A stretch of DNA of 64,000 nt from assembly GCA_012031265.1 (NCBI GenBank), contig JAAUTY010000001.1:62001-126000 (forward strand). The letters are read 5' to 3'. A model generated the notes under the pieces. It was not told the DNA's origin, searched no databases, and saw only the letters and a program-made list of their open reading frames with translations. Below, one piece after another: positions 1 to 64,000 of the stretch; the stretch's first letter is position 1, and each line of letters begins with the position of its first letter. The position numbers and the translations under genes were made by a program. This stretch comes from Spirulinaceae cyanobacterium SM2_1_0. GTDB taxonomy: Bacteria > Cyanobacteriota > Cyanobacteriia > Cyanobacteriales > Spirulinaceae.

Positions 1-523
1 CGGCATCAAAACCGCAGAGCCGGTAGCCGGTGCGCGCTGCCAGCTCCGAGTTGTACTGCTTGGCGATGTGGGCGACGAGCTGGGGATCGGTAGATTGCGG
101 CTGCGATTCGAGCCAGCCTTCGACAATCGGTCCTTCGAGGTAGATGCCCTGAATATCGAGCAGCACCTGCTTGAGATCTTGCTGCCAGCGGCTGGCTGTG
201 GCGTGCATTTCAGTCAGTAAGCCGGTGACGAGGGTGGGATTGATGCTGTGGCGGTGGCGGCTGAAGCGGAGCGGCTGGCGGGGGGCGGCGATCAAGCTCG
301 GTGGCGGGGTTTGGCGGGTAGTCCGCTGGGGGGCTAGCGACGGCGCTTGTGGCAACCGGGAGCGCGGCATCAGGCTGGACGCAACTGGTGGGGTGGGAAT
401 GCGCGAGGCCGCAGGATATTCGCGGCTCGGCAGCACCGACTGCCGGGCTGCGACGGCAGGCCGGTTTCCCATCGCGTCTAGGTGCTGGAGGGCGATCACA
501 ATCTGTTGCAGCTTCGATTTCAC
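1..523 (-). CDS. Hypothetical protein, N-terminal part (gene runs off left edge)
   Basis: The minus strand is open from a GTG at 521-523 to the window edge, giving 174 codons with no stop. The protein starts (M)KSKLQQIVIALQHLD. Residues about 20-95 are rich in Pro, Arg and Ser and look disordered. They are followed by a more ordered stretch (VTGLLTEMHATASRWQQDLKQ, then LLDIQGIYLEGPIVEGWLES) that predicts as helical. I do not recognise the family. A weak AAGG lies about 13 nt before the GTG, so the start is tentative. The composition and codon use match neighbouring genes, so I read it as a real gene whose C-terminus is missing here. Confidence 0.6.
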   Translation of the reverse strand, partial: MKSKLQQIVIALQHLDAMGNRPAVAARQSVLPSREYPAASRIPTPPVASSLMPRSRLPQAPSLAPQRTTRQTPPPSLIAAPRQPLRFSRHRHSINPTLVTGLLTEMHATASRWQQDLKQVLLDIQGIYLEGPIVEGWLESQPQSTDPQLVAHIAKQYNSELAARTGYRLCGFDA

Positions 524-631
524 GGTGGTTTCTCGCCTTGCGGCCAAGCCCATTCGCGTTTTACGACTTTATTGTAAAGGCTGATTTTGATTTGTTCACT
601 CGGATTTAGCAACGGCTGGGCAGTCAGCCGC

Positions 632-847
632 CTAGGGGCGCAGCAACACCCACTCGACGTTTTGGGTCAGGCGATCGCCATCTTGGACACCACTGGCGCG
701 CACTGTGGGGCAACGACGACTGGGTTTACGGCTAATGGGCCGGATGACGCGATCGCCTTGTCTTAGAATGAGGAATGCTGGCTCTCGCGGCAGCGCGAGG
801 TCAGGGAGCGGCGCAACGTTGGAGACTTCCAGCCGACCCCCGCGCGA
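632..847 (-). pseudogene. Coding-like C-terminal fragment antisense to the cysC leader
   Basis: A 71-codon open frame on the minus strand ends with TAG at 632-634 and is closed upstream by TGA at 848-850. It has no ATG and no early GTG or TTG. The translation (for example EVSNVAPLPDLALPREPAF, then LILRQGDRVIRPI, ending VEWVLLRP) reads like real protein, with sensible hydrophobic spacing. It may be the 3' end of a lost gene whose 5' part was replaced when cysC arrived or rearranged. No family is recognised. Chance openness in GC-rich DNA is a real alternative. Confidence 0.25.
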
Positions 848-881
848 TCATTGCGACTCATTTGACTCAGTAGGATATCTC

Positions 882-1415
882 ATGGAGCAACGCGGCGTTA
901 CCATCTGGTTCACTGGTCTCAGTGGAGCAGGCAAAACCACGATCAGCAAATCCCTAGCCGAGGACCTCAGAGCCGCAGGCTACAGGCTCGAAGTGCTGGA
1001 TGGCGACATTGTGCGCACGAATTTGACGAAAGGTCTCGGCTTTAGCAAAGAAGATCGCGACGAAAACATTCGCCGTATCGGCTTTGTTTCCCATCTCCTC
1101 ACTCGCAACGGTGTCATCGTCATCGTCTCCGCGATTTCTCCCTACCGCGCCGTTCGCAACGAAGTGCGTCAGCGCATCGGCGATTTTGTCGAAGTGTTTG
1201 TGAATGCGCCGCTCAGCGTTTGCGAAGATCGGGATGTCAAAGGCTTGTACAAACGGGCGCGGGCCGGTGAAATCAAACAATTTACTGGCATCGACGACCC
1301 CTACGAAGCTCCCGAAAATCCCGAAGTCGAGTGCCGCACCGATCTAGAGGAGATGGCCGACAGCAAGGCAAAAGTCATCGCCAAGCTCCAGGAACTAGGC
1401 TATCTGCCGACCTAG
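882..1415 (+). CDS. cysC: Adenylylsulfate kinase (APS kinase)
   Basis: Phosphorylates adenosine 5'-phosphosulfate with ATP to make PAPS in cytoplasmic sulfate assimilation. From ATG 882 the protein has 177 residues, the usual size for stand-alone CysC. A Walker A loop, GLSGAGKTT, lies at about residues 13-21. The APS-binding signature follows, with LDGDIVRTNL and LGFSKEDRDENIRRIG, then FVNAPLSVCEDRDVKGLYKRARAGEIKQFTGIDDPYE in pieces along the lid region. The frame is open further upstream, but that extension is not CysC-like, and the motif-proximal ATG matches family length. No sulfate-assimilation neighbour is adjacent; cysE is 47 kb away. Confidence 0.93.
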   Translation: MEQRGVTIWFTGLSGAGKTTISKSLAEDLRAAGYRLEVLDGDIVRTNLTKGLGFSKEDRDENIRRIGFVSHLLTRNGVIVIVSAISPYRAVRNEVRQRIGDFVEVFVNAPLSVCEDRDVKGLYKRARAGEIKQFTGIDDPYEAPENPEVECRTDLEEMADSKAKVIAKLQELGYLPT

Positions 1416-1531
1416 GTCGGCCGTCGTGCCCTAGCGGCTTTTGGGCTACTGTGTGAATCCCTCGATAATCCCAGCCGCAAAACGCCGCGATCGCCCCCCT
1501 GATCGCGGTCTTGAAACTGCCCTGTTGGTCA

Positions 1532-3638
1532 ATGGCACTCCTCTCAATTCCCTGGCCCGAAATTCCCGCTTGCGCTTGGCGGCGTCCGCTCGGGCGCGGT
1601 TGGGAAAAACCTGCGACAGCGCTGGCGGGTTGCCTGGATACCGGTCCCTGGCAGGGAATGCCTCTGGGCGGCTTGGGAGCGGGGTGCATCGGGCGATCGC
1701 CCGGGGCGACTTCAATCGCTGGCATCTCGACAGCCGCGAGCCGATGGCTCGCTCTTTGCCGGCTTGCCAATTTGCCGTCTTTGAACAACCGGCTAGTCGT
1801 GAGGCGCAAGCCTATGCGCTCTGTACCGCGCCGCCAGACGATGGCAGCCTGAAGCGCTGGGCCTGGTATCCCCCGGAAAAAGGAACCTACGCCGCCCTCT
1901 ACCCGCGTAGCTGGTTCCACTACCAGGATGTGTTCGCCACCGAGCTGATCTGCGAGCAGTTTTCTCCCGTCTGGGCGCAGTGCTATCAAGAATCCAGCTA
2001 CCCGCTCGCCGTCTTCGACTGGACCGCACGCAATCCGACGGATGAACCGATCACGGTGAGCATTTTGTTGAGCTGGCAGAATGTTGTCGGCTGGTTTGCA
2101 AATGCCCGCGCGGGGCGACGGGCGATCGCACCTATCAGTCCAAGTGGGGCGACAGCACCGGGAATTTCAATCAGTGGATTGTGGATCGCCACCGAGTTGG
2201 CGTCTTGTTCAACCGCGTGCGCCTCTACGACGAGCTGCATCCAGGCGAGGGCCAAATGGCGATCGCCTCGGTCAGCAACCTGGCCGTCGAAAACTTCTAC
2301 CTCAGCCGCTGGGATGCCAGTGGCGAAGGCAGCGAGGTGTGGGACTGGTTTGCCCGTGATGGCTCGCTGCCCGACCGGGAGGACGAGACCCCGGCAGCCC
2401 CCGGCGAACAGATTGCCGCCGCGATGGCGGTGCGCTTCACCCTGCGGCCCGGCCGCACTCGCAAAATCCCCTTCTACCTCGCCTGGGACTTCCCAGTCAT
2501 GGAATTTGCGCCCGGGGTGACCAATTTTCGCCGCCACAGCGACTTCTTTGCCCGCACCGGCAACAATGCCTGGACAATGGTTCGCACTGCCCTCAAGCAC
2601 AGCGATGTCTGGCGCGAGAAGATCGAACACTGGCAAGCCCCGATTATTCAGCATCCTGACTGGCCCGCCTGGTTCCAGCAAGCCCTCTGCAACGAACTGT
2701 ATTTGCTCATCGATGGCGGCACGCTCTGGACGGCAGCGACCGAAACCGCACCAGTGGGTCAGTTCGCCCTACTCGCCAGCCGCGATGACCGCCGCTATGA
2801 GCCGCTCGCCGCTCGCCTCTACGGCTCCCTGGCGCTGCTCTTGCTCTGGCCGCGCCTGGACAAAGCAGTTCTGGAGGCCTTTGCCCGCGCGATTCAAGCC
2901 CACAGCGATGCCCTAGCTGCCGTGATGCCAAGCGATCTGGGCAGCGCTCAGGAGCAACCCTGGGAGCAGGTCGGCGTGACACCCGTGACGGACGCAGCGG
3001 CTGGATTTGACCCTGGCAGCGCCTTCGTGGTGCAGGTCTATCGCAACTTTTTACTCACTGGGGCGACCGACACCGATTTTCTCTGGGAGTGCTGGCCGGC
3101 GATCGCCGCGATCCTGACAACACCACCGACACAACCCACAGCCTCTCGCTGGAGCGCCACCGTCACCAGTATTGCCATTGCCAAGATCCTTAGCGACCAG
3201 CCCCCCAGCGATCCGGCGCTGCAACCGGCCGACTATCCTGGCGAGCTAGAAGCCACAATCACCCGCAGCCGCGACTGGTTGCGCGCCGCAGCGGATCACA
3301 TCGCAGCCGTGGACATGACCGATCCTGAGCGCGATCGCTATGCTCATAGCCTCGAACTCAGCGCAGCAGTTGCCACACAAGCCCCAGCAACAAGTACGAC
3401 CCCACCCCTAGCTGACCAATACCGCCGCGCCGCCGAGCTAGCACGCCACGGCAAACGCACTGAGGCTTGGGCACTGGTGCAACCAGTCGTCGCAACCCTC
3501 TACGAACACGGCTTGCAGTTTCGCTCCCCCGCTATGCTGGCTCCGGATGGTCGCTTCGGTCAGAGCCATGCGCTCGCGGCCTTAGCGATCTGGGCACTCT
3601 ACGGTGCGCTGACGGATGTGCAGCCCCCCGACACATGA
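1532..3638 (+). pseudogene. Decayed GH116 (GBA2-type) glucosylceramidase-like gene, two frameshifts
   Basis: Three frames together spell a GBA2-like protein of about 700 residues. Frame 2 carries the N-terminus (GRGWEKPA, then GMPLGGLGAGCIGRS). Frame 1 carries RGDFNRWHLDSRE to SILLSWQNVVGWFANA. Frame 3 carries STGNFNQWIVDR to the end (AIWALYGALTD). Each switch equals one missing base, near 1700-1706 and near 2111-2117. Independently, the active site is gone. The nucleophile-Glu segment (family form GYLEGQEY) reads ALLASRDD, and the block around the acid/base Asp (family form DQTYDxW) is absent between WPAIAAIL and KILSD. Even with the frame restored it would probably be a pseudoenzyme. The ATG at 1532 is the likely original start. 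Confidence 0.8.
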
Positions 3639-4293
3639 AACGAAGCCGCACTATTGAGCAGTGGTATGGGAAAAGCTTAGGAAAAAATTGCTGCTGCTCA
3701 AGGCAGCGATTTCCCCACTCTTGGGCACCTCGGAAAAACCAAAATCGATGGTGAACTGCGAAAAACCGACCCAGGTTTCAGCCCTCGAAAATTGGCAATC
3801 CCACCATTAATCGAGGTGACCGCTTGCTGCTGACGCAAACCGCGATTGACCTGCCAATCCACCCTCGATCAGGGAACTGAGTTTAGCCTCCGCATTCTCC
3901 GTCACTAGGCGGCGATCGCCTGATTGGATTCAAGCGCTCAACGGTAGCGGCCCATGCAAAAATACTGGATGGACAGCCCCACCATCTTCAGCTTGTTACA
4001 GGAATTTCTCGGCACCAAAACCGGCTTCTCCGAGCAGTACAAAGTCACCGCAACTACAGGGATGCGCGGCATCGGCGACTCCTCAGAGCAAATCAAAGCC
4101 GGCCACCTCGTCCGCCAGACTCGTCCACTCGACCGTGCCCGCGAGATTTCCCCTGATCTGGTCGCTGCAGCGGAGCAGAGCTACCAAAACTGCCGCCAAG
4201 CCTTGCAGGCGCGATGTTACTCGCTCGCCAGCCTTGGCTTGAGTTGCTGACACTCGGCCGACAGTCGTGAGGCATCCGGAAGCATCGTTGCGA
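3639..4293. other. 655-bp spacer with unrecognised coding-like scraps
   Basis: This lies between the GH116 relic and the convergent ABC1 kinase. Plus-strand frames contain short protein-like runs, such as AAAQGSDFPTLGHLGKTKID near 3690-3750 in one frame and a 98-codon ORF at 3954-4250 (MQKYWMDSPTIFSLLQEFLG onward). They need frame changes to join, and no family is recognised. It could be a second decayed gene. I see no clear terminator or known repeat. Confidence 0.3.
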
Positions 4294-5997
4294 TCAACGC
4301 TCCACTGTTGCGGCGACCAAGCTGGCAACGCGGTCATTTGAAAAGTCCCGCAAGGCCGTCCAAGCCGCATCAAAGAGACGATTAGGCGTCAGCTCATGCT
4401 TGACCAGTTCCCAGAGTCGTTGCACCTCGGCGGCGTGCAACTGCTCGTCTTCGGTCAGGGCGAGCAGGATTTGCTCGCGCAGATAACGCCCCTCTTCAGA
4501 GAACAAATACTGCAATCCCAACTGTGCCGTCGGTAGCAGATCGAAGCTGCCGCCCGTTTGCGCAATGATCAGCATATTTTCCAGCCGCTGCCACTGGAAT
4601 TGTTCGTCCTTGAACAAAACTTCTAGCAAGCGCCGTCGCATTTCCGAGGACTCACCCCGCAGCAGGCGCTGAGCAACATAGGGATAAGCCACCTCAACAA
4701 TGCTGAAGTCGGGACAGAGACTCAACGCCAAGCCTTCCTGGGTCACGAGCGAGCGGATGATCAACGCAAACTTCGCGGGTACACGGAAGGGATACTCATA
4801 CATCAACTCCGAAAAGTCATCGGTGATCGTCTTGAAGTTGAAGTTGCGGACGCTCTCACCCATGACATTCCCCAGCACCTGTTCCAGCGCGGGTAGGATG
4901 GGTTGGATGTCCGTGCCGGGGCTGAGAAAGCCGAGATTAATGAAGTCAGCCGCCAGCTTGTTGTAATCCTTGTTGAGCAAGTGAACAATGGAGGAGGCGA
5001 TTGTTTCCTTGGTGCGCTCCGGCAACTGATCCATCATGCCGAAGTCGATATAAGCCATGCGGCCGTCAGGCATGGCGAATAGATTGCCTGGGTGGGGATC
5101 AGCATGAAAGAAGCCAAATTCTAGTAACTGGCGGAGTCCGGAAGTGACGCCAATCTCGATCAGGCGGTCGGTATCCAAGCCTGCCGCTTTGACGCGCTCG
5201 GTGTCGGTGAGTTTGAAGCCATCGATCCATTCCAGCGTCAGGACGCGGGTGTTGGTGTAGCGCCAGTAGATTGCTGGCACTTTGATCGCCGGATTGTCGC
5301 GGAAGTTAGTGGCGAACTTTTCGGCATTGCGAGCTTCATTGAGATAGTCAATTTCTTCAAATAGCTTGCTGCCAAACTCATCGACGATCAGGGTCAAGTC
5401 GTGGCCGAGATTCAGCGGCAGCCAGGGCGAGAGCCAACTCGCCGCCCAACGCATGAGGAACAGATCACGCGTGATCGTCGGGAGTAAATCGGGGCGTTGG
5501 ACTTTGACCGCGACATCCTCGCCAGTGAAGAGTACGGCGCGGTAGACTTGGCCGAGGCTGGCGGCGGCGATGGGATGCGGCGAGATTTTGCGATATAGCT
5601 CGCTGACGGGGCGCTCGAGTTCGGACTCAATGATCGCAAAGGCAACGGCGTTATCGAAGGCCGGCAGTTGGTCTTGGAGCTTTTCGAGTTCGACCAAAAA
5701 GTCACGCCGGATCAAGTCGGGGCGGGTGGAGAGGGCCTGACCGACTTTGATAAATGTGGGGCCGAGGCGGGTGAGGACTTGCCGTAACTGGCGGGCGCGG
5801 AGCAGCTTGTTGCGTTCTGTATGTTTGAACCAGCGATCGCCCAACAAACCCAAGGCAAAACGACCGAGAAACCAGATGATCCCCAAGGTGCGACCAATAA
5901 TCAGCCAGGGGCGGGAGAAATAGTAGCGGGCGATCGCCCGTTGGTCGTAGCGACGGCGGCGTCCAGGGTTGGGGGGTTCTGCAACAGCCTGATTCAC
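4294..5997 (-). CDS. ABC1/AarF/UbiB-family protein kinase-like protein
   Basis: 567 residues with the full ABC1K signature set: the KxGQ motif in FIKVGQALSTRPDL (about 82-95), an Ala-rich loop AAASLGQVYRA (144-154), the VAVK strand with its lysine (about 162-167), HADPHPGN (298-305) and DFG in YIDFGMM (316-322). The family has an atypical kinase fold linked to quinone and prenyl-lipid metabolism; cyanobacterial and plastid members associate with thylakoids or plastoglobules. A hydrophobic stretch at 31-52 may help membrane association. The exact substrate cannot be told from sequence. It is transcribed alone from a spacer holding a palindrome and a tandem repeat. Confidence 0.9.
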   Translation of the reverse strand: MNQAVAEPPNPGRRRRYDQRAIARYYFSRPWLIIGRTLGIIWFLGRFALGLLGDRWFKHTERNKLLRARQLRQVLTRLGPTFIKVGQALSTRPDLIRRDFLVELEKLQDQLPAFDNAVAFAIIESELERPVSELYRKISPHPIAAASLGQVYRAVLFTGEDVAVKVQRPDLLPTITRDLFLMRWAASWLSPWLPLNLGHDLTLIVDEFGSKLFEEIDYLNEARNAEKFATNFRDNPAIKVPAIYWRYTNTRVLTLEWIDGFKLTDTERVKAAGLDTDRLIEIGVTSGLRQLLEFGFFHADPHPGNLFAMPDGRMAYIDFGMMDQLPERTKETIASSIVHLLNKDYNKLAADFINLGFLSPGTDIQPILPALEQVLGNVMGESVRNFNFKTITDDFSELMYEYPFRVPAKFALIIRSLVTQEGLALSLCPDFSIVEVAYPYVAQRLLRGESSEMRRRLLEVLFKDEQFQWQRLENMLIIAQTGGSFDLLPTAQLGLQYLFSEEGRYLREQILLALTEDEQLHAAEVQRLWELVKHELTPNRLFDAAWTALRDFSNDRVASLVAATVER

Positions 5998-6026
5998 AAG
6001 TGCTCTTTGCTGCCTCTATGGGTAAG

Positions 6027-6052
6027 GAGTCGATCTACTGAGTCGATCTACT
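6027..6052. repeat. 13-bp direct tandem repeat, two copies
   Basis: GAGTCGATCTACT occurs twice without a gap, 30 bp upstream of the ABC1 kinase start. It looks like a recent slippage duplication in the untranslated leader. Confidence 0.8.
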
Positions 6053-6062
6053 GATCAGTATA
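6049..6062 (-). promoter_or_regulatory. Palindrome overlapping a -10-like box upstream of the ABC1 kinase
   Basis: TACTGATCAGTA is a perfect 12-bp palindrome. Read on the minus strand it overlaps TATACT, a good -10 hexamer. No convincing -35 lies at 16-18 bp; a TTTACA sits 20 bp upstream. It could be an operator or a chance palindrome. Confidence 0.3.
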
Positions 6063-6196
6063 CAAAACTACATTAAAGTTCTTGTAAACACACTTCACAT
6101 TCATTTATATTTCAACCCAGCGACGTAGCTCCGGGATGGGGGCGACGATGGCGATCGCCAGACGCAGCCTGCCAAATTTGGGTTGAGCCGTGAGCT

Positions 6197-6222
6197 GAGT
6201 GCTGAGCGCTTGCTCAGCACTC
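6197..6222 (-). terminator. 11-bp stem hairpin after the beta-propeller gene
   Basis: GAGTGCTGAGC and GCTCAGCACTC form a perfect 11-bp stem with a GCTT loop, 24 bp past the stop of the minus-strand gene. There is no T-tract, so it may stabilise the RNA end rather than terminate by itself. Confidence 0.5.
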
Positions 6223-6245
6223 GCGATTGGGTTTTCGGGCCACCG

Positions 6246-7826
6246 CTAGGGAGTCACGGTATAAGTGGTCACCGTGCCGCTGACCTCATTGGCTACGACC
6301 AGCAACGGCTCGTCCGTTGGGCTATCGGCGGCGCTAATGAACAGCAGTCCTTCGGGGCCGAGGTCGCCCGCCGTACCCGCTTCCGCATCGCCAGCGAAGT
6401 CACGGTTATTTATATAGGACTGAAACTCCGGCGCGGTGGGATCGGTCACGTCGTAGACCATGACCCCGCCCATGCGCTCGAGACCGATGAAAGCGTACTG
6501 ACGACCGTCAATTTCACCGACGGCAACACCTTCTGGCTCTGAGCCTTTGTCATCGCTACGGTCATCAAATGAGCCATTCTCATCATTGGTGGAGTTGAAA
6601 TCGTCGGGATAGGCCTCGGCGATCACGCGAGCAAATTCGTCGCCGCTGTCGAAGACGAGATTCCCGGCGGCGTCCCAAATTGAGAACGAGCGAGCGCCAT
6701 AAGCATAAAGCTCATCAAAATCGCCGTCGCCGTCGGTGTCGCCGCGCGTGTTGGTCACCTTCAGGCGACCGAGGACGGCATCGTCTTGCAGCTCCGCCGC
6801 ATTCGGAAAAGCGTCGGGATCAAGTTCGAGGTCGGCAATGCGAGCTTCCTCGTTGAAGATATCGCCTTCTTCGAGACCTTCGATTTCATCGTCGCCGCTG
6901 GGGCGTAGGCGGGAGTCACCTTCGTTGGCGGAAATAATGTAGGTCTCGCCGCCAACGCTGTAAGCGGCGATCGCATCCGGCTGATACATCCCGAACAGAT
7001 TGTCATAGGTGGCAAGATTGATCGCGTCGTCACGGTTACTGGCATCGAGGCTATTGCCCTCTTGGCTGTAGTCCTTGAAGCCGAGACCGACCACTGCGGT
7101 AAACTCCCCGGCCTCCAAGTCCAGGATGCCGAGCGCGTTATTCTCCTGCATGACGACCCAGGCGGTGCGGGAATCGGACGAAACCGCAATGTATTCTGGT
7201 TCGGCATCCTGCGCGAAGGTTGCTTCAGGGCCGACAATATGGGCACCCGCCCCAACTGCTGAGCGGTTGAAGGGACGCAAGCTTGCCGTCGTCACGCTGG
7301 CATTGTCAACGCCGTCAGACAGATCGATGATGCTCGCTGAGCCTTCGGGATCATTGGTGTAGTCTTCGCTGGGTTCGCCCTCGTTGGCAACGACGACTTT
7401 TGAGCCATCGGGGGTAAAGGTTACCATATCTGGTAAAGCGCCGACGGTGACCGCCCCGAGGGGGTTGCCATCGATGTCAAAGAACATCACCTGTCCCAAG
7501 TCCTGCGCGGTCTCGCCTTCCACTGCCGCCGCCACAAGACCGTTATAAACCGCGACGCTATTGATATTGTTCTCCAGCTCGATGCTGAATTCTAGGCTCG
7601 GCGCGCTGGGATCAGCGAGATCAAGAACATTGATGGCATTCTCAGCCGAACTGGTCACAAACAGACGTTGAGACGCCGCATCATAGGCGGCAATTTCCGC
7701 CGCGCTGTCGTCAAAAATCCCCGTCTCGTAAGTGCCGAGCACCGTCAAACTGACTTGGGCGCTGGCGACGGCGGTAGTTCCCAGCCAAAGAGTTGAGACA
7801 AGGCCGAACCGAATCCATCCTCTCAT
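6246..7826 (-). CDS. Secreted choice-of-anchor I domain beta-propeller protein
   Basis: 526 residues from the ATG at 7826, which has AGGAG eight bases upstream. An ATG eight codons earlier is possible but lacks that spacing. The N-terminus (MRGWIRFGLVSTLWLGTTA, cut near VASAQ) is a Sec signal peptide. The mature part has repeated propeller blades (RLFVTSSAENAINVLDL, VAVYNGLVAAAV, MVTFTPDGSKVVVANEGEP) and acidic, calcium-binding-like stretches such as DTDGDGDFDELYAYG. This layout matches choice-of-anchor I proteins, some of which are annotated as alkaline-phosphatase or esterase-like. It probably acts outside the cytoplasmic membrane. The function is not established, and no C-terminal anchor is evident. 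Confidence 0.8.
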   Translation of the reverse strand: MRGWIRFGLVSTLWLGTTAVASAQVSLTVLGTYETGIFDDSAAEIAAYDAASQRLFVTSSAENAINVLDLADPSAPSLEFSIELENNINSVAVYNGLVAAAVEGETAQDLGQVMFFDIDGNPLGAVTVGALPDMVTFTPDGSKVVVANEGEPSEDYTNDPEGSASIIDLSDGVDNASVTTASLRPFNRSAVGAGAHIVGPEATFAQDAEPEYIAVSSDSRTAWVVMQENNALGILDLEAGEFTAVVGLGFKDYSQEGNSLDASNRDDAINLATYDNLFGMYQPDAIAAYSVGGETYIISANEGDSRLRPSGDDEIEGLEEGDIFNEEARIADLELDPDAFPNAAELQDDAVLGRLKVTNTRGDTDGDGDFDELYAYGARSFSIWDAAGNLVFDSGDEFARVIAEAYPDDFNSTNDENGSFDDRSDDKGSEPEGVAVGEIDGRQYAFIGLERMGGVMVYDVTDPTAPEFQSYINNRDFAGDAEAGTAGDLGPEGLLFISAADSPTDEPLLVVANEVSGTVTTYTVTP

Positions 7827-7985
7827 CACGATCACTCCTAAAATCCACAAATACCATCGGCAAACACCTGAAAATATACTGGGATTTGGGGGCGCTGTGA
7901 GATGAATGTGGCCAAAAGCCGGAGCGGGCGATCGCCCGCTCCGGCTTCAGAACCAGTCGTCAGAGATGCTGTTGCTCAGGCGCGC

Positions 7986-8096
7986 CTAGCACAGGACGGC
8001 AGCAATGAGATGCCCATTCAAAATCCCCAGGATTCCCGTATTGCAGGCACTCAGAACTCAAAATTTAGAACTCAAAACTCCGCGTAGCGGTACTAG
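7986..8096 (-). mobile_element. 111-bp CTAG-bounded repeat, copy A (MITE-like)
   Basis: One of three copies in the window, all 111 bp when both terminal CTAG are counted. Ends read CTAGTAC and, imperfectly here, GTGCTAG. The left end (8093-8096 on this strand) overlaps the TAG stop of the sigma-factor gene. It is about 93% identical to copy C by eye. The bounding CTAG with TA inside suggests an IS630/Tc1-type target duplication. It carries no transposase. Confidence 0.75.
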
Positions 8097-9346
8097 CCCA
8101 AGGCCTCGAGATAATCGCGGACGCGGTTACGGCGCTTCGGCTGCCGCAGCTTTTGCAGTGCCTTGGCTTCGATCTGGCGCACCCGCTCGCGCGACAGCTC
8201 CAGAGTGCGGCCGATTTCCGCCAGCGAAAAGGGCTTGCCGGTTTTCAAGCCATAGCGCATCTGGATAACGTCGCGCTCGCGGCTGGTGAGATCGGCGAGG
8301 AGTTGTTGCAGCTCGCGCAACAAGGCTTCGCGCATGAGTAGGTCTTCTGGCGAGGTTTCCTCGGTTTCGAGCAGGTCGCCCAGTTCCGTATCCTTTTCCT
8401 TGCCGACCTTGATTTCCAGTGACACCGAGCGGGGCACGCGCAGCAGCACTTCGCGCACTTGGTCGGGGGTCATATCCAGTTCGCGGGCAACATCCTCGGT
8501 GCTTGCGGTGTAGCCTTTTTCTTGCGAGAGTTTGCGCTGGGCTTTCTTGATTTTGTTCAGCTTCTCGGTGATGTGAACGGGCAGGCGGATGGTACGGCTT
8601 TGTGTGGCGATCGCCCGGGTAATCCCCTGACGAATCCACCAGTAGGCGTAGGTGCTGAAGCGATAGCCCTTGGTGGGGTCAAACTTCTCGACCGCCCGCT
8701 CGAGACCGAGCGTTCCCTCTTGGATTAAATCTAGGAGTTCCAGACCGCGATTCTGATACTTCTTCGCCACCGAGACGACCAAGCGCAAGTTAGCCTTGAT
8801 CATGTGCTCCTTGGCGCGGATGCCAGCCCGTTGGCATTCTTCCAGATCTTTGACACTCAGCTCGGCGATATCGGCCCAGCGCTGCTTGCCCGCGGCGAGG
8901 GTCTGCTTCAGTGCCGTTGTCTCCAGTGCCGTGGCGGCAGCCCAACGATTCCAGGAGGGGCGATGCCCCAGTTGCGACACCAGGCGGTCGTGAGCTTCGA
9001 TCAGCGTCACCAACTGCTGCATCACCACATCACCCTCGGTAGCCGCCTGGGTGCGCAACGCCAGCAGGCTGATGTGGCGCTGGATGCACTGCGCCTCAGC
9101 CACTTCCTCGTCGCGACGCAACAGGGGGACACGACCGATCTCCGTCAGGTAGAGGCGGACGAGATCCGTGGTTCCACGCGAGTTGCGCCCGGAGCGCTCG
9201 GCGAGTTCACCATCGTCAGCGATCACGGCGACCAGCTCGGGTACCGTGTCTAAGTTGATCGCTGCCTCAAAATCGGCAGACTCAGCCTCTGTGGAGAGGG
9301 GGATAGCCTCGATAGAGGCGTCAGCGGGGCAAGGCTTAGTTGGCAT
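8093..9346 (-). CDS. RNA polymerase sigma-70 factor, group 2 (SigC-like)
   Basis: 417 residues from ATG 9346; a longer open frame begins at 9445 but has no ribosome site. Region 1.2 reads TTDLVRLYLTEIGRVPLLRRDEEV. Region 2 reads KANLRLVVSVAKKYQNRGLELLDLIQEG and FSTYAYWWIRQGITRAI. Region 4 has the helix-turn-helix SLAEIGRTLELSRERVRQIEAKAL. The absence of a long region 1.1 marks it as a non-primary, group 2 factor of the kind cyanobacteria use for stress, carbon/nitrogen or dark responses. I favour SigC but cannot exclude SigB, SigD or SigE. Its stop codon TAG is formed at the boundary of repeat copy A. Confidence 0.9.
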   Translation of the reverse strand: MPTKPCPADASIEAIPLSTEAESADFEAAINLDTVPELVAVIADDGELAERSGRNSRGTTDLVRLYLTEIGRVPLLRRDEEVAEAQCIQRHISLLALRTQAATEGDVVMQQLVTLIEAHDRLVSQLGHRPSWNRWAAATALETTALKQTLAAGKQRWADIAELSVKDLEECQRAGIRAKEHMIKANLRLVVSVAKKYQNRGLELLDLIQEGTLGLERAVEKFDPTKGYRFSTYAYWWIRQGITRAIATQSRTIRLPVHITEKLNKIKKAQRKLSQEKGYTASTEDVARELDMTPDQVREVLLRVPRSVSLEIKVGKEKDTELGDLLETEETSPEDLLMREALLRELQQLLADLTSRERDVIQMRYGLKTGKPFSLAEIGRTLELSRERVRQIEAKALQKLRQPKRRNRVRDYLEALG

Positions 9347-9739
9347 AGCTCTTCTGAGTTGACGACCACGACAGGCCGCTGGGGTGTTGAAGCACCCGGC
9401 GAGCTGCCGGTGAACTGAATACAAACGAGGGTGTGTCCAGCTCATAGTGACGGGAAATGCACATCGCTCGTTGGGGGAAATCGGGGCACTCCGAATCTCC
9501 CATGCTTAGTATAGGAAGGGGGCTTCTCGCACAAGGTGACCTCGATCAAAGGCGCTGGCTAATCTTCGTCACCCAGGCCCGTGATTCCGCTGAAATTGAC
9601 AATCTGTGCGGTTGGGCATCCGTGATTTGGCTGAAAATCTGGCGGCAATGCCAGTAGGATTGCGCTGTGATCCGCGATCGCTGCTAGAGTAAACCAGCAA
9701 TTACTCAATTCTGACTTATCGTTACTGCGGGAAGAACCT
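9347..9739. other. Divergent spacer between sigma factor and carA
   Basis: 393 bp holding the promoters of two divergent genes. TTGACA occurs at 9596-9601 on the plus strand without a good -10 at standard spacing. I see no hairpin, repeat or small gene worth calling. Confidence 0.4.
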
Positions 9740-10870
9740 ATGGCGACGGCCCAGCCAGCCCTACTCGTACTCGCCGATGGCAGCCTCTATCGAGGTCAAT
9801 CATTCGGTGCGCCGACCACCGCGATTGGGGAGGTCGTGTTCAATACCGGCATGACTGGCTACCAGGAAGTCTTGACTGATCCCAGCTACTGTGGGCAGAT
9901 TGTGACCTTCACATACCCGGAGTTGGGCAATACGGGCGTGACGCCGGAGGATGAGGAATCCTCGGGGCCACAGGTGGCGGGGGCGATCGCCCGTAATGTT
10001 TGCCAACGTCCAAGTAATTGGCGATCGCAGCAATCACTTCCCGACTACCTCGCTGACCACCGCATTCCCGGCATTTATGGCCTCGACACCCGCGCCCTCA
10101 CCCGCAAAATCCGCGCCGCGGGTGCCATGAATGGCGCATTATCCGCCGAAATCCTCGACCCCGATGAACTGTTGCGGCGGGTGCAAGCCGCGCCAGCGAT
10201 GGCGGGCTTGAATCTAGTCGAGCGGGTGACCACGGACAAGATTTATGAATGGTCGGAGCCAACCGCTGAGCGCTGGGAATTTAGCCCCATCAGCGCGTCC
10301 GGCGCATCGCTCTTGACCGTGGTGGCGATCGATTTTGGCGTCAAGCGTAATATTCTCCGCCGCCTGGCGAGCTACGGCTGCCGTATCATCGTCGTTCCGG
10401 CCCACACCTCGGCGGCGGAAATCCTCAGCCTGGATCCGGATGGCATCTTTCTCTCCAACGGACCGGGGGATCCGGCTGCCGTGCTCAATGGCATCGCAAC
10501 CGCTCGCGCCCTGCTCGAGAGCCGCAAGCCGATGTTTGGCATCTGCATGGGTCACCAAATTCTCGGTCTCTCGCTCGGGGCCGAAACCTTCAAGCTCAAG
10601 TTCGGCCATCGCGGCTTAAATCAGCCCGCTGGCTTGCAGCAGCAGGTTGAGATCACGAGCCAAAACCATGGTTTCGCCGTGACGCCGGAGTCGCTCAGCG
10701 CCGAGGTCGAAATTACCCATCTGAACCTCAATGACCGCACCGTCGCCGGGTTACGCCACAAGACGCTTCCCTGCTTCTCGGTGCAGTACCATCCGGAAGC
10801 CAGTCCCGGTCCACATGATGCCGACTATTTATTCGCCCGCTTCGTCGCGATGATGCGCGATCGCCCCTAG
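9740..10870 (+). CDS. carA: Carbamoyl-phosphate synthase small subunit (glutamine amidotransferase)
   Basis: 376 residues, normal for CarA. The N-terminal domain ([32 protein letters not shown]) is followed by a class I glutaminase domain. The nucleophile Cys is at about 269 in [12 protein letters not shown], and the His/Glu pair is in [10 protein letters not shown] near the end. It hydrolyses glutamine and channels ammonia to CarB for carbamoyl phosphate, feeding arginine and pyrimidine synthesis in the cytoplasm. carB is not in the window, as is common in cyanobacteria. It ends next to a repeat-rich spacer. Confidence 0.96.
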
Positions 10871-10880
10871 CGATCAGGGA

Positions 10881-11225
10881 AGGTGCATCCCACTTTGGCG
10901 TTGCGGTTCTCCACTCTGTGAGAAGCTGCTGCGCGTCTACATCCCCCGGCCCCTGCTCCCAAGCTGGCGACTGTGTACACATAACTCAGGATTCTGATTC
11001 GCTGAATCTTGGTCTGCCAAAATAGTGGGGGAGAAGGCTGGATAAGGCATTCCAACTCCTGAAACTTGCGCTTGGAGGGGTAGTGAACCCAAGAATGTGA
11101 AACCAGTGCATCACAAATGTTTCAGGACTTGTGTGTACACAGTAGCCCAAGTTAGGAAAGGGATTTAGGGTGTTGGCGCAGCCTGTTCCGTAGGAACGCA
11201 GAGTTGCCAAATTGGGATGCTCCCG
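10881..11225. repeat. Spacer built of dispersed repeats
   Basis: Three pieces recur elsewhere in the window. A 24-bp block at 10881-10904 is the exact reverse complement of 60614-60637. The stretch 10973-11073 is a diverged relative (roughly 70% by eye) of 31905-32002. The stretch 11160-11225 contains the small hairpin GTTCC-gta-GGAAC at 11185-11197, and its reverse complement begins GGGAGCATCCCA, as does 60559-60570. There is no gene here; short ORFs across it are repeat translations. Confidence 0.7.
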
Positions 11226-11302
11226 GTCAGGGAAGCTGATACTCCCCACCAAACCGGAACATTTGCCGTATACTATAGCCTTGTTCACACCTAGCGACTT
11301 CT

Positions 11303-11308
11303 AGGAGG
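11303..11308 (+). promoter_or_regulatory. Perfect Shine-Dalgarno AGGAGG deciding an AUU start
   Basis: AGGAGG ends five bases before ATT at 11314. No ATG, GTG or TTG lies in frame near it. The frame is closed by TAG just upstream at 11302-11304, which overlaps the Shine-Dalgarno sequence itself. Confidence 0.6.
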
Positions 11309-11313
11309 GTACT

Positions 11314-11688
11314 ATTCCTGAGCAACTTACACTGACGGTTAGCCTGCGAGGGACTCGCGAGGTCAAGGAGAATTACCAGATTGTGCGCCTGACGGGTTTG
11401 CTCGATGCTTTTTCGGAGCCAACCTTTCGGCGGGTCTTGGGGAATTGTATTGACAACGGCCCGTCCAACCTGATTCTGTCACTTACGCAAATTGATTTTG
11501 TGGACAGCTCTGGTTTGGGGGCGTTGGTGCAGTTAGTCAAGAAGGCCCAAGGGGCAGGCGGCAAGTTGCAAGTCGTGACCAACGCGCGCGTCACGCAAAC
11601 AGTCAAGCTTGTGCGCCTCGAACAATTTCTCTCGCTCCAGCCTTCGATTGAAGCCGCCGTCGAAAATCTCGAAGCAGCTGACTCATGA
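11314..11688 (+). CDS. STAS-domain anti-sigma factor antagonist, apparent AUU start
   Basis: From ATT 11314 the protein is 124 residues and spans a whole STAS fold: PEQLTLTVSLRGTREV (strand 1), RLTGLLDAFSEPTF, then the signature LTQIDFVDSSGLGALVQLVKKA with the phosphorylatable Ser in DSSGLG, and LQVVTNARVTQTVKLVRL. The first conventional in-frame start, GTG 11383, would remove the first strand. Such proteins bind anti-sigma kinases in partner-switching networks; in cyanobacteria they often belong to SpoIIE/RsbU-type signalling. Mini-RNase III follows 38 bp later and may be co-transcribed. The AUU could instead be a sequencing error of ATG. Confidence 0.8.
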   Translation: MPEQLTLTVSLRGTREVKENYQIVRLTGLLDAFSEPTFRRVLGNCIDNGPSNLILSLTQIDFVDSSGLGALVQLVKKAQGAGGKLQVVTNARVTQTVKLVRLEQFLSLQPSIEAAVENLEAADS

Positions 11689-11726
11689 TTGCCGGAGCTA
11701 GTGCGGGCGATGGGGAACGCTAAGTC

Positions 11727-12173
11727 ATGGCTGAGCCGTACGAGCCAACGGCGGTTGACGGGGGACGCGATGCGTTCCCCAGCCTAGAGTCACCCCCAGC
11801 TGCCGCCCTAGCGCAACTCTCGCCTGCTGCTCTAGCCTACTTGGGCGACGCTGTTTACGAGCTTTACATTCGCCGCCGCTACCTGCTTCCCCCCCAGCGC
11901 CTCGCCGCTTATCACGCCCAGGTGGTCGCCTGTGTGCGGGCCGAGCAGCAAGCAGCGCAGTTGCAGTCCTTGGCACAGCACTTGACTGCTGCCGAGCAAC
12001 AGTGGGTGCGGCGCGGGCGCAATGCTGCCGGACGCGCACCCGCCCGCCTCGCCGCTGGCATTTATCAACAGGCATCTGGCTTTGAGACGCTGATTGGCTA
12101 CCTCTACCTCGCCGCTCCGCAGCGCCTCAACGAGCTGCTGGCTTGCCTGGATTTTGGTGAGCTGACGCTCTGA
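11727..12173 (+). CDS. mrnC: Mini-ribonuclease III
   Basis: 148 residues comprising a single RNase III catalytic domain with no dsRNA-binding domain. Motifs are [21 protein letters not shown] (the catalytic Asp in LGDAVYE) and a C-terminal [10 protein letters not shown] with the second acidic residue. [10 protein letters not shown] lies between them, as in MrnC. The family trims 23S rRNA ends in Bacillus and has roles in rRNA and intron processing in cyanobacteria. The N-terminal 28 residues are variable. It sits just ahead of the rRNA methyltransferase gene, a conserved theme of rRNA maturation. Confidence 0.88.
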
Positions 12174-12329
12174 TGGCGATCACCCCAGTCCTGATGGCGT
12201 TTCCCGGTAACCTGGCTCTCGGGTTACTAGCGCAATCCACCGCTTGCCGTGGCTCTGTTTCCTGATGCCCGGTCGAGAAACAGGTTGGCGTCCTGTTGCT
12301 GTTTTTGATTCTTGCCAGAGGTTGTCTCC

Positions 12330-13244
12330 ATGCCCAAGCCCGATCGCTCACCCAAACCGAGAAAACCAAAACTCGCGAATCGCTCGCGGCGATCGCCCTC
12401 GCCGCGTCAAGTAACGCCGCGACCTCGGCAAGCTGCACCAGTAGAGCCGGTGTCTGATGCTGATGCTGATGCTGATGAAGAAGCTGAAAATTCTGACCTG
12501 ATTTGGGGTCGCCATCCAGTGTTGACGGCTTTGGAGAGTGATCGCCAGCTCAACCGCATCTGGATCTTGTCGAAGCTACGCTACGATCCCCGCTTTCATC
12601 TCCTGCTCGAGCAAGCAAAGACGCGCGGCAGCCTCGTCGATGAAGTGGAAAGCCGCCGTCTCAACTACTTGGTCGGTCACAGTAAGCATCAAGGCGTCGC
12701 CGCCCAGGTAGCTCCCTACCATTATCTCGACCTCACAACCCTGATCGAGCGTGCCCGTGCCAGCAGCCGCGCGCCGATTATTTTGGTGGCGGAAGGGATC
12801 GCTGATCCCCACAATCTCGGCGCAATTATTCGGACGGGCGAAGCTCTGGGAGCGCAAGGATTGGTCATCCCGCAGCGGCGGGCGGTCGGCATTACTTCAA
12901 CTGTGAGCAAGGTGGCGGCTGGGGCATTGGAGCATTTTCCAGTTGCCCGCGCGGTTAACTTCAATCGCGCTCTAGAAACGCTCAAGGAGAACGGTTTTTG
13001 GATCTATGGCACGGTAGCTTCAGGGGGTCAGCCAATTCATACATTGCCACTTGACGGCGCGATCGCTTTGGCGATTGGTTCCGAGGGCAAAGGCCTGAGC
13101 CTCCTCGCCCAACGTCACTGTGATCAGCTCGCGGTGATCCCCCTAGTCGGCAAGACACCGAGCCTCAATGCCTCCGTCGCCGCGGCGATCGCACTGTATG
13201 AAATCTGCCGTCGGCGCTGGCCCCTGCCAGGGGATCGCTCTTAG
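12330..13244 (+). CDS. rlmB: 23S rRNA (guanosine-2'-O-)-methyltransferase RlmB / TrmH family
   Basis: 304 residues from ATG 12330 with GAGG about 8 nt upstream. A basic, Pro/Arg-rich N-terminus ([20 protein letters not shown]) is followed by an acidic [14 protein letters not shown] tract. Next comes the substrate-binding domain ([16 protein letters not shown]) and the SPOUT catalytic domain with its trefoil-knot motifs: [37 protein letters not shown] and [20 protein letters not shown]. It methylates a guanosine ribose in 23S rRNA using SAM. The tails are extended relative to the E. coli enzyme, a feature of cyanobacterial homologues. Confidence 0.9.
12455..12478 (+). repeat. TGATGC hexamer microsatellite inside rlmB
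   Basis: TGATGC repeats three times, then TGATGA, encoding the DADADADE stretch of the disordered linker. In-frame slippage would change only linker length. Confidence 0.85.
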
Positions 13245-13393
13245 TGGTCAGCAATCCCGAAGACCAATGGAAAATCCTTGGAAAAACTAGGGAGAGGCAG
13301 TATAAAGTAAGGTGAAACTTGGCAAAGTGTTAAGGAATGTGAGGAAGGCGGGACAAAAGTGTCGCAATCTGACCTGCAAATCTGGGGACAAGC

Positions 13394-13687
13394 ATGAGAC
13401 GGTTATTCTCGCTATTTTTTAGACTGTTGGGTTGGGCGTACTGGGTCGAAATTGTGACGGACGTGCCCCGTTGTACCTATTACTTCGGCCCCTTCGATAG
13501 CCGCCGCGAAGCTCAGGACTCGAGTCCGGGTTATATAGAAGATTTAAAAGACGAAGGTGCAATTGGCATTCAAATCAAAATTCAGCAACGGCAGACTCCT
13601 GCTGAATTAACCGTGTTTCAGGAAGATGACTTGGGGGGAGCAACCGGCCGCAGGAGCCTCCCCACTCTTAGCGGTCAGATGTCTTAG
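13394..13687 (+). CDS. DUF1816 domain protein
   Basis: 97 residues with GGGGA before the ATG. The DUF1816 core reads WAYWVEIVTDVPRCTYYFGPFDSRREAQ and PGYIEDLKDEGAIGIQIKI. Family members are small cyanobacterial proteins, and some relate to phycobilisome linker (CpcD-like) modules, but no function is established. The last 20 residues are family-variable. It is a single gene between rlmB and a convergent aminotransferase. Confidence 0.8.
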   Translation: MRRLFSLFFRLLGWAYWVEIVTDVPRCTYYFGPFDSRREAQDSSPGYIEDLKDEGAIGIQIKIQQRQTPAELTVFQEDDLGGATGRRSLPTLSGQMS

Positions 13688-13779
13688 GGGAGCCGGTTCG
13701 CCATGGCTGCCACCGGCGACGGCGGCTTGCTTTCTTAAAGAAGCCAGGACTTGGCGGCGAGTCAACTGGGTCATCGGGA

Positions 13780-15105
13780 TCAGGGCAACAGGCGCAGCAC
13801 ATCTGCTAGCGTGTCAAATAATTGGTCGATCTCATCGCGGCTGATGATTAATGGCGGTGAGAGTGCCACGATGTCGCCAGTCACTCTGACCAGTAGGCCG
13901 CGTTCAAAGCAGCGCTGCAAGCAATCGCTGCCGCGTGCCCCCGGTTGTTCCGGCCGCGGCGCGAGTTCAATACCGGCGATCGCCCCCAGATTGCGGAGAT
14001 CGACGACATGGGGCAAGCCGCGCAAAGCGTGTACGCGCTCTTGCCAGTGGAGCGCAAAATCGCGTACCCGGGCGAATAAGCCCTCTTCTTCGTAAACGGC
14101 GAGGGTGGCGATCGCCGCCGCGCAAGCCAGCGGATGCCCAGAATAGGTGTAGCCGTGGGGCAATTCAATGCTGCCCTCAGCCGCCGCCGTCATGAAGGCA
14201 TCATAAATTCCTCGCCGCGTCAGCACCGCACCCATTGGCACCGTAGCATTGGTCAGACCTTTTGCCAGGGTGATCAGATCGGGCTGGATGCCGAAGTATT
14301 CGCTGGCTGAACTCGCGCCGAGGCGACCGAAGGCAGTAATGACCTCATCGAAAATCAGCAAGATGCCGTGGCGATCGCAAATCGCGCGCAGCCGTTCGAG
14401 ATAACCGACCGGCGGGATCAGCACCCCCGTCGAACCCGCCACCGGCTCGACGATCACCGCCGCGAGCATGTCCGCACCGTGACGGGCCACGAGTGCTTCC
14501 AGCTCGTCGGCGAGGTGCGCGCCCCAGGCCGGCTGGCCGCGACTGAAGGCATTGTGGGCGAGATCGTGGGTGTGTGGCAGATGGTCGCTTCCAGGCAGCA
14601 GTTGACCGAAGAGTTGGCGATTCGCCGGGATACCGCCAACCGAGATCCCCCCAAAGCCGACGCCATGGTAACCGCGCATTCGGCCGATCAGCTGGGTGCG
14701 TTGGCTGTCGCCGCGAATCTGGTGATAGGCGATCGCCATTTTCAGCGCCGTCTCCACCGCCTCCGACCCCGAGTTGCTATAGAACACATGGTCGAACTCA
14801 CCCGGGAAAAACTGCACCAACCGTTCAGCTAAGGCAAACGGCCCCGGATGCCCCATGCGAAAGGTCGGCGCAAAATCCAGCTCCGCCACCTGCCGCTGCA
14901 CCGCTTCGACAATCTTGGGGTGGCAGTGTCCGGCATTCACGCACCAGAGTCCCGCCGTGCCATCGAGGATCTGCCGCCCGTCGGTGCTGGTGTAGTACAT
15001 CCCCCGCGCTGCCACTAGCAGACGCGGTTGCGTCTTGAACTGGCGATTATTTGTGAAAGGCATCCAGAAGGCATCGAGCGGGGGAACAACCGGGGAAACC
15101 ATCAC
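13780..15105 (-). CDS. Class III omega-amino acid:pyruvate aminotransferase
   Basis: 441 residues. PLP fold-type I, class III: SNSGSEAVETALKMA (about 110-124), VIVEPVAGSTGVLIPP, the Asp in ILLIFDEVITAFGR (D253) and the Schiff-base lysine K282 in ITLAKGLTNATVPMGAV. The N-terminus DAFWMPFTNNRQFK is typical of beta-alanine/omega-amino acid:pyruvate transaminases. Likely donors are beta-alanine or other omega-amino acids with pyruvate as acceptor; the exact substrate is not determined. The GTG at 15105 is immediately followed by ATG 15102, and either may start it. It lies 55 bp after a thioesterase gene on the same strand. Confidence 0.88.
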   Translation of the reverse strand: MMVSPVVPPLDAFWMPFTNNRQFKTQPRLLVAARGMYYTSTDGRQILDGTAGLWCVNAGHCHPKIVEAVQRQVAELDFAPTFRMGHPGPFALAERLVQFFPGEFDHVFYSNSGSEAVETALKMAIAYHQIRGDSQRTQLIGRMRGYHGVGFGGISVGGIPANRQLFGQLLPGSDHLPHTHDLAHNAFSRGQPAWGAHLADELEALVARHGADMLAAVIVEPVAGSTGVLIPPVGYLERLRAICDRHGILLIFDEVITAFGRLGASSASEYFGIQPDLITLAKGLTNATVPMGAVLTRRGIYDAFMTAAAEGSIELPHGYTYSGHPLACAAAIATLAVYEEEGLFARVRDFALHWQERVHALRGLPHVVDLRNLGAIAGIELAPRPEQPGARGSDCLQRCFERGLLVRVTGDIVALSPPLIISRDEIDQLFDTLADVLRLLP

Positions 15106-15160
15106 ATTGTTAGTCCTCTTGAATACGCATATCCTGAATCACTGCGAGTCTCACCGGAGC

Positions 15161-15652
15161 TTAGCGCGTCAGTTTGATCAGCGCATCCTTGACGGCCGGG
15201 GGCAAACGACGCACGACCTTGCCGCTGGCGCGATCCACAGCCACCAAGGTCACGCGCCCGCTGAGATAGATTTCGGGGCTATCCAGCGCCTGAATTTCAT
15301 AATCCCAGTCGATGCGAACGCCGGTCATTTCGCGCATCTGGGTCTTGACAATAGCCGACTGCCCGAGTTGCAGCGGGCGATGGTAGCGTAGGGCGAGTTC
15401 GACGACGGGCAGATCGCAACCGGCCTGCACGAGGTCAGCAAAATCGATGCCGATCGAGTGCAGGCACTCGACGCGCGCTGCCTCGAGCCAGGCAAGGTAA
15501 GCCCCGTGCCAGACAATGCCCGCGTAGTCCGTGTGGTGGGGCTGCACCTTGACCGGATATTCAAACCAGCGCTCGGTCTTGGCGTGGAGGGCGTCGTCTT
15601 TGACCAAGGCCTGGCTGGGAGGGAGTTGAGATGGGGAATGGGACATGACCAT
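15161..15652 (-). CDS. YbgC/FadM-type acyl-CoA thioesterase (hot-dog fold)
   Basis: 163 residues from ATG 15652; a second ATG (15646) is equally plausible, and the longer frame to 15715 has no family match. The 4-hydroxybenzoyl-CoA thioesterase signature reads VQPHHTDYAGIVWHGAYLAWLEAARVE, with the catalytic Asp in HTDYAG, followed by hot-dog strands (LALRYHRPLQLGQSAIVKTQ). It cleaves acyl-CoA thioesters; in cyanobacteria the nearest characterised role is 1,4-dihydroxynaphthoyl-CoA hydrolysis for phylloquinone, but that assignment is not secure here. Its neighbours are phosphofructokinase and the aminotransferase on the same strand. Confidence 0.82.
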   Translation of the reverse strand: MVMSHSPSQLPPSQALVKDDALHAKTERWFEYPVKVQPHHTDYAGIVWHGAYLAWLEAARVECLHSIGIDFADLVQAGCDLPVVELALRYHRPLQLGQSAIVKTQMREMTGVRIDWDYEIQALDSPEIYLSGRVTLVAVDRASGKVVRRLPPAVKDALIKLTR

Positions 15653-15736
15653 TGCAGCGATCACACTACACCTCCCATTGTTAGGAATGGCGCGCGCGAT
15701 CGCAACTCCAGCCAAGTCTCACCCATAATCATCGGT

Positions 15737-16819
15737 CTAATCACCGAAGCAGATGCCGAGACCCCGTGCCGTTTTCACCAAGGTGTCTTGGAGATCAACC
15801 GTGCGGTATTGCGAGATCGCCTCGCTAATCGGGACACTCTCGACTTGGCGATTGCGCCAGACGACGAGGTGATCGAACTTTTCGGCGGCGATCAGATCCA
15901 CGGCGGCGACCCCGAAGGCTCCGGCCAAAACGCGATCGCTCGGCGAGGGAATGCCGCCGCGCTGGATGTGACCGAGCACCGTGACGCGCGTTTCCGCCCC
16001 ACTGCACATGGCGATCTTCTCGGCGAGATACTGACCAATCCCGCCGAGACGGGTCTGCTCGAACTGTTGCAGCTTCTGGATCGTCGTGCCCTCTTCGGTA
16101 CAAACCGCTTCCGAGACGATGACGATCGAGAAATTCAGACCGTTAGCTTGGCGATCGCGAATCTGGTTACAGATGCTCTCGATCTTGTAGGGAATCTCCG
16201 GAATCAGGATGATGTGGGCACCGCCCGCGATCCCCGCGTGCAGCGCGATATGACCAGCATCACGACCCATCACCTCGAGGATCATCACGCGACTGTGGCT
16301 CGCCGCCGTGAAATGCAGGCGATCCAGGGATTCGGTCGCAATATCCACCGCTGTTTGAAAACCAATCGCCATATCTGTCCCGCTGACATCGTTATCAATC
16401 GTTTTCGGGATGCCCACGAGATTGATTTTCCCTTGCTGAGCAATCCGCCGCAAAATCGCCAAGCTCCCGTCGCCGCCGATACCAATCAAGGCATCCAAGC
16501 CAAGTTTGTAGTAATTATCGATAATCTCTTGCGAACGGTCTATTTTGTTACCATCCGGCATGGGAAATGCAAAAGGATCGCCTTTATTCGTCGTGCCGAG
16601 AATGGTGCCGCCCATCGTCAATAACGACTCGACTTTGTGAAGCCTGAGCGGCATGATTTCAGGCGGATCACACATCAAACCAGCGGTTGCGCCCTTGATG
16701 CCAATTACATCCCAGCCATAATTGCCAACCGCCCGATTGACGACTGCCCGAATAATGGCGTTGAGTCCAGCGCAGTCGCCGCCACTAGTGAGGATGCCAA
16801 TGCGCTTTTGTTCTCCCAT
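15737..16819 (-). CDS. pfkA: 6-phosphofructokinase, mixed Gly/Lys active-site type
   Basis: 360 residues from ATG 16819 (MGEQKRIGILTSGGDCAGLNA); an upstream extension to 16912 is not family-like. Motifs are ILTSGGDCAGLNA, GGTILGTTNKGDPF, GIGGDGSLAI, PKTIDNDVSGTDMAIGF (catalytic TIDND) and MGRDAGHIALHAG. It phosphorylates fructose 6-phosphate in glycolysis. Gly in GGDGS favours ATP as donor, while Lys in PKTIDND is the residue found in PPi-dependent enzymes. Together they mark the group III enzymes, which I expect to use ATP. It may be co-transcribed with the thioesterase 84 bp downstream. Confidence 0.92.
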   Translation of the reverse strand: MGEQKRIGILTSGGDCAGLNAIIRAVVNRAVGNYGWDVIGIKGATAGLMCDPPEIMPLRLHKVESLLTMGGTILGTTNKGDPFAFPMPDGNKIDRSQEIIDNYYKLGLDALIGIGGDGSLAILRRIAQQGKINLVGIPKTIDNDVSGTDMAIGFQTAVDIATESLDRLHFTAASHSRVMILEVMGRDAGHIALHAGIAGGAHIILIPEIPYKIESICNQIRDRQANGLNFSIVIVSEAVCTEEGTTIQKLQQFEQTRLGGIGQYLAEKIAMCSGAETRVTVLGHIQRGGIPSPSDRVLAGAFGVAAVDLIAAEKFDHLVVWRNRQVESVPISEAISQYRTVDLQDTLVKTARGLGICFGD

Positions 16820-16950
16820 GATCGATCTCGCTACGATTAATTTGCTAGTATTCTGTGGCTGAAGCGGGCGCGATCGCGATTTTACGAGCTTTGATTTTAG
16901 ATTTATCCCCATGAGCGACTGATAGAATCTCGCGGGGATGATGCATATTC

Positions 16951-16984
16951 AAGCATTGCCGACGCGACTCAAGCGGCAATGCTT
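16951..16984 (-). terminator. 11-bp stem hairpin downstream of dienelactone hydrolase gene
   Basis: AAGCATTGCCG and CGGCAATGCTT form a perfect stem with a 12-nt loop, 157 bp past the stop of the minus-strand hydrolase gene. Flanking GATGATG and CATCAT can extend it. The T-run is poor, so the efficiency is uncertain. Confidence 0.5.
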
Positions 16985-17140
16985 TGTGCTGGCGGCTCAT
17001 CATTTATAGAGCGGGACAATGCTGCTTTGAGCGGGCGTGGAGATCAGCAATTTTGTAGCCTGAATAACAGCCAAGCACAGCAGGATTAAAGACAGCAATA
17101 TTGATTGACGTGGCGAGCTCCTGTCAAACCGTCTTGCCGG

Positions 17141-17839
17141 TTAGTGTAGGTGGCGCTGTAGAAATTCCATCGTCCGCTGATTTGCCAGCCCAGCCATTTC
17201 AGCATTGAACGCTGCCCCCCCCGGCCGCGCAAAGGCATGGTTCACACCGGGATAAGTATGAACCGTGGTGATGGGGTAGGGATCGAAGGCAGCGATGAGT
17301 TGCGCCTGAGCGGCTGGCGGCACAAATTCATCCGCCTCAGCAATATGGGCGAGGTAGGGGGCTTTGATCTGGGCGAGTTCGGTGAGATTCTGCTCAATGC
17401 CGACGCCGTAGTAGCTGACATTGCAGTGGGCATCGGCTCGTGCTGCCATCAGATAAGCCAATTTGCCACCGAGACAGAAGCCAACCGTACCGACTCGCGT
17501 GCAGTGGGGGAGCTGCCGCAACGCCTTGAGAGCAGCGATCGCATCCTGAACGCCTTGCGTTTCATCAAAGGCCTGGTACAAAGCAAAAGCCCGCTCCAAA
17601 TCCGCAGCATCGTGATCATCCAGCTCGATCCCCGGCTGCTGCCGCCAGAAGAGATCGGGCACAAGAACATGAAACCCCGCCAGGGCATAGCCATCGGCTA
17701 GGGCACGCATCAGCCCATTGACCCCAAAGATTTCTTGAAGCAGCACGACTCCGGGCGCGTAGCCCGCATCGGGGGTGGCGAGATAGGCGCTGAAGCGACC
17801 GCCATCGGTGGCGGTGATCGTGATCGTTTGGCTGCTCAT
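17141..17839 (-). CDS. Dienelactone hydrolase family protein
   Basis: 232 residues from ATG 17839. An alpha/beta hydrolase with the DLH triad: Cys in VGTVGFCLGGKLAYL, Asp in HIAEADEFVPP and His in YPGVNHAFARPGG. Asn-Glu near the oxyanion region reads VVLLQEIFGVN. The family hydrolyses dienelactones or related small esters, and the cyanobacterial substrate is unknown. It follows ylqF by 65 bp on the same strand and is probably co-transcribed with it. Confidence 0.88.
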   Translation of the reverse strand: MSSQTITITATDGGRFSAYLATPDAGYAPGVVLLQEIFGVNGLMRALADGYALAGFHVLVPDLFWRQQPGIELDDHDAADLERAFALYQAFDETQGVQDAIAALKALRQLPHCTRVGTVGFCLGGKLAYLMAARADAHCNVSYYGVGIEQNLTELAQIKAPYLAHIAEADEFVPPAAQAQLIAAFDPYPITTVHTYPGVNHAFARPGGAAFNAEMAGLANQRTMEFLQRHLH

Positions 17840-17904
17840 GGTGGCGATACGAGGTGGCGAAATCCAGGCTTCATTTTGGCATCGCGGGCGATCGCTGACA
17901 AGAT

Positions 17905-18774
17905 TCAACCCGTCGGCGACGAGACCGGCGGCAGTTCCAGAGGAATCGCACCGAGATTGCCCTTGCGAAAATCGTTGAGCAGTAGGCAGGCAACCCGCTC
18001 CTTATCGCCGCGATAGCGCAACTCAGCCAGGTTCTGGATAAACTCTTCGCCGGTGATCGTTTCGGGATTGAGCGCATAGCGGTGCTGCAAGACCTGACCG
18101 AACTCAAGACTCACAATCAAATCCACCAAAACCGCTGCGACGCGCTGGTTGTCATAGGCCGCTTCACCGATGTCTTCGCAGATCGCCAGCTTGACGGCAT
18201 CGTCTTGGTTGTCCAGCCGGGCCGGGATGACCCCGGGCGCATCCAGTAGCTCGATGCTGTCGGAAATTCGCACCCAGCGCAGTTGCCGCGTGACCCCCGC
18301 CCGTCGTGCACTCGCCACGACATTGCGGCTGACAAGGCGGTTGATCAGCGCTGACTTGCCGACATTGGGGAAGCCGAGGACGACGGCACGCACAGGTCGG
18401 GGACGGAGACCGCGATCGCGCCGACGTTGATTCATCGCTTCACCAGCCGCCTGCGCCGCCTTCCGCACAGCGTTGACCCCTTTGCCCTGTTTGGCGTCGG
18501 TGAAGCAGGGCGTCTCATCCTGCGCCAGAAACCACTCACGCCAAGCAGCCTGCAAGTCTTTAGGGATCATATCGACCCGGTTCACGACTAGGACACGAGG
18601 TTTTTGACCAATCCAGTCGGGAACTTGGGGGTGCTGCGAGGCCAGCGGCAGGCGCGCGTCGATGACTTCGAGCACGACATCGACGTTTTTGAGCTGTGCT
18701 TTGAGCTGGCGCTCAGCTTTGGCGATGTGGCCGGGGTACCACTGGATCGGGGGACTAAAAACCATACTGGGCAT
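17905..18774 (-). CDS. ylqF: Ribosome biogenesis GTPase YlqF/RbgA
   Basis: 289 residues from ATG 18774, with ATG 18765 three codons in as an alternative. It is a circularly permuted GTPase: G4 (VVNRVDMIP) comes before G1 (GFPNVGKSALINRL) and G3 (LLDAPGVIPAR). The N-terminal IQWYPGHIAKAERQLK is diagnostic. It acts in late assembly of the large ribosomal subunit. The open frame continues upstream to 18879, but only because it reads through repeat copy B; that extension should not be annotated as protein. Confidence 0.93.
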   Translation of the reverse strand: MPSMVFSPPIQWYPGHIAKAERQLKAQLKNVDVVLEVIDARLPLASQHPQVPDWIGQKPRVLVVNRVDMIPKDLQAAWREWFLAQDETPCFTDAKQGKGVNAVRKAAQAAGEAMNQRRRDRGLRPRPVRAVVLGFPNVGKSALINRLVSRNVVASARRAGVTRQLRWVRISDSIELLDAPGVIPARLDNQDDAVKLAICEDIGEAAYDNQRVAAVLVDLIVSLEFGQVLQHRYALNPETITGEEFIQNLAELRYRGDKERVACLLLNDFRKGNLGAIPLELPPVSSPTG

Positions 18775-18787
18775 TCGGGGCGGCAGA

Positions 18788-18898
18788 CTAGTACCGCTAC
18801 GCGGAATTTTGAGTTCTGAGTTTTGAGTGATGAGTGCAGACAATACAGGCATCCTAAGGATCCTGAATGGGCATCTCATTTCCGCCGCCTTGTACTAG
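18788..18898 (+). mobile_element. 111-bp CTAG-bounded repeat, copy B (MITE-like)
   Basis: Exactly 111 bp, with perfect ends CTAGTAC and GTACTAG. It is the most diverged of the three copies (roughly 80-85% by eye). It lies 13 bp upstream of the ylqF start codon, so it forms the leader of that minus-strand gene and probably replaced its original ribosome-binding region. Confidence 0.75.
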
Positions 18899-19290
18899 TT
18901 GACACTAAATCCTGTCTGTGGAACCCAAGAATTGTATCCCCCATCCCCGATCCTTCTCCTCAGCAGGAGAAAGCGAGAAAGATGCCCCCCCGCTTGGGAG
19001 AGGGTTGGGTGAGGGCTTTGATTGATAGGGTCTAAATACCGGATTTGGTATGACTCCGCACTGGGCAGGTGCGGTGGTGGTGACTCAATCTTAGCGGGAT
19101 GCGAGTCCGACGCCGCTAAAAGAGAGGATTCACTAGACCTGCATGGAAGTAGCGTCAACAAACGAGATGGCGATGACGTCATCATTGGGCTGTAGATCAT
19201 TGCCGATCAGAATGAGCAGTGACTGAGCGCCTAGCTCGGCTCACGTCAGCCGCAGAGAATCCCCTCGTGCGCTTGCGCTTGAGCGGAGAA
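18899..19290. other. Spacer between ylqF and alpha/beta hydrolase
   Basis: 392 bp without a supported gene. It contains a small hairpin, TTCTCCT-cagc-AGGAGAA at 18954-18971, followed by CTTGGGAGAGGGTTGGGTG, a motif of the kind found as dispersed repeats in many bacteria. It probably also contains the ylqF promoter. Confidence 0.4.
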
Positions 19291-20142
19291 TCATATGGAG
19301 CGGCGGAGAAACTGCGTCAGCAGCTTGCTGATCTCCTCAGACCAATGTTCCTGGGGATAATGTTTGGCATCGGGGAGGCGAGCCAATTCGATATGGGTGT
19401 GCGCCGCCGCCAGATTTTCGGCAGCTTCAAACTCCAGCCAGGGATCGCCCAAACCCCAGATCAGCAGTGTCGGCGTTTGCCAGCTTTGCCAGCCCGTTGC
19501 GATCGCCGTCATGGTGGGTTTGAGTTGTAGATTTTGTACCGTTGCGACCAGCGATCGCCCCGTTGCCGACGTTTGTAGAAACGGTCGTCGGTAAACATCC
19601 AGGTCTTCATCGGCGATTACAAAGCCGCTCCCCCCTTCCAAGGTGCGATCCATGAGTAGCGGGTCTTGGGTGAGCATATCGCCCACAAAAGGGATTCCCC
19701 ATTGCTGCATTTTCCACGGCAAGCGCGCCTCGATGTTTAGCGGCGCATTCAGCACCACCAGGCGCTCGATCTGCTGCGGGTGACTGAAGGCATACTGCAA
19801 ACCCACAGAGCCGAGAAAGCCCTGCACCACCAGCGAAAACCGTTCAATCTCCCAGGCGGCGAGCAGGTCGGCCAAGGCCTGTTGATAGGCGGCGGGTGTA
19901 TAGTCAAAATCGCGTCGATCCGGTTTGTCCGAGAAGCCATAACCTAACCAATCGGGGGCGATCGCCCGTAACCCGGCGGCAGCCAACTCTGGCATCACAC
20001 CCCGCCAGGTATAGCTCTGAGCGGGGACTCCATGGAGCAGAACCACCGGCGGCTTCTCGCTACCATTCTCCGGCTGCACCTCGCGGTAGTACCAGTTCAG
20101 CGTCCCGACAGTGATTGAGGCTTTGGCGATCGCATTAGACAT
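19291..20142 (-). CDS. Alpha/beta hydrolase-fold protein lacking a canonical nucleophile
   Basis: 283 residues from ATG 20142. The fold is clear and haloalkane-dehalogenase-like: VVLLHGVPAQSYTWRGVMPEL, IAPDWLGYGFSDKPD and LLIWGLGDPWLEFEAA, with a late His in DAKHYPQEHW. At the nucleophile elbow, where relatives have HDWGS or GHSMG, this protein has VVQGFLGSVG. Gly occupies the nucleophile position, and no Ser, Asp or Cys is suitably placed. I recall similar QGFLGS elbows in other cyanobacterial homologues, so this may be a conserved subfamily rather than a defect. The substrate is unknown. Confidence 0.8.
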   Translation of the reverse strand: MSNAIAKASITVGTLNWYYREVQPENGSEKPPVVLLHGVPAQSYTWRGVMPELAAAGLRAIAPDWLGYGFSDKPDRRDFDYTPAAYQQALADLLAAWEIERFSLVVQGFLGSVGLQYAFSHPQQIERLVVLNAPLNIEARLPWKMQQWGIPFVGDMLTQDPLLMDRTLEGGSGFVIADEDLDVYRRPFLQTSATGRSLVATVQNLQLKPTMTAIATGWQSWQTPTLLIWGLGDPWLEFEAAENLAAAHTHIELARLPDAKHYPQEHWSEEISKLLTQFLRRSI

Positions 20143-20381
20143 GAAAAACAGCCGCAGTTTAACCAGTCCTAGCATTGTCCTGCCAAGTGGAAATCTCGGC
20201 AATGCCGAGGGAACTGCAATCAACCTAACCCCATCAGAATTACTCTCATCAGCTTGAGATTCTATACTCCCTTGGTTAGAAGTCGGGCAATGACAAAGCA
20301 ACACCTCAGGGCGATGAAGCGGCAAGCAACTTTTTTTAACCTAGAGTTGGAGTCAATAAGAATTAACGGGTTTTTAAATTT

Positions 20382-20738
20382 ATGGCACCTCAATCTCCTG
20401 AAAAAACTGACCAAAACACAATTTACCAACCGCTGACCCCTGAAGAAGTCGGCTCTGATCAGGCTGCGGCCCATTCAGAATTGCCCCAAGCGGAAAATGC
20501 TAATATCAACCTCGGCGATCGCATTGACGAATCCAAATCACTTCTGGAAAAAGCGCAACAGGTTGCAGTTGATGTCGCTGATATTACTGGCGAGCAAGTC
20601 GTCGTCCCGACCTACTTCGTGACCAACGAACCCGATGGCGAACATCGAGCACTGCATCATGTCCGTGATGCAGAAGCAATCTCTGATGTCATTCGTCAAG
20701 CTCGAGTCGATGAAGAGGGCAACCGTCACTGGTGGTAG
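20382..20738 (+). CDS. Small acidic hypothetical protein
   Basis: 118 residues, unrecognised. The N-terminal half (about 1-50) is polar and acidic and probably disordered. The second half (LLEKAQQVAVDVADITG, then VVVPTYFVTNEPDGEH, ending EEGNRHWW) looks folded. An AT-rich upstream region of about 240 bp (TTTTTTTTAACC, GGGTTTTTAAATTT) is a plausible promoter. A strong terminator follows at 20828-20865, which supports a real short transcript. Confidence 0.6.
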   Translation: MAPQSPEKTDQNTIYQPLTPEEVGSDQAAAHSELPQAENANINLGDRIDESKSLLEKAQQVAVDVADITGEQVVVPTYFVTNEPDGEHRALHHVRDAEAISDVIRQARVDEEGNRHWW

Positions 20739-20827
20739 AGCAACGGAGAGAGCGATGCTGAATGCTGGCTCACGCTCATATTGGCGTCGAGAATCCCTCG
20801 ACACAAAGTGCGACAATCCGGTCAAGC

Positions 20828-20865
20828 AAAAAGGCAATGACGAGGTGAATCGTCATTGCCTTTTT
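20828..20865. terminator. Strong bidirectional terminator
   Basis: AAAAAGGCAATGACG and CGTCATTGCCTTTTT form a perfect 15-bp stem with an 8-nt loop, with A/T tracts on both sides. It separates the convergent small gene (plus) and rpoC1 (minus), and can serve both. Confidence 0.9.
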
Positions 20866-20885
20866 GCCAGCTAGCGCGATGAGAA

Positions 20886-22784
20886 TCAGACTTCGTGGGC
20901 GACCAAACCCTCCTGAATCGTCTGATTATAAATTGCCCGACCTGGTGTCGTGAGCACAAACTGCGAGATGATCTCACCGTCTGCCGTCAGGCGCACCCGC
21001 CGCACCTCGTTGTCATCGGCATCGAAGAAGCGCTGGAGGCAGGTTCCATCCGTTTGCGCTTCTTCAGCCGAACGCTTTTCATCCTTATTCTTGATCGCAC
21101 CCGAGAAGCGAATCCAGACATAATCGTGCAAGCTGATTTGATCGCGATCATAGGCACGGATCGCGTCCTGAATGCTACCAAAGTGGCGATCGCTCTGCTT
21201 CTGAGCATGAGGATGTTCCGCCGTCAGATAATAACAGCCCAGCACCATATCCTGCGACGGCGTGATGATCGGTTTGCCCGTCGCTGGCGAGAGGATGTTG
21301 TAACAAGCCATCATCAACAAGCGTGCTTCCGCCTGTGACTCCAGCGACAGCGGCACATGAACCGCCATCTGATCCCCGTCAAAGTCAGCATTGAAGGCCG
21401 GACAGACCAGCGGGTGCAGTTGGATAGCGCGACCATCGACCAAAATCGGCTCAAAGGCCTGAATCCCCAAACGGTGCAGCGTCGGCGCGCGGTTGAGCAT
21501 CACCGGGTGACCCACGATCACCTCAGCCAGCACTTCCCAGACCTTGGGATCATTTTGCTGGATCAACTTCTTCGCCGCCTTGATATTGTTCACCAAGCCA
21601 TTCTTGATCAGGCGGTGAATCACAAAAGGCTGAAACAGCTCGATCGCCATCTCGCGCGGTAGCCCACACTGGTAGATTTTCAACTTCGGCCCGACCACAA
21701 TCACGGAACGACCGGAGTAGTCAACCCGCTTACCCAGGAGGTTCTGACGGAAGCGACCCTGCTTGCCTTCGATGATGTCCGAGAGCGATTTCAGCGGCCG
21801 ATTATTCGCCCCGACGACCGTGCGACCTCGCCGCCCGTTGTCAATCAGCGCATCGACCGCCTCTTGCAACATCCGCTTCTCGTTGCGGATGATGATCTCC
21901 GGAGCGAGGATCTCCTGCAAGCGTGCCAGCCGGTTGTTGCGGTTGATGACGCGGCGATAGAGATCATTGAGGTCGGAAGTGGCGAAGCGACCACCATCCA
22001 ACTGCACCATCGGGCGCAGATCGGGCGGAATCACCGGGATCGCCGTCAGCACCATCCATTCAGGGCGCGAACCCGTAGCAATAAAGTTGTCAATCAGGCG
22101 CAGACGCTTGATCAGCTTGGCGCGTTTTTGTCCTTTGCTGTTGGCAATCTGCTCACGGAGTTGCTCCGCTTCCGACTCCAGATCCATTTGTTGCAGGATC
22201 TGATAAATGGCTTCTGCGCCGATGCCGACTTCGATCCCTTCCAGTTCCGCATCTTCGGCGTAAATTTGCTCCTCGATCTCCAACCACTGATCTTCCGTCA
22301 GCAACTGTTTGTAGCTCAGGTTGCTAGCATTACCCGGATCGAGGACAACATAGGAGTTGAAGTAAACAATCTGCTCGACATCCCGCAGCGCCATGTCGAG
22401 GACGATCGCCATGTAGCTGGGAATGCCCTTGAGATACCAAACGTGGGTCACCGGTGCTGCAAGCTTGATGTAGCCCATGCGGTGGCGGCGCACTCGCGAC
22501 TCCGTGACCTCCACCCCGCAGCGCTCACAGACGATGCCGCGATGTCTCACCCGCTTGTATTTACCGCACCAGCATTCCCAGTCTTTCGACGGGCCAAAGA
22601 TGCGCTCGCAGAAGAGACCGTCCATCTCTGGCTTCAGCGTGCGGTAATTAATCGTTTCGGGCTTGGTGACTTCGCCGACGACCGAGCCATTGGGCAAGGT
22701 TCGCTCGCCCCAACGTCGGATGCGCTCCGGCGAAGCGAGACCGATTTTCACGTAGTCGAAGCGTTGTTCTTGTTGATTCCTCAT
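20886..22784 (-). CDS. rpoC1: DNA-directed RNA polymerase gamma subunit (beta-prime N-terminal part)
   Basis: 632 residues, the normal cyanobacterial length. The N-terminal zinc-binding cysteines are C71, C73, C86 and C89. The active-site motif [12 protein letters not shown] (465-476) supplies the three Mg-binding Asp. The lid/rudder and bridge-adjacent segments ([40 protein letters not shown] in pieces) are intact. In cyanobacteria beta-prime is split into RpoC1 and RpoC2. Here rpoC1 stands alone: no rpoB upstream and no rpoC2 downstream. It ends at a strong terminator. No Shine-Dalgarno sequence is obvious before the ATG. Confidence 0.97.
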
Positions 22785-23099
22785 GCTTTATGCGGCGTGC
22801 TGGCGGCTGATGAGTCTGGACAAATAGGGGGAGTGAGGCTGGGCGACAAGGCTGCGATCGCCACGCTGGATTCAGCTCCAGTCGGTGGTAGTGAACAGGC
22901 AATGTGCTGACGCTCAAACGTCTTATTGTAGCAGAACATCTAGCTGATTGGGGGCTGTGGGCCAAGGGTTTAGTGATGCAGCGATCGCTCGCTGTATGAA
23001 TGACAAAGTGTAAGAAACTAGATCAAGCTTCAGCGATCGCGATTCGAAAATTGAATTGCGTCAAGTAACAACCACTGTGACGAACTTGTAGAGGCCGCC

Positions 23100-23963
23100 A
23101 TGAAATTTCAGCTCCGACGGCAGCTCAATCTGCTCCTGCTGCTCCTGCCCGGTGCTGCCTGGTTGGGGATCTTCTTCGTCATCCCGTTGGCGATCGTGCT
23201 GCTCTACAGCTTTCTCGAACGAGGCACCTATGGGGGAGTCGAATGGCAGTTCACTGGGAGGAACTATGAGCGCCTGCTGGATCCCATTTACTGGGGAGTA
23301 TTTTGGCAATCGCTCCGATTGGCCCTGTTCACCACCCTCGCTTGTTTGCTCGTTGGCTATCCCCTCGCCTATTTCACGGCGACACGATCAGCCCGCTGGC
23401 GCAATCTGCTCTTGTTGCTGATCATCATTCCATTCTGGACCAACTTTCTTGTCCGCATCTATGCCTGGGTGATTTTGCTTCGCAATGAAGGCGTGATCAA
23501 CACATTGTTGCAGAGCTTGCAGATTATCCAGGAGCCATTGGACTTGTTATTTAATCCTTTTGCCGTTGCCGTGGGTTTGGTTTATGGCTATCTCCCGTTT
23601 ATGGTATTGCCGCTCTATGCCAACATCGAGCGTCTAGACTTCTCCCTACTGGAGGCAGCGCAAGATTTGGGGGCTAATGATCTGCGTACCTTTTGGCGAA
23701 TCGTGTTGCCCCTGACCCGGCGCGGGATTATCGCCGGTTGTCTTCTGGTTTTCATTCCGGCTGTGGGCGAGTTTATCACGCCCGATATCCTTGGCGGTGC
23801 GAAGACGCTGATGATGGGGAACCTGGTACAAAATCAGTTCTTTCTCGCCCGCAATTGGCCATTTGGTTCGGTATTGTCGATCGCGATGATGGCTTTGATC
23901 ATCGTGCCGATTTTGATCTACTTCCGCGTCAGCGAGCAAGCGACTCAACCCAAACTAGATTAG
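23100..23963 (+). CDS. potB: Spermidine/putrescine ABC transporter permease, PotB-like
   Basis: 287 residues with about six membrane helices; the first is at about 9-35 (LLLLLLPGAAWLGIFFVIPL). The EAA loop that docks on the ATPase reads EAAQDLGANDLRTFWRIVLPLTRRG. GAGG precedes the ATG. It is an inner-membrane subunit of a polyamine importer, with PotC and PotD immediately following in order B-C-D. A potA ATPase gene is not present before or after, so the pump must use an ATPase encoded elsewhere. The gene is divergent from rpoC1. Confidence 0.9.
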   Translation: MKFQLRRQLNLLLLLLPGAAWLGIFFVIPLAIVLLYSFLERGTYGGVEWQFTGRNYERLLDPIYWGVFWQSLRLALFTTLACLLVGYPLAYFTATRSARWRNLLLLLIIIPFWTNFLVRIYAWVILLRNEGVINTLLQSLQIIQEPLDLLFNPFAVAVGLVYGYLPFMVLPLYANIERLDFSLLEAAQDLGANDLRTFWRIVLPLTRRGIIAGCLLVFIPAVGEFITPDILGGAKTLMMGNLVQNQFFLARNWPFGSVLSIAMMALIIVPILIYFRVSEQATQPKLD

Positions 23964-24036
23964 TCAGTATTGGGTTGGTCGGTACTTGGTTGGGTGATCG
24001 ATTGCCCACAATATTCACATTCCTATCTCATCAACC

Positions 24037-24909
24037 ATGTCTGCCACACTTGCTACTCCCCAGCGTTATTTTGAGCTAGCGCTCCGCCTTGCCGGTCAGA
24101 TTTTGCTATGGGTGGTTTCTGGCTTGGGCTTGCTCTTTTTGTACTTGCCGATCTTCATCCTGGTGCTCTATTCCTTCAATACCTCGCGGGTGAATGCAGT
24201 CTGGCGAGGATTTACTTGGGACTGGTATCGCAACCTATTTGCAGACGTGGTCGTGCGCGACGGGGGCGCGAATATTCTGGTCTGGGAAGCGCTCCAAAAT
24301 AGCCTCGTAGTTGGGACGATTTCGACCCTGATTGCGACAGTTATGGGAACGGCGATTGGCTTAGCGATGGAGCGTTTTCGGTTTCGGGGTCGGAGTGGTT
24401 TAGAAGCACTCCTTTTTTTGCCAATTGTCATCCCCGACATCACGATGGGGATCTCACTGCTCGTCTTTTTCAGCCTCAGCTTCCAGCTCATTGAGCAGTT
24501 GACCGGTCTGCGCTTGGTTTTGGGTCTACCGACAGTAATCGCGGGCCACGTTGCCTTTAACATCTCCTATGTGGCGGTCGTCGTGCGCGCTCGCATCGCC
24601 GAACTAGATCCCAGCCTTGAGGAAGCCGCTCTCGATCTCGGGGCGAATGAGTGGCATACTTTTCGCCGTATTACCTTGCCTCTGATCGCACCGGGGATAT
24701 TGAGTGCGGCGCTCTTGGCGTTTACCTTGTCATTGGATGATTTTGTGATTACTTTTTTTACCGCCGGGGTTGGCTCCACGACTCTGCCTGTTTTTGTCTA
24801 TGGCATGATCAAGACGGCTGTGACGCCCGAAATCAATGCCATCTCAACCCTGATGCTGTTGGCATCGCTGGGGATTGTGCTATCGTCGCTCGCGTTGCAA
24901 CGGCGTTAG
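24037..24909 (+). CDS. potC: Spermidine/putrescine ABC transporter permease, PotC-like
   Basis: 290 residues with six predicted helices (for example LWVVSGLGLLFLYLPIFILVLYSF near 25-48). The EAA motif is EEAALDLGANEWHTFRRITLPLIAPG in the cytoplasmic loop, and the characteristic LDDFVITFFTAG lies near the C-terminal part. It pairs with PotB to form the membrane channel. The gene starts 73 bp after potB and ends 106 bp before potD, consistent with one operon. Confidence 0.9.
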   Translation: MSATLATPQRYFELALRLAGQILLWVVSGLGLLFLYLPIFILVLYSFNTSRVNAVWRGFTWDWYRNLFADVVVRDGGANILVWEALQNSLVVGTISTLIATVMGTAIGLAMERFRFRGRSGLEALLFLPIVIPDITMGISLLVFFSLSFQLIEQLTGLRLVLGLPTVIAGHVAFNISYVAVVVRARIAELDPSLEEAALDLGANEWHTFRRITLPLIAPGILSAALLAFTLSLDDFVITFFTAGVGSTTLPVFVYGMIKTAVTPEINAISTLMLLASLGIVLSSLALQRR

Positions 24910-25015
24910 GGACTATATTGGGGTCTAGAGAATGCGCGTCCGAGCAAGCCCTGGTGGTGGCTTGGCGTTCTGGTTGTTTTGTCTGCAACATAATCACTAT
25001 TTGAGGGAGCGGCTC

Positions 25016-26095
25016 ATGAGAAGACTGTTGGTTTTCGTACTCCTATTCGCAATTGGGGTAGCTTTGCCATTGGGGTGTAGTGCGCCCAATAGTACGGGCG
25101 GTGATGGTGATGGGAGTCAGCAAGTCCTCAGTATCTACAACTGGTCAACTTATATTGATGAGGAAACGATCCCGGAGTTTGAAGAAAAGTTCAATGTCGA
25201 GGTGCAGTACGACACTTTCGAGAGCAATGAAGCACTCCTCGCTAAAATCCAGCCTGGCAATCCAGGTTATGACATCGTAGTGCCAACGAGTGACTATGTT
25301 GAGAGTATGGTGGCTGAAGGTCTGTTGGCAGAATTGAACCACGACAATATTCCCAACCTTAAATATTTAGATGAAGCTTTTGCCGATCCGGTTTTTGATC
25401 CCAAAAACCGCTATAGTGTGCCTTATCAATGGGGGACGATTGGGATTGGTTATAATGTGGAAAAGACGGGGGAAGATATCACCACTTGGGAGCAGGTTTT
25501 CGATCCCAAATATGCTGGTCGCGTCGCTCTGATGGAGGATGCGCGCGCAATGATGGGAGCGATCCTCATGTATTTGGGTTATGACCCTAACACCACAAAT
25601 CCGGAAGAAGTCGCAGCAGCTAAAGATTTCCTGATTGAAAAACAGGATGTGATTGCGACTTTTGCGCCAGATACGGGTCAAGACTTGTTAGACCAAGGTG
25701 AGGTGGATATTGCTGTTGAGTGGAATGGTGATATTTTTCAGCTCATGGAGGAGAATGAGGACATCCGCTATGCCATCCCGGAAGAAGGAACTATTGTCTG
25801 GACGGACAATTTAGCGATTTTGAGTGATGCTCCCAATAAAGAGTTGGCAGAAAAGTTTATCAACTTCACGTTGGAGCCAGAGGTTTCAGCCCGGATTTCA
25901 AACTATGTGAAGTTTGGCACGCCCAACCGGGAAGCGATCGCGCGGGGTCTGATCGAGTCGGAAGATCTCGAAAATCCTGGTATCTATCCGCCGCCCGAGA
26001 CTTTTGAGAAGCTGGAGTATGCGGTCGATCTCGGTGAGGATACTGCTCTCTATGACGAGGCTTGGACGGAGCTGAAGGTGGCGATTGGTAAGTAG
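25016..26095 (+). CDS. potD: Polyamine-binding lipoprotein, PotD-like
   Basis: 359 residues from ATG 25016, preceded by GAGGGAG. The longer open frame from 24932 has no signal peptide. The N-terminus RRLLVFVLLFAIGVALPLGC carries a lipobox LPLGC, so it is a lipoprotein on the periplasmic face. The mature start VLSIYNWSTYIDEETIPEFEEKF is typical of PotD/PotF, followed by PGNPGYDIVVPTSDYVESM and WNGDIFQLM. It delivers spermidine or putrescine to PotBC. Codon use in this gene is somewhat more AT-rich than its neighbours, by eye. Confidence 0.92.
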   Translation: MRRLLVFVLLFAIGVALPLGCSAPNSTGGDGDGSQQVLSIYNWSTYIDEETIPEFEEKFNVEVQYDTFESNEALLAKIQPGNPGYDIVVPTSDYVESMVAEGLLAELNHDNIPNLKYLDEAFADPVFDPKNRYSVPYQWGTIGIGYNVEKTGEDITTWEQVFDPKYAGRVALMEDARAMMGAILMYLGYDPNTTNPEEVAAAKDFLIEKQDVIATFAPDTGQDLLDQGEVDIAVEWNGDIFQLMEENEDIRYAIPEEGTIVWTDNLAILSDAPNKELAEKFINFTLEPEVSARISNYVKFGTPNREAIARGLIESEDLENPGIYPPPETFEKLEYAVDLGEDTALYDEAWTELKVAIGK

Positions 26096-26270
26096 AGGTT
26101 GGTGGGAGTGAGCGGTTGTTAGGAGCTGATGCTTAAAACCGCCTGAATTTCTGCGATCGCCCCTGCACTTCACGACACAATGGGGAGCATCCTGTGCTTG
26201 GTGAGCTGTCATTCTTGAAAAATCAGGTTCTGGCACTGCCACAGCGAGGTTGCCCCCCTACCCAATCCCT

Positions 26271-28352
26271 ATGTCCGACCTGCTTCCCGGCCGCAGTTTT
26301 CCGCTCGGGGCCACGGTTTACCCTAGCGGCGTCAATTTTTGCCTCTTCTCAGCCAACTGCACTGGCGTTGAGCTATTGCTGTTCGATACCCCCAATGCCC
26401 CGAAACCGGCGCGGGTGATTCGCCTTGATCCGCAGCGCGATCGCACTGTTTTCTACTGGCATATTTTCGTCAAGGGGGCGATCGCTGGGCAAGTCTATGC
26501 CTACCGCGTCCACGGACTGCATGACCCAGAACGCGGTCTGCGCTTCGACAGCGAAAAAGTGCTGCTCGACCCCTACGCCCGCGCCGTCGTCGGCTGGAAG
26601 ACCTACGATCGCGAAGCAGCGATTCACCCCGGCGACAATTGCGCACAGGCCCTGCGGGGGGTCGTCGTCGATCCGAGCCGCTACGACTGGGAAGATGACG
26701 TGCCGCTGCGAACCTCCTACGAGCGCAGTGTGATTTATGAAATGCACGTCGGCGGCTTCACTCGCCATCCCAGTTCAGGCATCGCGGTCGAGAAGCGGGG
26801 CACTTATGCGGGTTTGATCGAGAAGATCCCTTATTTGCAATCTCTCGGCATCACCGCCGTCGAGTTGCTGCCGATTCATCAATTTGATGAGCAGGATGTG
26901 CGTCCTGGTTTATCCAACTACTGGGGCTACAGCACGCTCGCCTTCTTTGCGCCGCATCGCCCCTACAGCTCGCGCCAGGATGCTCTTGGCCCCGTTGACG
27001 AGTTCCGCGATCTGGTGAAAGCGCTCCACAAGGCGGGCATTGAAGTGATTCTCGATGTCGTGTTCAATCACACCGCTGAGGGCAACGAGTTCGGCCCGAC
27101 GATTTCCTTTCGCGGCATCGACAATCTGACCTATTACTTGTTGGAGGAGGATCTGAGCTTCTACAGCAACTACTCCGGTTGTGGCAACACGGTGCGCGCC
27201 AACCATCCCGTGGTGTCGCGACTGATTCTCGACAGTTTGCGCTACTGGGTAGACGAGATGCACGTCGATGGTTTCCGCTTCGACCTTGCTTCGATCCTGT
27301 CGCGCGGCCCTTATGGCAAACCGCTGGCGCAGTCGCCGATCCTCTGGGCGATCGAGGCGGCTCCGGAGTTGGTCGAGTCGAAGGCGATCGCCGAGGCCTG
27401 GGATGCGGCCGGTCTCTATGAAGTCGGCAAGTTCATCAACTCCAGCGAACGCTTCGCCGAGTGGAATGGCCCCTTCCGTGACGATGTGCGTCGGTTTGTC
27501 AAAAGCGATGCGGGCGTGGTGGGCAAGCTGGCGGCGCGGCTGCTGGGTAGTCCCGACATCTACGACCGTGATGACTACCGCCCCTGTCGCAGCATCAACT
27601 TCGTCACTTGCCACGACGGCTTCACGCTCAATGACCTCGTAGCCTATGACCAAAAGCACAACGAAGCGAATGGTGAAAACAACCGCGACGGCGCGAATGA
27701 TAATTACAGTTGGAATTGCGGGGTTGAAGGCGAGACGGGCGATCGCGAAATCCTCGGTCTACGCCGCCGCCAGATCAAAAACTTCCTCACCATCCTCTTC
27801 CTCTCCCAGGGCACGCCGATGATCCTGATGGGCGACGAGGTACGCCACAGCCAACAGGGCAACAACAACGCCTATTGCCAAAACAATGAACTGAGCTGGT
27901 TGGATTGGCAGCAAGTCCAGGCGCAAACAGGCCTGTTGCGCTTCGTGCAGGAGCTGATCCGCTACACGCAGTCGCTGCTGATCTTTGAGCAAGAAAGCTT
28001 GCTGAGTGTGGCGAGTAGTAGTGTGCAGGCGATGGTGGAGCTAAGCGATCGCCCCCACGCGATCTGGCACGGCACCAAACTCGATACCCCCGACTGGCGA
28101 CCAGAATCGCGGCGGCTCGCGATGACCCTCTGCCACCCGGAAGCAGGCGAAGTGCTGCACGCCATCTTCAATGCTCACTGGCAACCGGCAGCCTTTGAGT
28201 TGCCCTACTATCCCAACCGTCACTGGCATCGCATTCTTGATACGGCGCTGCCTACGCCTGACGATTTTTGTCGCCCAGAAAAAGCGCCCAGCGTGACGAC
28301 CGCAAAGTACTGGACCGCCCCGCGCACCACGGTTTTGCTACAAGCATTTTAG
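26271..28352 (+). CDS. glgX: Glycogen debranching enzyme (isoamylase type)
   Basis: 693 residues from ATG 26271. The N-terminal CBM48-like module (GRSFPLGATVYPSGVNFCLFSANC) is followed by a GH13 barrel. The catalytic residues are the nucleophile Asp338 in HVDGFRFDLASIL, the acid/base Glu375 in KAIAEAWDAAG and the transition-state Asp449 in NFVTCHDGFTLND. It cleaves alpha-1,6 branches of glycogen in the cytoplasm so that phosphorylase can complete breakdown. The 7-codon upstream extension is unneeded. It stands alone between the polyamine operon and a repeat region. Confidence 0.94.
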   Translation: MSDLLPGRSFPLGATVYPSGVNFCLFSANCTGVELLLFDTPNAPKPARVIRLDPQRDRTVFYWHIFVKGAIAGQVYAYRVHGLHDPERGLRFDSEKVLLDPYARAVVGWKTYDREAAIHPGDNCAQALRGVVVDPSRYDWEDDVPLRTSYERSVIYEMHVGGFTRHPSSGIAVEKRGTYAGLIEKIPYLQSLGITAVELLPIHQFDEQDVRPGLSNYWGYSTLAFFAPHRPYSSRQDALGPVDEFRDLVKALHKAGIEVILDVVFNHTAEGNEFGPTISFRGIDNLTYYLLEEDLSFYSNYSGCGNTVRANHPVVSRLILDSLRYWVDEMHVDGFRFDLASILSRGPYGKPLAQSPILWAIEAAPELVESKAIAEAWDAAGLYEVGKFINSSERFAEWNGPFRDDVRRFVKSDAGVVGKLAARLLGSPDIYDRDDYRPCRSINFVTCHDGFTLNDLVAYDQKHNEANGENNRDGANDNYSWNCGVEGETGDREILGLRRRQIKNFLTILFLSQGTPMILMGDEVRHSQQGNNNAYCQNNELSWLDWQQVQAQTGLLRFVQELIRYTQSLLIFEQESLLSVASSSVQAMVELSDRPHAIWHGTKLDTPDWRPESRRLAMTLCHPEAGEVLHAIFNAHWQPAAFELPYYPNRHWHRILDTALPTPDDFCRPEKAPSVTTAKYWTAPRTTVLLQAF

Positions 28353-28408
28353 GGTTTGAGGGCTGTGATACTGAATCCGTAGCGTGAACCCCAAAAGCTG
28401 CAACATCT

Positions 28409-28603
28409 CCTGCCGATTTAAACCCATCGGTAGGGTGGTGTGGGTTACGGGGTCGGCACGGGGACGCGACCCCCATGGGTTTTCAAAAAATGCCGATTTG
28501 AATCGGTCGGTGGGTCAATTGGCATGGGTAGGGGTGGGTTTCAAACCCACCCCTACTGTGGGTGCATTGCCAATCCTGCCGATTTAAACCCATCGGTAGG
28601 GTG
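28409..28603. repeat. Cluster of short dispersed repeats after glgX
   Basis: A 29-bp unit beginning CCTGCCGATTTAAACCC and continuing ATCGGTAGGGTG occurs identically at 28409-28437 and 28575-28603. A degenerate copy starts at 28491 (TGCCGATTTGAATCGG). Each unit contains the inverted pair CCGAT/ATCGG. No ORF here is convincing. Confidence 0.8.
28528..28556. repeat. Perfect 14-bp palindromic hairpin
   Basis: GTAGGGGTGGGTTT, a C, then AAACCCACCCCTAC. Both arms match perfectly. As RNA or single-stranded DNA this would be a very stable hairpin. It lies between the two 29-bp repeats. Confidence 0.85.
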
Positions 28604-28833
28604 ACCCCTTACAGAACCCTTGCTGGGTGCGGGTTACGAGTGCCTCGATCTACAGAGGGTCTCCGGAGACCTGTTTCAGCTCGTGAATCCGACCTTTTAG
28701 CAGCCCTGAAACCCTTACCACTCCTAGCATCGACGGAGGTCAACATAAGAATGCGGGTTTCAGCGATTAGGTGACCTGTAGAGGTAGCTGTGCTCAGTGT
28801 GAGCAACAACTCAGTTTGTTGTCTAGACTAAGT

Positions 28834-29070
28834 TCAAATAATGTAAACCGTCGGCGGTGGCTCCGGCGGCTCGCTGCCGAGCGTCAGCGCCTGTGAGACA
28901 GACGCCGCCGGAATCCAATAAAGCCGCACATCATCTTCCTCCAGATCTACCCGCTTCTGAAGTGCTGAATGCAGTGTCCGCATCTCCGCCAAACTGAGAA
29001 AACATTCAAACACCGCATACTGCACCCGGCGACCATAGCCCTCCAGAAACGTCGCCAGCTTCGGTACTGG
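28834..29070 (-). pseudogene. cas2 relic without its N-terminus
   Basis: The last 79 residues match cyanobacterial Cas2 well: LATFLEGYGRRVQYAVFECFL, VDLEEDDVRLYWIPA and the ending GSEPPEPPPTVYII. The N-terminal strand with the catalytic Asp (family form YDIxDDKRRxK) is missing. Upstream sequence to 29178 is open but unrelated. Cas2 normally partners Cas1 to insert spacers; neither cas1 nor any other cas gene nor a clear array is nearby. It is therefore most likely the remnant of a lost CRISPR adaptation module. Confidence 0.7.
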
Positions 29071-29250
29071 ATTTTTAGAAAGTGACAGACGTGCCGAAGC
29101 CCAGGCATAGCCAGGTTTTTGTGGTGTTGCTATGGCAGTTGCCCAGCATCCTTGCGTCGCAAGACTTGCAGCCCCCAATCACCCGTTGACAGTCCAGTGC
29201 CGCGCATTTCATTTTTGGTGCAAAAAATTCGGACTTGGCATGATACTGCA

Positions 29251-29281
29251 AACCCCCGGTTTCTCGAAAAAACCGGGGGTT
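29251..29281. terminator. 12-bp perfect hairpin downstream of xfp
   Basis: AACCCCCGGTTT pairs exactly with AAACCGGGGGTT across a 7-nt loop, 40 bp beyond the xfp stop (minus strand). It lacks a long T-run. Similar CCCCGGTTTCT strings recur at 48509 (reverse) and 60689, so it may also be a repeat-derived hairpin. Confidence 0.55.
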
Positions 29282-29320
29282 GATCATGCTCTGTGAACGA
29301 TTAGCGAACTGTTCCTGGCT

Positions 29321-31720
29321 CTAGTAGGGCCACTTCCAGTCGGTGATCTCGTCTTTGTCGATGCCGTGCTCGTGGGAGTAGTGCAGATTGGACAGGATCT
29401 GGTTCTTCATCCGCTCCTTGGCGTGGGCGGCGGCAGAGCCGAGCTTGGGCACACGGTCGATGACATCGATGACCAGATTGAAACGGTCGATCTGGTTTTC
29501 GATCGCCAACTCCAGCGGCGTATTGATATTGCCCAACTCCTTGTAGCCGCGCACGTGGATACGCTCTTGGTTCGTCCGCCGATAGGTCAACTTGTGGATC
29601 AACCAGGGATAGCCGTGGAAGTTGAAGACTACGGGTTTGTCCGTCGTGAACAGGGTGTCGAAGTCGCGATCCGAGAGACCGTGCGGGTGCTCGGACTCGG
29701 GTAGGAGTTTAAAAAGATCGACGACATTGATGAACCGCACCTTTAGCTCCGGAAATTCCTCACGTAAGATCGCTGTGGCCGCTAGCGACTCCATCGTCGG
29801 CACGTCACCGGCACAAGCCATCACCACATCGGGGATGTCTGGCTCGACGCCACAGTCATCATTGCTCGCCCAGTCCCAGATGCCGATGCCTTTGGTGCAG
29901 TGGGCGATCGCCTGCTCCATGTTCAGATACTGCAAGTGCAACTGCTTGTCGACGACGATGACGTTGACATAATCCTGGCTCTTCAGGCAATGATCCGCGA
30001 CACTCAGCAAGCAGTTGGCATCCGGCGGCAGATAGATGCGCGTGACGCTGGGACTCTTATTGGTCACCACATCCAAGAAGCCGGGATCTTGGTGGCTGAA
30101 GCCATTGTGATCCTGCCGCCAGACCGTGGAGGAGAGCATGATATTCAGCGACGACACCGAGGCGCGCCAGGGAATCTCGCGCTTGCTGATGTCCAACCAT
30201 TTGGCGTGCTGGTTGAACATCGAGTCGATGACATGGGCAAAGGCCTCGTAGGTGTGGAAGAAGCCGTGGCGACCGGTGAGCAGGTAGCCCTCGCACCAGC
30301 CTTCGAGCGTGTGCTCGCTGAGCATTTCCATGACCCGACCCTCGGGCGACAGCTCGCTGCCGTCGAGGTCTTCTTCATAGAATTTCGCCAGCCAGGTCTT
30401 CTTGGTCGCATCGTAGATGTCGCTGAGCCGGTTTGAGGCTGTCTCATCGGGGCCGAAGACCCGGAAGTTGGTCATATTCTGGCGCATCACGTCGCGTAGG
30501 AATTGACCCAAGAGCTTCGTGTTGCTCACTTCGATCTTGCCTGGTTGCTCGACATTGACTGCATACTGGCGGAAATCCGGCAAGCGCAGTTCTTTGCGCA
30601 GCAAGCCGCCGTTAGCGTGAGGATTGGCGCTCATGCGACGGTGACCGCTGGGAGCGAGTTCGCGTAGCTCGGGCAGCAGGCGGCCGTTTTCGTCGAACAG
30701 TTCTTCCGGCTTGTAGCTCCGCAGCCAGTCCTCCAGCACACTCAGGCGATCGGGGTTTTTATGCACATCGCTGAAGGGGACTTGGTGGGCGCGCCAGAAG
30801 CCTTCGACCTTGTGACCGTCGATTGTTTTGGGGCCGGTCCAACCTTTGGGCGATCGCAACACAATCATCGGCCAACGCGGCCGGTGCGCCTGCCCGCTCA
30901 GTCGCGCCTCCCGCTGGATCTCGCGGATACGGGTCACACAAGTTTCCAGAGTCGCCGCCATCTCTTGGTGCATTGCCTCCGGCTCCGAGCCTTCGACGAA
31001 ATACGGCTCATAGCCATAGCCCCGGAATAGCGCTTCGATTTCATCGGGTTCGATGCGCGACAGAATCGTCGGGTTGGCGATCTTGTAGCCATTCAGGTGC
31101 AGAATCGGCAGCACCGCCCCATCCCGAATGGGATTGAGGAACTTGTTGGAGTGCCAAGCGGTAGCCAGCGGGCCGGTTTCCGCTTCGCCGTCGCCAACAA
31201 CGGCGGTGACGATCAGATCAGGATTGTCCAGGGCTGCGCCATAGGCGTGCGAGAGGCAGTAGCCGAGCTCGCCGCCCTCGTGGATCGAGCCCGGGGTCTC
31301 GGGGGTGCAATGGCTGCCGATACCACCGGGGAAGGAAAATTGCTTGAAGAAGCGGAGCATCCCATCAAGGTCTTCACTCTTGTCGGGGTAAACCTCTGAG
31401 TAGGTTCCCTCGAGATAGACCGGGCCGAGGATGCCGGGTGCGCCGTGACCCGGACCAGCCATGTAGATAATGTCGAGATCGTATTTCTTGATTAGCCGGT
31501 TGAGATGGATATAGATGAAGCTCAGACCAGGACTCGTACCCCAGTGACCGAGCAAGCGATGCTTGACGTGCTCAGTGGTCAGCGTCTCGCGCAACAGAGG
31601 ATTGTCGCGGAGGTAGATCATGCCTACGGCCAGATAGTTGCAGGCACGCCAGTAAGCATGAATTTTATCGAGTTCGGCCGCTGAGAGCGGCTGAGATTTG
31701 GGAGGAGCAGCAGCAACCAT
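29321..31720 (-). CDS. xfp: Xylulose-5-phosphate/fructose-6-phosphate phosphoketolase
   Basis: 799 residues from ATG 31720 ([12 protein letters not shown]); the frame is open to 31816, but the family length fits this start. It is a thiamine diphosphate enzyme: [20 protein letters not shown] and [11 protein letters not shown] near the N-terminus, a ThDP-binding [39 protein letters not shown], and a C-terminal region ending [11 protein letters not shown]. It splits Xu5P or F6P with phosphate to acetyl phosphate plus GAP or E4P in the cytoplasm. No acetate kinase or phosphotransacetylase gene is adjacent. Confidence 0.96.
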
Positions 31721-32207
31721 AGCGGTGTTTAAAGATAGGGAAACGTCTAATCTTCTGTCGCCTGAATTACAAATCTGCAATTCGGTTATGCCAAGGCTAA
31801 CGCCAACTCCTGCCAACCCGAACTGCCTTTAGTTTGATTTCAGGGTTCGGGAGCCCAAGCTGGGCGAGGAACTGCCAACGCCCCTGCGCCCACTTGGGTG
31901 CCCATGTGCATAATTCAGAATCCTTAGCGCCGAATTTTAGTCTGCTAAAATGGGTGGGCTGCAGATTGGACAAGGCTTTCCGACTCCTGAAATTTGTGCT
32001 CGCAGTAGCAGTAAAGTTAGGCAAATAAAGATCCTGGGGGATTGTGATGGAAGAACCCCCAAAGTCTTGCTGTACAAGGGATACTTCCCAGTTATCACCC
32101 GCCAAGAACCCAGTATCGCTGAGTGCGATCGCTGCATTGAATTGAGTGCTCATTAAGAAGCTCTGCACGCCGACCGCATGGTTGCCCTCCTCGAGCTAGC
32201 CCGTCGC
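31721..32207. repeat. Spacer with diverged dispersed repeat (31905-32002)
   Basis: The segment 31905-32002 is a diverged copy of 10973-11073 in the same orientation; shared blocks include CCGACTCCTGAAA-like, TCTGC(T/C)AAAAT and GACAAGGC-like strings. The rest of the 487 bp shows no supported gene. It lies upstream of xfp (minus) and downstream of the cNMP-binding gene. Confidence 0.55.
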
Positions 32208-32672
32208 CTAACTCTTGCTCGCGGCCACTGACTTCAGTTGCGCTTCGTAGGTGTTGATTTTACCATTGAGTTCGCGGATGCGGCGCGAGAGGGCGCGGGT
32301 GATGTTGACTGCGATTTCCGGAGTTTCTTCGATGGCGTCGATCAGTTGCAACTGGTTGAGGGTAAGGCAGTCGCAGGTTTCGACCGTGGTGACGGAGGCG
32401 GAGCGCGGCTCGGCGTCGAAGAGTGCCATTTCGCCGAAGAAGGTGCCTTTTTCCAACTGGGCTAGATCGCGATCGCCTAGGTGTACCCGCACGCGACCCG
32501 AAATCACAACGTAAAGCGATCGCCCCTCTTCGCCCTGCTCAAAAATGGTGTGCGCAGCCGGAAATGAGAGTTCGTCCATCGCCGAGGCGAGCTTGACCAA
32601 GAACTCATCCCGCAACTCCTGAAAAATTGAGACGCGCCGGATAAACAGTAGGCGTTCAAAACTGCTTAACAT
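32208..32672 (-). CDS. Cyclic-nucleotide-binding domain protein
   Basis: 154 residues from ATG 32672. A single cNMP domain occupies about residues 10-130: FPAAHTIFEQGEEGRSLYVVISGRVRV, then the phosphate-binding cassette FFGEMALFDAEPRSASVTT with Glu and Arg in the right places, so it should bind cAMP or cGMP. A C-terminal helix (RALSRRIRELNGKINTYEAQLK) could dimerise or dock. It has no DNA-binding or catalytic domain. It lies 134 bp downstream of a transporter/HEAT fusion on the same strand and is probably its regulatory partner, or a split-off domain. Confidence 0.82.
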   Translation of the reverse strand: MLSSFERLLFIRRVSIFQELRDEFLVKLASAMDELSFPAAHTIFEQGEEGRSLYVVISGRVRVHLGDRDLAQLEKGTFFGEMALFDAEPRSASVTTVETCDCLTLNQLQLIDAIEETPEIAVNITRALSRRIRELNGKINTYEAQLKSVAASKS

Positions 32673-32806
32673 AGCGGCTCCCGAGCAGAGGTAAAGGCAG
32701 AGCGCGATCGCGCCCCTGGCAACCATGTATTTGCATCATATCGCAGATATTTCACCGTGCTTCGGTTATCCCCCCTGCTGGCAGCGAGGTCAGCCACGTT
32801 AACAAA

Positions 32807-35791
32807 CTAAGGTCGCAGCTCGACCTTGAGGCGATCGACCTGGGCAGCGACCAGCGGATCGGGGTCGTTTTTCAGCACCGGCAGCAACTCCAGACAGGTG
32901 CGCGGGCTGGCGGCTTTGAGGTAAGACAGCACCGCCTCCCGCACAAAGCTGCTAGCATGACGCAGGCCCAAGAGACTCGCCTCGCGGCTCACGCCCCAAC
33001 GCTGGGCGCGCGCCACATGGAAGCAACAGGCGAGCGTCCAGTCGGAGAGGAAGTAACGCCGCTCCATCAGGTGGCGCAGGCGCTGACTAGGGGCCTGCGC
33101 CTGATAGGGAGCTAGCTCACCAAGATCAGAAAGGCGCTGACGCAGCGGCCGCCGTTCCAGTACCTGCAAAAAGATCTGCTTTTGGGGCACATTGAGCGTA
33201 TTGTCGAGAATTTCGAGACCAAGGGCCATGCTGACCTCGGAATCGGAGGCCAAATTCATCATCGCCGCCTGAATCGTGCTGAACGGATAGAGCAGCTTCA
33301 GCACCAAAAAACAGCGGTCGAAAATATCCGACTGCATCCCCTGCAACGCACCGCGCAACAAATCGGCTTCGCGACCCAGCACCTGCTCGGTATTGAGATC
33401 GAGCTCAGCCGCATAAACTTGAGCGAGGAGCAACAGTTCCTGCTCGAACATCGTCTCGACGCCGCTGCGACCGAGGCGATCCAGCACCACTTCGATGCCG
33501 CGATCGCCCGGGATCTTCAGCAAAATCCGTAACAGATTGCGCCGCGAAGTACCCCAACTGGCGAGTAAATGTTGGATGAGCTGCGTCAAGGCAGCGTCGG
33601 ACTCGATCTCCGCCATCGCATTCCAGGCCTGCAAGCGGATGAAATCGGGCCGGCGCACGTCAGCCGCGAGCTTGCTCAGCAGCGGTAGGGCATCGTCCTG
33701 CAAGCGCACCAGCGATCGCCGTGCCGCTTCCCGCGTCGAGCGGTAGGACAGGCCCTTGAGCAGTGAGGGGTAATAATCCTGGAGGCGGCGAGTGGCGATC
33801 GCCTCCAACAAGGCACAACGCACCCGCGCCGACTCATCCTGAAGCAGGTTCGGCACATAGCTGCGAACCAGAGCATCATCCGCCGTCGCGGCTTGCAGCG
33901 CTTGCACGCCGACCACCCGCTCGCGCTCCCGCCGCGAGGCCAACATTTGCTCCAGCGCGTAACGAGCTTCCTGACGCTCGGCAGGCAGCCCGCGACTGAG
34001 AATGAGCCCCGCTGCTGTCCCCCGCACCATCGGATCAACACGCTCGTGCAGGTAAGGTTTCAGCGTCAGTGTCTCCAGCTCTGGCTGCGCCATCCAGATG
34101 TAGCGCAGGGCAGCCGCCAAGACTTCAAGATCGGGCTTCGTCTCGATCAAGCGCTGGACATCGGCGAGGTGGGTGATGGCAGGGTATTGCAGCATCACAG
34201 TCATACTCTGGCGCTGCAAGCGCGGCGAGAAGCGAGCCAGACGCGGGGCGAGAATTTCGCCCGCACCGGCGGGATCGATGCGTTCGAGCAGTTGTAGACA
34301 GGAGAGTTGGTCATCCTCATTGCTCTGCTGGTCAAAGGCTTCGACAATGGCGCGCTTGAAGGCCTTGAGATCGACATTCGAGAAGCCCAACCGCCCCTGC
34401 TCCGCACTCTGGACGAGCAAGCTCACGTAGCTCCGCCGCAGTAACAAAGCACAACTCGCCCAGACAATAGAGAAGAAGACGATCGCCAGCACAAAGAAAC
34501 CACCGCGCACCTGACGGAGTTCTTCGATACCCAAAGTGTCGAAGAGGCGAGGAATCAGCCAGACCACGCCGAGGATGCCAGCGCCAGTGAGACCCGTGGA
34601 GAGCGGCTCGGCGATGCCCTGAACTTGGGTCTGAATATCGCTGCGTAGCTCGACTGGAATCGGCTGGAACAAAAAGGGTTCAATCCCGGCAATCAGCGTG
34701 TAGCGCAACAGTTCGTCAAAAAACTTCAGGACAATCGCCCCGAAAAAGAGGATCTGAGCACTGTCAACAGTCAAGAAGCCGCCAAGATCAAAGAGGATGG
34801 TGAAGAGGCCGAGAACCGACAGCGACACCGGCAGGAACATCGCGGCAATGAACACGCCCAAGCGTTCGACGGCGCGACTGGAGACGAACCACTGCGTAAT
34901 CAGCTCGAAGATACCCAGGACGCCGGAAAATAGACCGAGGAAACCGGCGATTTCATCCGTATCGGGATAGACGCGCTCCAGTTCGCCGAGGTATTGGAAT
35001 TCCACCAACAGGAACAAGACCTCGCCCAAAATGAAGAAAGCGAAGAGCGGGATGACATAGCGACGCAGCATCCCGCCCGTGCGGCGAGCGCTGTAGGCTG
35101 TTTGCGGATCGTCGAGTTCCCGCACCGGTGTATCGGGAAAGGCTTGCTTGTAGCGATTGCTCAGATACAGCAGCATCCCACCGCCGAGCAAGATCATGAG
35201 AGCGGCAGCAATCAGGACATTCTCCAGCCCGATCAACAGCAGCATCAGCGGCAGCGAGAAGCCAGAGACAACATCCCCGACTAGCAGGCCACTGGAAATA
35301 ATCGGGTAGGCGCGCTTGATCTCGCGGATGTTGAACAGTTGGTTGGCAGCGACCTGGGAGTTGAGATCATTGAGGATCTCTTCAGCATCCATCCAGAGCC
35401 GCAGGATGAAGACGGTGACCAGGATGAGGAGGCTGTTGGTGGGATCGATGCCGATGCCGATCCGGAAGAACAGTAGCGGCAGCGCCATGAGCAAGGCGAT
35501 CACCAAAAACACCCGCTTCAGCGGCAAATTATTTTGCAGCCAAGAGTAAAGCACCCCCAGACCCGATCCCATCAAGGCGCTGGCAATGTAAATCAAGGGC
35601 AGACCGCCGGCCCCAAATTGCGCCAGAAATAAGGCGATGGTCGTCTGCTCCAGCCAGAGCAAGCCCACTGAAGTAATGGTGTAGAAGGCGAACATCAAAA
35701 AAGTTCGTTCGCCTTCCTCCGGTCGGAGATTGAGCAGTGTTAGTAGCCTGCGTCCCCACTCCCCTCGTCCGTTTGCACTCCTCGTTTTCAT
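32807..35791 (-). CDS. Nucleotide-transporter-like (Npt1/2, MFS-type) membrane protein fused to HEAT repeats
   Basis: 994 residues. About residues 30-470 form a polytopic domain with about 11-12 helices (for example TFLMFAFYTITSVGLLWLE, IYIASALMGSGLGVLYSWL, VFLVIALLMALPLLFF) that resembles ATP/ADP-translocase-type transporters. The remaining 500 residues are soluble alpha-helical repeats with HEAT character: VRGTAAGLILSRGLP, ERVVGVQALQAAT, ARVRCALLEAIATRRLQDYYP. HEAT arrays usually bind protein partners. The substrate is unknown. infC ends 77 bp upstream and the cNMP-binding gene follows, so a small regulated transport unit is inferred. Confidence 0.75.
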   Translation of the reverse strand: MKTRSANGRGEWGRRLLTLLNLRPEEGERTFLMFAFYTITSVGLLWLEQTTIALFLAQFGAGGLPLIYIASALMGSGLGVLYSWLQNNLPLKRVFLVIALLMALPLLFFRIGIGIDPTNSLLILVTVFILRLWMDAEEILNDLNSQVAANQLFNIREIKRAYPIISSGLLVGDVVSGFSLPLMLLLIGLENVLIAAALMILLGGGMLLYLSNRYKQAFPDTPVRELDDPQTAYSARRTGGMLRRYVIPLFAFFILGEVLFLLVEFQYLGELERVYPDTDEIAGFLGLFSGVLGIFELITQWFVSSRAVERLGVFIAAMFLPVSLSVLGLFTILFDLGGFLTVDSAQILFFGAIVLKFFDELLRYTLIAGIEPFLFQPIPVELRSDIQTQVQGIAEPLSTGLTGAGILGVVWLIPRLFDTLGIEELRQVRGGFFVLAIVFFSIVWASCALLLRRSYVSLLVQSAEQGRLGFSNVDLKAFKRAIVEAFDQQSNEDDQLSCLQLLERIDPAGAGEILAPRLARFSPRLQRQSMTVMLQYPAITHLADVQRLIETKPDLEVLAAALRYIWMAQPELETLTLKPYLHERVDPMVRGTAAGLILSRGLPAERQEARYALEQMLASRRERERVVGVQALQAATADDALVRSYVPNLLQDESARVRCALLEAIATRRLQDYYPSLLKGLSYRSTREAARRSLVRLQDDALPLLSKLAADVRRPDFIRLQAWNAMAEIESDAALTQLIQHLLASWGTSRRNLLRILLKIPGDRGIEVVLDRLGRSGVETMFEQELLLLAQVYAAELDLNTEQVLGREADLLRGALQGMQSDIFDRCFLVLKLLYPFSTIQAAMMNLASDSEVSMALGLEILDNTLNVPQKQIFLQVLERRPLRQRLSDLGELAPYQAQAPSQRLRHLMERRYFLSDWTLACCFHVARAQRWGVSREASLLGLRHASSFVREAVLSYLKAASPRTCLELLPVLKNDPDPLVAAQVDRLKVELRP

Positions 35792-35868
35792 GCCCTCGGC
35801 CGCTAGGCGGCAGCCTCTCCGCGTCCTGTAGCACGCGGGCGACTGACCGAATTACTGCAAAGCTGCGC

Positions 35869-36405
35869 CTACTTTTTCGGCGACAGCAGCATCATCATAT
35901 TACGGCCTTCGCGCTTCGGTGCTTGCTGTAACTCCGCAACATCCTCAAGATCAGCCGCCATGCGCTTCAGCAGATCCTCCGCTAGATTGGTGTGCTGAAT
36001 CTCACGGCCCCGGAAAGTAATGGTCGCCTTGACCTTATCGCCTGATTTAAGAAAGCGCTGGGCATTCTTGACGCGCACCTGATAGTCGTGGTCGTCAATC
36101 TTATAGCGCATCTTCACTTCCTTAACATCCGCAGTGTGCTGCTTCTTGCGAGCCTCCCGCGCCCGTTTCTCCTGTTCAAACTTGTATTTGCCATAGTCCA
36201 TAATCCGGCAGACCGGTGGATCGGCTTTGTCACTGACGAGAACGAGATCCAGCTCCTTCTCTTGTGCCAGGCGACGACCTTCTTCGGAGGCAACGATACC
36301 CAGTTGTCCGCCGTCAGTGTCGATTAGACGAATGTTCGGGAAGCGGATGCGCTCATTGATCTGGGGCGCGTCGGAACGGGTTCTTCGGCTGTCTTTCACA
36401 GGCAT
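35869..36405 (-). CDS. infC: Translation initiation factor IF-3
   Basis: 178 residues. The N-terminal domain ([23 protein letters not shown]), the linker helix ([16 protein letters not shown]) and the C-terminal domain ([42 protein letters not shown] in pieces) are complete. It binds the 30S subunit and discriminates start codons. Unlike E. coli infC, which begins at AUU, this copy begins with ATG. No rpmI-rplT follows; the transporter/HEAT gene does. IF-3 is relevant to the AUU-start STAS gene at 11314. Confidence 0.94.
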
Positions 36406-36630
36406 ATTTCGGTTTTAGGTTGCAGCAATCACTTAACTCTGGATAAGGTTTGGCAATGGAATTCCGGCGAATCCTACTGTCATTGTACTGACTCCGACCG
36501 GATTTCGTATGGCCTCTGTTAACGTAACTTTGTGTTCGCCGCTCTGGCAGCCGCTGGGCCGTGCGTCCAACGGTAGTCAGTCGCAGGGCTTGAGAGTGAG
36601 CAGATGTCACAGGTTTCCCGGAGATGCCAA

Positions 36631-36676
36631 AAAACCAAGCACTGCCGGAGTGCAAACCCCGGCAGCGCTTGGTTTT
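36631..36676 (-). terminator. Terminator after typA
   Basis: AAAACCAAGC pairs with GCTTGGTTTT and CTGCCGG with CCGGCAG, giving a 17-bp stem with one mismatch and a 10-nt loop. On the minus strand it is followed by TTTTTT. It lies 21 bp beyond the typA stop. Confidence 0.88.
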
Positions 36677-36696
36677 AATGCTGGTTGCAAACGTTT

Positions 36697-38487
<1,791 letters not shown>

Positions 38488-38603
38488 GGCACGGTGCGAA
38501 GAATTGTTTGGTTGAGTCGCTTAAAACTCAAGAATTCTTAACAATACTAACCCACGCGCGACGCGATCGCCCAACCCGATCACCCAGCTCAAAAATCACG
38601 GCA

Positions 38604-38897
38604 TCAGGCTATCTCGGCTTGCAGCCCACCGGTATTGGGCAACGACGCGCCGGTCAGATTCACAGTGCTGAGGTCAACTTGAGCGAGATTCGCCCCGCGC
38701 AGATTCGCGCCACAAAGATTCGCGCCACTGAGATTCGCGCCACTGAGATTCGCGCCCCGGAGGTCAGCCCCGGCGAGGTTCGCGCCGCTGAGGTCAGTAC
38801 CTTGCAACGAGACCCCGTGTGGCTTGCAGTCGTCAGCCGCGACGCGGTCGGATCTGGGGTCGCAGTTGGGCAACATCACAATTGATAAAGCAGGCAT
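38604..38897 (-). CDS. Short pentapeptide-repeat protein
   Basis: 97 residues. Residues about 29-85 are pentapeptide repeats of the A(D/N)LxG type: LSGANLAGADLRGANLSGAN and on through LCGANLRGANL. They would form a right-handed quadrilateral beta-helix of about three coils. Two Cys in the preceding segment (PNCDPRSDRVAADDCKPHG) resemble the mature start of exported pentapeptide proteins, but the N-terminus lacks a clear signal peptide, so the gene may be truncated. The function is unknown. A coding-like relic lies 70 bp upstream on the same strand. Confidence 0.6.
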   Translation of the reverse strand: MPALSIVMLPNCDPRSDRVAADDCKPHGVSLQGTDLSGANLAGADLRGANLSGANLSGANLCGANLRGANLAQVDLSTVNLTGASLPNTGGLQAEIA

Positions 38898-38967
38898 TAC
38901 CGCAGTCTCCGAATTCTACTCTTACCCTTACGTCAGGCTTTCCGTAGTTATGCAGTTGCCGCAAAGT

Positions 38968-39330
38968 TTAAAGCAGATAGGAGCGTCGCAATTGCCCGTC
39001 GAGTGTGGGCGGCACATGGGCAACATAGAACCAAGCGGGTGCGACAGTACCCCGTTGTGGGGGAGCGGTGATGCGCCAGTAGATGCCGCTGTCCTGACCG
39101 ATGCAATACTACCCATCGGGATGCAAGGTATCGAGAACAGGGCGAATCGACTCGGTGAGCAAAATACTTTGGGGATGCTCCTGAAAATTCTTCACAAGCG
39201 TGCTGTCTTCGCAGGGCAGTTGGGGATGGTCGGGCAGCGGCGTGAAGGTTTCAACAGCGGTCAGGGGGGGGCGATAAAGGGGTGTTGCCGTTGAAGTGAC
39301 TCGCGCGCGCCAGTTTGATGATGATCTTCG
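38968..39330 (-). pseudogene. Amber-interrupted coding relic, family unknown
   Basis: One minus-strand frame stays protein-like for 120 codons with a single internal TAG at 39109-39111. Before it: PLYRPPLTAVETFTPLPDHP, then SILLTESIRPVLDTLHPDG. After it: YCIGQDSGIYWRITAPPQRG, then APAWFYVAHVPP, ending RRSYLL and TAA at 38968-38970. There is no good start codon at its upstream limit (TAG at 39331-39333). It reads as a decayed gene, or a gene with one sequencing error plus a lost 5' end. I do not recognise the family. Confidence 0.45.
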
Positions 39331-39427
39331 CTAATCTTAGTCGGGTGTATCCCCATCCTCTATGCTGTTTTGTCTTCAGGGGAAGGATTTGACCCGACTA
39401 ATACATCCTTTTACTCAATAATCGGCC

Positions 39428-40054
39428 CTAGATGCGTGCCAGAAATGCTGTCCTAACTTGCTGCAATGTTGCTTCAGCCGCCGCGAGAGTTTCCCCAAAA
39501 CTGATCATGCCCTCCGCGTGACCCGCCATCACCAGCAGACGGGACTGGGGCAGATCACTGTCACGGTAGAGGCGCTGCATCTCGTGTGCCATCTCCGGGG
39601 TGCCGTAGGGGCAGTCGTGAGCCGTAGTCGGCACGCGATCGCGCAGGTGCTCCCAGAGCGCGCGGTGGTGGACGTGGATGATCGCCTGGATTGTGGGGGC
39701 GATCGCATACAGCGTTGCATGGGTCAGTGACTCCGAGGAGGCTTGGATCGGGCCGCGACAAGCGAGCCAATTCGCATCGAGGTCAAAGGCGGTGACGGTG
39801 GTGTAGTGCTCAGCCGTGAGCGTGGGCAAATGCCCCGTTTGCGTGCCGCTGATGAGAAATTGTGACGAGTCGCCGCAGCGCTGGCTGAGATTGCCGAAGC
39901 CGATACCGTTGTCATACATCCCGATCAGACCGAGCGCGTAGAGTCGCTGGCGGCAGGCATTGAGCGCCGCAATTTGCACCAGTGCGACTGGCTCTGCTCG
40001 TTGCCAGTCGCACTGGTATTTGATGTAGCCTTCGTCGAGGGGTGCTGGGGTCAT
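39428..40054 (-). CDS. Class II aldolase/adducin family protein
   Basis: 208 residues. Motifs are LGLIGMYDNGIGFGNLSQR, FLISGTQTGHLP, the zinc-binding HVHH in IQAIIHVHHRALWEHL and a late AGHAEGMISFG supplying another His. The fold is that of fuculose-1-phosphate aldolases and epimerases. The conserved catalytic Glu of true aldolases is not obvious, so the reaction is unknown. It begins 27 bp after ycf46 on the same strand, suggesting co-transcription. Confidence 0.82.
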   Translation of the reverse strand: MTPAPLDEGYIKYQCDWQRAEPVALVQIAALNACRQRLYALGLIGMYDNGIGFGNLSQRCGDSSQFLISGTQTGHLPTLTAEHYTTVTAFDLDANWLACRGPIQASSESLTHATLYAIAPTIQAIIHVHHRALWEHLRDRVPTTAHDCPYGTPEMAHEMQRLYRDSDLPQSRLLVMAGHAEGMISFGETLAAAEATLQQVRTAFLARI

Positions 40055-40081
40055 TCTGCTGATTTTCTGAATTTTCGCCGG

Positions 40082-41725
40082 TTATTCGTGATCCAACTCG
40101 TCCAGGCCGCGCTGGTTCATATAGCGGCGTAGAGCTTCTGCCAGTTGGCTGTCATTGGAGGCGGCGCGCGCCCCGACCTCAGCGGCCCACTGTTTGAGCG
40201 CTTCGATCTGTTCTCGGGCGATCGCTGCCAGGGGCACCGTCTCCTCCACCGCCCGCAGAATATCCGTCGTCGTGAAATCGCGCCGCTGCCCGTTGGTGGT
40301 CGTGGCAAAGGCGAGGTGCATCGCGTCCACGATCGCCTGCTCTAGCTCCGCCCCACTAAAATCGCGGGTCTGGCGGCTCAGCAGTGAGAGATCGAAGCTG
40401 CGCAAGCGCGACGGCCGCAAGCGCTGGAGGTGGACTTTGAAAATCTCTTGGCGTTCCTTTTCCGTCGGCAGATTGAGGAAGAAGATTTCGTCAAAACGCC
40501 CTTTTCGCAGTAATTCTGCTGGCAAGATGCTGACATTGTTCGCCGTTGCCACGATGAACACCGGGCTAGTTTTTTCCTGCATCCAAGTGATCAGCGAGCC
40601 GAAGACCCGCCGCGAAGTGCCGGAGTCGCCGTCTGCGCCCTCGACGATGTTGCCAAAGGCCTTGTCAATCTCATCGATCCAGAGCACACAGGGGGCGATC
40701 GCCTCCGCAATCTGGATCGTCCGCCGCACGCGACTCTCACTCTCGCCAACGAAGCCGCCAAACAACCGGCCCGTATCCAACCGCAACAGCGGCAAGCGCC
40801 ACTCGTGGGCGATCGTCTTCGCCGAGAGCGACTTGCCCGTGCCCTGGATACCGACCAGCAGCACACCCTTGGGCGCGGGAATGCCGTAGCGCCGCGCTTC
40901 ATCCGTAAAAGCATCCTTGCGGAGGCGCACCCATTGCTTGAGGTTGTCCAAGCCGCCGACGCTTTTCAGTGACTGCCGCGCTGTGAAAAACTCTAGCGTC
41001 CCCGACTGCCGGATGACCTGCTTTTTTTCCTCCAGGACGCGGTCGATGTCGGTCTCATTCACCTCCCCTTTCGCCGCTAGGGCTTTCGCCAGCACCCGCT
41101 GGATACGCGCCCGACTCAACCCCTGACAGGCTTTAACCAATTGCTCTCGGGCGAGACCGCTGACCTGCAAGTTTTCGGGCTGCACTGTCTCGTCGATCAG
41201 GTAATCAATTTCTGCCGCATCCGGCAAGGGAAAGTCGATCGCCGTTACCTCTTCGGCAAATTCCGGCGGCACCTCCAGGGTGTGGCTGAGCAAGACCAAC
41301 GAGTGACGGCTACGCTTCAGTTCGCGACTGAGGTTCTTTAACTCCCGAATCACGGGTGCATTCACCGGATGCTGGGGTTGTGCAAGGACGAAATGCAGAT
41401 CCTTGAGTACAAACAGGGTCGGGACGGGAGCAGGTGCCCGTTCGATGGCGTCGCGGATGCGCTCCAGTGCCTGGATCGCGGCATTTTTGTCAGTGCCATT
41501 ATCGGCCCAGCCGCGCGCCAAGTCCCAGCTCAGTACCTGTCGTCGCGGTACCGCTTGCTGCGCCACCTGAGCGATCAATTCCTCAACCGGCTCCTCCTCG
41601 ACCGCCACGAGGTAGAGCAGAGGATAGCGGGCACGCACCATCAGACTGAGTTCGTCGATCAGGGCTTGATGTGGTTGCGGGCGGTCGGACTGGTTGACGA
41701 AGGACGGGATCAAATTGGCAGTCAT
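40082..41725 (-). CDS. ycf46: AAA ATPase of the Ycf46 family
   Basis: 547 residues from ATG 41725. The N-terminal half (LMVRARYPLLYLVAVEEEPVEELI) is the Ycf46-specific domain. The AAA module follows, with Walker A LLVGIQGTGKSLSAKTIA, Walker B CVLWIDEIDKAF, and second-region-of-homology Arg residues in NVSILPAELLRKGRFDEIFF. The family is found in cyanobacteria and some plastid genomes; reported links include carbon-dioxide uptake and photosynthetic regulation. It is divergent from the epimerase gene. Confidence 0.9.
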   Translation of the reverse strand: MTANLIPSFVNQSDRPQPHQALIDELSLMVRARYPLLYLVAVEEEPVEELIAQVAQQAVPRRQVLSWDLARGWADNGTDKNAAIQALERIRDAIERAPAPVPTLFVLKDLHFVLAQPQHPVNAPVIRELKNLSRELKRSRHSLVLLSHTLEVPPEFAEEVTAIDFPLPDAAEIDYLIDETVQPENLQVSGLAREQLVKACQGLSRARIQRVLAKALAAKGEVNETDIDRVLEEKKQVIRQSGTLEFFTARQSLKSVGGLDNLKQWVRLRKDAFTDEARRYGIPAPKGVLLVGIQGTGKSLSAKTIAHEWRLPLLRLDTGRLFGGFVGESESRVRRTIQIAEAIAPCVLWIDEIDKAFGNIVEGADGDSGTSRRVFGSLITWMQEKTSPVFIVATANNVSILPAELLRKGRFDEIFFLNLPTEKERQEIFKVHLQRLRPSRLRSFDLSLLSRQTRDFSGAELEQAIVDAMHLAFATTTNGQRRDFTTTDILRAVEETVPLAAIAREQIEALKQWAAEVGARAASNDSQLAEALRRYMNQRGLDELDHE

Positions 41726-41857
41726 GGACAAAAGGATTGGCAGGCACGCACCCAAAGGGTAGAGCAAGCGGGGATTTGCCGCCTATTGTGCCATAATCGC
41801 TCCGCACGCGGTTCACCACGATTCCTGCTCGGCCGCCGGTGATTCGGTGGCGGGAGT

Positions 41858-42943
41858 ATGTCACCATCAACAGCAACCCTCAACCCTGCTGCTGGTATGG
41901 AGATCGACTTTCAACCCTTCACCGTCCGCAAGCAAGTGCCGCTGGCGATTGCGCGGGGCACGAGTGCGGGCAATACTAATCTTTGGTTATGTCTGCGAGC
42001 AGATGGCTACGAGGGCTGGGGCGAGGCAACGCCGTTCTCGCTCGTGCGGGGGATCTCGCCGTCGCTGGCGAAGTTGGAGGCGCAGTGTGAACGGTTGCGA
42101 TCGCGCCTCACTGGTATTCATCCCCTCGAGCGGCAGCGCATTGAGGGGATTCTGAACCAAGCGGCCGTTGATGCCTCTGTCCGAGCAGCCGTGGATATGG
42201 CGCTGCACGATTGGTTGGGCAAGCGGGTGGGTCTGCCGTTGTGGCAGCTTTGGGGATTGGATCGCGATCGCATCGTCCCCACCTCAGTTACCATTGGCAT
42301 TAGCTCCCCGGAAGCCGCCTGCGAGCGGGTACAGCGCTGGCGCGAAGTGCTGGATGTGCAGGTGCTGAAGGTGAAGCTGGGCAGTCCAGCCGGTCTGGCG
42401 GCGGATCGCGAAATGTTGACCGCCGTGCAGAGTGAGGCTCCGGCGGCTGAGATCAGCGTCGATGCCAACGGCGGCTGGTCGCTGACAGAGGCGATCGCCA
42501 TGGCGGAGTGGCTGGCCGCGCGCGGGGTGCGTCACCTCGAGCAGCCCCTGGCGGCGGGACAGGAGGCTGATTTGCTGGAATTGTCGGCGCGATCGCCCTT
42601 ACCGATCTTCGCTGACGAGAGCTGTCACCACAGCCAGGACATTCTGAAGCTGGCGGATCGCGTTCAGGGCGTGAATTTGAAAATCATGAAAACTGGCGGC
42701 CTCAGCGCAGTCCAGCACGCCATCCACACGGCGCGGGCGGCGGGCTTGCAAGTCATGTTCGGCTGCTACTCCGACAGTGCCCTAGCGAATACGGCGATGG
42801 CTCAGCTCGCGCCGCTTGCCGATTACCTTGACCTCGACAGCCACCTGAATTTGCGTGACGATCCCTTCGTGGGCGCAACGCTCGTGAACGGTCGGTTGCA
42901 ACCCAATGAACAACCGGGACTGGGGGTGACACGATGCGCCTAA
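41858..42943 (+). CDS. dgcA: Dipeptide epimerase / N-acetyl-glutamate racemase-like enolase-superfamily enzyme (DgcA-like)
   Basis: 361 residues from ATG 41858; a second ATG at 41897 starts MEIDFQPFTVRK, closer to the usual N-terminus. It is an enolase-superfamily muconate-cycloisomerase subgroup protein: KxK in VLKVKLGS, metal ligands in EISVDANGGWS, HLEQPLAAG and IFADESCH, and the second catalytic Lys in NLKIMKTGG. Relatives are L-Ala-D/L-Glu epimerases. The direct overlap with a DUF1611 gene points to the DgcN-DgcA route, in which N-acetyl-D-Glu is converted to N-acetyl-L-Glu. The assignment between the two specificities is inference from context. Confidence 0.82.
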   Translation: MSPSTATLNPAAGMEIDFQPFTVRKQVPLAIARGTSAGNTNLWLCLRADGYEGWGEATPFSLVRGISPSLAKLEAQCERLRSRLTGIHPLERQRIEGILNQAAVDASVRAAVDMALHDWLGKRVGLPLWQLWGLDRDRIVPTSVTIGISSPEAACERVQRWREVLDVQVLKVKLGSPAGLAADREMLTAVQSEAPAAEISVDANGGWSLTEAIAMAEWLAARGVRHLEQPLAAGQEADLLELSARSPLPIFADESCHHSQDILKLADRVQGVNLKIMKTGGLSAVQHAIHTARAAGLQVMFGCYSDSALANTAMAQLAPLADYLDLDSHLNLRDDPFVGATLVNGRLQPNEQPGLGVTRCA

Positions 42944-43995
42944 CGACTGCGACGCGGGTAGCGATTTTGATGCACGCCGGTCTGCAAGGTATCAGCGGCA
43001 AGACTGGTCTCGCTTACCTCCGCTACGGCGAAGCGACCGTGGTGGCGGTGATCGACAGCGAGGCGGTGGGGCGATCGCTCGCCGCCCTCACGGGCATTGA
43101 TCGGGACGTGCCCATCGTCGGCTCCGTGGCCGAGGCCCTGGTCTACGAGCCGGACGTGCTACTGATCGGCATCGCGCCCTCGGGCGGGGGCCTGCCGGAA
43201 GCCTGGTTGGTAGAGGTGCGTCAGGCGATCGCCGCTGGTCTCTCGCTCGTCAATGGCCTACACCGCCCCTTAGCCCCACTCGCCACCGATTTGTCTGACG
43301 ACCTGCAACCCGGACAGTGGATCTGGGATATTCGCCAGGAACCAGCGGGGTTGCGAGTTGGCTCGGGAGCGGCGCGATCGCTCACCAGCCAGCGGGTGCT
43401 CACCGTCGGCACTGACATGGCGATCGGCAAGATGTCTACGGGTCTCGAACTCTGGCGGGCGGCGCGTGCCCAGGGTTGGCGCGCCGAGTTTGTGGCGACC
43501 GGCCAGGGGGGACTGGCGATCGCCGGTCAAGGCGTGCCCCTCGATGCCGTGCGCGTCGATTTTGCCGCCGGGGCGGTTGAGCAAGCGGTGCTCGCCGTGG
43601 GGCAAGATTGCGAGCTATTGTTTATCGAAGGGCAGGGTTCACTGCTGCATCCCGGCTCAACCGCGACACTGCCACTATTGCGCGGCAGTCAGGCGACCGA
43701 TCTGATCCTCGTCCACCGCGCCGGTCAGTTAACCGTGAACCAGTGCCCCGATGTTGTGATTCCGCCGCTACCAGACGTGGTCGCACTCTATGAGCAAGTT
43801 TCACGGGCAGCGGGAGCCTTCCCCGGTGCGCAGGTGCGCGGGGTGGCGTTGAATACCCAGGCGTTGACGGAGTCGGAGGCTCGACAAGCGATCGCCCAGG
43901 CACAACAAGATACGGGCTTACCCTGCACCGACGCCGTGCGTTTCGGGCCGGAGCCGCTGCTAACGGCGTTGTTAGCATCACAGACAATTAGCTGA
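42934..43995 (+). CDS. dgcN: DUF1611 protein, DgcN-like (D-glutamate N-acetyltransferase family)
   Basis: 353 residues, overlapping the epimerase gene by 10 bp with GGGGGTGA as the ribosome site. The N-terminal Rossmann-like domain (MHAGLQGISGKTGLAYLRYG, VAVIDSEAVG) is followed by a P-loop-like domain (RVLTVGTDMAIGKMSTGLEL, ELLFIEGQGSLLHPG). Both are diagnostic of DUF1611. A characterised marine homologue, DgcN, acetylates D-glutamate and works with DgcA; that function is assumed here. Alternatively, this pair may recycle D-amino acids of peptidoglycan fragments. Confidence 0.8.
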   Translation: MRLTTATRVAILMHAGLQGISGKTGLAYLRYGEATVVAVIDSEAVGRSLAALTGIDRDVPIVGSVAEALVYEPDVLLIGIAPSGGGLPEAWLVEVRQAIAAGLSLVNGLHRPLAPLATDLSDDLQPGQWIWDIRQEPAGLRVGSGAARSLTSQRVLTVGTDMAIGKMSTGLELWRAARAQGWRAEFVATGQGGLAIAGQGVPLDAVRVDFAAGAVEQAVLAVGQDCELLFIEGQGSLLHPGSTATLPLLRGSQATDLILVHRAGQLTVNQCPDVVIPPLPDVVALYEQVSRAAGAFPGAQVRGVALNTQALTESEARQAIAQAQQDTGLPCTDAVRFGPEPLLTALLASQTIS

Positions 43996-44105
43996 TGAAG
44001 CTCATATTGCAACCACTTGACCGGCAGCACACACAAGACATCCTCAACTGGTGCTATCCTGCTCCATATGATTACTCCGGCTGCGTCGCGGTACTAACGC
44101 GGTGA
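43995..44105 (+). pseudogene. Truncated GNAT acetyltransferase (first ~28 residues)
   Basis: ATG 43995 overlaps the dgcN stop (TGATG). The 36-codon frame encodes KLILQPLDRQHTQDILNW and CYPAPYDYS, the classic start of a RimI/RimL-like GNAT (family form ILNWRYPxPYDxYN), then drifts into unrelated residues and stops at 44103-44105. A complete enzyme needs about 150 residues. The frame overlaps the end of the convergent SDR gene, so the rest was probably deleted when that gene was joined here. It indicates that the dgcA-dgcN operon once had a third, acetyltransferase gene. Confidence 0.6.
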
Positions 44106-46190
44106 GCCAACCGCAACCGGCTGAGGGTTGGTCGCACTCGTGGCTAAGCTACGCGCATATTCTGGCAGCGAAATGACCGGTTCATATCCGAAGTCGCGTT
44201 GGGCGGCACTGACCTCGCCCGCGATGTCAAAAGAGAACTTGCCAATGCCGTGAAGGGTCGGATGCAAGCAGCCGAATTTGCCCATGACGGCATCCACCGT
44301 CCGCATCGCGCCGCAGACCCAAGGGGGAATGTACAGCGGGCGAAAGGGAGTCCCCAAGCCATCGCAGAGGAGTTGATAAATTTCGTCTACGGTGTAGTCA
44401 GGCTTCAGGTCGCCGATCCAATACCATTGGCCGTAGGTCGCCGGGGCGTTTTCCGCGGCCAAAAAGGCGGCCACCGTGTTGTCCACATGGGAAATGCTGC
44501 GATAGTTTTTGCCGTGGCCGAACACCAGTTGGCGTCGCCAGTGCATCATGTCGAGAAAATCTTGTTGGCGGGGCGGGGCGAAGGGGCCAAAAAACCAGAA
44601 CCCCCGCAACGATGTGCCGTCAATATTTCCGGCGGCAGTTTGCTCCAAAATGTAGCGCTCCGCCTGCCATTTGCTGCGGCCGTAGTGTCGATAGGGACGA
44701 GCCGGTGTGTGCTCGTCAAAAATGCGTTGTGACGGTGTGCCATGACCACAAATAGAGTCCGTGCCCATGTAGAGCAGACGCCGTACCCCCTGCTGAATGC
44801 ATTGATCCACCAAGTTGCGAGTCCCCTGGGCATTGACGCGATACAGGGTGGCAATCTGGGGCGGATAGATTGCGCCCGCGAGATGGAAGACGGTGTGAAT
44901 CCCAGTGAGCGCCTGCCCGACCGCGACTGGATCGCCAATATCAGCGGGGAAAATCTCAAAATTCGCCGGGAGGTCGAGGAGTTTGGCATTGCGTGGCTCA
45001 ACCAGCAGGCGTACCCGACGGGGGGGCGGGAGCTGTCCGTGGCGATCGCCATTGATCAGGATATCGACGAAGCGATTGCCCAGCCAGCCCGGCACACCGG
45101 TAATCAACAACGGCGGCAAGGCTTCAGCCGCTGGCTCGGCGTGGGTGATTGCGTCTGACCGGCGCGGCTGGCCGAGGCTGTAGGTTCCCGCCTGTCGCCG
45201 TCGCTCGCCGATTATGGCCCGCTCGAGACTCTCGCGAGCGCAGGGAATTTCGTAGCCTAGGTCGCGAATGGCGTTGCTCGAGTCGTACCAACTGTAGTGG
45301 TCAACGACACTGCGAGCATAGGCTGGGTCAATTGGCGGCGCTTTGCCGAGCGGTTGCAAACCGGCCTTCAATACTGTGCTAGCCAGGACGATCGCCCACT
45401 TCGGCAAAAAAATACGGGGGGGAGCTTGGTGGCTCAGTTCGGCGAGGAGCGTGAAGAAGTCGCGGAAAGTAATGTTGTCACCCCCTAGGACATAGGTGCC
45501 ACGCGGCTGACCCCGCAGCCAGGTGTCCACATGGGCGCGGGCGATCGCCTCGACATCGGCAATCGAAATGCCGCCGTTGAAATAAAATTTTTGCCCCCGG
45601 TGCAGAAACTGCTGAATCGTCTGGTGGGGGGGCGTGCCGCGTAGGTCGCCGGGGCCGACGACCCAGGCGGGATAGACGCGCCGAATGTCAAGATTGCGGT
45701 TGGCGATCGCCTGTTCGCACCACTGCTCAGCCGCCACTTTGCCCTCTACATACGGGCTTTCTTGCACAGCAGTTCGATCCGTTTCCGAGCGCAGTTGTTG
45801 GGGATCCCGCGAGCGACCGAGCACAACGACAGAACTGGTATAGACGATCGTTTTAACGCGATTAGTCGCGGCGGTGTCCAAAACCGTCGCGGTCAAGCCT
45901 ACCGTGCTTTCCAGGATGCGCGCGCGGTGCTTGAGATCGGTGGTATTCGCAGCCGCTAGGTGAAACAGACAGTCAATGTTGCTCAGGAGTGAGGCATAGG
46001 TAGCCGGTTGCAGAAGATCGACCGCGTGGTAGTGAGCACCGCCCATGACCAGTGTGGCGATATTGGCATTGATCCGCCGCCCCAGGAGCTGGACATCGCA
46101 ACCGCGATCCATGAGGCACTGCGCGACATTGAACCCGATGTGTCCGGACGCACCCGTAACGGCCACCTTCTGCCCCGTTGCGCTGGTCAT
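44094..46190 (-). CDS. Tandem two-domain NAD(P)-dependent epimerase/dehydratase (SDR) protein
   Basis: 698 residues holding two extended SDR domains. Domain 1 (about 7-345) has VAVTGASGHIGFNVA and the catalytic pair in SPYVEGKVAAE. Domain 2 (about 367-690) has LLITGVPGWLGNRFVD, a central FHLAGAIYPPQ and the catalytic pair in YRHYGRSKWQAE. Each keeps a Gly-rich NAD(P) loop and YxxxK. A linker of about 25 residues joins them. Such enzymes modify nucleotide sugars, sterols or hopanoid precursors; the substrate is unknown. Its 3' end overlaps the truncated GNAT frame, a likely rearrangement junction. Confidence 0.85.
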   Translation of the reverse strand: MTSATGQKVAVTGASGHIGFNVAQCLMDRGCDVQLLGRRINANIATLVMGGAHYHAVDLLQPATYASLLSNIDCLFHLAAANTTDLKHRARILESTVGLTATVLDTAATNRVKTIVYTSSVVVLGRSRDPQQLRSETDRTAVQESPYVEGKVAAEQWCEQAIANRNLDIRRVYPAWVVGPGDLRGTPPHQTIQQFLHRGQKFYFNGGISIADVEAIARAHVDTWLRGQPRGTYVLGGDNITFRDFFTLLAELSHQAPPRIFLPKWAIVLASTVLKAGLQPLGKAPPIDPAYARSVVDHYSWYDSSNAIRDLGYEIPCARESLERAIIGERRRQAGTYSLGQPRRSDAITHAEPAAEALPPLLITGVPGWLGNRFVDILINGDRHGQLPPPRRVRLLVEPRNAKLLDLPANFEIFPADIGDPVAVGQALTGIHTVFHLAGAIYPPQIATLYRVNAQGTRNLVDQCIQQGVRRLLYMGTDSICGHGTPSQRIFDEHTPARPYRHYGRSKWQAERYILEQTAAGNIDGTSLRGFWFFGPFAPPRQQDFLDMMHWRRQLVFGHGKNYRSISHVDNTVAAFLAAENAPATYGQWYWIGDLKPDYTVDEIYQLLCDGLGTPFRPLYIPPWVCGAMRTVDAVMGKFGCLHPTLHGIGKFSFDIAGEVSAAQRDFGYEPVISLPEYARSLATSATNPQPVAVGSPR

Positions 46191-46251
46191 TCTCTTTGCT
46201 CACCTCGTTTTGCCGCTGTGCCAGCCCTCATGTTCGCACAGGCAAGCCTGG

Positions 46252-47025
46252 CTAAAACAGGTCTTTTTTGCCGCGCAGGCGGGTAAAGGTGCGAACGCCA
46301 TCTGCGGTTCCCAGTGTTGCCTGCAAGCCGGGATCATCCCAGCGCAGAAAGGGATTGGTCTGCTTTTCCAGCCCCAGCAGCGAGGGCACGGTGGCTTCCG
46401 AGCGCTGCCGGGCGGCACGGACGGCGACGAAGCGTTGACTCAGCGCCGTGTTGTCCGCATCGACGGTGCAAGCAAACTGAAGATTTTTGAGCGTGTACTC
46501 GTGGGCGCACCAGATGCGCGTGTTGTCGGGCAGTTGGCGCAGTTTGCTGAGCGAGTCCACCATCTGTGTCGGTGTCCCTTCAAAGAGGCGACCGCAGCCC
46601 CCCGCGAACAGCGTGTCGCCGCAGAAGAGGTCGCCGGGGGCCTCCGGCGCGGTTGGCGGGAAGTAGTAGGCGATGTGGGCGCGGGTGTGGCCGGGAACGA
46701 AGAAGACCTCAGCGCGGCGACCGGCAAACTCGACGCGATCGCCCTCCTCGAGAAAGACTTGTTGACCGGGAATGCGATCGCGATCCTGCACGCCACCGTA
46801 GACGCAGGCTTGGGGAAATAGGCGCAGCAACTCGCGATTGCCGCCCACATGGTCGCTATGGTGATGGGTGTTGAAGATGGCGATCAGTTCACAACCCAGG
46901 GCCGCGAGCCGCTGCTGCACGGGTGTAGCAACCGCTGGATCGACGACGGCAGCAATCTTTGCCTCGCGATCAATGAGCAAAAAGATGTAGTTGTCCGTGA
47001 GAACGGGTAGGCGTTCGATGTCCAT
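46252..47025 (-). CDS. gloB: Hydroxyacylglutathione hydrolase (glyoxalase II)
   Basis: 257 residues. A metallo-beta-lactamase fold with the dinuclear site [11 protein letters not shown] (about 54-64), a later [12 protein letters not shown], and the metal-bridging Asp in [18 protein letters not shown]. The C-terminal substrate domain includes [14 protein letters not shown] and the terminal RLRGKKDLF. It hydrolyses S-lactoylglutathione to lactate and glutathione, completing methylglyoxal detoxification in the cytoplasm. It is a single gene. Confidence 0.93.
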
Positions 47026-47192
47026 GGCGATCGCAGCTCATTAGGGGCGAGTATGGCAGTATCCCGGTAAAAAACCGACGCAGGCAGTAGCACCACTCAT
47101 GCTCCCTGTTGTAACACAGGCGCTGGTTGTGGCTCGCGTCGAGCGCTGCGGTGGGGGCAGCAACTCTCTGAGGAAAAAGCTACGATTGATCC

Positions 47193-47357
47193 AAAGCATG
47201 GATTTTACTAATGCTTTTTTGAGATATATCAGCCAAATTTATGGTTTTTTGCACGAGTTTTGCATTTTTGCTCCCTATGATGACTACCCAGATCTTTGAG
47301 CGGATCGCACCAAGCTCGATGGCGCTGCGTAGACCTTGCAGCCCATCGGCTTTTTTT
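47193..47357 (+). ncRNA. Candidate small RNA region with two orphan hairpin/T-tract signals
   Basis: The spacer between gloB and thiG has two plus-strand terminator-like structures without an upstream plus-strand gene. One is AAAGCAT...ATGCTTT plus a T-run (47193-47220). The other is a 10-bp stem GATGG-c-GCTGC / GCAGCCCATC (47318-47346) followed by T7 at 47351-47357. An independent short transcript ending at 47357 would explain the second. I see no match to a known RNA family and no thiamine riboswitch. Confidence 0.3.
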
Positions 47358-47592
47358 GTGGGTCGTGTTCCTTAAGTTAAAGCAAAAAGCAGACCGTAGC
47401 TTGGGTGAGGTTGTCCACAATAGAGTGAGCGCGATTTCGAGCGGCTAGCGGAGGATTGGTAGCACCAGCAAGCTCGCCGCGACTGAAACCACTCACCAGC
47501 CGCAATATTGCGAGATGAAAACAAGCGCGGTGCAATGGTGTTAGCTGCGCTTAATATCAATGTTCCCAATTCTACTTTGATCACACAAAACC

Positions 47593-48423
47593 ATGGTTGC
47601 AACTGAGGCGAGCGTCCCGACTCCCACCACAGCACCAGATGACCTGATCATCGCCGGTCGCCGCTTCCGTTCGCGGCTATTGACGGGTTCCGGCAAATAC
47701 AGCGATTTTGCCACCATGCAGCAGAGCATCGCCGCGAGTGGCTGCGAGATGGTGACGGTAGCGGTGCGACGGGTGCAGACCCAAGCACCGGGTCATGTTG
47801 GACTCGCCGAGGCGATTGATTGGGGCCAAGTCTGGATGCTCCCCAACACCGCTGGCTGCCAGACTGCTGAGGAGGCGGTGCGAGTGGCGCGACTGGGTCG
47901 GGAGCTGGCGAGGCTCCTGGGTCAGGAGGACAATAATTTTGTCAAGCTGGAAGTGATCCCTGACGCCAAGTACCTGTTGCCCGATCCGATTGGCACCCTC
48001 GAGGCGGCCGAGCAACTGGTCAAAGAAGGCTTTGTGGTTCTGCCCTATATCAACGCCGATCCGGAGCTGGCGCGGCGACTCGAAGCCGTCGGTTGCGCGA
48101 CGGTGATGCCGCTTGGCTCACCGATCGGTTCCGGGCAAGGACTGAGGAATGCGGCGAACATCAGCATCATCATTGAGCAAGCGAGCGTGCCCGTGGTGGT
48201 GGATGCGGGTATTGGCAGCCCCAGCGAGGCGGCGGCGGCGATGGAGTTGGGAGCCGATGCCTTGTTGATCAACAGCGCGATCGCCCTCGCCCAAAATCCT
48301 GTGCAAATGGCGACCGCCATGAAACTAGGAACCGCAGCGGGCCGCCTCGCCTATCAAGCCGGTCGCATTCCGGTCAAAGCCTATGCCAGCGCGAGCTCAC
48401 CGTTGACCGGGATGATTAGCTAG
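47593..48423 (+). CDS. thiG: Thiazole synthase
   Basis: 276 residues. A TIM-barrel enzyme that forms the thiazole phosphate of thiamine from 1-deoxy-xylulose phosphate, ThiS-thiocarboxylate and dehydroglycine. [20 protein letters not shown] and [11 protein letters not shown] mark the N-terminus. The Schiff-base Lys is in [10 protein letters not shown], and phosphate loops lie in [12 protein letters not shown] and [20 protein letters not shown]. It stands alone, with no other thi gene nearby. Its TAG stop is formed at the left edge of an inverted-repeat element (48420-48527). Confidence 0.95.
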
Positions 48424-48527
48424 AGCATCGGTTCAGTAATCGCAGCAACCCGGTTTCTGCGTTGGCGGGTGGACGAGACTTGGCGCTTCTCAGATGGGGA
48501 AACCGGGTTTCTATACCGGTGCTCTAG
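48420..48527. mobile_element. 108-bp inverted-repeat element at the thiG stop codon (MITE-like)
   Basis: Bounded by CTAG on both sides. The terminal repeats TAGAGCATCGGT and ACCGGTGCTCTA match at 11 of 12 positions. An inner pair, AACCCGGTTTC and GAAACCGGGTT, is perfect. The whole can fold as one hairpin and has no coding capacity. The left CTAG supplies the thiG TAG stop, the same arrangement as in the 111-bp repeats. Confidence 0.7.
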
Positions 48528-48541
48528 CGCTTAACCAGGGT

Positions 48542-49333
48542 TCAAATGCCGCTGCCGTCGAGGTATTCCTGAATTGCCCGGTCATCGAGGCGGCAGCTCG
48601 TCGTAGCGCGATCATCTAATGCGGAGTCCGATTCCTGGCAGTGGGTGACCAGCACCAGTTCCCGAGTTTTGGGTGGCTCGGCCTGCAAGGCTTGCACCTG
48701 CTGCTCGAGGGCTTCGATGCGGTCGAGCAGAGTGCGAATCACTTTTGCCTCGGAGTCGGGCAGTTGGCCGTGGTCGAGGGGATCAACGCGCACGCCGGAG
48801 CGGTAGACGATGCGGCCGGGAATGCCGACGACGGTGCAATCCGAGGGCACATCGCGCAAGACGACCGAACCGGCACCAATCCGGACATTGTTGCCAATCT
48901 GGAGATTCCCCAGAACCTTGGCTCCGGCACCGACGACCGTGTTTTCCCCCAGGGTTGGGTGGCGTTTGCCGCTTTCTTTGCCCGTGCCGCCGAGTGTGAC
49001 GCCTTGATAGATCAGGCAAAAATCGCCGATGATTGCGGTCTCGCCGATCACCACGCCCATGCCATGATCGATGAACAGACCCTTGCCCAACTGTGCGCCG
49101 GGATGAATTTCAATGCCGGTGAAGAAGCGGGCCAGATGGGATATCAAGCGCGGGAGAAAAGGGACGCCGCGATTCCACAGCCAGTGCGCGCCGCGATGGC
49201 ACAGGATGGCTTGTAAGCCGGGGTAGCAGAACAATACCTCCAGCCAGTTGCGGGCGGCGGGATCGCGCTCGAAGATGATGCGGAGGTCAGCGGCGAGAGT
49301 GGATAGCACGGGCGGTTTTGCAGCCAGCTTCAT
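48542..49333 (-). CDS. cysE: Serine O-acetyltransferase
   Basis: 263 residues. The N-terminal helical domain ([34 protein letters not shown] in pieces) leads to a left-handed beta-helix of hexapeptide repeats. The catalytic Asp-His sits in [18 protein letters not shown], and CoA-binding turns in [31 protein letters not shown]. It makes O-acetylserine, the carbon skeleton for cysteine. The C-terminal tail of about 60 residues beyond the helix ([16 protein letters not shown], then QEYLDGSGI) is long and includes a short coiled coil; an Ile C-terminus is typical of SATs that bind cysteine synthase. Confidence 0.95.
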
Positions 49334-49467
49334 GGGTTCCCGATTATCTTAGCGCCAGACGGCCGGTCATCAAAAGGGGGAACAGCCGAACTGCTGTCCA
49401 GGGGTTGAGAGAGCTGGGATGGCTAGGCGTTGCTACGCTGGGTGCGATAGGCTGAGACAGAGAAGAC

Positions 49468-51738
49468 CTAGGATCCAGCGCTGGTGTCGCTGAGTAGGGC
49501 GATCGCGTCTAGGCGGAAATTGTGCAGCAACTCGCTCAGGCCGGTGCTGAGATAGGCGGCTGTCGGCGGAATTTCCGCGATCAACTCTGCCAACCGCTGA
49601 TTATCGACGATCACCGCCGCTCGGTGCAGCTCGGCACACCATTCAGCCGACATGACGTGCAAGTCGTGGGCTTTGAGCGCCGCTGGCATATCGGCGAGCG
49701 GATTAGTGTTGGTGGTGTCCGCTGCAACCAACAGACTCATATCGTCGTTGATCTTCACTTGGATTTCCGCATAGAAACGGGAGCCTTGACCCACCTGCGT
49801 TTGTACAGTGATGTCGCCGCCGAGAGCGCGCACCAGTTCGCGGCTGAGGGATAGCCCCAATCCAGAGCCACCCCCGGAATCGCGACCGGCTTGACCTTGT
49901 ACCAGCGGTACGAAGAGGTCATCGAGTTCGGCATCGGGAATGCCCACCCCGGTATCCGCCACCTCAAAGCGCAAGCGGACTTGGCGGTCAGCCGTCGCCG
50001 CTTCCAACACAGTGGTGGTTAGTGTGACCTGACCGGCTGGGGTATAGAGCAGAGCGTTATTGAGCAGGCTGAGGAGGATGCGACGCAGCTTGCTCTTGTC
50101 CGTCTCGATCCATTGCGGCAGGTCGGGCGAACGCTCAAAGGTCAGTTGCAGTTGCTGACTTTCGGCCTTGGGTTGCAGCACCGCCAGCAGGGAGTCAAGC
50201 AGGTAGTAGAGGTCGAAGCTGCTGATCTCGGCTTCGAGGCGATCGCTGCCCAGCCGCGACATGGTGAGAACATCCTCGATCAGCGCCAGCAGGTGGGTGC
50301 CACTCTGCTCGATCAGCCGTAGATATTCCTGGTAGGACGGTTCGAGATCGGGTTCCGCTGCCATCAGTTGACTGAATCCCAAAATCGCATTCAGCGGCGT
50401 GCGGAGTTCATGGCTGATGCTGGCGAGGAAGGCACCCTTGGCTTTGTTCGCCAACTCAGCGGCATCGCGAGCGGCGGCGAGTTCGACCTCGGCTTGCTTG
50501 CGATCGGTGATGTCGCGCACCACTAGCAGCACTTCGTCAGTATTGATGGGGACGATCCGTGCCTCTTCATAACGGGGTTGATTGTGAGCCTCGATCTGGT
50601 ATTCGTAAACCTGCAATTCCCCGGTAGCCAAAGTTTCCTCGACATGATGCCGACGTTGGCTCGCTAGGTCGGCGGGCAGGATCTCGGCGAGCTGGCCGTC
50701 CGGCGCGTTGATCCCCACTGCGCCAGCCGCTGTCCCGCCATCGATCGCGCCGACGGCCTGGCCCTCGCGGTTCATGCGAATCAGCAAGTCCGGCATCGCC
50801 CGCAGAATGGCGCGGTTGGTGGCTTCGCTCTGTCGCAGTGCCTGAGTTTGAACATCGATTTGCGTTTCGAGATCGCGCTGGTAGTTTGCTAGGACGTGCT
50901 CTGCTTCTTTGCGCTGGGTGATGTCCTGGAAGGTGGCGATCGCAAAGACCAGCTTCTGCGACTCGTTGAAAATTGGCGACGCCGCCACTTCCAGGACAAC
51001 CGACTGCCCCCCCTGCTGCAACTCAAGATCATCCGCACGGGAACTCTGACCCTGGAGGGCTTGTACCAAGGGCAGGCGTTCTTGGGGATACATTTCCTCG
51101 GTTCCGGCGACCCGTGCGCGCGCCAGCCATTGCTGCGGTTGCATATCGGCGACGATCGCCCGGCCGAGAATGCTGGCGGCGGCGCGGTTGGCGTAGTAGG
51201 GTTTCCCAGCGGCATCAACGACGAGCACCCCGACGGGCACCGCTTCCAGAAACTGGATCAACTGTTGCTCACTCTCACGCAGCGCTTGCTGGCGTTGTAG
51301 TTCCAGTTGAGCTTCCTGTGCCTGTTGTTTTGCCCGCACCGCTTCCTTCAGCTCTTCCACTTGCTCGAGCGTCCGGTCGATGGTGATCGTCAGATCATCG
51401 AGATCGATGGGCTTGATCAAGAAGTCGAAGGCCCCGCGATTCATCGCCGTGCGGATATTGCGAAAGTCGTCGTAGGCCGAGACGATGATCGACTTCAGGG
51501 TCGGGTGATTGAGTTCGCCGAGATGGCTCAGGAGCGTCAAGCCGTCCATCTGCGGCATTTTGATATCGCTGACGATGATGTCGATATCTGGATCCTGTTT
51601 AATTTTTTCCAAGGCCTCGACGCCGTTGGTCGCAAAGGTAAAGCTGAAATCGCCGCGCTGAACGCGCTTGCGAAAGGCCTTGCGAATCAGCAGCGGCAGG
51701 GTAGGTTCGTCGTCAACAACTAAGATCTTGGCGGGCAT
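49468..51738 (-). CDS. Hybrid sensor: receiver-PAS-PAS-histidine kinase
   Basis: 756 residues. An N-terminal receiver (MPAKILVVDDEP, phospho-acceptor D58 in IIVSDIKMPQMDG, K109 in FDFLIKP) is joined by a coiled coil (125-160) to two PAS modules (about 160-280 and 305-415). HisKA carries H443 in ASISHELRTPLNAILGFS. The HATPase domain has NALLYTP (N box), DTGVGIP and GGGSGLGLSLS (G boxes). There is no membrane segment, so it is cytosolic. About 80 residues after the ATPase are not a known output domain. It has no adjacent response regulator. Confidence 0.92.
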   Translation of the reverse strand: MPAKILVVDDEPTLPLLIRKAFRKRVQRGDFSFTFATNGVEALEKIKQDPDIDIIVSDIKMPQMDGLTLLSHLGELNHPTLKSIIVSAYDDFRNIRTAMNRGAFDFLIKPIDLDDLTITIDRTLEQVEELKEAVRAKQQAQEAQLELQRQQALRESEQQLIQFLEAVPVGVLVVDAAGKPYYANRAAASILGRAIVADMQPQQWLARARVAGTEEMYPQERLPLVQALQGQSSRADDLELQQGGQSVVLEVAASPIFNESQKLVFAIATFQDITQRKEAEHVLANYQRDLETQIDVQTQALRQSEATNRAILRAMPDLLIRMNREGQAVGAIDGGTAAGAVGINAPDGQLAEILPADLASQRRHHVEETLATGELQVYEYQIEAHNQPRYEEARIVPINTDEVLLVVRDITDRKQAEVELAAARDAAELANKAKGAFLASISHELRTPLNAILGFSQLMAAEPDLEPSYQEYLRLIEQSGTHLLALIEDVLTMSRLGSDRLEAEISSFDLYYLLDSLLAVLQPKAESQQLQLTFERSPDLPQWIETDKSKLRRILLSLLNNALLYTPAGQVTLTTTVLEAATADRQVRLRFEVADTGVGIPDAELDDLFVPLVQGQAGRDSGGGSGLGLSLSRELVRALGGDITVQTQVGQGSRFYAEIQVKINDDMSLLVAADTTNTNPLADMPAALKAHDLHVMSAEWCAELHRAAVIVDNQRLAELIAEIPPTAAYLSTGLSELLHNFRLDAIALLSDTSAGS

Positions 51739-52030
51739 GGCACCGGAGGATTGCGGAGAACGGCAGATCGTATAGGGGGATTGAGTTAGCCCCCATCATA
51801 GACATTCGCTCGCAGCAACGGCACTAGCGATTTGCCCGAAATCGACGGGGACTGCCTAGTCATACCGGCTGGGGCGGTCGGTGACCCGGACAATTGTGCA
51901 AAGCCTGGTCTTTCGCTACCGGCTGCGGCTGACGCGACTGAATCAAGTGAATCGGGGCGAATATTTGCTTGCCGCCAGCCGGAGCGGGTCTGGGTTAGGC
52001 TAGTGACGAAGTGAGCAAGGAGTGGTAAGC

Positions 52031-52642
52031 GTGCGCGATCGCGTCCTCACCTGGCTAGCAGCCCATGTTCCGGCCAAACGTCGCCAGCACATCTTGGGGG
52101 TCGAGCAGACAGCGGCAGCACTGGCTGAGCACTACGGTCTGCCAGTGGCTCAGGCGGCTCAGGCGGGTCTGTTGCATGATCTGGCGAAATATTTCAAACC
52201 TGAGCGCTTGTTGGCGATCGCCCACACCGAGGGCTGGGAACTCGATCCCATCTTGGTTGAGCATCCCCATCTGTTGCACGCCGACGCCAGCGCGGTCATC
52301 GCCCGGGACGAATTTGGGATTGGCGATGCCGAGATCCTCGCCGCGATCCGCAACCACACCCTCGGTCAACCGGGAATGAGCGAGCTGAGCTGTGTCGTCT
52401 ATGTCGCGGATGCGATCGAGCCGGGCCGGGGCGATGACCCCGCTTTAGTGGCATTGCGACAGGTCTGCTGGCAGTCATTGCCACAGGCGGTCTGGCGGGT
52501 TGCTGACTACAGTTTGCAGCATTTGCTGGCGCACAATCGCCCGATTCACCTACGCACCGTGTTGACGCGCAACTGGGCTTTGGCGCAAGCGCGACCGGAG
52601 CGCGAAACGTTAAGAAAAGATCGCGGGGCTGCCCAGCCCTAG
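52031..52642 (+). CDS. yqeK: HD-domain Ap4A hydrolase-like YqeK
   Basis: 203 residues from GTG 52031, eight bases after AGGAG; an earlier GTG at 52022 fits the ribosome site less well. HD-domain ligands are HILGVEQTAAALAEHYG (His), GLLHDLAKYF (His-Asp) and VEHPHLLHADASA, with VVYVADAIEPGR (Asp). The family hydrolyses diadenosine tetraphosphate symmetrically to two ADP. It starts a plus-strand run, yqeK, rsfS, CGLD27, asparaginase; the yqeK-rsfS neighbourhood is widely conserved. Confidence 0.9.
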   Translation: MRDRVLTWLAAHVPAKRRQHILGVEQTAAALAEHYGLPVAQAAQAGLLHDLAKYFKPERLLAIAHTEGWELDPILVEHPHLLHADASAVIARDEFGIGDAEILAAIRNHTLGQPGMSELSCVVYVADAIEPGRGDDPALVALRQVCWQSLPQAVWRVADYSLQHLLAHNRPIHLRTVLTRNWALAQARPERETLRKDRGAAQP

Positions 52643-52753
52643 CGATCTTCGCTAAGATCTGAGCAACTTTAGCTGCTAATCCGAAGGCTTAGGTTCCAAT
52701 CTGAGCTGACGTTAATTCTGCTTGACCTCACTGGACAATATTCAAAAAACTGC

Positions 52754-53173
52754 ATGACCGAGCGCCGATCGACCCCTACGGATCGCAGTCCCGAGCGGGC
52801 GGTAACGGATCTGACCCCGAGCCGCCAATTGATCGAGGCGATCGCCATCGCTGCCGATGACCGTCAAGCGGGCGATATTGCAATCTTGGATGTCTCGAAT
52901 GTGTCCTATCTGGCCGACTACTTCGCGATCGTGACTGGCTTCTCAAAAGCGCAAGTACGGGCGATCGCCGATGCCATCGAGAAGCAGGTCGCTGCGCAGT
53001 GCGGCCAGAACCCGTTGCGGGTGGAGGGCAAAACTGAGGGGAGCTGGGTAGTGCTGGACTACGGTGATGCGATCGCCCACATCATGTTGCCAAGCGAGCG
53101 GGAGTTTTACAGCCTAGAAGCGTTCTGGGGCCATGCAGAACGCCTAGAGTTACCGGTCTTGCTCGGAGATTGA
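52754..53173 (+). CDS. rsfS: Ribosomal silencing factor RsfS
   Basis: 139 residues. The DUF143/RsfS core reads AIAADDRQAGDIAILDVSNVSYLADYFAIVTGFSKAQVRAIADAIEK in pieces, then RVEGKTEGSWVVLDYGDAIAHIMLPSEREFYSLEAFWGHAE. It binds ribosomal protein uL14 and blocks subunit joining in starvation. About 20 extra residues precede the core. Its stop (TGA) nearly touches the next ATG, 1 bp apart, indicating coupling with CGLD27. Confidence 0.94.
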   Translation: MTERRSTPTDRSPERAVTDLTPSRQLIEAIAIAADDRQAGDIAILDVSNVSYLADYFAIVTGFSKAQVRAIADAIEKQVAAQCGQNPLRVEGKTEGSWVVLDYGDAIAHIMLPSEREFYSLEAFWGHAERLELPVLLGD

Positions 53174-53174
53174 G

Positions 53175-53681
53175 ATGATGCAACCGCTGCCGCTCTCGGC
53201 CTGCCCAGTGCCGGAGGAACAACAACCCCTCAACGAGTACACGCAGTTAAAAGAAGCTTGGCCATTTTGCTGGACGGTGCAGTCGCGTCCGCACTTCGCC
53301 CGCAAGCTCTGCTGGGTCTGGCTGGCTGGCTGGGTGATCGCCGGCCCAATTGCGGCGGCTAGCTTTCCACCCCGGTACTTGCCTTGGCGCTTCCTGTTAG
53401 CTGGCTCCGGTGGGGCGCTGTTTTTCCTGCTGCTGCTCCTGATGCGACTCTACCTCGGCTGGTGGTATGTCCGCGATCGCCTCAACGATGCTACCGTGAG
53501 CTATGAGGAGTCGGGCTGGTACGACGGCCAAACTTGGTCAAAACCGGCTGCGATGCTGATGCGTGATCGCCTCGTCGTCACCTATCAGATCACCCCGATC
53601 CTCGATCGGCTGCGGACGACCCTGCTCTTTTTGGCGAGCTGCATTGGTCTCGGTAGCAGCCTCTGGCTGCTTTCAGCTTGA
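53175..53681 (+). CDS. CGLD27 / Ycf36 (DUF1230) family membrane protein
   Basis: 168 residues. Two membrane segments (WVWLAGWVIAGPIAAASF about 47-64, FLLAGSGGALFFLLLLLM about 74-91) and a third near the C-terminus (TTLLFLASCIGLGSSLWLL). The family signature LRLYLGWWYVRDRLNDATVSYEESGWYDGQTW spans the middle. It is conserved in cyanobacteria, algae and plants; the Arabidopsis homologue is linked to photosynthetic or iron stress, but the function is unsettled. It begins 1 bp after rsfS. Confidence 0.88.
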   Translation: MMQPLPLSACPVPEEQQPLNEYTQLKEAWPFCWTVQSRPHFARKLCWVWLAGWVIAGPIAAASFPPRYLPWRFLLAGSGGALFFLLLLLMRLYLGWWYVRDRLNDATVSYEESGWYDGQTWSKPAAMLMRDRLVVTYQITPILDRLRTTLLFLASCIGLGSSLWLLSA

Positions 53682-53736
53682 GTCACTGTTTTAGACTGTC
53701 CCATAACCTCATTTTCACCATCTGAACCTCTCACGC

Positions 53737-54690
53737 ATGACTCGCGGCTTACGCAACCACGCTCCCGAACTTGAAGTCCATCTCCTGCGAGAGGGCATCG
53801 TTGAATCGACTCACTATGTTACGGCGGTGGTTTGCGATGGCCGTGGCCGCGTCCTCTCAGTCGCCGGTCAAGCCGAACTCAGTTCCTTCATTCGCTCAGC
53901 GCTCAAACCATTTCAAGCCCTCGCCGCCGCTACGACGGGGACTCTGGAACGCTACGGACTGACTGACAAGGATCTCGCCGTCATCTGTAGCTCCCACCAC
54001 GGCAGCATCGCCCAAGCCCGCCAAGTCTTCAACATCCTCTGGCACTGCGACCTCGACGCTGACCTACTGCAATGCCCGACCCCGGTGGGCAAAACCAGCC
54101 CGCTGCAACACAACTGCTCAGGCAAACACGCCGGGATGCTCGCCGTCAGCCGCCAGCGTAACTGGCCGCTGAATACCTATTTGCACCGCTCGCATCCAGT
54201 CCAAAAGCTGATCGTGGATAAAGTCGGCGAGCTACTCGCTATGCCCGGCGATGAGTTCGTGCGTGCCCGCGATGATTGCGGTGCGCCGACCTATGCCATG
54301 CGCCTGAGCCAAATGGCGACCCTCTATGCCAAGCTTGCTGCCGGTGATAACCTCGATCTCGAACGGATCGTGCGGGCGATGGTCTACCACCCCACGATGG
54401 TGGCTGGGGAAGGGGCTTTTGACACGGAACTGATGCGCCTGACCGAAGGCGAATTGGTCAGCAAAGCGGGTGCCGAGGGCATCCAGTGTATCGGCCGCAT
54501 CGGTGAGGGTATGGGACTGGCCATCAAGGTGCGTGATGGTGCGAAACGGGCGAAGTATGCCGTCGCGATTCAGATCCTCAAGCAAATCGGTTGGCTGAGT
54601 CCACCCGTCGCCGAAACCCTCGCCGATCAGTTCATGCACATTGATGATTACAAACGGCTCGAAATCGCGGGCGAACTGGCGATGGCCTGA
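53737..54690 (+). CDS. L-asparaginase II family protein (Rhizobium-type)
   Basis: 317 residues of the pfam06089 family, unrelated to the E. coli AnsA/B fold. Motifs are LLREGIVESTHYVTAVVCDGRG, SSFIRSALKPFQALA (SxxK), CSSHHGSIAQ, NCSGKHAGMLA and RDDCGAPTYAM. It is likely a cytoplasmic enzyme that hydrolyses asparagine to aspartate and ammonia. It follows CGLD27 by 55 bp and probably belongs to the same transcript. Confidence 0.87.
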   Translation: MTRGLRNHAPELEVHLLREGIVESTHYVTAVVCDGRGRVLSVAGQAELSSFIRSALKPFQALAAATTGTLERYGLTDKDLAVICSSHHGSIAQARQVFNILWHCDLDADLLQCPTPVGKTSPLQHNCSGKHAGMLAVSRQRNWPLNTYLHRSHPVQKLIVDKVGELLAMPGDEFVRARDDCGAPTYAMRLSQMATLYAKLAAGDNLDLERIVRAMVYHPTMVAGEGAFDTELMRLTEGELVSKAGAEGIQCIGRIGEGMGLAIKVRDGAKRAKYAVAIQILKQIGWLSPPVAETLADQFMHIDDYKRLEIAGELAMA

Positions 54691-54753
54691 GGCCGGTGGC
54701 GCACTGCATATTCAGGCTGGCGACAGACTCAAGGCTGATAGCCGCCGGAGGCG

Positions 54754-56343
54754 ATGAGATTAGGACAAGTGAAATGGGGAGAGCGATCGCCACGTGCCTT
54801 TTGGGTCTTGGTGTTGATCGCGGTCGGACTCGGCCTCTGGCTGCGCGGCACGCACCTGGGCCACAAGGTCTTCTGGCACGATGAAGTCTACACAGCCATT
54901 CGCGCCTCCGGCTTTAATGGTGGTGATGTGATTGAGCGTGTTTTTGACGAGCAGGTGCGATCGCCCGCCGATCTCCTCTACTTCCAGCAACCCCAGCCCG
55001 AGCGCGATCTCCGAGATGCCTGGCGAGTGCTGCGCGAGCATCCCGAGCATCCGCCCCTCTACTACCTGCTCGCCCGCTTCTGGATGCAGCGCGTCGGCAG
55101 CTCTGTTGCTGTGCTCCGCAGTCTCTCGGCTCTGTTTGGAATCGCTGCCCTGCCGGCGCTGTACTGGCTCGCCTGGGAGCTATTTCATGACGCGCGGGTT
55201 GGTGGCGTGGCGATCGCCCTGTTCAGTCTCTCGCCCTTCCACATCCTGTACGCCCAGGAAGCGCGGCAATACAGCCTCTGGACGCTGATGACCCTGCTCG
55301 CCAGTGCTGCCCTGCTCCGCGCCCTCCGCCAGCCCAGCGGGCGAACTTGGGCGCTCTACGGTTTGCTGTTGGCGCTCAGCTTCTACAGCTCGCTCCTCGC
55401 CGCCTTTGTCGCGGTGAGCTATGCGCTCTATGTGCTTTTGGGCAGTCGCTTACGACCTCAGCGCCAGTGGTGGGGTTTTGCGATCGCCAGCAGCGCAGCC
55501 ATTCTCAGCTTCAGCCCCTGGCTCTGGACACTGCGCCAAAACCGCGCCCTGCTCGTCGAAAAAACGAGTTGGATGCAGACGCCCAAGCCCCTAGCCGAGC
55601 TAGTGGTGACGTGGGGACTGCACATTACCGCCGTGTTTTTTGACCCCCGCTTGCCGAACACCCCCTGGGCCTACCCGCTGTACAATCTCCTGATCTTGCC
55701 GCTGGTGGCGATTTTGGCGGCGATCGCCCTCTACTGGTTTTGGCGACGAGCACCGCACCCGGCGCGTCTGTTCGTCGTCTTGCTCTTCATCCTCCCAGCG
55801 CTAGCGATCATCTTGCCCGATCTGCTGTTCGGCGGCTTGCGCTCCTCCGTCAGCCGCTATTTCATTCCCAGCTATCTCGCCCTGCAATTGGCGGTCGCCT
55901 ACCTATTTGCCCGCCAGCTCGGGCAACCGGCGGGGAAACAGGCTCGCCGTTGGGCAATTGGTTTTGTGCTGCTGCTCAGTCTTGGTCTCGGTTCTGGGCT
56001 TGCGAGTTGGGCGGCGCCGACTTGGTGGAACAAGTTGAGCGGTCAAGCGACGCTGGCGATCGCCGACATCCTCAACCAAGCCGAGCGTCCCTTGCTGATC
56101 GGTAATACCGATGGGATTAATACGGGTCACCTCGTCTCGCTGGCACACGAACTGGACGGTCACGTCCGCCTGCAACTCACCCATGCAGCCAATCCCCCCC
56201 AGCCAGCCGATGGCTTTGCCACAGTCTATCTCTACAATCCCTCCCGCCGCTGGTCATCCCTTTTTCCGACTGCTCAGCCCCGCTACGAAGGCGAACTCTC
56301 CCTCTGGCAGCTCATGCCCACTGCCGAGACATCCCGCCCCTGA
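54754..56343 (+). CDS. GT39/ArnT-like membrane glycosyltransferase
   Basis: 529 residues. About 10-11 membrane helices in the N-terminal 420 residues, with the acidic catalytic motif WHDEVYT after the first helix (FWVLVLIAVGLGLWLRG) and a periplasmic EHPPLYYLLARFW. The C-terminal 110 residues are soluble. The family moves a sugar from a polyprenyl phosphate donor to lipid or protein on the outer side of the membrane. Donor and acceptor are unknown. It follows asparaginase by 63 bp. Confidence 0.82.
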   Translation: MRLGQVKWGERSPRAFWVLVLIAVGLGLWLRGTHLGHKVFWHDEVYTAIRASGFNGGDVIERVFDEQVRSPADLLYFQQPQPERDLRDAWRVLREHPEHPPLYYLLARFWMQRVGSSVAVLRSLSALFGIAALPALYWLAWELFHDARVGGVAIALFSLSPFHILYAQEARQYSLWTLMTLLASAALLRALRQPSGRTWALYGLLLALSFYSSLLAAFVAVSYALYVLLGSRLRPQRQWWGFAIASSAAILSFSPWLWTLRQNRALLVEKTSWMQTPKPLAELVVTWGLHITAVFFDPRLPNTPWAYPLYNLLILPLVAILAAIALYWFWRRAPHPARLFVVLLFILPALAIILPDLLFGGLRSSVSRYFIPSYLALQLAVAYLFARQLGQPAGKQARRWAIGFVLLLSLGLGSGLASWAAPTWWNKLSGQATLAIADILNQAERPLLIGNTDGINTGHLVSLAHELDGHVRLQLTHAANPPQPADGFATVYLYNPSRRWSSLFPTAQPRYEGELSLWQLMPTAETSRP

Positions 56344-56608
56344 GCGACCGTGCTCGTAGCTATGATGCGGAAGCCAGAAGTCAGAAAACATAGATTTTCA
56401 AGGCTGCCCGCGAATTTGAACGAGGCGGGTCGCGATCGCCCCACCCTCCACTGTCAGCGTCGGGCTGATTGACTGCCTGGAGTCCGCCCGGCGATTCTGC
56501 CGTGGTTGATGGCGATCGCCCCACATCCGTAGCCCTCACTACTTCCCGGCAGGGCTAGCGAGCGCTATCGTGTAACTTTTGCATAGCTCTTCTCGCGAGA
56601 TGTCCAGT

Positions 56609-58000
56609 ATGGTTGACCTGACTCCCAACCCCAGTTTTAGCCTAACTCTGCGGGTTGAAATTCCCAATGCACCGGGCAGTTTGGCCAGCGTCACCAGCGC
56701 CATTGGTCACAGCGGCGGCAACCTCGGTAATATTGCGCTGCTTGAGCAAACTCGCCGCCTGTCGCACCGCGAGTTTGTCGTTGATGCCGCCAGCACCGAG
56801 CACGCCGATCGGATTGTCGCTGCTGTGCGTGCCGTTCCGAATATCAAGATCATTGAAGTCTCCGACCGCACCTTTGACCTGCATCGAGGCGGCAAGATCC
56901 ATGTTGAGAGCCGCTTCCAGCTTGCCTCACAATCGGATCTGGCGATGGCCTACACGCCAGGGGTGGGGCGAATTTGTCAGGCGATCGCCACCGCTCCCGA
57001 TCAGGTCTACGAACTGACGATCAAGCGCAACACTGTCGCGATCGTCACTGACGGCAGCGCTGTGCTCGGCTTGGGCAATCTCGGCCCCGAAGCCGCCCTG
57101 CCGGTCATGGAGGGCAAGGCGATTTTGTTCAAAGAATTTGCGGGCGTCGATGCCTTTCCGATTTGCTTGGCTACCCAGGACAGTGACGAAATCATTGAGA
57201 CGGTCAAACGCATCGCGCCGGTCTTTGGCGGGGTCAATCTGGAAGATATTAGTGCGCCGCGTTGCTTCGAGATCGAGCAGCGCCTTAGCCAGGATCTCGA
57301 CATCCCAGTCTTTCACGACGACCAAAATGGCACCGCCATTGTCACCTTGGCTGCCCTCTACAATGCTCTGAAGCTGGTGAAAAAATCGCTCGCCGAGGTG
57401 CGGGTGATCATCAACGGCGCGGGAGCAGCGGGGGTGGCGATCGCCCGTCTCCTCAAGCAGGCCGGGGTGAAAACGATCTGGCTCTGCGACTCTTGCGGCA
57501 TCGTCTCCAAGCAGCGAACTGATTTAACCCCCGAAAAACAGGCATTGGCAGTTGCAGCGCAGGGGACACTGACGGAGGCACTCCAGGGAGCCGATATTTT
57601 CCTCGGCGTCAGTGTGCCCGGGGTGCTGACACCGGCAATGGTCAGCGGCATGGCGGCTGACCCGATCGTGTTTGCGATGGCGAACCCGATCCCAGAGATC
57701 CAGCCAGAACTGATTACCGACCAAGTGGCAGTCATGGCGACTGGCCGCAGCGATTACCCCAATCAGATCAATAATGTGCTCGCCTTCCCCGGCGTGTTTC
57801 GTGGCGCGCTCGACTGTCGGGCACAGGCGATCATCCCGGCGATGTGTCTGGAGGCAGCGCAGGCGATCGCCTCTTTGGTCACTCCTCAAGACCTCGACCG
57901 CGAGCACATCATTCCCTCCGTGTTTGATCCTCGCGTGGCGACGACGGTCGCCGCCGCCGTCCAACAAGCCGCGCGGCAAGCAGGTGTGGCTCGCCAGTAG
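56609..58000 (+). CDS. NAD(P)-dependent malic enzyme with ACT domain
   Basis: 463 residues from ATG 56609 (MVDLTPNPSFS), a length I recall for the Synechocystis enzyme; ATG 56600 and the TTG at 56579 are alternatives. An N-terminal ACT domain (about 8-85: LRVEIPNAPGSLASVTSAIG) may sense an amino acid. The catalytic part has MAYTPGVGRICQAI, KRNTVAIVTDGSAVLGLGNLGPEA, VFHDDQNGTAIVTLAAL and the NAD(P) loop INGAGAAGVAIARLL. It decarboxylates malate to pyruvate. A 265-bp upstream spacer holds no recognisable structure. Confidence 0.92.
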   Translation: MVDLTPNPSFSLTLRVEIPNAPGSLASVTSAIGHSGGNLGNIALLEQTRRLSHREFVVDAASTEHADRIVAAVRAVPNIKIIEVSDRTFDLHRGGKIHVESRFQLASQSDLAMAYTPGVGRICQAIATAPDQVYELTIKRNTVAIVTDGSAVLGLGNLGPEAALPVMEGKAILFKEFAGVDAFPICLATQDSDEIIETVKRIAPVFGGVNLEDISAPRCFEIEQRLSQDLDIPVFHDDQNGTAIVTLAALYNALKLVKKSLAEVRVIINGAGAAGVAIARLLKQAGVKTIWLCDSCGIVSKQRTDLTPEKQALAVAAQGTLTEALQGADIFLGVSVPGVLTPAMVSGMAADPIVFAMANPIPEIQPELITDQVAVMATGRSDYPNQINNVLAFPGVFRGALDCRAQAIIPAMCLEAAQAIASLVTPQDLDREHIIPSVFDPRVATTVAAAVQQAARQAGVARQ

Positions 58001-58027
58001 TCAGGGTGGTCTGAGCGTGGCTAGGGC

Positions 58028-58840
58028 CTAAAAACCGCTCGGCCCGCTATAGCCGGACAGCACCGCCAACTGCTGGAGCGAGACCGCCCCGGGCTGGAGC
58101 AACTGCCCACCGATTTCCCAGGTCGGGTAAGCACGCACGCCTTGCTGTCTGCACAGCGCTGTTTGGGGGTTTTCGCCGCGTGGATCGCACTCGACCTCAG
58201 TGATGAAGGGGACAGCCGCCTCACCAAATAAGTCTTTTTGGTAGCGGCAAGCCCCACACCAGTAAGTGCTATAGAGGCGCGCACCCGTTTGCTGGAGGTG
58301 TTTCGCCAGGGCCACCTTGGCGTCACCCGCAGCGGCGGCTGGTGGTGGCTTGAGTTGTCCAGTAGTCGCGATCGCTGGGGCAGCCCCTTGGTCGGGCGCA
58401 TCTTCGGGCCGACTGGGGGGGGGCGGTGCAACGGCGGGAGAAGACGCAGCACGCGCCTGCGTTTCGGCAGCGGTCAAATCGCGACGCAATTCGGCGACGA
58501 GGGCATTCGCCTGCGCCTTGTCCGGATGGGCTGCGGGCAGAGCCAAGAGCTTGTCGATGGCCCGTTGCCACTGACTCGTCACCAACTGCCAATCTTGGGG
58601 TGATTTCGCCGACTGGGCGATCGTCCGTGCACCCGCCGCCACATCCCGCGCGTCTTGCAGAACATTGCTAGTGACAGGTGGACTCGTCGGCGTCGTAGTG
58701 GTGACAGGACTAGGGCTAGGGGCTGTGGTGGTGGTCGGTGTCGGCACGGGATCTGGACTCGCGTTTGAGCCGCAACTACTCAGCAAACCGAGGGCAACGC
58801 AGAGTAAACCAAAGTGGCGGAGCGGCGCAGGGAGTGGCAT
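58028..58840 (-). CDS. Lipoprotein with C-terminal thioredoxin-like domain
   Basis: 270 residues. A lipoprotein signal peptide ends at LLSSC (Cys23). A Thr/Pro-rich linker (about 29-57) and a helical segment (60-130) are followed by a second Pro-rich linker (136-170). The last 90 residues resemble the thioredoxin domain fused to cyanobacterial VKOR: LYSTYWCGACRYQKDLF with C195/C198, VECDPRGENPQTALCRQQGVRAYPTWEIGGQ. It is probably anchored in a membrane facing the lumen or periplasm and acts in disulfide exchange. No VKOR domain is present here. It converges with malic enzyme. Confidence 0.82.
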   Translation of the reverse strand: MPLPAPLRHFGLLCVALGLLSSCGSNASPDPVPTPTTTTAPSPSPVTTTTPTSPPVTSNVLQDARDVAAGARTIAQSAKSPQDWQLVTSQWQRAIDKLLALPAAHPDKAQANALVAELRRDLTAAETQARAASSPAVAPPPPSRPEDAPDQGAAPAIATTGQLKPPPAAAAGDAKVALAKHLQQTGARLYSTYWCGACRYQKDLFGEAAVPFITEVECDPRGENPQTALCRQQGVRAYPTWEIGGQLLQPGAVSLQQLAVLSGYSGPSGF

Positions 58841-59123
58841 GGGTTTTAATCGGGCGATCGCCAGGGCAAGTCATGAGTCAGGGAGGGGGTGAATCGTCAA
58901 CGCGGCAATTCTGCTCCTAAGATAGCTCACGGGCTGAAGGAGTCACAGTTGGCGATACGGGGCGATCGCCGCGTCACCTATCTGGCGACGGATTTCGTGC
59001 GCGGCGAGCCAACAATCTGAGCATCAGTGTTACAGAATTTGAAGTTCTGTCAAGCAGAATCCGAGGCGGTTGAGTCACTGGGGTAAACTGGCGTTTGAAA
59101 TCCATCCGTATTGATTGAGATAA

Positions 59124-59393
<270 letters not shown>

Positions 59394-59435
59394 AAAACCG
59401 GTTCGAGTTCTTGCAACGCCAAGTGATTCATCATC

Positions 59436-59452
59436 ATGCTCAACTTGAGCAT
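59436..59452 (+). terminator. Short hairpin after psaC
   Basis: ATGCTCA and TGAGCAT pair across ACT, followed by ATTTT, 43 bp after the psaC stop. A weak terminator or processing site. Confidence 0.4.
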
Positions 59453-59568
59453 ATTTTGGATGCCTGCGTTGAATGTCAGTTTTGATAAATGATGAGATTG
59501 CCTTGCTAAGCTCTTGTCACTGGTGCGATCACCAGAGCACTCATATCGTTTTTTACAATCATCGTTTT

Positions 59569-59594
59569 GGGAGCCTTGTGCTCCCGATTTTTTT
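59569..59594 (+). terminator. Rho-independent terminator downstream of psaC
   Basis: GGGAGC-cttgt-GCTCCC followed by GA and seven T. It lies 176 bp past psaC and 68 bp before hisG, and is probably the main end of the psaC transcript. Confidence 0.8.
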
Positions 59595-59661
59595 GGGCAA
59601 CGCTGCCAGCGCCTGCCGACGGCATAGCCCAGCCCTCAACCCTCAACCCTGAACGTCAATC

Positions 59662-60321
59662 ATGCTCGTCGTTGCCCTCCCCAAAGGCGCACTGCTGCGC
59701 GATAGCATCGCCCTCTGTCGGCGTGCTGGTCTCGATTTCACAGAATTTCTGAGCGCCGATAATCGCCACCTCCAGATCGTCGAGCCGACTAGCCGAGCAA
59801 AGGCACTCCTCGTACGTGCCCAAGATGTCCCAGTGTATGTCGAGTACGGTCAGGCACAACTGGGCATCGTCGGCTACGATGTGCTGCGCGAAAAAGTCCC
59901 CCAAGTCGCCCAGCTCGCTGATCTAGGCTTTGGCCCCTGCCGGATGTCGGTCGCCGTTCCGGCGGCTAGCCCCTACCAGCGCGCTCTGGCTCTCCCGCCG
60001 CACGGCCGCGTTGCCTCCAAGTTTGTCCGCTGTGCCCGCGAATATTTTGAGCAACTGGGGCTACCAGTGGAGATCGTGCCGCTCTATGGCTCCGTCGAGC
60101 TAGGACCGCTGGTGGGCATGGCGGAGGCGATCGTCGATCTGGTCTCCACCGGCCGCACCCTCCGCGACAACGGTCTGATCGAGATTGAGGTGCTGTTTCA
60201 GAGCACAGCCCGCCTGATTGCTCATCCGCTCAGCTACCGGCTCAATGCTGACCAGTTGCAAACTTGGGTCGCAACCCTGCGATCGCTCAGTCCTGCAACA
60301 ACCACCGCTGTCACCCCCTAG
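59662..60321 (+). CDS. hisG: ATP phosphoribosyltransferase, short form
   Basis: 219 residues. It joins ATP and PRPP in the first step of histidine synthesis. [22 protein letters not shown] begins the protein; PRPP-binding loop residues are in [19 protein letters not shown]. It lacks the C-terminal regulatory domain of long HisG, so it should require HisZ, which is not in the window. The stop TAG (60319-60321) is shared with the left CTAG of repeat copy C. Confidence 0.94.
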
Positions 60322-60428
60322 TACTGCTACGCGGAGTTTTGAGTTCTAAATTTTGAGTTCTGAGTGCTTGCAATCCGGGAATCCTGGGGATTTTGAATGG
60401 GCATCTTATTGCCGCCATCCTGTACTAG
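60318..60428 (+). mobile_element. 111-bp CTAG-bounded repeat, copy C (MITE-like)
   Basis: Exactly 111 bp with ends CTAGTAC and GTACTAG. It sits directly at the hisG stop codon in the same relation as copy A to the sigma-factor gene: gene, TAG, then TACNGCTACGCGGAGTTTTG. Confidence 0.75.
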
Positions 60429-60643
60429 CGAACCGAATCGGAAATTTTCTGGGCTTGGGAGTGGCGCAATCTAATTTCTAAAGGATTGGGTTGATGCGAT
60501 TGCATAGGCCTTCAGTTATGGCCTAAGAGGGATATTTAACAAATTTAGCGTTGTGCAGGATTGGGAGCATCCCAGATTGGCAGCCCTACACTCCTATCGC
60601 GGAGTGGGCAACTGCAACGCCAAAGTGGGATGCACCTACAGGA
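60429..60643. repeat. Repeat-derived spacer between hisG and DUF1995 gene
   Basis: It contains a 24-bp block (60614-60637) identical to the reverse complement of 10881-10904, and nearby GGGAGCATCCCA (60559-60570) shared with the reverse complement of 11214-11225. A small hairpin TAGGCC/GGCCTA lies near 60510-60530. There is no supported gene. Confidence 0.6.
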
Positions 60644-61396
60644 TCACTGGCTCAGAGCACGCAAGAACTGTTGCATACTGGCTAAAAACCCCGGTTTCTT
60701 GGGTTTCGCTTTGCCATCGCTCTCGCTGTCTGCGGCGGCGGTTTCGGTGGCTCCCGTCAGTAAGCGTTCGAGGCGATCGCCCACCGGCTTCGTCGCCTCC
60801 TCAGCGAGCAACTGATAGCCTTCATCCTCGGTTTCCAGCCACACTTGCCAAGGTTGCGGGAAGCGCCGCGTCAGCGCCCCACCCTCAAAGGGTCGCAAGT
60901 AGTAGGCCGTTTCTAGCGTGCTCAGGAAGCGATCGCGCAGTTGGCGCGCCGCGTAGCCGATGCCCACCGTCGCCACGCTCTCCAGTTGCGGGGTCAGCAG
61001 GATGACGGGGCGATCGCCCGCCAGCTTGCACAGCTTCTCGACCCGCTCGACTTCAATTGCTGAGGGCGAGACCAGCAGCAGCAATTGATCATCGTCACTG
61101 AGTTTGCTCTCGATCGGCGTCAGGCGGCTGCCGAGATCACCGACCTGAAACGGCACCTCACCCCAATCCCGCCGTGCCAGAGCAGCGGCTCCCGTGTCCG
61201 GAAAAATAAGCCGCAAGCCGGAACCATAGTCAGCGAATAGGTCGGCAAATTCGCGCGCCAAACGCTGCGCTTCGAGGGCAATTTCCGGCAGCACCAGCTC
61301 AACTTGGAGGCGCGGACAGCCCGCTTCGAGGGCATTGAGGGTAGCCGTTTTAGCTTGAGCGATCGCCGCCTCTAGACTGTCAGGAATTTCAGACAT
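60644..61396 (-). CDS. DUF1995 family protein
   Basis: 250 residues. The DUF1995 pattern runs from SLEAAIAQAKTATLNALEAG through LQVELVLPEIALEAQRLAREF, RLIFPDTGAAALARRDWG and LLLLVSPSAIEVERVEKLC. Plant homologues include the thylakoid assembly factor LPA3; a role in photosystem or chlorophyll-related assembly is possible but unproven here. A C-terminal basic tail (SDGKAKPKKPGFLASMQQFL) is variable. Its 3' end abuts the repeat spacer. Confidence 0.82.
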   Translation of the reverse strand: MSEIPDSLEAAIAQAKTATLNALEAGCPRLQVELVLPEIALEAQRLAREFADLFADYGSGLRLIFPDTGAAALARRDWGEVPFQVGDLGSRLTPIESKLSDDDQLLLLVSPSAIEVERVEKLCKLAGDRPVILLTPQLESVATVGIGYAARQLRDRFLSTLETAYYLRPFEGGALTRRFPQPWQVWLETEDEGYQLLAEEATKPVGDRLERLLTGATETAAADSESDGKAKPKKPGFLASMQQFLRALSQ

Positions 61397-61494
61397 CTCA
61401 ACGCAGAGTTGCGGTTAATGGACTCGATCCTACCGCGATCGCTCCCCGGTTTGGCGTCCGGCCGACGCGATCAGTCGGCACCTCGTTGGCGAAT

Positions 61495-61833
61495 TCAACC
61501 CGCCGCTTCCCAATTAACCTGCTCCGTCTGACCCCAGAAACCTTGATACTTGGTCACTTCGACATCTCCCAACACTTGCGTCTGGCAGGCAAGGCGCAAG
61601 CCGCGCTCAGGCGAGTGGGGCGGTAGCGAGAGCCGGGCGTTTTCACGCCAGCCTGGCTCCGAGACTTCGCCCTGCACCGCGACCGCGCAGGTGCCGCAAG
61701 TGCCGACACCGTGACAGTTGATGACTTTGGCGTTGCCGTTGTACATTTCGATTCCGTGCTCTAATAGAAATTTGCGGAGATTTGCGCCGCGATCGCAAGT
61801 CAACGTTTTTCCCTGTGCTCTGACTGTCGGCAT
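61495..61833 (-). CDS. 2Fe-2S ferredoxin-like protein
   Basis: 112 residues from ATG 61833, nine bases after AGGAG; a GTG two codons earlier is too close to the ribosome site. Cluster ligands are in INCHGVGTCGTC, a CX5CX2C spacing, plus the later Cys in LRLACQTQVLG. This differs from the CX4CX2C of the photosynthetic PetF. LSLPPHSPERGLRLACQ is typical of a cyanobacterial low-abundance ferredoxin group. Its partner is unknown. It is divergent from cimA. Confidence 0.87.
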   Translation of the reverse strand: MPTVRAQGKTLTCDRGANLRKFLLEHGIEMYNGNAKVINCHGVGTCGTCAVAVQGEVSEPGWRENARLSLPPHSPERGLRLACQTQVLGDVEVTKYQGFWGQTEQVNWEAAG

Positions 61834-61901
61834 CGTCACTAGCTCCTGACGTGTAAGTTCAGCAGTCTACATTTTTAATAAGATAACGACTTCTCAAAGC
61901 C

Positions 61902-63560
61902 ATGAGTACGGCACCCCAGATTTGGCTCTACGACACGACGTTGCGCGATGGCGCACAGCGGGAAGGACTCGCCCTCTCGCTCGACGACAAGCTGCGGATT
62001 GCCCGCAAACTCGATGGTATGGGCATTCCCTTCATCGAAGGCGGTTGGCCGGGGGCCAATCCCAAAGATGTCCAGTTTTTCTGGAAGCTGCGCGAGGAGC
62101 CGTTGCAACAAGCCGAGGTCGTGGCCTTTTGCTCTACCCGCCGTCCCCAGGTCGCGGCGGCTGACGACAAAATGTTGCAGGCGATTCTAGCGGCGAACAC
62201 GCGCTGGATCACTCTGTTCGGCAAGTCCTGGGATCTGCACGTGACTGAGGGATTGCAAGCAACGCTCGCAGAAAATTTGGCGATGATCGGCGAGACGATC
62301 ACCTATCTGCGCGACCAAGGGCGGCAGATTATTTACGATGCGGAGCACTGGTTCGACGGCTACAAGCAGAATCCTGACTACGCGCTGCAAACGCTGGCAA
62401 CCGCGATCGCCGCCGGAGCCGATTGGCTCACCCTCTGCGACACCAATGGCGGCACGCTGCCCCATGAGGTGAGTGAGATTGTGCAAGCGGTGGTGGTGGC
62501 CTTTCCAGAATTGACTTCTCCCGATGGGGGGCCGAGGCTGGGCATCCATACCCACAATGATTCTGGGACTGCTGTGGCCAATGCGATCGCCGCCGTTCGC
62601 GCTGGTGCCCAGATGGTGCAGGGCACGATCAATGGCTATGGCGAGCGCTGTGGCAATGCCAACCTCTGCACCCTGATCCCCAACTTGCAGCTCAAGCTGG
62701 GCTACCAGTGCCTGGCCGAAGCACAATTGACCCACCTCGCCCCCGCCAGCCGGGCGATCAGCGAGATTGTCAATTTAGCGCCCGATGATCACGCCCCTTT
62801 CGTCGGCCGCTCGGCCTTCGCCCACAAGGGTGGCATCCACGTCTCGGCGGTCGCTCGCAATCCGCTGACCTACGAGCACATCGAGCCGGAAGCGGTCGGC
62901 AACGAACGGCGAATTGTGATCTCTGATCAGTCGGGACTCAGCAATGTGCTGGCGAAGGCGCGCAGCTTTGGCATCGAGTTGGAGCCGGGCGATCCGACCT
63001 GTCGCCAGATTCTGCAACAGCTCAAAGAATTAGAAAGCCAGGGCTACCAGTTTGAAGCGGCGGAAGCCAGCTTTGAATTACTGATGCGGGCGGCGCTCGG
63101 CCGGCGACCAGCCTGGTTCAAGATTGAGGGGTTCCAGGTCACCTGCGACATTTTGCAGACGGCGAATCAAGCGAATAAAAGCGCGCTGGCGACGATCAAA
63201 GTCGAAGTCCGAGGCGAGGAAATGCTGGAGGCGGCTGAGGGCAATGGACCAGTCTCCGCCTTGGATGCCGCACTTCGCAAGGCATTAGTACAGGTCTACC
63301 CGGAAATTGCTGGCTTCCATCTCACCGATTACAAGGTGCGAATTCTCGACGGTCACGAAGGTACCTCAGCGATCACGCGAGTGCTGATCGAATCCAGTGA
63401 CGGTGAGACGCGCTGGACGACCGTGGGGGTGTCGAGCAACATCATTGATGCCTCCTACCAAGCAGTGGTTGAAGGCATTGAGTATGGGCTGCTGCTGCGA
63501 TCGCCCGTGAAACAAGCCGCACATGAATTGCCTCTACCCGCCGTCCGTTCGTCGCGATGA
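61902..63560 (+). CDS. cimA: (R)-citramalate synthase
   Basis: 552 residues. HMGL-like barrel: IWLYDTTLRDGAQREGLALS (metal-binding RD), FIEGGWPGANPKD (the GGWPGxNPKD signature separates CimA-type from LeuA), LTLCDTNGGTLPHE and LGIHTHNDSGTAVANAIAAVRAGA. The C-terminal regulatory domain (from about 400) includes ALRKALVQVYPEIAGFHLTDYKVRIL. It condenses pyruvate and acetyl-CoA to citramalate, giving threonine-independent isoleucine synthesis in cyanobacteria. Confidence 0.92.
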   Translation: MSTAPQIWLYDTTLRDGAQREGLALSLDDKLRIARKLDGMGIPFIEGGWPGANPKDVQFFWKLREEPLQQAEVVAFCSTRRPQVAAADDKMLQAILAANTRWITLFGKSWDLHVTEGLQATLAENLAMIGETITYLRDQGRQIIYDAEHWFDGYKQNPDYALQTLATAIAAGADWLTLCDTNGGTLPHEVSEIVQAVVVAFPELTSPDGGPRLGIHTHNDSGTAVANAIAAVRAGAQMVQGTINGYGERCGNANLCTLIPNLQLKLGYQCLAEAQLTHLAPASRAISEIVNLAPDDHAPFVGRSAFAHKGGIHVSAVARNPLTYEHIEPEAVGNERRIVISDQSGLSNVLAKARSFGIELEPGDPTCRQILQQLKELESQGYQFEAAEASFELLMRAALGRRPAWFKIEGFQVTCDILQTANQANKSALATIKVEVRGEEMLEAAEGNGPVSALDAALRKALVQVYPEIAGFHLTDYKVRILDGHEGTSAITRVLIESSDGETRWTTVGVSSNIIDASYQAVVEGIEYGLLLRSPVKQAAHELPLPAVRSSR

Positions 63561-63841
63561 AAGGCGGGGACGTTGCGGGTTAGCGGCGCTGTCAAGATGG
63601 ATGGCAACCCCAAATCCTGCGACACGGAATCAGCCGTCAACAAGCGACACATGCAAAGTCTTGCAGCCAGGTTCAAACCATTGGCTGACTGTCGCCTGTT
63701 TGTCCTATGCCAGATTGTCCTCAATTTCAGCCAGAACCGTGAAGAGGAAGTCGATCCCGCTCGCAAGCTGGCGCTTGATCGCTTGGGTCACAGGCAGAAA
63801 GTTACTCAAGCTACTGGTGCTAAGCTTCTCAAAACTAGAAA
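63561..63841. other. Spacer downstream of cimA
   Basis: 281 bp. A plus-strand ORF (63573-63902) crosses it but has no recognisable motif and a composition unlike neighbouring genes. I see no hairpin of note. Confidence 0.3.
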
Positions 63842-64000
63842 TCATGGGCTTTCAAGGAGTGATGTGTACTCTCGGTGTAATGACAAATTAATGACGTCCT
63901 GATTATAACAGACTGTAAAATCCTGTTTGGCGTGGCCAACTACTAAATTTTGTGGCTCGTGACGGAGCGCCGAGACGGTCAAAGCACCATCAAACCAGGC
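63842..64000 (-). CDS. Possible C-terminal fragment of a gene entering from the right edge
   Basis: The minus strand is open from the window edge for 52 codons to TGA at 63842-63844. The translation (AWFDGALTVSALRHEPQNLV, then VVGHAKQDFTVCYN) is protein-like but matches no family I know. It overlaps a plus-strand ORF that is less convincing. Only the sequence beyond 64000 can settle it. Confidence 0.25.
   Translation of the reverse strand, partial: AWFDGALTVSALRHEPQNLVVGHAKQDFTVCYNQDVINLSLHREYTSLLESP

Follow-up and report, generated by a model that had tools for sequence, protein, structure and literature searches.

Joint retention of an NTT-HEAT membrane protein and a stand-alone cyclic-nucleotide-binding protein in cyanobacteria: candidate partners in a cyclic-nucleotide-controlled carrier

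In the window, a stretch of 64,000 nucleotides from the genome of Spirulinaceae cyanobacterium SM2_1_0, two neighbouring genes on the minus strand encode an NTT-HEAT membrane protein and a stand-alone cyclic-nucleotide-binding domain (cNBD) protein. The two proteins very likely act as one functional unit, because in cyanobacterial genomes their genes are kept or lost together even when they are distant from each other. The preferred reading, to which a probability of about one half is assigned, is that of a cyclic-nucleotide-controlled carrier in which two obligate partners are combined. In this reading, the larger protein would be an NTT/TLC-fold MFS carrier bearing a cytosolic HEAT solenoid, the small cNBD protein would bind a cyclic nucleotide and dock on this solenoid, the cyclic-nucleotide level would decide whether the carrier works, and the cargo would be other than ATP/ADP exchanged through the known site.

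The domain architecture, the adjacency of the two genes, the existence of fused forms and the idea of cAMP control are already published. Major, Embley and Williams (2017; PMC5381601) described NTT-HEAT and NTT-HEAT-cNBD proteins with the same domains in the same order, reported two cyanobacterial clades with presence mainly in sections III-V, found fused forms and, for part of the genes, a cNBD gene immediately downstream, and proposed that NTT-HEAT is under cAMP control. The present analysis contributes counts that show co-retention of unlinked genes, the neighbouring infC gene, the test of the lysine sites and a fusion within the split subfamily; co-retention counts, infC neighbour and lysine test are absent from the main text of that paper. 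Among 5.39 million open-licence papers the term 'NTT-HEAT' was encountered in two, Major et al. 2017 and a diatom review citing them, and no functional study of NTT-HEAT was among the matches listed.

Organization of the locus

The NTT-HEAT gene is located at positions 32807-35791 (minus strand), and the 994-residue transporter-HEAT protein of the original prediction was confirmed in the frame list with support from Pfam and from an AlphaFold2 model (mean pLDDT 85.6, pTM 0.58). The model contains long membrane-type helices up to residue 464 and short helical pairs from 475 to 992, corresponding to an MFS-type NTT/TLC membrane domain at about residues 11-464 (34400-35761, minus strand) and a HEAT-like helical solenoid at about residues 475-992 (32816-34369, minus strand), which would be cytosolic according to the MFS layout. 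In Pfam, the TLC ATP/ADP transporter family was matched with 37.6 bits (cut-off 21) over residues 245-330 only, and HEAT_2 (26.9 bits, cut-off 27.7) and HEAT (18.6 bits, cut-off 23.5) stayed slightly and more clearly below their cut-offs, respectively. Moreover, artificial HEAT-like (alphaRep) proteins were matched by the NTT-HEAT family profile in a PDB profile search. With an NTT domain carrying C-terminal HEAT repeats and a cNBD directly downstream or fused, the proteins show two of the features of the NTT-HEAT family of Major et al. 2017.

The upstream neighbour is infC (translation initiation factor IF-3; Pfam) at 35869-36405 (minus strand), and in 62 of 75 genomes infC was found directly upstream of NTT-HEAT, in the same orientation and no more than 1 kb away. 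Further out, on the other side of infC, 49 of 98 loci matched an alpha/beta hydrolase, and the remaining neighbour groups in these 98 loci were each common to at most 11. At the end of the NTT-HEAT gene, the terminator scan indicated a weak terminator-like stem of 7 pairs with a poor T run (32809-32827, minus strand), which could lower read-through into the cNBD gene. There was no clear excess of terminator-like sites in 32100-36500 (8 versus 4.3 in shuffles, sd 2.1) or of promoter-like sites in the operon scan (2 versus 1.3).

The cNBD protein

That the next gene on the strand encodes a cNMP-binding domain with an intact phosphate cassette, as originally predicted, was borne out by a frame open from the first ATG (32208-32726, minus strand, 172 aa) that matches the Pfam family cNMP_binding with 72.6 bits at a cut-off of 27.5. 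The coding region probably starts at 32672 (32208-32672, minus strand, 154 aa) and not at 32726, because all 24 of the 24 aligned sequences share the first residue, Met, of the internal MLSSFERLLF, the letters preceding it vary, and a ribosome-binding-site-like GGGAG (32678-32682, minus strand) is situated five bases ahead of the ATG. With this start, the gap between NTT-HEAT and cNBD is probably 134 nt instead of 80.

The phosphate-binding cassette FGEMALFDAEPRSASVT (32388-32438, minus strand) displays the intact pattern FGEM..FD...RSA, and its residues Gly80, Glu81, Arg90 and Ser91 (154-aa numbering) are identical in 53 of 53 distinct homologues, the window protein counted in, all of which have the cassette Glu and Arg expected of a cyclic-nucleotide-binding domain. 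The protein looks built for binding cAMP or cGMP, and since CRP has an analogous Arg-Ser in its cassette we assume cAMP to be the likelier ligand. Four distant cyanobacterial relatives of fused type (L186, L187, L188 and L195) have a cassette without the Arg-Ser pair (APHWESA), so that cyclic-nucleotide binding is no rule in the wider family. The protein does not look like a CRP/FNR transcription factor: in the 172-aa frame only cNMP_binding exceeded its Pfam cut-off, no C-terminal helix-turn-helix domain was found, and the full-length CRP/FNR models of NCBIfam were far under their cut-offs.

Fold and substrate sites of the membrane domain

Residues 11-463 of the AlphaFold2 model were aligned to AtNTT1 (PDB 9j3l) with a Z score of 36.0 over 425 residues (rmsd 3.1) and to Chlamydia NTT1 with a Z score of 33.7, and other MFS folds reached 26.6 or lower. 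The predicted fold is that of the ATP/ADP translocators, and both the Pfam match and the fold match place the protein in PF03219 (NTT/TLC fold family). The places of the AtNTT1 residues K155 and K527 were taken from profile alignments, using an AtNTT1 residue numbering that is in part presumed. Tyr68 takes the K155 place in 84 of 84 aligned homologues, and neither columns 64-74 (K155 place) nor columns 396-403 (K527 place) contain Lys or Arg in any of 88; basic residues nearby are Arg45 (34 of the 88), Lys63 (14) and Lys395 (6). The E385 place is acidic in 87 of 87 homologues (Asp in 58, Glu in 29 including the window protein), R306, D359, E360 and R383 are fixed in at least 85 of 88, and for the E245 place two profile alignments position helix 4 differently. 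Since both nucleotide-binding lysines are gone without basic replacement, though an acidic pathway residue is retained, ATP/ADP exchange via the known site appears unlikely and the cargo would be a different one; the loss of the lysines alone does not disprove nucleotide transport.

The same loss would be expected if the membrane domain no longer transported and were an anchor or receptor presenting the HEAT solenoid and the cNBD protein to other proteins, and this reading would also suit a solenoid that equals the membrane domain in size and is about equally conserved (mean column identity in the family alignment of 50% over the entire NTT-HEAT and 52% over the membrane part). However, the fixed R306, D359, E360 and R383 are as expected for a working carrier, and an anchor or receptor is thus regarded as rather unlikely, though it survives best among the alternatives. 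Next in order, and similarly unlikely, is a true nucleotide transporter (ATP/ADP or other) tuned by cAMP, as proposed by Major et al. 2017. It would agree with the order of the fold matches, the TLC match above the cut-off and the acidic E385 place, and according to PMC4256464 two microsporidian NTTs likewise deviate at three of four charged residues. It is opposed by the K155 and K527 places devoid of Lys and Arg, given that PMC3306366 reports that AtNTT1 needs both lysines for nucleotide binding, with K155E binding neither nucleotide and K527E not binding ATP. The original prediction of a split cAMP-gated transporter is borne out in part: there is good support for the functional link and for the existence of fused relatives, and a nucleotide cargo moved as in the ATP/ADP translocators is unlikely due to the loss of both lysines. 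That the transporter is gated by cAMP is what we infer.

Co-retention and fusion of the two genes

Profile searches were performed in 455 cyanobacterial genomes, the union of a 386-genome phylum set and a 99-genome set of family f6. Both subfamily genes were present in 131 genomes, neither in 324 and one alone in 0, these being raw, tree-free counts swollen by shared ancestry, in which 'neither' refers to this subfamily and includes some genomes with distant fusions. The functional link would have been contradicted by a lack of co-occurrence, whereas all 131 genomes with one gene carry the other. In the phylum set the NTT-HEAT profile matched 99 of 386 genomes, of which 75 were counted as members after removal of 1 fragment (G022), 4 divergent proteins (G004, G013, G018, G032) and 19 HEAT-only matches; the 75 include one gene in two contig pieces (G215) and one cut by rearrangement (G284). 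The identical 75 genomes carry the family cNBD, which was accepted at a threshold of at least 244 bits (107 genomes matched, the remaining 32 at 166 bits or less, 166 being the next best score). In family f6, NTT-HEAT matches were obtained in 88 of 99 genomes (82 members, 6 fragments or HEAT-only); 82 genomes have both genes and 17 neither. Pfam PF03219 by itself is a poor counter for the NTT-HEAT family, as it matches only 21 of 386 genomes.

In 72 of the 131 genomes the cNBD gene lies downstream of NTT-HEAT in the same orientation and no more than 1.5 kb away, and in 6 the distance is 2-12 kb; in the other 53 the two genes are far apart or on different contigs, so that linkage does not explain their co-retention. 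Decay affects both genes: four genomes in which the family cNBD was not found (G022, G103, G425 and G436) contain NTT-HEAT fragments, and a cNBD fragment occurs in G087, where no NTT-HEAT was found. In G284, the end of NTT-HEAT was removed by the rearrangement and the cNBD gene is still present; therefore, a partner can survive damage to the other gene, at least for some time. Of the 17 f6 genomes without the pair, 11 had the control gene HpsA, and of the 82 with the pair, 2 lacked it (absence at E 1e-3: 6/17 versus 2/82; Fisher p 2.5e-4, uncorrected for ancestry); in two further genomes with the pair (G385, G424) it was detected only as pieces below the cut-off. Because HpsA is also loosely associated with the pair, part of the co-retention pattern may reflect genome reduction. 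A hormogonium link, considered because the named relatives belong mostly to filamentous genera and examined by asking whether the pair tracks HpsA in family f6, was dropped due to the looseness of this association.

The expectation that homologues combine these domains proved correct. One genome (G412) contains a natural fusion inside the split subfamily, a single 1153-aa frame matching both profiles, and more distant fusions of 1052-1097 aa also occur. The distant fusions in G070, G368, G054 and G121 were missed by the NTT-HEAT profile, probably because their membrane part is too diverged, and were recovered by the cNBD profile. That the two genes are functionally unrelated neighbours, for which the separate frames, the 134-nt gap and the weak terminator-like stem could be cited, is highly improbable in view of co-occurrence in 131 of 131 genomes, 53 of them with distant or other-contig genes, the decay of both genes and the fusions.

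Discussion

Most bacterial cAMP effects run via the transcription factor CRP, as stated in PMC10117731, and in Spirulina platensis cAMP reportedly stimulates gliding and the formation of mats (cited in PMC4284465). If the preferred reading is true, the two-gene unit would be another cAMP route in cyanobacteria, in which the cyclic nucleotide is coupled directly to a membrane carrier. We suggest only tentatively that it represents a secondary carrier directly controlled by cyclic nucleotide via a separate obligate sensor subunit, with a cargo other than ATP/ADP, in which losing either part means losing both. The co-retention identifies the proper partner for co-expression, and the missing lysines are a caution against assuming ATP as cargo.

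In comparison with the NTT-HEAT proteins of Major et al. 2017, the window locus shows no architectural difference. With AtNTT1 and Chlamydia pneumoniae NTT1 (PDB 9j3j, 9j3l-9j3o) a common fold over about 425 residues is shared at about 15% identity, but NTT-HEAT has lost both nucleotide-binding lysines and has an additional HEAT tail and a cNBD partner. The cNBD protein has the cNMP fold and cassette in common with CRP/FNR regulators and with PKA and PKG domains, the latter two being its best PDB profile matches; unlike these proteins, it contains no DNA-binding domain and no kinase detectable with Pfam. The NTT-HEAT/cNBD pair would resemble cyclic-nucleotide-controlled channels such as SthK (7rtf), likewise among the profile matches, in that a cytosolic cNBD controls a membrane protein; in SthK, however, the cNBD is fused to a channel, whereas the window locus encodes it separately and combines it with a membrane part of MFS fold.

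Gene organization and predicted fold

In the window, the minus strand carries three genes, in the order infC (encoding IF-3; 35869-36405), NTT-HEAT (32807-35791) and cNBD (32208-32726). The two open frames agreed with the original prediction of a 994-aa transporter-HEAT protein followed on the same strand by a cyclic-nucleotide-binding protein, and both were matched by Pfam over the cut-off: TLC ATP/ADP-transporter at residues 245-330 of the former (37.6 bits, cut-off 21) and cNMP_binding in the latter (72.6 bits, cut-off 27.5). HEAT scores of NTT-HEAT were slightly under the cut-off. The Met that opens the internal MLSSFERLLF is conserved in 24/24 aligned cNBD homologues, window counted, and GGGAG is located 5 bases before its ATG; the cNBD gene therefore probably starts at 32672 and encodes 154 aa, so that 134 nt would separate it from NTT-HEAT. 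Downstream lies a phosphoketolase (XFP) gene assigned by Pfam (29321-31816, minus strand); a 123-aa frame in between (31797-32168, minus strand) had no Pfam match and may not be a gene. The host genome (5.03 Mb, 149 contigs), closest among named organisms to the cyanobacterium Spirulina (72-73% identity), contains one TLC match and 11 cNMP domain matches, one of the latter from the family of the window cNBD.

The AlphaFold2 model of NTT-HEAT, computed with 27 sequences (mean pLDDT 85.6), shows long membrane-type helices as far as residue 464, followed by pairs of short helices at 475-992; the low pTM of 0.58 leaves unsettled how membrane part and solenoid are placed relative to each other. Since the closest solved structures were ATP/ADP translocators (9j3l, AtNTT1, Z 36.0, rmsd 3.1, 425 aligned; 9j3m, Z 34.3; 9j3n, Z 33.7), with LacY next at Z 26.6, assignment of the modelled protein to the NTT fold is sound despite approximately 15% identity.

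Co-retention of NTT-HEAT and cNBD

A phylum sample of 386 genomes was searched with the window protein, an NTT-HEAT profile and a cNBD profile. The window protein was matched in 75 genomes at 1e-20; NTT-HEAT of this split subfamily was present in 75, and family cNBD (all at 244 bits or more, the next score being 166) in the same 75. Within one family (f6), 82 of 99 genomes had both genes and 17 neither. As 30 of these 99 were already in the sample, the union comprised 455 genomes, 131 with both, 324 with neither gene of this split subfamily and none with only one, p-values on this co-occurrence being inflated by shared ancestry. The co-occurrence on which the original prediction depended was seen across genomes.

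Outside f6, 37/41 genomes have cNBD downstream on the same strand at a distance of at most 1.5 kb, against only 35/90 within f6; in f6 it lay at 2-12 kb in 5/90 and on another contig or far away in 50/90, with 27 of these 50 being 'another contig', which can mask linkage in draft assemblies. Given these positions, linkage cannot explain the co-retention, which is a stronger argument than the co-occurrence counts. Genomes lacking the pair occurred at least once in each of 10 f6 genera (among them G103 of genus g11). HpsA, a control for genome reduction, was present in 11 of the 17 f6 genomes without the pair and absent in 2 of the 82 with it, an association looser than that of NTT-HEAT with cNBD, yet not nil (Fisher p 2.5e-4).

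Broken NTT-HEAT remains were found in G022, G103, G425 (a draft, 89% complete) and G436, with no family cNBD detected in any of the four; the fragment still adjoins infC in G022, G103 and G436. G087 contains a cNBD fragment, and no NTT-HEAT was detected there. As a counter-case, the end of NTT-HEAT in G284 is located 535 kb from the rest (L096, L097; break near residue 875-885), yet a cNBD gene is present. Near each of the two breaks stands a 133-aa frame that resembles a transposase (Pfam HTH_Tnp_4), and the two frames agree in length and start.

Of 75 genomes with NTT-HEAT (L024-L100 and the window), 62 carry infC on the same strand as the immediate upstream neighbour, no more than 1 kb away; in one it is at 1.1 kb, in 11 it was not found despite at least 700 nt of upstream sequence, and one was undecided. 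Over 77 sequences, duplicates among them, the gap had a median of 303 nt. This adjacency holds in f6 too, where cNBD has often moved. It may reflect co-transcription or just an ancient gene order.

Fused forms and the phosphate cassette

The fused relatives anticipated in the original prediction were identified both within and outside the subfamily. In G412, a single 1153-aa frame (L207:717-4175) joins NTT-HEAT (1439 bits) to cNBD (264 bits) with no linker; Pfam matched its HEAT and cNMP parts and not its TLC part, and this fusion is itself a member of the split subfamily. Lengths are 1054-1091 aa for the more distant fusions of G070, G368, G054 and G121, and 1052-1097 aa for those of G004, G018 and G038.

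In the stand-alone cNBD family, cassette Gly, Glu, Arg and Ser were invariant in 53/53 distinct sequences. The distant fusions L186, L187, L188 and L195 have the cassette APHWESA; because the Arg-Ser pair is gone, their cNBD may no longer bind cyclic nucleotide. L185 has APRWDSA, and L199, L201 and L189 keep the Arg followed by Leu. The L195 fusion is divided over two frames. Paralogues of cNBD at 154-167 bits were recorded in G213 (L192 and L193, in tandem) and in G085 and G241 (L190 and L191); NTT-HEAT was not found in the latter two genomes. Single-domain TLC proteins of 516-563 aa (L109, L121, L123, L124) were observed in G004, G018 and G032, which also carry divergent NTT-HEAT proteins.

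Residues of the nucleotide site

In AtNTT1, four charged residues of importance have been reported, K155, E245, E385 and K527 (PMC4256464); mutant K155E bound neither nucleotide, K155R no ADP and K527E no ATP (PMC3306366). These positions were placed on NTT-HEAT via profile alignments with solved chains. K527 corresponds to Thr399, E385 to Glu264 and K155 to a one-residue insertion immediately before Tyr68; the place of E245 was ambiguous. K155 is here taken, partly on the basis of the plant sequence, to be the Lys of a PF-I/L-K motif. Among 88 distinct homologues, window counted, none had Lys or Arg at columns 64-74 or 396-403, Tyr68 was Tyr in 84/84 ungapped homologues, and the E385 place was Asp or Glu in 87/87. 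Basic residues near by were Lys63 (14/88), Arg45 (34/88) and Lys395 (6/88). On these alignments, all 88 lack Lys/Arg at the K155 and K527 places, which makes it unlikely that ATP and ADP are exchanged through the known site.

Proposed role and relation to known systems

The cNBD protein is most likely a sensor subunit of a membrane carrier. It would dock on the HEAT solenoid, presumably on the cytosolic side, and on binding cyclic nucleotide would alter its grip there, and the carrier would be switched.

NTT-HEAT proteins, a cNBD gene directly after them and fused forms were described by Major et al. 2017 (PMC5381601), who also suggested that transport is adjusted by cAMP; their main text makes no mention of the infC neighbour. 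The pair in the window is a further case of this published arrangement, to which the present analysis adds the counted co-retention without linkage, a fusion within the split subfamily, infC as a neighbour and the test of nucleotide-site residues.
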